21,121 nt of DNA from a virus: IMG/VR virus record IMGVR_UViG_3300005827_000047, positions 64,001-85,121 of that record, one strand, 5' to 3'. A model generated the notes under the pieces. The model was not told where the DNA came from. It ran no database searches and saw only the letters and a program-made list of their open reading frames with translations. A program made the position numbers and the translations under genes. Shown here piece by piece: positions 1 to 21,121 of this stretch (positions within the stretch are counted from its first letter, which is position 1; every line of letters begins with the position of its first letter).

Positions 1-30
1 TTTATCTCCTATTTTAAATTTTGAACTCAT
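1..30 (-). CDS. Start of a gene cut by the left window edge
   Basis: An ATG at 30-28 on the minus strand opens a frame that runs off the window after ten codons (MSSKFKIGDK). It overlaps the stop of the gene at 27-188 in the usual ATGA arrangement, which supports it as the next cistron of the leftward operon. Too little is visible for a function. Confidence 0.5.
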   Translation of the reverse strand, partial: MSSKFKIGDK

Positions 31-188
31 ATTTTAATATTCTTTATAAATACCATTTTACTATAATAAACACTTCTTCTAACAAGATTATAAGGTAGAA
101 ATAAGTTACAAGGATGATTATTATACACTACTTCACCACTGATTTCTCTCATAATTGTATAATGAGATAGATTTATTTTAGTTTCCAT
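27..188 (-). CDS. Small NLFLP-family protein (53 aa)
   Basis: Function unknown. The protein starts METKINLSHY and carries the core CNLFLPYNL at about residues 27-35, followed by a short basic tail rich in Tyr, Lys and Ile. The same Asn-Leu-Phe-Leu-Pro/Ser core recurs in at least eight other small proteins here (178-333, 312-509, 467-622, 960-1181, 3683-3928, 3921-4136, 4254-4496, 6359-6502), which is the main reason to call this short frame a gene. Its ATG lies inside the end of the gene at 178-333 and its TGA overlaps the next ATG, so it is tightly packed in the operon. No signal peptide or membrane segment is seen. A role in host takeover or counter-defence is a guess from its size and duplication. 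Confidence 0.72.
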   Translation of the reverse strand: METKINLSHYTIMREISGEVVYNNHPCNLFLPYNLVRRSVYYSKMVFIKNIKI

Positions 189-333
189 AACGAGCCTTAT
201 ATTTTAAGTAGTAATGGTTAGTAATATCTTCACTTAAAAATAAGTTTCTAGGAGAAAAGAAAATATCTCTACTGTAGATTTCAAGAAGTAGTCTACTATA
301 ATCATACTCTTCTATACTTGTTTTATTGACCAT
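178..333 (-). CDS. Small NLFLP-family protein (51 aa)
   Basis: Function unknown. It begins MVNKTSIEEYDYSRLL and has IYSRDIFFSPRNLFLSEDI at about residues 19-37, giving the family core with Ser in place of Pro (NLFLS). The Ser-Arg-Asp/Glu stretch before the core resembles SREVY and SREIY in the members at 3921-4136 and 4254-4496, though it sits closer to the core here. The gene overlaps both neighbours by about 10-20 nt in other frames, as expected for translationally coupled phage genes. The tail (HYYLKYKARYGN) is basic and aromatic. No membrane segment or known domain is visible. Confidence 0.72.
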   Translation of the reverse strand: MVNKTSIEEYDYSRLLLEIYSRDIFFSPRNLFLSEDITNHYYLKYKARYGN

Positions 334-509
334 AAATAATGTTCTTTAAACCACCAACCTGTTTTTTCTAGTATTTCTTCACTCATAAATAAATTGTAAA
401 ATGAAGTATAATGAACAATATCTCTTATTCTTACCTCATCAACTATCTGCATAGATTTAACTTCTTTTACATTTGACCCAGTTTCCATAGATAATTCTCT
501 TTTATCCAT
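312..509 (-). CDS. Small NLFLP-family protein (65 aa)
   Basis: Function unknown. The N-terminus MDKRELSMETG matches the M-acidic-basic-E-L opening of other members (for example MERELIERD). The family core is YNLFMSEEIL at about residues 39-48. After the core it reads GWWFKEHYLWSIKQV, which aligns without gaps with GWIKENYLWKLGQM in the next gene upstream at 467-622. That places these two as the closest pair, probably a tandem duplication. It overlaps 467-622 by 43 nt in another frame. A start further in is possible, but the shared N-terminal pattern favours this ATG. Confidence 0.78.
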   Translation of the reverse strand: MDKRELSMETGSNVKEVKSMQIVDEVRIRDIVHYTSFYNLFMSEEILEKTGWWFKEHYLWSIKQV

Positions 510-622
510 CCTAAGTTATTTAGAATATTTTTACTTATAAATAAATTAGCAAAGCTATAATAGAGAATCCTTCTTTTCCTTAACTCTCTAGCTATATATA
601 AAGTATTTTTAACTTCTTCCAT
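467..622 (-). CDS. Small NLFLP-family protein (51 aa)
   Basis: Function unknown. It starts MEEVKNTLYIARELRKRR and has the core ANLFISKNIL at about residues 25-34, then GWIKENYLWKLGQM. The C-terminal half is plainly homologous to the product of 312-509 (NLFMSEEIL then GWWFKEHYLW), although the two genes overlap by 43 nt in different frames. It overlaps the end of 609-956 by 14 nt. The homology to its neighbour is strong evidence that this short frame is translated. Confidence 0.75.
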   Translation of the reverse strand: MEEVKNTLYIARELRKRRILYYSFANLFISKNILNNLGWIKENYLWKLGQM

Positions 623-956
623 ATTTCTTTTTAATAATACTAACTACTTCAACTATGTTCTTAAAGCTTATAAGAGTTATAACATCCATTTTAACTTTTT
701 CTATAGAAACATAGGGGAGTATATTAGAGTTAATCTCACTAATTTCTTTAGAATACTTTATCTTAATATATTGATCAACATAACTCTTACCTCCTAAATC
801 TACAATTCCCTTTAGATCTTCACTTTCACTAATCTTAGTTAAGATAAAATCATTTAGTTGATTAGTTATAATCTGATTACTCTTTATTCTAGGAATGTTA
901 ATCTCTTTAGTAATATAATCAGATAAAGTATCTATTTCTATTTCATTTAGCTTCAT
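609..956 (-). CDS. Hypothetical protein (115 aa)
   Basis: I do not recognise this protein. It begins MKLNEIEIDTLSDYITKEIN and looks soluble and mixed alpha/beta, with many Ile, Lys and Ser residues. There is a Gly-Gly pair (DLGGKSYVDQYIKIKY) near residue 54 and a C-terminal stretch (VEVVSIIKKKYGRS) that is likely helical and basic. It sits between two NLFLP-family genes in the same leftward operon, overlapping 467-622 by 14 nt and lying 3 nt from 960-1181. It lacks the NLFLP core, so I treat it as unrelated to them. Confidence 0.75.
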   Translation of the reverse strand: MKLNEIEIDTLSDYITKEINIPRIKSNQIITNQLNDFILTKISESEDLKGIVDLGGKSYVDQYIKIKYSKEISEINSNILPYVSIEKVKMDVITLISFKNIVEVVSIIKKKYGRS

Positions 957-959
957 CTT

Positions 960-1181
960 TTATAATATGAATATTCTTTTATAAGAGCTATCCTTCTCAG
1001 GAGGTAATACAACACAACAATCAATAGGTAAAAATAAGTTAGATATACATCTATTTGTACTAAACCAGCTATCTGATATAAGATATTCAGGATTAGTATA
1101 ATAATTTTCCCAACTCTTTAAACTAAATATAAGTATTCCTCTTTCATTAAGCTGTACTATTCTATCTTTATTTGCTTTCAT
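960..1181 (-). CDS. Small NLFLP-family protein (73 aa)
   Basis: Function unknown. The family core is CISNLFLPIDCCVVLPP at about residues 45-61, near the C-terminus, followed by a short basic tail (SSYKRIFIL). The N-terminal half (MKANKDRIVQLNERGILIF) differs from the other members, so only the region just before and after the core is shared. The gene starts 22 nt downstream of the DNA polymerase stop codon and is followed 3 nt later by 609-956. Two adjacent Cys residues follow the core; other members lack them. Confidence 0.75.
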   Translation of the reverse strand: MKANKDRIVQLNERGILIFSLKSWENYYTNPEYLISDSWFSTNRCISNLFLPIDCCVVLPPEKDSSYKRIFIL

Positions 1182-1203
1182 AATAATGTTAATTGTTTAA
1201 AGT

Positions 1204-1764
1204 TTACTTAGTCCAGCAAAGAGTAACAGTAGTATCTACTTTCATCTTAACTTTAGTTACATACTTATTACCACATTCTATCATGGTTTTTTCCATATCT
1301 AAAGAGAACATATTTGCTATATCTTCTCTAGCTTCTACATTTATCTCATCATGCACTTGACCAGTTAAAAAGGCTACTTCTTCTTTATACATTAAATTAT
1401 AATGATTTATTAGGTTTCTAACGCCTATTAAAGCTTCTTTAGTAATATTAGCTCCGGAACCTTGAATTAAGTGATTTTTACCTTGCCTCTCAGCTTCTCC
1501 TTCTATAGTCAAAATAGTTTTCCAATCTTTAGAATCCTCTTTTCTTAGCTTAGCAGATTCTTTTAAATTAGGAAACCACCTTATTCTTTTACAAGGATCT
1601 TCTGTAACAGCTTTCATATCCTTTTTAGCTTTATTACCAGATTCCTTTAACCAATTCATTAAAGATGGAAAAGTTTTATCATACTTATTTAATAAGTCTT
1701 CTGCTTCCTCAATAGATATACCTAATGAATCTGCTAATTTATTAGGTCCCATACCATAACACAA
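1204..1764 (-). CDS. polA: DNA polymerase I (family A), exon 2: C-terminal polymerase part
   Basis: This is the C-terminal 186 residues of the replicative family A DNA polymerase, joined to exon 1 (2342-3670) after removal of a group I intron. Exon 2 starts LCYGMGPNKLA, the second half of motif B (O-helix). It contains motif C as GQVHDEINVE (the VHDE catalytic Asp and Glu) and ends KVDTTVTLCWTK, a normal C-terminus for the family. Joining after ...TITFG gives ITFG-LCYGMG, matching the usual FGxxYGM pattern with no change of frame. The open frame seems to extend three bases further (GTG at 1767-1765), but those bases are the intron's 3' end, not a start. The spliced protein is about 629 aa. 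Confidence 0.9.
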   Translation of the reverse strand: MCYGMGPNKLADSLGISIEEAEDLLNKYDKTFPSLMNWLKESGNKAKKDMKAVTEDPCKRIRWFPNLKESAKLRKEDSKDWKTILTIEGEAERQGKNHLIQGSGANITKEALIGVRNLINHYNLMYKEEVAFLTGQVHDEINVEAREDIANMFSLDMEKTMIECGNKYVTKVKMKVDTTVTLCWTK

Positions 1765-2341
1765 CACTAATCTATAGTTTTCACTATAGTGTGGACTATC
1801 CCTTTATGTATTTACCAGTTTTAGCATCCCTGGTACAATGGTGATTTTGATGACATTTCTTACAAAGGACTTCAAGATTATCAAGAGTATTATTACTTCT
1901 ATTTTCATCTTTGTGGTGAACTAAAATATTTAGATTACTACCACACCTTTCACAAATTTTTTCTTTTGTTGTAAAAGGAAGTTTCTTATAAAGACCTATA
2001 CCATTTTTATATTGATGATTATTTTCTCCCCACTGGTTTCCTCCTGAACCAGTCCCGGGTTTTTTAATCAATCCTTTTCTTATCTTATATAAATATGTTA
2101 AATAAGCATTTCTGCATTTTACAGAACAATACTTAGAACTACTATATTTAGTAGCCGGTATATCATCACCACATTTAATACATACTCTCCGTCTAGTCTC
2201 TACACCTTCTTGAGGGTCTTTCAAGCTTGGCTCGGGATTGTCATCAGCTTTATCTGTTAAGAGTTCCCCGAATTTGAAGAGTTTTAATTCGGCCTGTTTT
2301 TTTATTTTATTTGTATTCACAATACAAATATAGTGCATTTA
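1765..2341 (-). ncRNA. Group I self-splicing intron in the DNA polymerase gene
   Basis: The minus strand carries the conserved core elements of a group I intron. Q is AATCCCGAGCCAAGC (2239-2225), R contains AGAGACTAGACGG (2201-2189) and S is AAGGGATAGTCC (1804-1793). P7 pairs GACTA of R with TAGTC of S. P3 pairs AACTCT (2283-2278) with AGAGTA (2188-2183). P4 pairs TCGGG with CCCGA, and P6a is CTTGA/TCAAG. P1 pairs the exon end ATTCGGT (2348-2342) with the guide GCCGAAT (2293-2287), leaving the expected U-G pair at the splice site. Four bases just 5' of the guide (ACAG) can pair with the exon 2 start TTGT as P10. The last intron base is G (1765). The length is 577 nt. Splicing is inferred from structure and from the restored protein motif. 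Confidence 0.93.
1796..2338 (-). CDS. HNH homing endonuclease encoded inside the polymerase intron
   Basis: The C-terminal half has an HNH fold signature: CERCG, then VHHKDENRSNNTLDNLEVLC, then CKKCHQNHHC, with two CxxC zinc pairs, the HH-x-D pair and the Asn/His of the active site (about residues 130-168). An N-terminal zinc finger of type CIKCG...YCSVKCRNAY lies at about residues 53-80. Such proteins cut intron-less alleles and spread the intron. The most distal ATG (2338) lies 3 nt inside the intron and overlaps the in-frame TAA of unspliced exon 1 (TAAATG). The frame stays open through the whole catalytic core, and its TAG stop lies in the S element. There is no internal Met, so the true start could also be a downstream TTG or GTG. 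Free-standing HNH relatives exist in many phages. Confidence 0.88.
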   Translation of the reverse strand: MHYICIVNTNKIKKQAELKLFKFGELLTDKADDNPEPSLKDPQEGVETRRRVCIKCGDDIPATKYSSSKYCSVKCRNAYLTYLYKIRKGLIKKPGTGSGGNQWGENNHQYKNGIGLYKKLPFTTKEKICERCGSNLNILVHHKDENRSNNTLDNLEVLCKKCHQNHHCTRDAKTGKYIKG

Positions 2342-3670
2342 ACCGAATGTAATGGTTTTAGCAGCAGTTCTCTCTACCTTATCCTTCTTAGTAATAGGCT
2401 TATTAAAAAGCATAGATGCAGATATAGAATGAAGATCTTCATCATTATTCAAAGCATTTATAAATACTTCTTCACCACTTTTATCTGCCATTAAGCAAAG
2501 CTCTTGACCACTATAGTCGCACCCTATCCATAAATATCCTTCTCTAGCTTCAAAACAACTTCTAAACTCTTTAGTAGCTGGTATATTTTGCATATTAGGT
2601 GCATTATCCTCCTTATTACCAGAAGATAATCTACCGGTAGATACTATTTGCCAAAACGAAGTATGTACTTTATTAGTATTGGGGTTTACATATTTTAAAA
2701 AAGATTCTCCATAAGTAGAAGCTATTTTAGCTTTAGCTCTAAATTCTTGTAACTTAGATATAAATATATGCAGATCTTTATTCTTCTGAAGAGTTCTATC
2801 TTGAGTATCATCTTCAGGTACTCCTAAAGCTTTTAGTATTTTTAATATTTGACTGGGAGACTCATAGTTTATGTTTACTCTCCTTCTTTCTTCTCCAAAT
2901 AAATCAGACTGCACATATTTAGGTACAAAAGAAGCTAACAAAGGCTCATTTAATACTATAGAATCAAGATCATTACTTATCTCTTGCATATCTAGAAAAT
3001 TCTTAGAAGCATTAGATAACCATTTATCTTTATTTAAATAAACACCATTATACTCAATATCTCCTAAAGCTTTAACTACCTCATTTTCAAGATCCAAACA
3101 ATAATTAAGATTGTACTTATTAATAAGATCCATTTGCTTTTCTCTGATTAGATGAAGATAAGCAACATCTTTAGCAGCATAATCTATCATATAATCAGTA
3201 TAAGGTACTCCATAAGGATAATTATAAAATCCCCCTCTATCATCTTTAGAAAGATGAATATCTAAATATCTAGCTGTTAATTTATCTAATCCATATCCCC
3301 AACTTTCATATCCGGCATAAATTATACACTCAGCCAGCATAGTATCATAAATCTTGTTAAGTAAAATACCTTTATGCTTTAGAAACTTATAGTCAAATTT
3401 AGAATTATGAAGTAAACAAACTCTACTTTCTAAAACTTCTTTAAAGATTCTTATATCTATCTGTCTAGTATCTATAACCCATTGAGTATCCTTATCTCCT
3501 ATTTGCAAACAAACTATTTCTTTAGTATGAGGATCTTTACCCCTAGTTTCTGTATCAACAGCTATTTCTTCTTTATCTTTTACCCAAGTAAAGAAGTCTT
3601 CTAAAGTCTTTTTCTCATAAGCTCCTTGTATTAAAGAATCATAAGTATCTATTAAATACACCATATCCAA
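2342..3670 (-). CDS. polA: DNA polymerase I (family A), exon 1: 3'-5' exonuclease and N-terminal polymerase part
   Basis: Replicative phage DNA polymerase, 443 residues in this exon. The 3'-5' proofreading domain shows Exo I (AVDTETRG, about residues 36-43), Exo II (LLHNSKFDYKFLKH, about 86-99) and Exo III (YAAKDVAYLHL, about 163-173). The polymerase domain follows, with motif A as GCDYSGQELCLMAD (near residue 385; the usual DYSQIELR reads DYSGQELC) and the first half of motif B as RTAAKTITFG at the exon end. The in-frame stop TAA at 2341-2339 is intronic, so unspliced RNA would yield a dead polymerase without motif C. The start ATG is at 3670, with a second ATG two codons later. It lies 12 nt from the gene upstream at 3683. 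Insertion at motif B puts the intron in the most conserved part of the enzyme. Confidence 0.93.
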
Positions 3671-3682
3671 ACTCCTCTATCT

Positions 3683-3928
3683 TTATTCATTTTTAATATG
3701 ATTAATTTTTAAAGTCCATTTTACTTCAAAAAGGTCTTTCATAATAGAATAGGCAGAATAGTTTATATGAAATATAGAAGAAGGTAAAAATAGGTTTAAA
3801 ATATAATCTATTATTAAATCTTTACTATCCTCTTCTATATTTTTATCCGCTATTTCATAACCTTCATAGTAAGTGAACCAATCATTTTCTACAATGATAT
3901 CTCTATTTACAAACTCTTTCTTATCCAT
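3683..3928 (-). CDS. Small NLFLP-family protein (81 aa)
   Basis: Function unknown. It begins MDKKEFVNRDIIVEN, an acidic/basic opening like MDKREL and MERELIERD in related genes. The core is YILNLFLPSSIF at about residues 42-53, followed by a basic C-terminus (VKWTLKINHIKNE). The middle is strongly acidic (NIEEDSKD). It overlaps the gene upstream (3921-4136) by 8 nt and lies directly upstream of the DNA polymerase gene, so the family flanks the polymerase on both sides. No membrane segment is visible. Confidence 0.78.
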   Translation of the reverse strand: MDKKEFVNRDIIVENDWFTYYEGYEIADKNIEEDSKDLIIDYILNLFLPSSIFHINYSAYSIMKDLFEVKWTLKINHIKNE

Positions 3929-4136
3929 ATCTATATTTTATTACCCAAGTAGTTTTATAAGCAGATCCAATAGTAAATAATGAATTAGGAAGAATTAAGT
4001 TCTTACAATTAGGTATCTCATGAGAGTAAAGGAATTTATCATTTACTTCACTTTCAGTATTATAAACCTCTCTAGATATAAATTCTTCATAAATCATCTC
4101 TAACTCTTTGTCTTTTGTCAATTCTTCCATCTTCAT
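3921..4136 (-). CDS. Small NLFLP-family protein (71 aa)
   Basis: Function unknown. The core is CKNLILPNSLFTIG at about residues 44-57, with Ile in place of Phe. Before it lies FISREVYNTESEVN, close to LSREIYKKANVFVN in the member at 4254-4496. These two share both the SRE-aromatic stretch and the NLxLPN core and seem closest relatives. Two ATGs are possible, 4136 (MKMEEL) and 4130 (MEELTKD); the second better matches the family opening. It overlaps the unrelated gene 4087-4272 by 50 nt. The C-terminus TTWVIKYRYG is basic and aromatic, like that of 178-333 (YKARYGN). Confidence 0.78.
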   Translation of the reverse strand: MKMEELTKDKELEMIYEEFISREVYNTESEVNDKFLYSHEIPNCKNLILPNSLFTIGSAYKTTWVIKYRYG

Positions 4137-4272
4137 ATAAATAACATATCCAATCTTCTATTATTACAGCTATAGGTAATCCTTTAGAGAAGGCTTCTTT
4201 TCTTACTTCTTCAGCTGTTTGATTCTTAAATTCTTCTGAATCTAAAAGATTACCTATATCTTTTTCATCCAT
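4087..4272 (-). CDS. Small conserved-looking protein (61 aa)
   Basis: I cannot name this protein. It reads as an N-terminal acidic helix (MDEKDIGNLLDSEEFKNQ), a second helix (AEEVRKEAFSKGLPIAV) and a short beta hairpin ending YEDGRIDKRQ. The pattern helix, Gly-Leu-Pro, hydrophobic strand, then aromatic-x-DGR is one I associate with small bacterial and phage proteins of unknown role, but I cannot confirm a family. It has no NLFLP core. It overlaps 3921-4136 by 50 nt and 4254-4496 by 19 nt, which is a long overlap even for this operon, so one of the starts could be further in. Confidence 0.65.
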   Translation of the reverse strand: MDEKDIGNLLDSEEFKNQTAEEVRKEAFSKGLPIAVIIEDWICYLYEDGRIDKRQRVRDDL

Positions 4273-4496
4273 TTCTTTATGCTTTTAGAATTAATAATTA
4301 ATCTATAAGTTGGTCTCCGATCTTCTTGAGTTTCTTTAAGACAAAATACACCATTAGGAAGATAAAGATTACTGCAATGAGATCTTACTAATCTACGATA
4401 ATTTACATTTACAAATACATTAGCTTTCTTATAAATCTCTCTAGAAAGTACTTGGGATCTGATATTAGTATCTTTATTTAACTCTTCTCTTTCCAT
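4254..4496 (-). CDS. Small NLFLP-family protein (80 aa)
   Basis: Function unknown. It opens MEREELNKDTNIRSQ, has LSREIYKKANVF at about residues 18-29 and the core HCSNLYLPNGVFCLKE at about residues 40-55 (Tyr replaces Phe). The Cys-Ser before the core also appears in the member at 6359-6502 (CSASNLFLP). The C-terminus is basic (KSIKKWMKKI). It is followed by the unrelated 4087-4272 with a 19-nt overlap and preceded by 4511-4759 with a 14-nt gap. Confidence 0.78.
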   Translation of the reverse strand: MEREELNKDTNIRSQVLSREIYKKANVFVNVNYRRLVRSHCSNLYLPNGVFCLKETQEDRRPTYRLIINSKSIKKWMKKI

Positions 4497-4510
4497 AATA
4501 GGTTACTAAT

Positions 4511-4759
4511 TTAAACATCAATTCCTGGATAGTAAGCTCTATTTCTAATAATAGATTCAAGTCTTAAACTCACTTCTTTATCATACCAAGCATACTCTGT
4601 AAAACTTACTTTACTTTTACCTCCAAAGAAATTAGCTACTATATTATCAGATAACATAAGGTTAATCATAAATATTCTACTCATAGGTATGTTATTTATT
4701 GTAATCATGCTATCATCTTCTAGTATAATAACATCTCTTTCAATTAACTCTCTTTCCAT
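4511..4759 (-). CDS. Small protein, probable divergent NLFLP-family member (82 aa)
   Basis: Function unknown. The opening MERELIERDVIILEDD matches the M-E-R-E-L start of 4254-4496 and resembles MDKKEFVNRDIIVEND of 3683-3928 over about fifteen residues. The core is weaker: FMINLMLSDNIV at about residues 30-41, with NLMLS in place of NLFLP. The C-terminal part (SFTEYAWYDKEVSLRLES) is acidic and aromatic. I include it in the family because of the shared N-terminus. It overlaps the start of nothing but its own 5' end overlaps the stop of the radical SAM gene (4740-5615) by 20 nt. Confidence 0.72.
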   Translation of the reverse strand: MERELIERDVIILEDDSMITINNIPMSRIFMINLMLSDNIVANFFGGKSKVSFTEYAWYDKEVSLRLESIIRNRAYYPGIDV

Positions 4760-5615
4760 AATTATATCTATTAAAGTATTCTAAAATGCTCATATCACTA
4801 AAGTTAACTCTATTATCTTTAGTTCTGCTAGTAGGAGAATACTCTTTATTTACAGCATCTATGTACATACTATAAGTAAAATCATCTCCCATATATAAAG
4901 TTTCCCAACCTTTATCAGTAAAGAACCTTTTAACATTTAGTTGTTCTATAGCTAGATTATCAAAAGATAAGTGCACTTTACCTATATACTTTATAATATA
5001 GGTATTCCAATACTTAAGGTTATTCTTAACTTCATCTGAATAGTAGTCTATTCCAAATCCAAAGCTTTTATACCCTAATATAAGGAACTTACCTTTTAAC
5101 TTATCTAGTATATCAATAGAGTTAACTCCGGCTATAATATGATATACAAGATTAGGAGTTAATTCACTTAATAGATCTAAATACTTAAAATTATTTGATG
5201 TTATTGATACCCCTATTCCTTTTACTAGATCTTCTGAGATGAGGAGCTTTATGTCTTCATAATAAGTACCTAAATGTCCTTGATTAACAGTAAGATTGCA
5301 TATAAATCCTTTATCCTTAGCCCATTTCAAGAAGGAATAGAGATCTTTATGAGATAAAGGATTACCTCCTCCTATTGCTAGTTCTATACCTGAAGGAAGT
5401 ATATCTAAAACTTCTTTTAAAGATTCTAAATCCCCATCAATACCTTCTGTAGTAGAGCTTTCATGGCAATATTTACAACCTAAATCACAATAGTTTGTAA
5501 TCTTTACATCTATAGTTTCAGGAAAATCAGGTTCTCCAATTCCTCTTCTAATTTTAGTACCATCTTGAAATATCTCTACTTCAGTATTTCCATTTTTATA
5601 CTTAGTGATTATCAT
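4740..5615 (-). CDS. Radical SAM protein (291 aa)
   Basis: The protein has a radical S-adenosylmethionine signature, TNYCDLGCKYCHES at about residues 40-53, with the CxxxCxxC cluster (Cys43, Cys47, Cys50) that binds the 4Fe-4S cluster. A SAM-binding GGGNPLSH motif, the counterpart of GGEP, lies at about residues 82-89. The rest fits a partial TIM barrel. I see no second Cys-rich SPASM region. Such enzymes start radical chemistry on peptides, RNA or small molecules, and the substrate here is unknown. Its start codon overlaps the end of 5602-6027 by 14 nt, so the two are likely made together. The start ATG at 5615 gives a compact N-terminus before the cluster. Confidence 0.88.
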   Translation of the reverse strand: MIITKYKNGNTEVEIFQDGTKIRRGIGEPDFPETIDVKITNYCDLGCKYCHESSTTEGIDGDLESLKEVLDILPSGIELAIGGGNPLSHKDLYSFLKWAKDKGFICNLTVNQGHLGTYYEDIKLLISEDLVKGIGVSITSNNFKYLDLLSELTPNLVYHIIAGVNSIDILDKLKGKFLILGYKSFGFGIDYYSDEVKNNLKYWNTYIIKYIGKVHLSFDNLAIEQLNVKRFFTDKGWETLYMGDDFTYSMYIDAVNKEYSPTSRTKDNRVNFSDMSILEYFNRYNYGKRVN

Positions 5616-6027
5616 TATCTAGATGTAAAAATGAGTTTCTATTAAAAATAAAATGTCTTAAAGTCTCTTTATCTTCACATATATAATCATACTCATTATC
5701 TGAGCTTTGATGGTCTATATAACTATCTTCAAAGCTAAATATTACATTTGAAGCTGCTGTTTGGTTACATATTACTTCAATAATAGTATCATCATATTTA
5801 CCTCCATGATGAACATTAGACCATACAGCTATATAAGAAGCTTTAGTTTGCGCATCATAAAAGTCTTCTATTCCCCATCCAAAATCTCCCCCAATAAGAA
5901 CTATATTACCATCTTTATCCGGTTGTAATGATGTATCTAAAAGTAAATCTGTATTTTCTGTACTAATAGATATACTATGAGTACTTGAACTATTTGTTTC
6001 AAAAACAGCTGATCTTATTTTTTCCAT
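5602..6027 (-). CDS. Phage protein with N-terminal FETNSSSTHS motif (141 aa)
   Basis: The N-terminus MEKIRSAVFETNSSSTHSIS contains FETNSSSTHS, which I recall as the hallmark start of a phage protein family of unknown function. The remainder is acidic, with Gly-Gly-Asp and Trp-Gly (IGGDFGWGIEDFYDAQTK, about residues 46-63), a His-His-Gly-Gly turn and many Asp, Asn and Ser residues toward the C-terminus. It is cotranslated with the radical SAM gene through a 14-nt overlap. That pairing could mean the Ser/Thr/His-rich start is a substrate of the enzyme, but nothing in the sequence proves it. It is the first gene after the terminator at 6045-6078. Confidence 0.8.
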   Translation of the reverse strand: MEKIRSAVFETNSSSTHSISISTENTDLLLDTSLQPDKDGNIVLIGGDFGWGIEDFYDAQTKASYIAVWSNVHHGGKYDDTIIEVICNQTAASNVIFSFEDSYIDHQSSDNEYDYICEDKETLRHFIFNRNSFLHLDNDNH

Positions 6028-6044
6028 AATTATTTAGTTTAATA

Positions 6045-6078
6045 AACCTCTCTATACGCTGGATAATATAGAGAGGTT
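6045..6078 (-). terminator. Terminator hairpin with alternative pairing upstream
   Basis: On the minus strand AACCTCTCTATA (6078-6067) pairs with TATAGAGAGGTT (6056-6045), a 12-bp stem, followed by TTTATTAAA. The loop contains TATCCAGC (6065-6058), the exact complement of GCTGGATA located upstream at 6105-6098. A second upstream stretch, GGGAGGTT (6117-6110), can pair with the terminator's 5' arm AACCTCTC, competing with the hairpin. It separates 6120-6362 from 5602-6027. Confidence 0.75.
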
Positions 6079-6119
6079 ATGATAGATTCCTACTTAGTAT
6101 CCAGCTATTAACCTCCCGG

Positions 6120-6362
6120 CTAAATATCTTTAATCTGAAACTCTAATTGCTCTAATTGAGTTACTAGAGCTTTAGTTTGCATTATCTTCTTATATTTTAA
6201 TTCCTTAAAAGCTTTAAGTACATCTTCTTTTGTGAAGAATAGGTTAGTTCCTAAAGTGAATAATCTCTCTAGATCATTGCAGTAATAGTCTTCTCCTTTT
6301 ATATGCACTACATCTATATAGTAGATATTAAGGTTTTCCCAAATTAGTATATATGCTTTCAT
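6120..6362 (-). CDS. Hypothetical protein (80 aa)
   Basis: Not recognised. The N-terminal half is predicted beta (MKAYILIWENLNIYYIDVVH) and the C-terminal half helical and basic (DVLKAFKELKYKKIMQTKALVTQLEQLEFQ, split here for length: the helix spans about residues 48-78). TNLFFTKEDV at about residues 39-48 looks a little like the NLFMSEEIL core of the small-protein family, but the pattern 'strand, then TKED, then helix' is common in small proteins, so I do not count it as a member. The stop is TAG. Its ATG overlaps the TGA of 6359-6502 (ATGA). Confidence 0.72.
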   Translation of the reverse strand: MKAYILIWENLNIYYIDVVHIKGEDYYCNDLERLFTLGTNLFFTKEDVLKAFKELKYKKIMQTKALVTQLEQLEFQIKDI

Positions 6363-6502
6363 AGCTCACTTAGTGTTTTTATCATAATAAAGTTATTCGT
6401 ATTCTTAGGAACTCTAGCTATAGTTTTAGGAAGAAATAGATTACTTGCACTACAATGATGATAGATTTTTCTATTGTTAACCTCATTAATAAGATCTTTC
6501 AT
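6359..6502 (-). CDS. Small NLFLP-family protein (47 aa)
   Basis: Function unknown. This short frame reads MKDLINEVNNRKIYHHCSAS and then the family core NLFLPKTIARVP at about residues 21-32, ending FIMIKTLSEL. The CSxSNLFLP arrangement closely matches CSNLYLP in 4254-4496. The TGA overlaps the ATG of 6120-6362 (ATGA), and the gene fills the gap between two other genes exactly, both of which support translation. It lies about 1.6 kb from the nearest other member, so the family is dispersed in the operon and not only in tandem. Confidence 0.75.
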   Translation of the reverse strand: MKDLINEVNNRKIYHHCSASNLFLPKTIARVPKNTNNFIMIKTLSEL

Positions 6503-6507
6503 AGTAA

Positions 6508-6741
6508 TCAATTATATACTAATACCAATATAGTAACCACAGCAAAAATTAAAATAGGAATATAGAATATGCAAGAAAATATCTTAAAGCCTATAGATTC
6601 TTCTTCATCTAGAATAGTTTCAACTAAGGTGCGCAATACTATGCCAAATAAAGCTCCGATTAAAAGAGCTAAGAAATAATCTAGTACTCTTGCTCCTGAA
6701 TGATTAGTCCATTCTAAGATATCATTTACTATCTTTTTCAT
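6508..6741 (-). CDS. Small membrane protein (77 aa)
   Basis: Two membrane segments are visible, about residues 20-42 (VLDYFLALLIGALFGIVLR) and about 54-76 (IFSCIFYIPILIFAVVTIL), joined by an acidic loop (LDEEESIGF). The short size with two segments and a charged loop is compatible with a phage membrane protein such as a holin-like or host-envelope protein, but no family is recognisable. The start ATG overlaps the stop of the kinase gene (6738-7280) as ATGA, showing coupled translation. Confidence 0.75.
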   Translation of the reverse strand: MKKIVNDILEWTNHSGARVLDYFLALLIGALFGIVLRTLVETILDEEESIGFKIFSCIFYIPILIFAVVTILVLVYN

Positions 6742-7280
6742 ATTAGTTTTTCATTTTTTAGAACAGCTCTTAGATTCTCTACTAACTCTTCAAGAGTACT
6801 ATTATTTTCTATAATGTGAGAGCAAGGAAATTGGAAATCCTCTAGCTCCGATCTTCTTAGTCCTATAATAATAGCTTCTTCTTCTATTAGCTTCTCATAT
6901 TCTACTTTGAACCTTAAATCCGGTATAACCCAATAAGAATCTTTAGTATAATTCTTAAATAGTCTATCTACCCAAACTCTAGGATTGAATATATCCTTCA
7001 TAGATTCACAGAAATATCTGAATCTAGATCTTTCTTGCTCCTTATCATCTCTTGATAAAGTATAGAAGTTAATTCCGGTAATATATTGATACATCTTTAC
7101 AGCTGTAAAAGCAAAAGATCTTATCTTCCATTTACCTTTGTAAATATCTTTTTTATCCTTCTTAGTCATAGCAATAATAGACTTAGCATCTTTATTACTA
7201 TTCTGAAGTAAGGCTAGTACTATTCTAGCTGAAGTAGTTTTACCTAGACCATCTATTGTCGAAGTTATTGCAATTATCAT
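6738..7280 (-). CDS. Deoxynucleoside monophosphate kinase-like P-loop protein (180 aa)
   Basis: Likely phosphorylates dNMPs to dNDPs for phage DNA synthesis. The N-terminus MIIAITSTIDGLGKTTSA carries a P-loop (TIDGLGKTT; the first Gly of the usual Walker A is replaced). WVIPDLRFKVEYEKLIEE at about residues 117-134 matches the 'vIsDvRfpnEaeal' block of phage dNMP kinases. CSHIIENNSTLEELVENL near the C-terminus matches their 'H.I.N.gtleeL' ending. The open frame extends ten codons further upstream to 7310, but that ATG lies inside the terminator hairpin 7298-7319, so I choose the ATG at 7280, directly before the first beta strand. It sits downstream of the mini-synthetase genes. Confidence 0.82.
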   Translation of the reverse strand: MIIAITSTIDGLGKTTSARIVLALLQNSNKDAKSIIAMTKKDKKDIYKGKWKIRSFAFTAVKMYQYITGINFYTLSRDDKEQERSRFRYFCESMKDIFNPRVWVDRLFKNYTKDSYWVIPDLRFKVEYEKLIEEEAIIIGLRRSELEDFQFPCSHIIENNSTLEELVENLRAVLKNEKLI

Positions 7281-7290
7281 ATTAGTAAAA

Positions 7291-7373
7291 TTAATAAAGA
7301 GGTAGGGCATACTACCTCTAACAGCTTTTTGATTTTTTTATTTAGTTTAAGTTAATCTACTATGCCTTAGATT
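7291..7373 (-). terminator. Terminator with upstream kissing hairpin
   Basis: Minus-strand AGAGGTAG (7319-7312) pairs with CTACCTCT (7305-7298), with loop TATGCC, followed by TTTATTAATTTT. Forty nt upstream is a second perfect hairpin, AATCTA/TAGATT (7373-7354), with loop AGGCATAG. The two loops are complementary over six bases (GGCATA with TATGCC), which uses the whole terminator loop. The element lies between the HisRS-like gene and the kinase gene. The gap 7320-7397 holds no gene. Confidence 0.75.
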
Positions 7374-7397
7374 GTTTTATTTAGAATCTTGATTTCA

Positions 7398-8030
7398 CTA
7401 TAATAGCATTAGTCTATCTATCCCTAAAGCAAATCCAACTCCTCCTTCATATTCTCCTCCTCCACATATTTGCTTTTGAGATCCTAATCTATTACAACTA
7501 ATTTCAAATCCTCTACCTTCTTTATAATAATCTAATCCTCTTATTGCATCTTTATTTACAATAAGATCTTTAGATCCGGTAGATATTTCTATCATCTTTT
7601 GAGCTAAAGAGCATAAATACTCTATATAATCTTTAGTAGGATTAAGTATCTCTATTCCAAATTGAGTAAATTGTCTATACCTACCGGATTGAGGTCTTTC
7701 TCCTCTAAAACATTCTTGAATATAGTAAAGTTTAAGATCTCTATGATTCTTAAAAGTAGTAGAAGATAATCTTTGAATAACAGCAGTATATTCCGGAGCT
7801 AAACATATATCCCTATCTCCTCTATCCTTAAAGTTAAACATAAGATTATTATTCTCTTCTCCTACTTTAGAAGCAAATATTTCCTGATACTGTATAATAG
7901 GAATAATAATAGGAGTAAATCCTTCTAATTCCACAATCTTCCTCATAGAATAAAGCATATCCAGCTTATTAGTAGCTGATTCTCCTAATAATATCCTAGT
8001 TCCTCTATAGCAAGTTTCTTTTATTTCCAT
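7398..8030 (-). CDS. Miniature histidyl-tRNA synthetase-like protein (210 aa)
   Basis: A class II synthetase catalytic core of HisRS type. Motif 2 is CFRGERPQSGRYRQFTQFGI (about residues 107-126), nearly the textbook HisRS sequence. The histidine-binding block IRGLDYYKEGRGFEI (about 163-177), with the catalytic Arg of RGLDYY, is intact. CGGGEYEGG and motif 3 GFALGIDRLMLL close the protein. HisRS is usually about 420 aa; here the insertion domain between motif 2 and RGLDYY and the whole C-terminal anticodon-binding domain are missing. The catalytic residues I can check are kept, so this is a shrunken enzyme, not a decayed one. It could charge tRNA-His through the acceptor end, or make histidyl-adenylate for something else. 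Its ATG overlaps the AlaRS-like stop by 10 nt. Confidence 0.87.
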   Translation of the reverse strand: MEIKETCYRGTRILLGESATNKLDMLYSMRKIVELEGFTPIIIPIIQYQEIFASKVGEENNNLMFNFKDRGDRDICLAPEYTAVIQRLSSTTFKNHRDLKLYYIQECFRGERPQSGRYRQFTQFGIEILNPTKDYIEYLCSLAQKMIEISTGSKDLIVNKDAIRGLDYYKEGRGFEISCNRLGSQKQICGGGEYEGGVGFALGIDRLMLL

Positions 8031-8884
8031 AGGTCTTTTAAATTAATTCCATGAGTGTCATACCACCACTCTTCAGATTTATCTTTATGCTTATCCTTAA
8101 GATTATTGTACCTTAATAAGATGTTTTCTTGCCTTGTAACTTCATCTTTAAAGTATTTATGATCTATGCTGCTTCCAAGTTTATACAGCTCTCTAAGTAG
8201 CTTTCTAAGAACATATCCTTGTTTAGTATTAGAAGGAGAATACCCGGAATCTATAATCTTAGTAATAGTATCTTTAAGAATATCTTGTTTAGTAGGAATA
8301 GGATTACCTAATACTAGGTTTAATCTTTCTAATCCAAATCCTACATCTATACAATTACCTAAAGGATTAACTATATTACCTATTTCTATTCCTTTAGAGT
8401 AAAACTCAGTGCAATATCCTCCTATTTCTCCATCAGACCAATAACATTCTGGATCTGGTTTTACTTCAACATTATAGTTATCATATAGTAAATCCCAATC
8501 TTCAGATGCTGTTAATTTATCTGGATGAATAGTTACATAATCTAACTTTACTCCTAATATCTTTATAAACTCTATCCAAAACTTTATAGCATCAAATAAG
8601 TACATATCTCTAAAAGAGAATAGTCCTATCATATTAAAGTATAATAGATGACTACTATCTCCTATTTCCTCAAAATCATTCATCCTAATGCAAGGTTGAA
8701 TATTAGCTATAGTTCCTTTATAAGAAGTATCTTTAAACTTACTCTTAAATTGCTGCATTCCAGCAGGACAGAATAGAGTACTATCATCATAAGGTCTCAC
8801 AGATGATTCTATAGTAAAGGGAATATTCTTATCTGCACAATACTTTGAATACTCTTCTATTATGTTAATACTTTTAGTTTCCAT
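8021..8884 (-). CDS. Miniature alanyl-tRNA synthetase-like protein (287 aa)
   Basis: A class II synthetase core of AlaRS type. Recognisable blocks in order: STLFCPAGMQQFKSKF (motif 1 region, about residues 35-50), CIRMNDFEEIG (motif 2 start, about 65-75), YFNMIGLFSFRDMY (about 82-95; the family's FEMLGNFSFGDY, with Glu changed to Asn), CTEFYSKGIEIGNIV, and IDVGFGLERLNLVLG (motif 3, with the alanine-binding Asp). After it, SPSNTKQGYVLRKLLREL matches the 'PSNxxRGYVLRRIIRR' segment of the tRNA-recognition domain, which includes the Asn that reads the acceptor G3-U70 pair in E. coli AlaRS. Full AlaRS is about 875 aa; the rest of the recognition domain, the editing domain and C-Ala are absent. It overlaps the HisRS-like gene. 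Confidence 0.87.
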   Translation of the reverse strand: METKSINIIEEYSKYCADKNIPFTIESSVRPYDDSTLFCPAGMQQFKSKFKDTSYKGTIANIQPCIRMNDFEEIGDSSHLLYFNMIGLFSFRDMYLFDAIKFWIEFIKILGVKLDYVTIHPDKLTASEDWDLLYDNYNVEVKPDPECYWSDGEIGGYCTEFYSKGIEIGNIVNPLGNCIDVGFGLERLNLVLGNPIPTKQDILKDTITKIIDSGYSPSNTKQGYVLRKLLRELYKLGSSIDHKYFKDEVTRQENILLRYNNLKDKHKDKSEEWWYDTHGINLKDLWK

Positions 8885-8924
8885 AACTTATCTACTTTTC
8901 AATCTTTATTATCTTTTAATTAAA

Positions 8925-8953
8925 AACCTCTAGCCTCACTAACACTAGAGGTT
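8925..8953 (-). terminator. Terminator upstream of the AlaRS-like gene
   Basis: Minus-strand AACCTCTAG (8953-8945) pairs with CTAGAGGTT (8933-8925), 9 bp, followed by TTTTAATT. The loop holds TAGTGAG (8941-8935), which is complementary to CTCACTA (8990-8984) about 40 nt upstream. It lies between the TrpRS-like stop and the AlaRS-like start and would separate them or make AlaRS expression conditional. Confidence 0.72.
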
Positions 8954-8983
8954 CATAAGTGGAAAAAAATTGTATGGCGACAC

Positions 8984-9009
8984 TAGTGAGTTTAAGCATC
9001 CCTGCTTAA
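8984..9009 (-). promoter_or_regulatory. Upstream hairpin and loop-pairing strand of the AlaRS leader
   Basis: Minus-strand TTAAGC (9009-9004) and GCTTAA (8997-8992) form a 6-bp stem with loop AGGGAT. It is followed by CTCACTA (8990-8984), which can pair with the loop of the terminator at 8925-8953. Together these could act as an attenuator, but no T-box consensus or leader peptide is visible, so the signal sensed, if any, is unknown. Confidence 0.45.
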
Positions 9010-9015
9010 GTATCT

Positions 9016-9726
9016 TTATAAGAATCTACTGCTTAACCTTTCAGCTAGATGCTCTTTAAATTCTTGATTATTACCTTTATAAGGAATATCAAAGTAGTTA
9101 GCTATAGTTATAAGATTATTTAATCCTTCTGGTGTAGTAACAGCAGATTTAAGCTTACTATAATGATCATCATATATATAAAGTACATGACTATCAGGTA
9201 AAGATTTACTCATCTTTACCATAGGATTTCTGAGACTCATTACTTTATCAACATCTCCAAATTCATATTTGAACTCTTTGTTAACTCCTACTCTTTTACA
9301 AATATCATTACATAGTTCTATATGCTGAACTTGATCTCTACCTATTATAATAATATCTGGATCATTTATAATAATATCTGCTGACATAAGTACCGGATAA
9401 AGTAATAAGCCTAAATCATATTCTGAAGATTTAGCTTTATCCTTATATTGAGGCATTCTTGTAAGAGAACCTAAATTCATCTTACAACAAAGTTTAAAGA
9501 ATAGCTCTGTATATTCCGGAGTTTGATGAACTATTTTATTAGCTCCTAACTTTATTAACTCTTGTTCAGTTACTTCAGAAAAGGAATCTGTAGTTAAGGA
9601 ATGATAATTAGCTATTAGAAAGGTAACTTCATTATCTTCTTGTAATCTTAATCCTTTAGCTACGCAGCCCAAGTAATTACCTATATGAAGTTTACCTGTT
9701 GGTTGAATTCCTATTAAGTATTTCAT
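9016..9726 (-). CDS. Shortened tryptophanyl-tRNA synthetase-like protein (236 aa)
   Basis: A class I synthetase of TrpRS type. The start MKYLIGIQPTGKLHIGNYLG has the HIGH box (LHIG) in the family's typical context. DLGLLLYPVLMSADII and IGRDQVQHIELCNDICKR match the TrpRS tryptophan and tRNA-end binding blocks, and MVKMSKSLPD is the KMSKS loop. TrpRS is usually about 330 aa. Here the region after KMSKS is only about 65 aa and ends FKEHLAERLSSRFL, so most of the C-terminal helical part that reads the anticodon is gone. The frame extends upstream to a TTG at 9735; I choose the ATG at 9726 because TrpRS proteins start directly at this strand. The gene ends just before the attenuator-like region ahead of the AlaRS-like gene. 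Confidence 0.87.
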   Translation of the reverse strand: MKYLIGIQPTGKLHIGNYLGCVAKGLRLQEDNEVTFLIANYHSLTTDSFSEVTEQELIKLGANKIVHQTPEYTELFFKLCCKMNLGSLTRMPQYKDKAKSSEYDLGLLLYPVLMSADIIINDPDIIIIGRDQVQHIELCNDICKRVGVNKEFKYEFGDVDKVMSLRNPMVKMSKSLPDSHVLYIYDDHYSKLKSAVTTPEGLNNLITIANYFDIPYKGNNQEFKEHLAERLSSRFL

Positions 9727-9737
9727 AATCATCAATA

Positions 9738-10028
9738 TTAAATAGTGTATCCTAGCTCTTTATTCAAAGCTCTTAAAGCCGAGTCTAGATCTTCAAAAGT
9801 AATAGCTTCTCTCAAATCATAATGAAACCCCTTTTTAAAAAGAGGATGAAAGTTACTAATACCAGGAATAGGATTAGCTATGAGTTTAAATACTTGATAA
9901 CCCAAAGTACTATTGCCTCTGATATCAATCTTAAAGTTTTCTTCTTTGTTTATAAACTCATAGTTCTCTTTAATTCCACTTAAATAATTAATATCTTCTA
10001 ACCTTGTTAAATCTTCTTTAGTTATCAT
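9738..10028 (-). CDS. Hypothetical protein (96 aa)
   Basis: Not recognised. The N-terminus (MITKEDLTRLEDINYLSG) looks helical; the middle is beta-like with NSTLGYQVFKLIANPIPGIS at about residues 39-58; the C-terminus is a helix (EDLDSALRALNKELGYTI). It looks like a small soluble alpha/beta protein. It lies 11 nt upstream of the TrpRS-like gene in the same direction and downstream of a structured intergenic region, so it is the first gene of the TrpRS transcript. That suggests a linked role but does not show one. Confidence 0.75.
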   Translation of the reverse strand: MITKEDLTRLEDINYLSGIKENYEFINKEENFKIDIRGNSTLGYQVFKLIANPIPGISNFHPLFKKGFHYDLREAITFEDLDSALRALNKELGYTI

Positions 10029-10059
10029 AATAAAAGTTTATTGTTTTTTAATTAAAATA

Positions 10060-10140
10060 CTACCTTTTGAAGCATGTAGACTTCAACACTAGAAAGCCCA
10101 ACAGGAATAAGTGTTTTCTTCAAAGGCAGCAGTTCCTATT
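10060..10140 (-). terminator. Complex structured intergenic element, probable terminator
   Basis: Minus-strand CTGCCTTTGAAG (10129-10118) pairs with CTTCAAAAGGTAG (10072-10060) over 12 bp with one bulge. Inside, AACACT/AGTGTT (10115-10110 and 10090-10085) closes a 19-nt loop that contains TTCCTGTT, complementary, with one G-U pair, to AATAGGAA (10140-10133) at the end of the upstream gene. An alternative hairpin TTGAAG/CTTCAA (10086-10071) competes with the outer stem. TATTTTAATT follows the outer stem. Confidence 0.6.
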
Positions 10141-10471
10141 CTAAAGTAACTTCTCTCTTTTCAGAGATTTGAATTACTTTATCCAATACATTTAGTAGAA
10201 TACTATTCTTTCTACTTATGTATTCTTTCTTTTTATTAAGAGATTTAATCTCTTTATCCAGTTTAGCTTTAGAAGAATTAGCTTCCTCTATTTGCTTACT
10301 AATAGCTTTTATGTCTTTTTCATACCTTCCGGATATAGATGATTTAGATTTATAGATTCTAAATAATTCTTCATCTTCCATATCTTTAAGTGGTTTAGAG
10401 TACTTTTTACCTTCCCGGTAATAAATATACTCAAACTCTTCAGGTATTTCTTCAATTTGTTGTCTTTCCAT
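10136..10471 (-). CDS. Coiled-coil protein (111 aa)
   Basis: Function unknown. After an acidic, Tyr-rich N-terminus (MERQQIEEIPEEFEYIYYRE) the protein is almost entirely charged helix from about residue 40, with heptad-like spacing through KDIKAISKQIEEANSSKAKL and KEIKSLNKKKEYISRKN, typical of a coiled coil. It ends with the stop TAG at 10138-10136. Its ATG overlaps the end of 10452-10646 by 20 nt. A structural, scaffold or regulatory role is possible, but nothing decides between them. Confidence 0.78.
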   Translation of the reverse strand: MERQQIEEIPEEFEYIYYREGKKYSKPLKDMEDEELFRIYKSKSSISGRYEKDIKAISKQIEEANSSKAKLDKEIKSLNKKKEYISRKNSILLNVLDKVIQISEKREVTLE

Positions 10472-10646
10472 AGGTTGAAGCTATTATTGATGATTTATTA
10501 GTTAAATAATAGAGTAAGCATTTATAAAGGGAATTATCCTTATGCTTACTCTTAAAGTTATCTACAGTATTCCTTGCAACATCTAATTGGTTAAATGTAT
10601 TACAGGATTCTATTATTTTCCTTACCTTTTCAAAATCTTTTTCCAT
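10452..10646 (-). CDS. Hypothetical protein (64 aa)
   Basis: Not recognised. A small, probably helical, basic soluble protein (MEKDFEKVRKIIESCNTFNQ, then LDVARNTVDNFKSKHKDNSL), with two Cys and a Lys/Tyr-rich C-terminal half. It is the first gene after the terminator at 10662-10688 and overlaps the coiled-coil gene downstream by 20 nt. Confidence 0.7.
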   Translation of the reverse strand: MEKDFEKVRKIIESCNTFNQLDVARNTVDNFKSKHKDNSLYKCLLYYLTNKSSIIASTYGKTTN

Positions 10647-10661
10647 AATATTTAAAAAGTT

Positions 10662-10688
10662 AAAAAAAGGGGAGTATTTAACTCCCCT
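10662..10688 (-). terminator. Intrinsic terminator
   Basis: Minus-strand AGGGGAGT (10688-10681) pairs with ACTCCCCT (10675-10668) around a five-base loop, followed directly by seven T residues. This is the most classical terminator in the window and ends the transcript of 10703-11215. Confidence 0.88.
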
Positions 10689-10702
10689 ATAATTGATTCA
10701 AG

Positions 10703-11215
10703 TTAAAATACTTGTTCACTTTCTTTAGGAGCTATAGCAGCTCTTGTAGTAGATTCTGGTGTTTCTTGATCTACTAGATACCTTCCTGTAGCATTTAATA
10801 AGGAAAGGATTTTTGAAGGAGTATTTTCATATTCAAAGATGAAATATGGATAGTTAGTTACCCACCTTCCAACTACTCCATTTTCTACTGAATCTCCAGT
10901 ATCAGAAGGTATGAAGTAAGGTTTTACTTCAAAGTTAATAATCTGACCTTTTAGTTCTACTCCGGGAACTACTGCATTAACATCAATATCCCAAGAAGCT
11001 ACTCCTTGAGCATTGTGAGATTGGAATAGGTTCCTTTTAGCTTTACCTTGAGAACCTAGTGCATCTCCTTTTACTCCAACAGTTATCATAAGGTATTCCC
11101 TAGATTCTTTGTCATCTACCCTTTTTCTTTCTTTCTTCAATTCTCCTACATTTAATACTTGTAGATCTGTTGTTGTGATGTTTTTTAAGTCTTCAATTTT
11201 TTTTACTAATTGCAT
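10703..11215 (-). CDS. Hypothetical protein with SSB-like acidic tail (170 aa)
   Basis: Not recognised with certainty. The protein is soluble and beta-rich, with blocks such as EYLMITVGVKGDAL (about 40-53), INFEVKPYFIPSD (about 93-105) and RWVTNYPYFIFEYE (about 117-130). The tail APKESEQVF is acidic and ends in Phe, which recalls the C-terminal hook of single-stranded DNA-binding proteins. That and its place in a replication region make an SSB-like role possible, but I see no clear OB-fold signature. It sits alone between two strong terminators, so it has its own transcript and may be made in large amounts. Confidence 0.75.
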   Translation of the reverse strand: MQLVKKIEDLKNITTTDLQVLNVGELKKERKRVDDKESREYLMITVGVKGDALGSQGKAKRNLFQSHNAQGVASWDIDVNAVVPGVELKGQIINFEVKPYFIPSDTGDSVENGVVGRWVTNYPYFIFEYENTPSKILSLLNATGRYLVDQETPESTTRAAIAPKESEQVF

Positions 11216-11253
11216 GTTTTTAAGTGTTAAAATGTTAATAATTAATTAAGGTA

Positions 11254-11296
11254 TAATAAAATACCCAGACTACTCCTGCTACTAGTAATCTGGGTA
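11254..11296 (-). terminator. Intrinsic terminator
   Basis: Minus-strand TACCCAGA (11296-11289) pairs with TCTGGGTA (11269-11262), extended inside by ACTA/TAGT, and is followed by TTTTATTAT. It ends the transcript of 11313-11675. Confidence 0.82.
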
Positions 11297-11312
11297 AATA
11301 AGTTTTTAGGAA

Positions 11313-11675
11313 TTAGTCCCTAGTTTTAGTTACATCAATTCCTAGCTCTTCAGCAGTTTCTATAATAGATGCTTCAAGCTCTTTTGCTTTTGAAAGCACA
11401 TTTTTAGCTGCACTAATCTGTTTCTTTGCATCAAGAAGTTTAGTTATAGTAACTCCTTCAGAGTATTTAGTTTCTTGATAATTAGATTCTGCATAGGCTA
11501 GTTCACTTTCTGCATTAGCTATGTCCAAACCTACTCTAGTGTAAGAGTTTCTAAGGTCAAAAGCTAGACTGCGGTAAACTTTTTCTGCTTTAGCTTTCAA
11601 ATCCCTTGCATCATCTTTTGTGTTTAAGCTTATGTATTGATCTACAAAGCTTACTTTTTTTTCTTTTGTTGACAT
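11313..11675 (-). CDS. Helical coiled-coil protein (120 aa)
   Basis: Function unknown. From about residue 20 to 112 the sequence is nearly all helix-forming and Ala/Glu/Lys-rich, for example DDARDLKAKAEKVYRSLAF and TKLLDAKKQISAAKNVLSKA, with heptad-like hydrophobic spacing, so a coiled coil is likely. It has no Cys and no Trp. It is followed by its own terminator (11254-11296), which with the isolated gene layout suggests a highly expressed small protein. Confidence 0.78.
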   Translation of the reverse strand: MSTKEKKVSFVDQYISLNTKDDARDLKAKAEKVYRSLAFDLRNSYTRVGLDIANAESELAYAESNYQETKYSEGVTITKLLDAKKQISAAKNVLSKAKELEASIIETAEELGIDVTKTRD

Positions 11676-11722
11676 TTTCTCGATTTTGTTTTTTTATAAA
11701 TTTTACGAACTTTAGTTTAAAC

Positions 11723-12274
11723 TTATTCTAGAAGCGATTTCCATTTATCATAAATGGATTCATCATATTTTTCAGATTCTTCAGGTTCTATATCAGATAT
11801 AAGATTATCTCCTCTCAAAATAGTATTATCAACTTTATCCCAATAATCGTGACCTTCATCAGTACTTTTCCAATTAAACCCAAACACTAAAGCTTCTGCT
11901 AAACTTTTTGTTAAGCGATCAGATAATGGGTATTCTATCCTAGTATAAAGAGCTTTACTTCTATAAGGTTCAGGTAACTCTTTTAACCAATCTTCTATTG
12001 GTTTAATTTTCTCTTTCTTATTAATAAAAGTATCTTCAAACTCTTTTTGAGTATAGAAAGTGAAACTACAAAAAGGATAATCAGACTTATAAAAAGACTT
12101 AGGGGAATATTGTAAAGCGTCATCATAAATTAAAATTGCGGTTTCTTCTCCATAGCAACGGTAAGCATTACTATAAAAATTCAATGATCTTTCAATTTTA
12201 GCTTCTTTTTCTAACCAGTTCCCAATTACTTCCCAATTGGTGATATCTGTTATTATAATATTATTTAGTTCCAT
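11723..12274 (-). CDS. Conserved-looking phage protein (183 aa)
   Basis: Function unknown. The block DWLKELPEPYRSKAL at about residues 94-108, followed by SLAEALVFGFNWKSTDEGHDYWDKV at about 124-148 (two halves of one region), is a pattern I associate with phage proteins of unknown role: a Trp-Leu-x-x-Leu-Pro turn and later a helix ending T-x-EG-x-DYW. The C-terminus is acidic. The frame extends two codons upstream to a TTG at 12280; I choose the ATG at 12274 (MELNNIIITD). It overlaps 12261-12443 by 14 nt. The motif memory is from general knowledge and is not verified here. Confidence 0.78.
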   Translation of the reverse strand: MELNNIIITDITNWEVIGNWLEKEAKIERSLNFYSNAYRCYGEETAILIYDDALQYSPKSFYKSDYPFCSFTFYTQKEFEDTFINKKEKIKPIEDWLKELPEPYRSKALYTRIEYPLSDRLTKSLAEALVFGFNWKSTDEGHDYWDKVDNTILRGDNLISDIEPEESEKYDESIYDKWKSLLE

Positions 12275-12443
12275 TTTCAATAGGTGTTTTACCTCCTCTT
12301 TTAACTAACCAAATAGTTACAAAAGGAATTAAGTTAATGCAAAGTCTTTTGTTGTAATCTGAATAGTAATATCCTATCCAGAAAGAATGAAGTCTTATAG
12401 TAACTCCTATAGATATTCTATTCTTGTATAGTAATTTTCTCAT
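12261..12443 (-). CDS. Small conserved phage protein (60 aa)
   Basis: The sequence has WIGYYYSDYNKRLCINLIPF at about residues 22-41, then VTIWLVKRGGKTP. A block of the form 'W-x-G-x-x-Y-S-x-Y-N-x-R-L-C-I-N-L-x-P' followed by 'Trp-x-x-K-x-G-G' is one I recall from gut-phage small proteins of unknown function. It could be membrane-associated through the hydrophobic INLIPFVTIWLV stretch. It overlaps its neighbours on both sides (14 and 26 nt). Confidence 0.72.
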   Translation of the reverse strand: MRKLLYKNRISIGVTIRLHSFWIGYYYSDYNKRLCINLIPFVTIWLVKRGGKTPIENGTK

Positions 12444-12633
12444 AGTAAGTTTCTTTAGTCGTTGAATCTTTAATAGCTAGTAATACTCCTTCTTTTCTTA
12501 AAGAATATAGTATGGATATTACTTCTTTTAAAATCAGCTTAGAAGCAACAGAGGCATTATATGCCTCCATTACCTCTTGAGCTGTCAACCTATCAACAAC
12601 AAACAATTTCTTAATTCTATCTTTAGCTTCCAC
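12418..12633 (-). CDS. Small helical protein, possibly winged-helix (71 aa)
   Basis: The start is GTG (12633), as the only ATG is 21 codons in. The sequence is mostly helix (MEAKDRIKKLFVV, LTAQEVMEAYNAS, LKEVISILYSLRKEGVL) followed by a short strand pair (LLAIKDSTTKETYYEKITI). The order helix-helix-helix-wing is compatible with a small winged helix-turn-helix, so a DNA-binding regulator is possible, with modest confidence. It overlaps 12261-12443 by 26 nt. Confidence 0.68.
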   Translation of the reverse strand: MEAKDRIKKLFVVDRLTAQEVMEAYNASVASKLILKEVISILYSLRKEGVLLAIKDSTTKETYYEKITIQE

Positions 12634-12636
12634 ACT

Positions 12637-12924
12637 TTAGTTAAAAAATGAAATAAGAAACATAATGATTATAGCTGTAATAAAAAAAGTAATTCCCACT
12701 ATTACTCTATCTTTTTCATCTCTTACTAAAGGAATAGATTTTACTACATTACCATTTTCTATGATGAACATAGTATCCTTTGCAGTTAAAGTAACCAAAG
12801 TATCATAATCATGATGATCATTCAATCTAGATACTTCATTAGATACAGCCGGTTTATTATTTACAGAAGTAAATGTGCAACTGGATATCATTAATGCACT
12901 TAGTATTAATATTAGATTTTTCAT
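12637..12924 (-). CDS. Lipoprotein with C-terminal membrane anchor, u-spanin-like (95 aa)
   Basis: The N-terminus MKNLILILSALMISSC is a lipoprotein signal with the lipobox ISSC (Cys16). About 55 polar residues follow (NKPAVSNEVSRLNDHHDYDT and on), then a single strong membrane segment at the C-terminus (VGITFFITAIIIMFLISFF, about residues 76-94). A lipid-anchored N-terminus plus a C-terminal transmembrane segment is the arrangement of unimolecular spanins, which fuse the inner and outer membranes at lysis. This one is shorter than the best known example (phage T1 gp11, about 130 aa). The gene overlaps 12921-13043 by ATGA. A different membrane role cannot be excluded. Confidence 0.72.
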   Translation of the reverse strand: MKNLILILSALMISSCTFTSVNNKPAVSNEVSRLNDHHDYDTLVTLTAKDTMFIIENGNVVKSIPLVRDEKDRVIVGITFFITAIIIMFLISFFN

Positions 12925-13043
12925 GTTATTGGATATTTACCAAAATTATCTTTTAAAAGAGTTTTATTAACTCTTGGTTTTTCTGCTATCCTATACTTAG
13001 TTGGAGTAGGAGTAGCTAATCTTTTTAGTGTTGTTGTTTTCAT
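12921..13043 (-). CDS. Small basic protein (40 aa)
   Basis: A short frame, MKTTTLKRLATPTPTKYRIA and on to DNFGKYPIT, lies exactly between 13051-13233 and 12637-12924. Its TGA overlaps the next ATG as ATGA, and 7 nt separate its ATG from the gene upstream, a normal layout here. The peptide is very basic, with Lys, Thr and Pro. Function unknown; a small nucleic-acid-binding or host-interaction peptide is possible. Confidence 0.6.
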   Translation of the reverse strand: MKTTTLKRLATPTPTKYRIAEKPRVNKTLLKDNFGKYPIT

Positions 13044-13050
13044 TGGTTAT

Positions 13051-13233
13051 TTAGTGTTTAGATGCAAATCCTATAATAAATAGAAGTATAAAAGAAGAAA
13101 TAGTAATAAACTTCTCACCTACTTTCCAAGCATAAGGTTTAAATTCTCCTATAAAACATACTGCAATTAAATATGCTACTATACATAGTATAATAGATCT
13201 TATTAATGCTGCATAAAAGTCTTTCTTTTCCAT
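13051..13233 (-). CDS. Small membrane protein, two segments (60 aa)
   Basis: Two membrane segments are visible, about residues 8-27 (LIRSIILCIVAYLIAVCF) and about 40-57 (KFITISSFILLFIIGFAS), joined by a basic loop (KPYAWKVGEK). The C-terminus is short (KH). No family is recognised. It lies in a cluster of small membrane and lipoproteins (12637-14752) that might work on the cell envelope. Confidence 0.7.
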   Translation of the reverse strand: MEKKDFYAALIRSIILCIVAYLIAVCFIGEFKPYAWKVGEKFITISSFILLFIIGFASKH

Positions 13234-13245
13234 TAGTTTGTTTAT

Positions 13246-13662
13246 TTAATTATCATAGCAACCGATTTTTCTTTTTAGATCCCACTTAATACTATCTGCT
13301 TTATTTAAATAGTATTTGAAAGATTTTAGATTGCTGTTTTTATAGACTGATCTAAAATATCCTGCTGCCATAGATGCACTATCATAATACTCTTCTATTA
13401 TATCATTTGTGCAATTGCTGCATATTTCAGATAAATCTTTATCCTTACTTACAGCATAGTTAGAGTTATTCTTATGAATAGGATTAGAACAGTTACCTTT
13501 ATGAGTAATATTACTACCATATATGATATTAGATACAATATACTCACAGCTATCTATTTTAAGCTCTTGAAATCTTTCATTAATGGGTTTAGTCTTAACT
13601 TGACTTTCCTTACAGCTAATCAATAAAATAGCTATAAATAGTATAACAGTAAATGTTTTCAT
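13246..13662 (-). CDS. Lipoprotein (138 aa)
   Basis: The N-terminus MKTFTVILFIAILLISC is a lipoprotein signal with lipobox LISC (Cys17). The mature part is hydrophilic and holds several Cys: DSCEYIV, HKGNCSNPIH, EICSNCTND and a C-terminal IGCYDN. The GNCSNPIH and CSNC pair could bind metal or form disulfides outside the membrane. The frame extends nine codons upstream, but the ATG at 13662 overlaps the TGA of 13659-13835 (ATGA) and starts the signal peptide directly. Next to the N-anchored coiled-coil protein at 13835-14152 it could be an outer-membrane spanin subunit, but the Cys pattern is unusual for that. Confidence 0.75.
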   Translation of the reverse strand: MKTFTVILFIAILLISCKESQVKTKPINERFQELKIDSCEYIVSNIIYGSNITHKGNCSNPIHKNNSNYAVSKDKDLSEICSNCTNDIIEEYYDSASMAAGYFRSVYKNSNLKSFKYYLNKADSIKWDLKRKIGCYDN

Positions 13663-13835
13663 AATAGATATGTTAAAAGTATAATCCAATTTGTAATGTT
13701 TAGAATAATCCAGATAGTCAATAGTATATGCTTAATAGTTAAATCTAATTTAGGAGATTTACTAAAGTTAGCTTCTACTATGAATCTAAATAATAGAAAA
13801 GATGCAGGAATCCAGATTATAAAAAGTGCTTCCAT
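13659..13835 (-). CDS. Small membrane protein, two segments (58 aa)
   Basis: The frame reads MEALFIIWIPASFLLFRFIV, a first membrane segment, then a polar linker (EANFSKSPKLDLTIK), then a second segment (HILLTIWIILNITNWIILL). Its ATG overlaps the TAA of 13835-14152 as TAATG, and its TGA overlaps the start of the lipoprotein gene as ATGA, so the three are tightly coupled. The layout (two-segment protein between an N-anchored coiled coil and a lipoprotein) would suit a holin-like protein, which is inference. Confidence 0.68.
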   Translation of the reverse strand: MEALFIIWIPASFLLFRFIVEANFSKSPKLDLTIKHILLTIWIILNITNWIILLTYLL

Positions 13836-14152
13836 TATTCTTCATCTAATAGATGATAAGGAACTATTTTATACTCTTTATCTAAAGTAATAGAATCTAT
13901 ATCTATTGGAATATTATTCTCAAGATCTTTGATTCTTTCCTTTAGCTTAACCTCATTATTACTAAGGTTATAAATCTCTGCCATTAGGGATATGTTTGTT
14001 CTTTTTAGATTAAATATTTCCATTTTATTTAACCTTTCTATACTTTCCAAATTTTCACAATACTCTTCTAAGTCTTTTCTTCTCTCGTATTGTGCTATTA
14101 TTACTACTAATAGTGGAAGTATTACTCCTATTATTGCTAATGTTTCAATCAT
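13835..14152 (-). CDS. N-anchored coiled-coil protein, i-spanin-like (105 aa)
   Basis: One membrane segment lies at the N-terminus (ETLAIIGVILPLLVVIIAQ, about residues 3-21), followed by basic residues (YERRKDLEE) and a long helix with heptad-like spacing to about residue 80 (LNKMEIFNLKRTNISLMAEI, LKERIKDLENN). The C-terminus is acidic (YHLLDEE). A single N-terminal anchor plus periplasmic coiled coil is the shape of Rz-type inner-membrane spanins, and a lipoprotein gene lies two genes downstream. The order of charges around the segment (basic after it) would instead favour a cytoplasmic coil, so the orientation is uncertain. Confidence 0.72.
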   Translation of the reverse strand: MIETLAIIGVILPLLVVIIAQYERRKDLEEYCENLESIERLNKMEIFNLKRTNISLMAEIYNLSNNEVKLKERIKDLENNIPIDIDSITLDKEYKIVPYHLLDEE

Positions 14153-14163
14153 TTTTATTAAGG

Positions 14164-14418
14164 TTATTTTTTAGTTAGGTAGTTGTTATATGCTTGTAAA
14201 GCTTCGTACAGAGAGTTAAAAGATTTAATACCATTATTTAAATAATGTTTCCAGTTTCCGTCTCCTGATAATAGTAATCCAGTTTCTTCATTTTCTACAA
14301 ACCATTGAGAAGAAGATATTCCTTCCCAAATATGAATTTTTGTGTTTGGGATAAAATAAGCAACATTGTTACTTAGACCACTCATAGCTTTTTCTATCAA
14401 TTGTTCTTCAGTTATCAT
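14164..14418 (-). CDS. Hypothetical protein (84 aa)
   Basis: Not recognised. A soluble protein with an N-terminal helix (MITEEQLIEKAMSGL), a central beta stretch (IHIWEGISSSQWFVENEETG), and a C-terminal helix (SLYEALQAYNNYLTKK). The layout helix, three-strand sheet, helix, with conserved-looking Trp residues, fits a small phage protein of the 'EALxAY' kind, but I cannot name a family. It lies between two membrane-protein genes with gaps of about 10 nt. Confidence 0.72.
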   Translation of the reverse strand: MITEEQLIEKAMSGLSNNVAYFIPNTKIHIWEGISSSQWFVENEETGLLLSGDGNWKHYLNNGIKSFNSLYEALQAYNNYLTKK

Positions 14419-14428
14419 ACTGGTATAC

Positions 14429-14752
14429 TTAAGATATTCTTTTATAACTAATGGCTACATATTCACCATCTTTCATTACTCTTCTTAGAGTAAACTTAGT
14501 TCCGGTTCTCTTTTGAAATCCTCTGATAGCAGAGTTTAGATTCTGATACTTCTTTAAGTATTCAGGTGTTTGAATAATGGAAGGAGGAAACTCAATTGTA
14601 TGCTCATCTCCTACTTGAAATAAGTGTAAATCATATTTACTCTTAGTCTTTTTAGTTGCTTTACTGGCTTTATTTAGATAATAAAGTACAGTTAATACGA
14701 TAAAACATAGTATTGTAAATAAAGCAATACCAATAATTAGATTGTTTGACAT
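14429..14752 (-). CDS. Single-pass membrane protein (107 aa)
   Basis: An N-terminal membrane segment (LIIGIALFTILCFIVLTVLY, about residues 5-24) is followed by a strongly basic stretch (NKASKATKKTKSKY), which by the positive-inside rule puts the remaining 70 residues in the cytoplasm. The soluble part is mixed alpha/beta (HTIEFPPSII; NLNSAIRGFQKRTGTKFTLR). No family recognised. It is the first gene downstream of the terminator at 14778-14815. Confidence 0.72.
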   Translation of the reverse strand: MSNNLIIGIALFTILCFIVLTVLYYLNKASKATKKTKSKYDLHLFQVGDEHTIEFPPSIIQTPEYLKKYQNLNSAIRGFQKRTGTKFTLRRVMKDGEYVAISYKRIS

Positions 14753-14777
14753 ATATAAAGTTTTTAGGTTGGTTTAA

Positions 14778-14815
14778 AATAAAAACCTTACTAGCATCTC
14801 CCGACGTAGTAAGGT
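14778..14815 (-). terminator. Intrinsic terminator
   Basis: Minus-strand ACCTTACTA (14815-14807) pairs with TAGTAAGGT (14793-14785), 9 bp, with a 13-nt loop, followed by TTTTATTTT. It is the second of two terminators after the tRNA gene. Confidence 0.8.
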
Positions 14816-14820
14816 AAATA

Positions 14821-14844
14821 TAAAAAAGAGCAAGAGCACTTGCT
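14821..14844 (-). terminator. Terminator directly after the tRNA
   Basis: Minus-strand AGCAAG (14844-14839) pairs with CTTGCT (14834-14829) around TGCT, followed by CTTTTTTA. It starts one base after the tRNA acceptor region and probably ends the tRNA transcript. Confidence 0.72.
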
Positions 14845-14845
14845 G

Positions 14846-14917
14846 TGGGTATATCAGGATTCCAACCTGAGCTAAAACTTTAGAAGAGTTTTGTGCTATG
14901 CACTACACTATATACCC
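14846..14917 (-). tRNA. tRNA-Arg (anticodon UCU)
   Basis: A 72-nt cloverleaf on the minus strand. The acceptor stem GGGTATA pairs with TATACCC (7 bp) and the discriminator is A. The D-stem is GTGT/GCAC with one U-G pair. The anticodon stem AAACT/AGTTT closes the loop CTTCTAA, so the anticodon is UCU, which reads AGA/AGG. The T-stem TCAGG/CCTGA closes the loop TTGGAAT. CCA is not encoded. AGA is the favoured Arg codon in these AT-rich genes, so the tRNA likely supports phage codon use. It is flanked by hairpins on both sides (14821-14844 and 14922-14946), which may set the ends for processing. Confidence 0.9.
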
Positions 14918-14921
14918 AAAT

Positions 14922-14986
14922 AAGTAGTGTGGTATGTCCACTACTTTTAACCAGATGAATTTTAATTACCTTCCATACCTAAAGGT
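14922..14986 (-). ncRNA. Pair of kissing hairpins just upstream of the tRNA
   Basis: On the minus strand, hairpin 1 is ACCTT/AAGGT (14986-14968) with loop TAGGTATGG. Hairpin 2 is AAGTAGTG/CACTACTT (14946-14922), 8 bp, with loop GACATACCA. GGTATG of loop 1 is the exact complement of CATACC in loop 2. Hairpin 2 ends four bases before the tRNA 5' end. It could be a terminator (weak T run), an RNase P leader element or a processing guard. Confidence 0.65.
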
Positions 14987-14990
14987 TATA

Positions 14991-15434
14991 TTATTTACCA
15001 TAGTACATTCTTATGTAAGTTTCAATACCTTTAATACTCATAAACTTATTATAAGCATCTGTATTTTTTAGGTAAAATGGACTATTAGTATGTTCTATAT
15101 TAGTCCATTCTCTAATATTATTTATTTCAATGTAAGGGCAAAAAAGTTTTGTCCCTTTATTAGAAGTAACAGGTAACTCTCCTCCATTTACTTCCTTAGC
15201 ACAAAGTAATAAAACTGTTAGTGCATGAACTCTCCTTGTTATTTCAATATCCAAAGAATCATATTTAGACCTAAGTCCATATTCTACAATATAATCTGCA
15301 CAAATATTATCTACACTTAGTTCTTTATCTTCTTCTTTCTTCTCTTCTTCAAATCCTAAAAGAACATTATACATTCCTAGAAGTAAGTTTCTTTTAGGAT
15401 CATTTAGTTTGGTTAGGTCAATTGTATTTTCCAT
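14991..15434 (-). CDS. Hypothetical protein (147 aa)
   Basis: Not recognised. The ATG at 15434 (MENTIDLTKLNDPKRNLL) is chosen over an upstream one at 15470, which would add twelve residues and cut into the gap after 15457-15663. The N-terminal half is helical and acidic (EEEKKEEDKELSVDN). The middle has RRVHALTVLLLCAKEVNGGE. The C-terminus (KGIETYIRMYYGK) is basic. It appears soluble. Two hairpins with complementary loops follow the stop codon directly, so it is the last gene before the tRNA. Confidence 0.75.
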   Translation of the reverse strand: MENTIDLTKLNDPKRNLLLGMYNVLLGFEEEKKEEDKELSVDNICADYIVEYGLRSKYDSLDIEITRRVHALTVLLLCAKEVNGGELPVTSNKGTKLFCPYIEINNIREWTNIEHTNSPFYLKNTDAYNKFMSIKGIETYIRMYYGK

Positions 15435-15456
15435 AATATTGTTGTTTAAGTTTAGT

Positions 15457-15663
15457 TTACCAATTATCATTATTAGCAGACAGCGTAATAATAGTTACAA
15501 AAAACATTATTATACTGATTATAGAGCAAGCTATTAATAAAGCTTGCTTAGATCCTTCATTCCAATTAGGCAGTATAAAAGTCCAATTGAATAATGATAT
15601 TACTAGATAAACTGATGCTATTAGTATAAAGAATACTAATAGTCCTTTTAATACTATTTTCAT
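15457..15663 (-). CDS. Small membrane protein, two segments (68 aa)
   Basis: Two membrane segments are visible, about residues 5-26 (LKGLLVFFILIASVYLVISL) and about 42-61 (ALLIACSIISIIMFFVTII), joined by a short loop with two Trp (FNWTFILPNWNEGSKQ). No family recognised. It lies 10 nt downstream of 15674-16042. Confidence 0.72.
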   Translation of the reverse strand: MKIVLKGLLVFFILIASVYLVISLFNWTFILPNWNEGSKQALLIACSIISIIMFFVTIITLSANNDNW

Positions 15664-15673
15664 GTTAGTTTGT

Positions 15674-16042
15674 TTAGTTTTCAGTTTCTATTTCTTTTAC
15701 ACTACCATCTAAGTAAAATATTCTACCGTCAGGTTTAGTCCAGCTAATATAATTATTAGCAAGATATTGAGCAGCTTCTTCTATTGTATTAAAGGTTACT
15801 TTACTTGAAAACTTAAAAGGAAAAGTATACTCAATACAGTAAGTATCCCATCTATCACCACAACATGGACAATCTATACCAGCTTCCACTCCTCCCCAAT
15901 AACATCCTAATTCTTCTGCTTTATCAATTGCTTCACCTAAAGATTCAGCTTCTATAAATAACCTGTGGCATAGACTTTCATTTTCTACAAAGGATCCTCC
16001 ACTGTTATTTTGAGTAAACCCATAAAATTTAGTATTTCCCAT
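15674..16042 (-). CDS. Conserved phage protein with CPCCGDRW motif (122 aa)
   Basis: The protein begins MGNTKFYGFTQNNSGGSF, continues HRLFIEAESLGEAIDKAEEL (about residues 27-46), and has GVEAGIDCPCCGDRW at about residues 51-65. I recall the combination 'YxFxQNNSGGSF ... IEA.S..EA...AE.LG.Y..GV..G.DC.CCGDRW' as a widespread phage protein family of unknown function. The CxCC motif may bind zinc. The C-terminal part (TIEEAAQYLANNYISW) is helical and ends acidic. I am confident it is a real, conserved phage gene but not of its role. Confidence 0.82.
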   Translation of the reverse strand: MGNTKFYGFTQNNSGGSFVENESLCHRLFIEAESLGEAIDKAEELGCYWGGVEAGIDCPCCGDRWDTYCIEYTFPFKFSSKVTFNTIEEAAQYLANNYISWTKPDGRIFYLDGSVKEIETEN

Positions 16043-16080
16043 TTTTTAGTTTTTTGTTTAAGGTTAAAAGTAATAATAAG

Positions 16081-16518
16081 TTAAATATCTCCAAATACCT
16101 TCATGCACATATACTTAGTTTTTATTATAGTATAGATGTTAAGTAATCCAAATGCAGATAATGCAGTAGATTGCCAAAATGCAGTAAAGATACTTGTTGT
16201 GTTTTCTCCATTAAATGCAGGCCAAGTAAAAGGATCTCCAAAGAGATAACCTATATACATAAATATGAATATGGGTAATGCTAGTACTGTAGACACTCTA
16301 AACATGTGGTAGAATACCATGCACATCATAGGAAATATTAGAAAGCAAAGTGTACCCATTACTACTGTACCTATAGTAAGAATAATAGCAGCTCCTATAT
16401 GTTTTTGTTCTTCATAAATAGACATAAAAGCTGTTACTATACCTAGTATAAAGGGAACAAATGTGTTAACTGTTTCATAAAAGCCTATAGCTTTACTAAT
16501 CAAATTTTTTAATTTCAT
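16081..16518 (-). CDS. Multi-pass membrane protein (145 aa)
   Basis: About four membrane segments are visible: residues 19-38 (NTFVPFILGIVTAFMSI), 41-60 (IGAAIILTIGTVVMGTLCFL), 62-91 (containing MMCMVFYHMF and VLALPIFIFMYIGYL) and 110-132 (FTAFWQSTALSAFGLLNIYT). It is Met-rich and ends in a short basic tail with two Cys/Met. No family is recognised. It is the first gene after the terminator of the large structured RNA (16543-16597), with only about 25 nt between that terminator and its ATG. Confidence 0.75.
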   Translation of the reverse strand: MKLKNLISKAIGFYETVNTFVPFILGIVTAFMSIYEEQKHIGAAIILTIGTVVMGTLCFLIFPMMCMVFYHMFRVSTVLALPIFIFMYIGYLFGDPFTWPAFNGENTTSIFTAFWQSTALSAFGLLNIYTIIKTKYMCMKVFGDI

Positions 16519-16542
16519 AATAGTGTTGTTAAATTAGTAATC

Positions 16543-16597
16543 AATAATAAAAAACAAGCAGCCTTAGTTAATTACTCTAAGTTTGTATTTACTTGTT
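16543..16597 (-). terminator. Terminator at the 3' end of the large structured RNA
   Basis: Minus-strand AACAAG (16597-16592) pairs with CTTGTT (16558-16553), enclosing a second stem CTTAG/CTAAG, followed by TTTTATTATT. It separates the gene-free region from 16081-16518. Confidence 0.65.
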
Positions 16598-17420
16598 AGT
16601 GATTTAATTTTACGGTAGCCAGTTTACTCTGGTTCTAGGTTTTTCTTTAGTTTCTCTATAGTATTCCAACTATTGTACACTAATTGGTATAGATTAGATA
16701 ACTACAATACGCGTAGCTGCAAAGACTTTTAAAATACTTATAAAAGCATTATAGCCTATCTCTGCTTTAGGCTAATATCTTAATAAAAAACTAACTACTT
16801 CAAAGTTTACTCTTGGAATTTTCCAATAGGCTGTATCAGCATTTACTTTGTCCAATATTTAACATGAACTTAAGGTAGTTCTCCATTAGTTAAACATCTT
16901 CGTTTCCCAGCTTTGAGGGTAAAGTAGTTAGTTAAATCGATGTAAAGCAGACTAACTTTAAAAAGTTAATCTCTTCATAATAAAAAAACATTAAACTCGA
17001 TAGGGTTAGACTAAGTTCCAATATTACATGGACACCCCTATTTTCTGTTATTTTAATGTTCAAATAAATCCCTCTGCGCTTAATTGTAATATTAAGGACT
17101 TGCACCTTAAATATTCTACTTGTTACTCCTTAGCATAATTTTTTATGTAGGAGGTATATTACAATTATCTATCCTTGGGAAATAGAAATGGGCATTAATT
17201 TATTTAAAGAAAAGCCTGCAAGTATCCCTACTTAAACAGGCTCATTTTAATTTACAAAAACGCTTAACAAGCATCTTTAGACTATAGTTATAGTCAATAT
17301 CTTATAAATCCAGGTGTTTTTAAAGCTTTACCTGGGAGCTTTTGCTAGTCGACAACTTTAAAAGTAATCCAAAACAAGCTTAGCTTGATTAATCAAACGG
17401 ATACTCTTAATTGTATTTAT
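16548..17420 (-). ncRNA. Candidate large structured non-coding RNA (about 870 nt)
   Basis: No frame of useful length occurs here on either strand, in a genome that otherwise leaves almost no gaps. The minus strand shows many stems. In order: GGATTACT against AGTATCC around CAAGC/GCTTG (17405-17363); CCAGGT/ACCTGG (17335-17310); GACTAT/ATAGTC near 17290; AGCCTG/CAGGCT enclosing AAGT-AGGGAT-ACTT (17242-17213); a 12-bp stem TAATTGTAATAT/ATATTACAATTA (17167-17156 with 17092-17081); AACATTAAA/TTTAATGTT with ATAGGG/CCCTAT inside (17060-16987); TAACTTT/AAAGTTA near 16960; TAGCCTA/TAGGCTA (16774-16752); CCAATTA/TAGTTGG near 16680. It ends in a terminator. The size, phage setting and a nearby tRNA recall the GOLLD and ROOL classes, but I cannot show sequence homology. 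The 5' end is not defined. Confidence 0.65.
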
Positions 17421-17436
17421 TTATCAAGAAGTAAGA

Positions 17437-17649
17437 TTACCTTCTAGCTTTAGCTGATTTCTTAGCTTCTTTAAGCTGAAGTTTCTCTTCCGGAGATTTC
17501 CTAAACTCTTCTCTATTTATATCTAGATAAGGAGGATGGATTTTATCTTTAATCAAGCTAAGTTGATTATTGATGTTAATAGCATTAGGAGCTAATGCTA
17601 TTTGTCTTTTTTGAGGACTATTATAGTCCATTATTACTACTTTTATCAT
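17437..17649 (-). CDS. Small basic protein (70 aa)
   Basis: Not recognised. It begins MIKVVIMDYNSPQKRQIALA, has a Pro-rich turn (KIHPPYLDINREEF) and ends in a very basic helix (KLQLKEAKKSAKARR). The tail suggests nucleic-acid binding. The stop codon lies about 17-30 nt before the first stems of the large structured RNA, so both could be on one transcript, or the protein could bind that RNA; neither is shown. Confidence 0.68.
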   Translation of the reverse strand: MIKVVIMDYNSPQKRQIALAPNAININNQLSLIKDKIHPPYLDINREEFRKSPEEKLQLKEAKKSAKARR

Positions 17650-17665
17650 ATTGTATTGGTTTTTG

Positions 17666-17908
17666 TTAGTTGTTAAAGTAATAGAATAGTCCCCAAGATA
17701 TAGAAGCTAGTAGGATTTTTAATATAATTTTATATTGACTTGATTTTAAATAAATTAAGTCAAAAGGGTGTGAATTAAACTTCTTATCAACTCCTTCTAG
17801 GTCATTTTTAAATTCGTAAATGCAGTATAATAACTTATCTATTAAGACTACTATAATATATGTAGTAAAAAATACAATGGATACCACTAATATTGTTTTT
17901 AGTATCAT
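17666..17908 (-). CDS. Membrane protein with two segments (80 aa)
   Basis: Two membrane segments are visible, about residues 3-25 (LKTILVVSIVFFTTYIIVVL) and about 60-77 (KIILKILLASISWGLFYYF). The central part is charged (FKNDLEGVDKKFNSHPFDL). No family recognised. The 90-nt gap 17909-17998 after the next gene upstream shows no further gene or clear hairpin. Confidence 0.7.
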   Translation of the reverse strand: MILKTILVVSIVFFTTYIIVVLIDKLLYCIYEFKNDLEGVDKKFNSHPFDLIYLKSSQYKIILKILLASISWGLFYYFNN

Positions 17909-17998
17909 AAAGATTGTTGTTAAGTTGTTAAAATGTGTTTGAAAAGTGAGGTTAAAAGTAAGTTGAAGTTGTGATAAGAAGTTAATAAAGTGGTATTA

Positions 17999-18178
17999 CT
18001 AGTTAGATAAGATTCTTAAAAAAGAGTAGATACCAGAAAGTAGTGAGATGATAATACCATTATAACTAACAGTATTAGAAACTTCTAATCCTATCAAACT
18101 ATAAATCAACATACTAAGTAGATATGTTCCTAAAGAAACTATCATAAATGCTATTAATGCAGTTTTAAGTTTTTTCAT
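17999..18178 (-). CDS. Small membrane protein (59 aa)
   Basis: The frame reads MKKLKTALIAFMIVSLGTYL, continues into a hydrophobic stretch (LSMLIYSLIGLEV), and has a second segment (GIIISLLSGIYSFLRIL). It is the first leftward gene next to the putative origin region. Its ATG lies 29 nt from the inverted repeat 18207-18228, which may control it. No family recognised; a signal peptide followed by one segment is the alternative reading. Confidence 0.65.
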   Translation of the reverse strand: MKKLKTALIAFMIVSLGTYLLSMLIYSLIGLEVSNTVSYNGIIISLLSGIYSFLRILSN

Positions 18179-18206
18179 ATTATTGTTTTAAGTTAACATC
18201 AAAAGA

Positions 18207-18228
18207 GTTTATACTATTCTGTATAAAC
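18207..18228. promoter_or_regulatory. Inverted-repeat operator between the leftward block and RepL
   Basis: GTTTATAC, six bases, then GTATAAAC form a perfect inverted repeat. The half-site GTATAAA is the same as in the operator at the RepL start (18463-18479). It lies just upstream of the leftward gene 17999-18178, so one protein could bind both sites and set both directions of transcription. Confidence 0.62.
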
Positions 18229-18320
18229 TTAATTTCAATCTTACTCCTCTAACCTCAATTACCCACCCAAAATAGCTCTTGAAATAGGAATAAGATTAGA
18301 TTAAGATAGATAGACTCAAT

Positions 18321-18404
18321 GATATCAAGGGTTTGAGACCTATTTTTTTGATATATATATAATCCCCCTTGATATATATGTAACCCGCCTTGATATATAT
18401 CAAG
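18321..18404. repeat. Iterons: three 21-bp spaced repeats plus an inverted half-site (putative origin)
   Basis: TTGATATATAT starts at 18348, 18369 and 18390, exactly 21 bp apart, so all copies face the same side of the helix. Units 1 and 2 end in a C-rich stretch (ATCCCCC and ACCCGCC). Unit 3 ends as a palindrome, CTTGATATATATCAAG (18389-18404). A reversed copy of the CCTTGATATC type lies at 18321-18330. Iterons next to a RepL gene suggest a replication origin or an autoregulatory site. The rest of 18229-18347 is AT-rich with no gene. Confidence 0.75.
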
Positions 18405-18433
18405 AAAATTTACATTAGTTTAGACAGAAAAAA

Positions 18434-18464
18434 TTTCAAGTACGGATTTTCTATTGTATGTTTG
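18434..18464 (+). promoter_or_regulatory. Bacteroidota-type promoter for the RepL gene
   Basis: TATGTTTG (18457-18464) matches the TAnnTTTG -7 element. TTTC (18434-18437), close to the TTTG -33 element, lies 19 nt upstream of it, the normal spacing. Transcription would start about 18469-18471, leaving only 8-10 nt before the ATG at 18479. Confidence 0.72.
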
Positions 18465-18479
18465 TATAAACTTTATACA
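18463..18479. promoter_or_regulatory. Operator overlapping the RepL promoter and start codon
   Basis: TGTATAAA, one base, TTTATACA is a perfect 17-bp inverted repeat. It begins in the last two bases of the -7 element and ends at the first base of the RepL ATG. A protein bound here would block the promoter; RepL itself is the obvious candidate. Confidence 0.68.
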
Positions 18480-18901
18480 TGAGTACAACAATATTAACCC
18501 AAGAAACTGTAGATCTTCAAACAGGAGAGATCTTTACTAAAACAGTTTTTACTAAGAATGTAGAAACTAAAGAGCAATTCATCAGAACTTATACTGAAGA
18601 TGTATTACATCTATGTAGATGCTCTGGAGCAGAAACTAGAATAGTATTAGCTCTACTACCTTACGTAGAGTATAATACTAATCAATTCTTCTTGACTAAA
18701 TCAAGGAAAGAAGATATAGGTGTTATCACAAATACTACTATGAACACTATAAACTCTTCAATATCAAGACTTATGAAGAAAAATGTAGTAATCAAACTAA
18801 GCAGTAATACCTTTATGCTTAACCCTAAACTATTCTTCTACGGAACAGATGTAGAAAGAAATAAGATATTCTCACTTGCTATAAGCTATGTACTTAAGTA
18901 A
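18479..18901 (+). CDS. repL: RepL-like replication initiator (140 aa)
   Basis: A winged-helix protein of the RepL plasmid-replication family, which also occurs in crAss-like phages. After a polar N-terminus, a helix (AETRIVLALLPYVEY, about residues 51-65) is followed by a helix-turn-helix (RKEDIGVITNTTMNTINSSI, about 76-95) and then the wing (LMKKNVVIKLSSNTFMLNPK, about 98-117), ending LFFYGTD. The ending 'x-L-NP-x-x-F-x-x-G' is typical of RepL. It has its own Bacteroidota-type promoter, an operator at the start codon and iterons upstream, which is the layout of a plasmid-style autoregulated initiator. It is the only rightward gene between 1 and 20211. Confidence 0.83.
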   Translation: MSTTILTQETVDLQTGEIFTKTVFTKNVETKEQFIRTYTEDVLHLCRCSGAETRIVLALLPYVEYNTNQFFLTKSRKEDIGVITNTTMNTINSSISRLMKKNVVIKLSSNTFMLNPKLFFYGTDVERNKIFSLAISYVLK

Positions 18902-18904
18902 TAA

Positions 18905-19450
18905 TTACTCAGACAGCTTTAAGTAATATCCATTAGGTAGAAAGTAATAAGTTTTGGATAACTTGATAGTAACAGTACAACTCTTAATATCTACACTACC
19001 ATTACCTGTTATTTCTCCTTTAATATCAACTAGATTGTAATATCTGTATCCTCTTCTCCTAGTTACTTTAACCTTACTGATAGTTACTTTACCGGATATC
19101 TTACAAATAAATAAGGACTCTGATAAATAACCTCCATTATCCGGTATAGAGCTTATTAAAGAAGCATACTCAATCTCTAAAGCATTTAATTGTTTATCAT
19201 CTGTTCTAGCATGAACAGTATTAAGCTTTGGATTGTACTTCTTTATATTAAGCCTTTCTAAGATATCCAGATTCTTTCTAGGACATTTAAAATAAGAGTA
19301 ATGAGTGAATACCTTATCAACCTTATGTTGCTGTATTCTGGCAACAATATCTGTAGATTTACCTATGTAAACCAACTCTTTTTTGTTAAACAAAAAGTAT
19401 ATTCCAACAATAGGAGAAATACTTGTTCTTTTTAATTTATACGCATCCAT
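18905..19450 (-). CDS. GIY-YIG endonuclease (181 aa)
   Basis: The N-terminal domain has VGIYFLFNKKELVYIGKST (about residues 15-33), the GIY and YIG pair with the Lys-Ser that follows, then DIVARIQQHKVDKVF with the family's Arg, and LERLNIKKYNPKLN with a later motif including the Glu. It resembles free-standing phage GIY-YIG enzymes. The C-terminal part is beta-rich and basic (VTISKVKVTRRRGYRYYNL) and may bind DNA. The gene points toward RepL and ends 3 nt from its stop. A TACCTTTG -7 box lies at 19471-19464, only 14 nt before the ATG, with no good -33 element. It may be a homing-type selfish gene near the origin. Confidence 0.83.
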   Translation of the reverse strand: MDAYKLKRTSISPIVGIYFLFNKKELVYIGKSTDIVARIQQHKVDKVFTHYSYFKCPRKNLDILERLNIKKYNPKLNTVHARTDDKQLNALEIEYASLISSIPDNGGYLSESLFICKISGKVTISKVKVTRRRGYRYYNLVDIKGEITGNGSVDIKSCTVTIKLSKTYYFLPNGYYLKLSE

Positions 19451-19519
19451 AACTATTATTCTTCAAAGGTAAAAAGGAGCAAGTTTCCCAACTTAAACTC
19501 CTAATCAACTATCAATAAA

Positions 19520-19597
19520 CTACTTTCTATCATCGAATATCATCAATAAGAGATACCCAATTACAAATATTACCACTATCAAAGGTGTGTACTCCAT
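19520..19597 (-). CDS. Possible single-segment membrane microprotein (25 aa)
   Basis: A frame MEYTPLIVVIFVIGYLLLMI followed by FDDRK lies in the 208-nt gap between the GIY-YIG gene and 19659-20015. It is one membrane segment with an acidic/basic tail. It follows the terminator at 19614-19649 and has no clear promoter, so it may also be chance. Confidence 0.33.
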   Translation of the reverse strand: MEYTPLIVVIFVIGYLLLMIFDDRK

Positions 19598-19613
19598 AAG
19601 GTTAAGTATTAAA

Positions 19614-19649
19614 GTTAGCATTACCAGCTATTAAGCTAATAATGCTAAC
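19614..19649 (-). terminator. Terminator after 19659-20015
   Basis: Minus-strand GTTAGCATTA (19649-19640) pairs with TAATGCTAAC (19623-19614), 10 bp, with a small AGCT/AGCT stem inside the loop, followed by TTTAATACTT. Confidence 0.78.
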
Positions 19650-19658
19650 AAAACAAAC

Positions 19659-20015
19659 TTATTGCATAATTACATTTAGTTGCAAACCAAATGCACTTGC
19701 AGACTGTGCAAACTGAGCAGCAGAGTTATTACCTGCAAAACTCTTAAATTCATAAGATTGGGTTTGCCTTGTAACAGTATCTCCTTGCTTATACAAAGGG
19801 AATCCGTCTGCACCAAGTTTACTACTATCTTTAGTAGCAACAAAAGTATCACCAATCTCGTGAATAGTAATGTTAACTAAGATAGAAGCATCCATACTTC
19901 TATCACCATTAGCCCAAACTGTAACAGTAGAACCATTATGGTTGCATTCTATTGCAGTCTTACCAATCTTTTCAATAAAGGTAGCCTTAACTTTTGGAAG
20001 AGTTAGTACTTTCAT
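19659..20015 (-). CDS. Beta-rich hypothetical protein (118 aa)
   Basis: Not recognised. The N-terminal two thirds alternate hydrophobic and polar residues in strand-like blocks (MKVLTLPKVKATFIEKIGK; STVTVWANGD; ASILVNITIHEIGDTFVATK), compatible with an OB- or Ig-like barrel. The last third (FAGNNSAAQFAQSASAFGLQ) is small-residue rich and ends LQLNVIMQ. A single-stranded DNA-binding role is possible but not supported by a clear motif. I start at the ATG at 20015; the frame extends three codons to a TTG. It stands alone between a terminator and the divergent control region, so it has its own leftward promoter within 20016-20160. Confidence 0.72.
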   Translation of the reverse strand: MKVLTLPKVKATFIEKIGKTAIECNHNGSTVTVWANGDRSMDASILVNITIHEIGDTFVATKDSSKLGADGFPLYKQGDTVTRQTQSYEFKSFAGNNSAAQFAQSASAFGLQLNVIMQ

Positions 20016-20061
20016 AATTATCAATATTAGTTCAAAATTTAAGTTAGAGAGCTTACCTACC

Positions 20062-20112
20062 GGGGGAGTTTAGCTCAAGAGTAAGTGGGGGGTGATTGAT
20101 AATGGGTGGGTA
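20062..20112 (+). promoter_or_regulatory. G-tract cluster in the divergent control region
   Basis: Four G-tracts occur on the plus strand: GGGGG (20062-20066), GGGGGG (20087-20092), GGG (20104-20106) and GGG (20108-20110). They stand out in very AT-rich DNA. The last two lie in TGGGTGGGTA (20103-20112), whose reverse complement occurs at 18260-18269 in the RepL control region. A shared protein-binding site or a G-quadruplex is possible. Confidence 0.45.
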
Positions 20113-20162
20113 CTACCCTCTATTATATATACTACTTTAACTTTACTCTCTACTATCAAGTA

Positions 20163-20193
20163 TTTGCATATAACAAATTTTGTTATATCTTTG
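20163..20193 (+). promoter_or_regulatory. Bacteroidota-type promoter of the rightward operon, with spacer operator
   Basis: TTTG (20163-20166), 19 nt, then TATCTTTG (20186-20193) match the -33 and -7 elements exactly. The spacer holds a perfect inverted repeat, ATATAACAAA, T, TTTGTTATAT (20168-20188), which also covers part of the -7 box. A repressor bound there would shut the promoter. Transcription would start near 20200, ahead of the ATG at 20212. Confidence 0.83.
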
Positions 20194-20211
20194 CTTTTAA
20201 ATACTAAAGTA

Positions 20212-20565
20212 ATGGATTTAGTTATAGGAAATAAAGAAGAATCAAAAGTAAAGGAGAATCTGTTTAGGATCTTCTCTCTATATAAAAACTTATTCTTGGT
20301 TAACAAAGATATGAGTCAAGGAGAATTACTAGAGTCTATACTTAATATAATCAATGAAGATGAGCTTATAACTCCGTACATAGTAGCAACTACTCCTACT
20401 ATAAGAGAAGGAAATGATCAAAGGATAGTAGGATATCTTATCAGAAAAGGATCTGTAGTATATACTTTTGATAGTGAAAGTAAAAACATTGAAGGTCTAT
20501 TTGGAGACCTAGCTTTACAAGTAATAATAGAATACATAAAAAATAAAAATAATGACACAAACTAA
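20212..20565 (+). CDS. Hypothetical protein, first gene of the rightward operon (117 aa)
   Basis: Not recognised. The open frame reaches upstream to 20092, but the promoter at 20163-20193 would start RNA at about 20200, so the ATG at 20212 (MDLVIGNKEESKVKENLF) is the start. The protein is soluble, alpha/beta: helices at about residues 14-28 and 34-48, then TPYIVATTPTIREGNDQRIV and GYLIRKGSVVYTFDSESKN in strands, then a final helix (FGDLALQVIIEYIKNKN). It overlaps the GroES-like gene by 14 nt, so the two are coupled. Confidence 0.78.
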   Translation: MDLVIGNKEESKVKENLFRIFSLYKNLFLVNKDMSQGELLESILNIINEDELITPYIVATTPTIREGNDQRIVGYLIRKGSVVYTFDSESKNIEGLFGDLALQVIIEYIKNKNNDTN

Positions 20566-21037
20566 GACTAAAGAAAGAGAAGCTAAAGACAAGTTTAATC
20601 AACTAACTGATTACAATGAAGAAGTTCTTAACAAAATAAGAGATCACTTTACTCCTGTAGCAGATCATGTGATATTGCAACCAACAGTAATAAAAAAAAT
20701 AGGAACTATAGTTTTACCTGAAGATAGCTGGAAAGTAGCTCCTGTTGTTACTATACTTGCAGTAGGTCCAGATTGTAAAGTAGCTAAAGTAGGGCATAAA
20801 GCGTATTTAAATTTTCCAACTATAGGTTCTGGAGCAATGTATGAATTTGAAGTAGACGGAAAAAGATTTTTGAGCCTTATGGAAACACAGCTTATATGTA
20901 CTTTTCCAGAAACTATTGAAACTAAAGAAGAATTTACAATAGATAATCCCAGACTTAAAGGGGACAGCTCACTTGCTTTTCAGGAAGAAAAAGTTAGCAC
21001 TGATCTTATCTTACCTAAAAGTGGTATTATAATGTAA
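20552..21037 (+). CDS. GroES-like co-chaperonin (161 aa)
   Basis: Residues about 32-117 follow the GroES pattern: FTPVADHVILQPTVIKKIGT (GroES 'P..DRVLV.P......GGI'), IVLPEDSWKVAPVVTILAVG (the 'ILP.......G.V.AVGPG' block) and GPDCKVAKVGHKAYLN ('VKVGDKVLF'). The loop that contacts GroEL has ILP-like residues as IVLP. N- and C-terminal extensions (about 30 and 45 aa) are longer than in GroES, which is about 97 aa. Phages such as T4 (gp31) encode GroES replacements to fold their capsid protein with host GroEL, so this probably serves virion assembly. It overlaps the gene before it, and a new gene starts 22 nt after its stop. Confidence 0.83.
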   Translation: MTQTKTKEREAKDKFNQLTDYNEEVLNKIRDHFTPVADHVILQPTVIKKIGTIVLPEDSWKVAPVVTILAVGPDCKVAKVGHKAYLNFPTIGSGAMYEFEVDGKRFLSLMETQLICTFPETIETKEEFTIDNPRLKGDSSLAFQEEKVSTDLILPKSGIIM

Positions 21038-21059
21038 TTAAAATAAAGACTATAAAAAA

Positions 21060-21121
21060 ATGAATACAGAATCAGCACAACCAAAACCTAGAACAGCAGA
21101 AGAGCTATTAAACTCTTTTAA
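21060..21121 (+). CDS. Start of a gene cut by the right window edge
   Basis: An ATG at 21060 opens a frame MNTESAQPKPRTAEELLNSF that runs off the window. It lies 22 nt after the GroES-like stop and follows an A-rich stretch, the usual setting of starts in this genome. The N-terminus is polar, and no function can be read. Confidence 0.6.
   Translation, partial: MNTESAQPKPRTAEELLNSF

Follow-up and report, generated by a model that had tools for sequence, protein, structure and literature searches.

The window, by which we mean the whole 21,121-nt stretch of DNA analyzed here, runs from base 64001 to base 85121 of a virus record 85,121 bases long. The contig start and the contig end both encode one protein start, MNTESAQPKPRTAEELLNSF, suggesting that the genome is circular and nearly complete. 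By its major capsid protein, a match to Pfam Crass_capsid (E = 3.5e-78), the phage is crAss-like; its terminase relatives are ~48-50% identical. On the side of the genome that carries the replication genes, a gap of 918 nt sits among minus-strand genes (Table 1). A tRNA-Arg gene at 14845-14917 accounts for the tRNA that an earlier note on this DNA had placed nearby, and a GroES-like gene at 20552 lies 3.1 kb from the gap on the same strand.

The gap is truly non-coding. It holds no ORF of at least 60 aa, the longest being 57 aa with a GTG start, and recoding of TAG or TGA fails to open a reading frame across it. The codon log-likelihood is about zero or lower in all six frames, each interrupted by 22-34 stops, vs 0.23-0.48 for nearly all neighboring genes and 0.05 for one of them (17666-17908). 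The earlier description of some 870 nt without genes is thus confirmed and slightly extended; across the rest of the contig there is no second gap of at least 450 nt.

The same stretch had been described as dense with RNA stems, and this is true of the stems though not of the fold as a whole. The 901-nt minus strand of the gap folds with a z of -4.6 vs its own shuffles, but coding tiles of the window fold equally well, the gap ranking about fifth among 23 tiles, and 300-nt windows within the gap stay inside the background; by the standard of this genome, the gap has an ordinary fold energy. Two helices are nevertheless beyond chance, both perfect over at least 12 bp and matched in 0 of 1000 shuffles: one lies in P3 of the core described below (Table 1), and the other is formed by 16922-16933/16789-16800. 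A proposed long-range contact between TGCAAGT and ACTTGCA carries no weight: both are present, but they make up one of 87 such 7-nt complementary pairs in the gap, and ACTTGCA already falls in a hairpin predicted at a probability of ~0.95. The terminator assigned to the 3' end is plausible as a hairpin with a U tail, but it is weak (Table 1).

Homology singles out a small part of the gap. Model R1, a covariance model of window 17058-17209 only, was scanned against 0.96 Mb of relatives. It matches two non-coding, minus-strand loci, L129:1958-2098 at 45.6 bits (E = 7e-7) and L093:528-632 at 34 bits (E = 3e-4); these E-values are rough, because the model had one sequence and its calibration was shortened. 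Inspection and a refined model add a third copy in L127, a close relative of L129, with ~190 nt extra in P3, so that the core is known from four independent sequences. The refined model, R3, scores L129 at 81, L093 at 74, the window at 64 and L127 at 35.5 bits, all four being its own training sequences; over ~100 records, covered whole or locus by locus, R3 finds no further convincing copy, and seven complete Bacteroidota phages (six of them Crassvirales) hold no copy of the core. A weak R3 match in genome G045 (54190) lies inside a gene and was judged to be chance. Near its contig ends, G045 has two nearly identical core copies (L093:520-640 and L156:10539-10660) with differing sequence after each; the pair would represent a second copy or else a variant introduced by assembly. 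Rfam, searched with the window, the gap and the relatives, offers no known family for the core, at E up to 10 for the gap and for the window and L093 cores, and a literature search for the core sequence found nothing.

Table 1. Features of the gap and of the RNA core, in window positions.
Feature	Position	Strand	Evidence or remarks
Non-coding gap	16519-17436	-	between two minus-strand genes; neighbors transcribed right to left
Conserved pseudoknotted RNA core	17058-17209 (R1); 17062-17205 (R3)	-	homologues L129, L093, L127; covariation
P1, 5' arm	17198-17208	-	pairs with 17059-17069
Internal loop, 5' strand UAA	17195-17197	-	invariant; alignment A5
P1b, UGC	17192-17194	-	pairs with GCA 17075-17077; invariant; alignment
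Hairpin P2, UCUAUUU CCCAA GGAUAGA	17168-17186	-	7 pairs, all formed in four sequences
Pseudoknot strand, P2 loop CCC	17177-17179	-	predicted to pair with GGG 17070-17072
P3, 12-bp helix 17156-17167/17081-17092 and variable tip	17081-17167	-	helix covaries, four sequences
Internal loop, 3' strand GAGGG	17070-17074	-	GGG 17070-17072 is the other putative pseudoknot strand; CAC:GUG in L127
P1, 3' arm	17059-17069	-	pairs with 17198-17208
Orphan multibranch domain	16789-16933	-	closed by 14-bp helix (12 bp perfect); helix beyond chance; no homologue
Weak terminator-like hairpin with U tail	16553-16597	-	-7.6 kcal/mol; sequence

Read 5' to 3', the core consists of P1, UAA, UGC, CCA and a short linker, hairpin P2, P3, AGY, GCA, GA, GGG and P1'. 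Comparison of the aligned copies shows a three-way junction, made up of P1, the UAA/GAGGG internal loop, P1b, P2 and P3, that a pseudoknot joining the P2 loop to GAGGG is predicted to lock. Among the four sequences, double changes affect six of the eight counted pairs of P1, which L093 does not form, and four of the seven pairs of P2. Two invariant U-G pairs form the end of the P2 stem. The change of CCC:GGG to CAC:GUG in L127 is the only double change that supports the pseudoknot. The tip of P3 is unconserved: in the window it forms two hairpins, one with a UGCAAGU loop (17098-17104), and elsewhere it measures ~40-200 nt.

Alignment A5 comprises all four sequences and was trimmed manually, with the variable tips taken out and N put in for gaps. 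In it 95% of the cells pair and both sides change in 17 of 31 pairs, a result reached by 0 of 500 shuffles; slid controls give 1-4. For the unedited three-sequence alignment A6, RNAalifold returns the same fold with 15 double-changed pairs, beating shuffles and slid controls in a test that had one pseudoknot pair in the wrong column (helix 4), an error that does not touch the other helices. The core pattern finds 0 matches in 2.9 Mb of composition-shuffled loci. Folded singly, the window, L129 and L127 sequences adopt the same core, and L093 forms P2 and P3; the corresponding z values are -3.1, -5.4, -6.7 and, for L093, -0.3, the last no better than shuffles. Since the core recurs with matched base changes in three distantly related phages, it represents a real RNA family outside Rfam. 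The earlier note had envisaged a structured, non-coding, minus-strand RNA, possibly of a new class, that covariation among homologues could support; for the ~150-nt core, both the structure and the covariation in four sequences are borne out.

These changes bear directly on the prosaic view that the gap is what remains of a lost gene, or a DNA control region, with stems that arose by chance. Most of the gap is without a homologue, its fold energy is ordinary, and an ATG-TAA 32 nt after the core looks as though a gene had been lost; no coding signal is left in any frame, however, and the core covaries in four phages. For 17058-17209 this view is contradicted by the alignments, and for the gap as a whole we consider it very improbable.

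Could the core be one domain of something much larger? The most ambitious proposal for this locus is one ornate RNA of ~850-900 nt that ends at the terminator at 16553 and functions like GOLLD. GOLLD RNAs are made as one transcript of ~800 nt or more. They form a closed multimeric cage, a 14-mer (PMC12286853). The window gap resembles GOLLD in being a long non-coding region on the phage early strand with a tRNA in the neighborhood, and ROOL resembles the window RNA in its phage setting and as a multi-stem RNA with a pseudoknot. The earlier note had drawn both parallels and named the covariance models that would address them; neither model matches. At E up to 10, the GOLLD model (RF02032), which covers the conserved 3' region and has a gathering score of 150 bits, finds nothing in the gap or the whole genome, and the gap matches no Rfam family at all. 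The ROOL model (RF03087, 574 positions) likewise has no match in the gap or the genome, in a genome-wide scan that by itself has no positive control because the control genomes lack ROOL. The conserved part of ROOL is ~580 nt long vs ~150 nt in the window.

The proposal nonetheless gains from three relatives of the phage. Loci L101, L122 and L130 have a ~900-nt conserved non-coding stretch on the minus strand, ~3 kb from a GroES-like gene, in which Rfam identifies true GOLLD RNAs at 212-225 bits (L101:3550-3949, L122:3843-4212 and L130:2857-3243, minus strand). With GOLLD in this region and on this strand in three relatives, a large RNA would not be out of place in the gap. The position is similar, but the immediate flanking genes of the GOLLD loci differ from those of the gap, so the two are only a corresponding region and not a proven orthologous position. 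The three GOLLDs and the window gap share no detectable sequence, and R1 and R2, the latter modeled on the 16789-16933 domain, give chance scores only on the GOLLD-bearing loci even with filters off. Unlike GOLLD, the window lacks the conserved 3'-domain segments of L122 as a set, and its conserved core has a different fold. Whatever lies in the gap, the GOLLDs of these relatives provide an additional phage group in which to study that RNA.

The remainder of the gap gives the proposal little help. For the ~750 nt beyond the core no homologue was found: the R2 scan detected none of the 16789-16933 domain, and blastn with the gap returned no match among phages and plasmids and chance matches only in the records of neighbor-protein and terminase relatives. 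Neighboring genes were also tried as handles to homologous loci. The DUF7296 protein led to unrelated phages only, AlaRS to other phages without the RNA, and the membrane, SSB-like and GroES-like proteins had no match. DNA patterns were derived from the T-loop-like hairpin and from the 3' domain; they gave three and 83 matches, respectively, at chance level and none homologous, and neither pattern found any in the genome collection. These ~750 nt are non-coding and, being without a homologue, leave a giant RNA spanning the whole gap unproven. Its length, the second 12-bp helix beyond chance and the weak terminator speak for one; the gap's ordinary fold energy, the absence of a match to the GOLLD and ROOL models and the differing GOLLD flanking genes speak against it, as does the finding that three relatives have the core by itself, in an element of 120-260 nt. 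We regard a single GOLLD-like RNA as unlikely. The earlier claim of one giant RNA of 870 nt is unsupported, since homologues cover 17058-17209 only and R2 found nothing, and is further weakened by the small size of the homologous elements elsewhere.

In the other three copies, the end of P1 lies ahead of an ATG, by 25 nt in L129, 20 nt in L127 and 24 nt in L093. The genes that follow show no sequence relation to one another; that of L129 encodes a product matching PHROG 16527, of unknown function. In L127 and L129 the core closely follows a stop codon, which places it within a cluster of genes. Downstream of the window core, an ATG comes after 32 nt and is followed at once by TAA, and the next gene is more than 500 nt away. 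Two further stretches are seen in these core-bearing relatives: GTCCTACNNNTTCAAAGACCCC is conserved ahead of a small gene (L093 1039, L127 3176, L129 2992, minus strand), and AAGTGAYTGATTA lies further on from it. Both are absent from the window genome and are possibly promoter or leader signals.

We consider it probable (about 0.6) that 17058-17209 on the minus strand is an unclassified structured RNA of crAss-like phages that acts in cis on its transcript, through control or cleavage. The core would be transcribed together with the early minus-strand genes, as the neighboring genes run the same way. It would then act as a compact folded unit in cis, in a leader or between genes, since the copies stand directly before or between genes, and would either control or cleave the transcript. 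Such action would not be gene-specific, given that the downstream genes differ: a position 20-25 nt before unrelated start codons suits action on the transcript itself rather than the control of one pathway. The favored and single most likely mechanism is that the pseudoknotted core would serve in the processing of RNA or in leader control. Several points count against this explanation: unlike in the relatives, no gene follows the window core for more than 500 nt; the family comprises four sequences, one of which (L093) lacks P1, with a pseudoknot inferred from one double change; and R3 was built from its own matches and A5 edited by hand.

Alternatively, the core could control phage early genes, as a leader riboswitch or as an element bound by protein. 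Its distance from the start codons in the three relatives fits this well, but the genes it would control are mutually unrelated and the window copy has no gene for more than 500 nt after it, which leaves such an element somewhat unlikely. A self-cleaving ribozyme of a new class, with UUAAUGC possibly cut at its U/A step, is conceivable because the layout of the core resembles that of twister. Self-cleavage next to a conserved adenosine defines the twister ribozyme. In the core, invariant strands face each other across a small internal loop and appear to be joined by a loop-to-internal-loop pseudoknot, there is a U-A step in the loop, and the downstream genes are unrelated. The twister layout likewise uses a loop-to-internal-loop pseudoknot to bring invariant strands together (PMC5408937). 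Both would have a P1, an asymmetric internal loop with a UA step, an inner helix, an optional variable arm and a hairpin loop that pairs with the internal loop, a pairing that in the core is supported by one compensatory change. Twister has a second pseudoknot, and the core is likened to it by layout only, not by loop sequences. No Rfam ribozyme model matches the window gap, the window core or the L093 core at E up to 10, and we hold self-cleavage of this kind to be improbable. Still less likely, in our estimate, is a new crAss-like phage ribozyme class in the early transcript whose variable third arm has grown into, or become joined to, a 900-nt non-coding RNA. The UGCAAGU hairpin was considered as a twister L4 and dropped: the other three copies lack it.

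Whichever way it acts, the core offers assays of ribozyme or regulatory activity a small object, 150 nt long, that can be tested directly. Few structured RNAs were found described in the literature for Crassvirales, which rank among the most abundant phages known; here is a covarying, putatively pseudoknotted family outside Rfam, in phages whose terminases share about half of their residues.

Some other features of the genome deserve mention. Alanyl-, histidyl- and tryptophanyl-tRNA synthetase-like genes lie at window 7398-9735, the first two being short. A possible replication origin is seen at 18179-18478, where repeats of CTTGATATATAT precede a RepL-like gene (18479-18901). The DNA polymerase A gene (1204-3670, minus strand) is interrupted at its FG/LCYGMG motif by ~580 nt that contain an HNH-like ORF (1796-2338). 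Motifs GACCCTCAAGAAGGTGTAGAGACTA and GATAGTCC around this ORF look like a group I intron with a core overlapping the ORF, and Rfam made no group I intron call at the split. Elsewhere in this genome, outside the window, a group I intron does score above the Rfam cut-off, at 76 bits (G000:C1:62578-62899, minus strand, L290).
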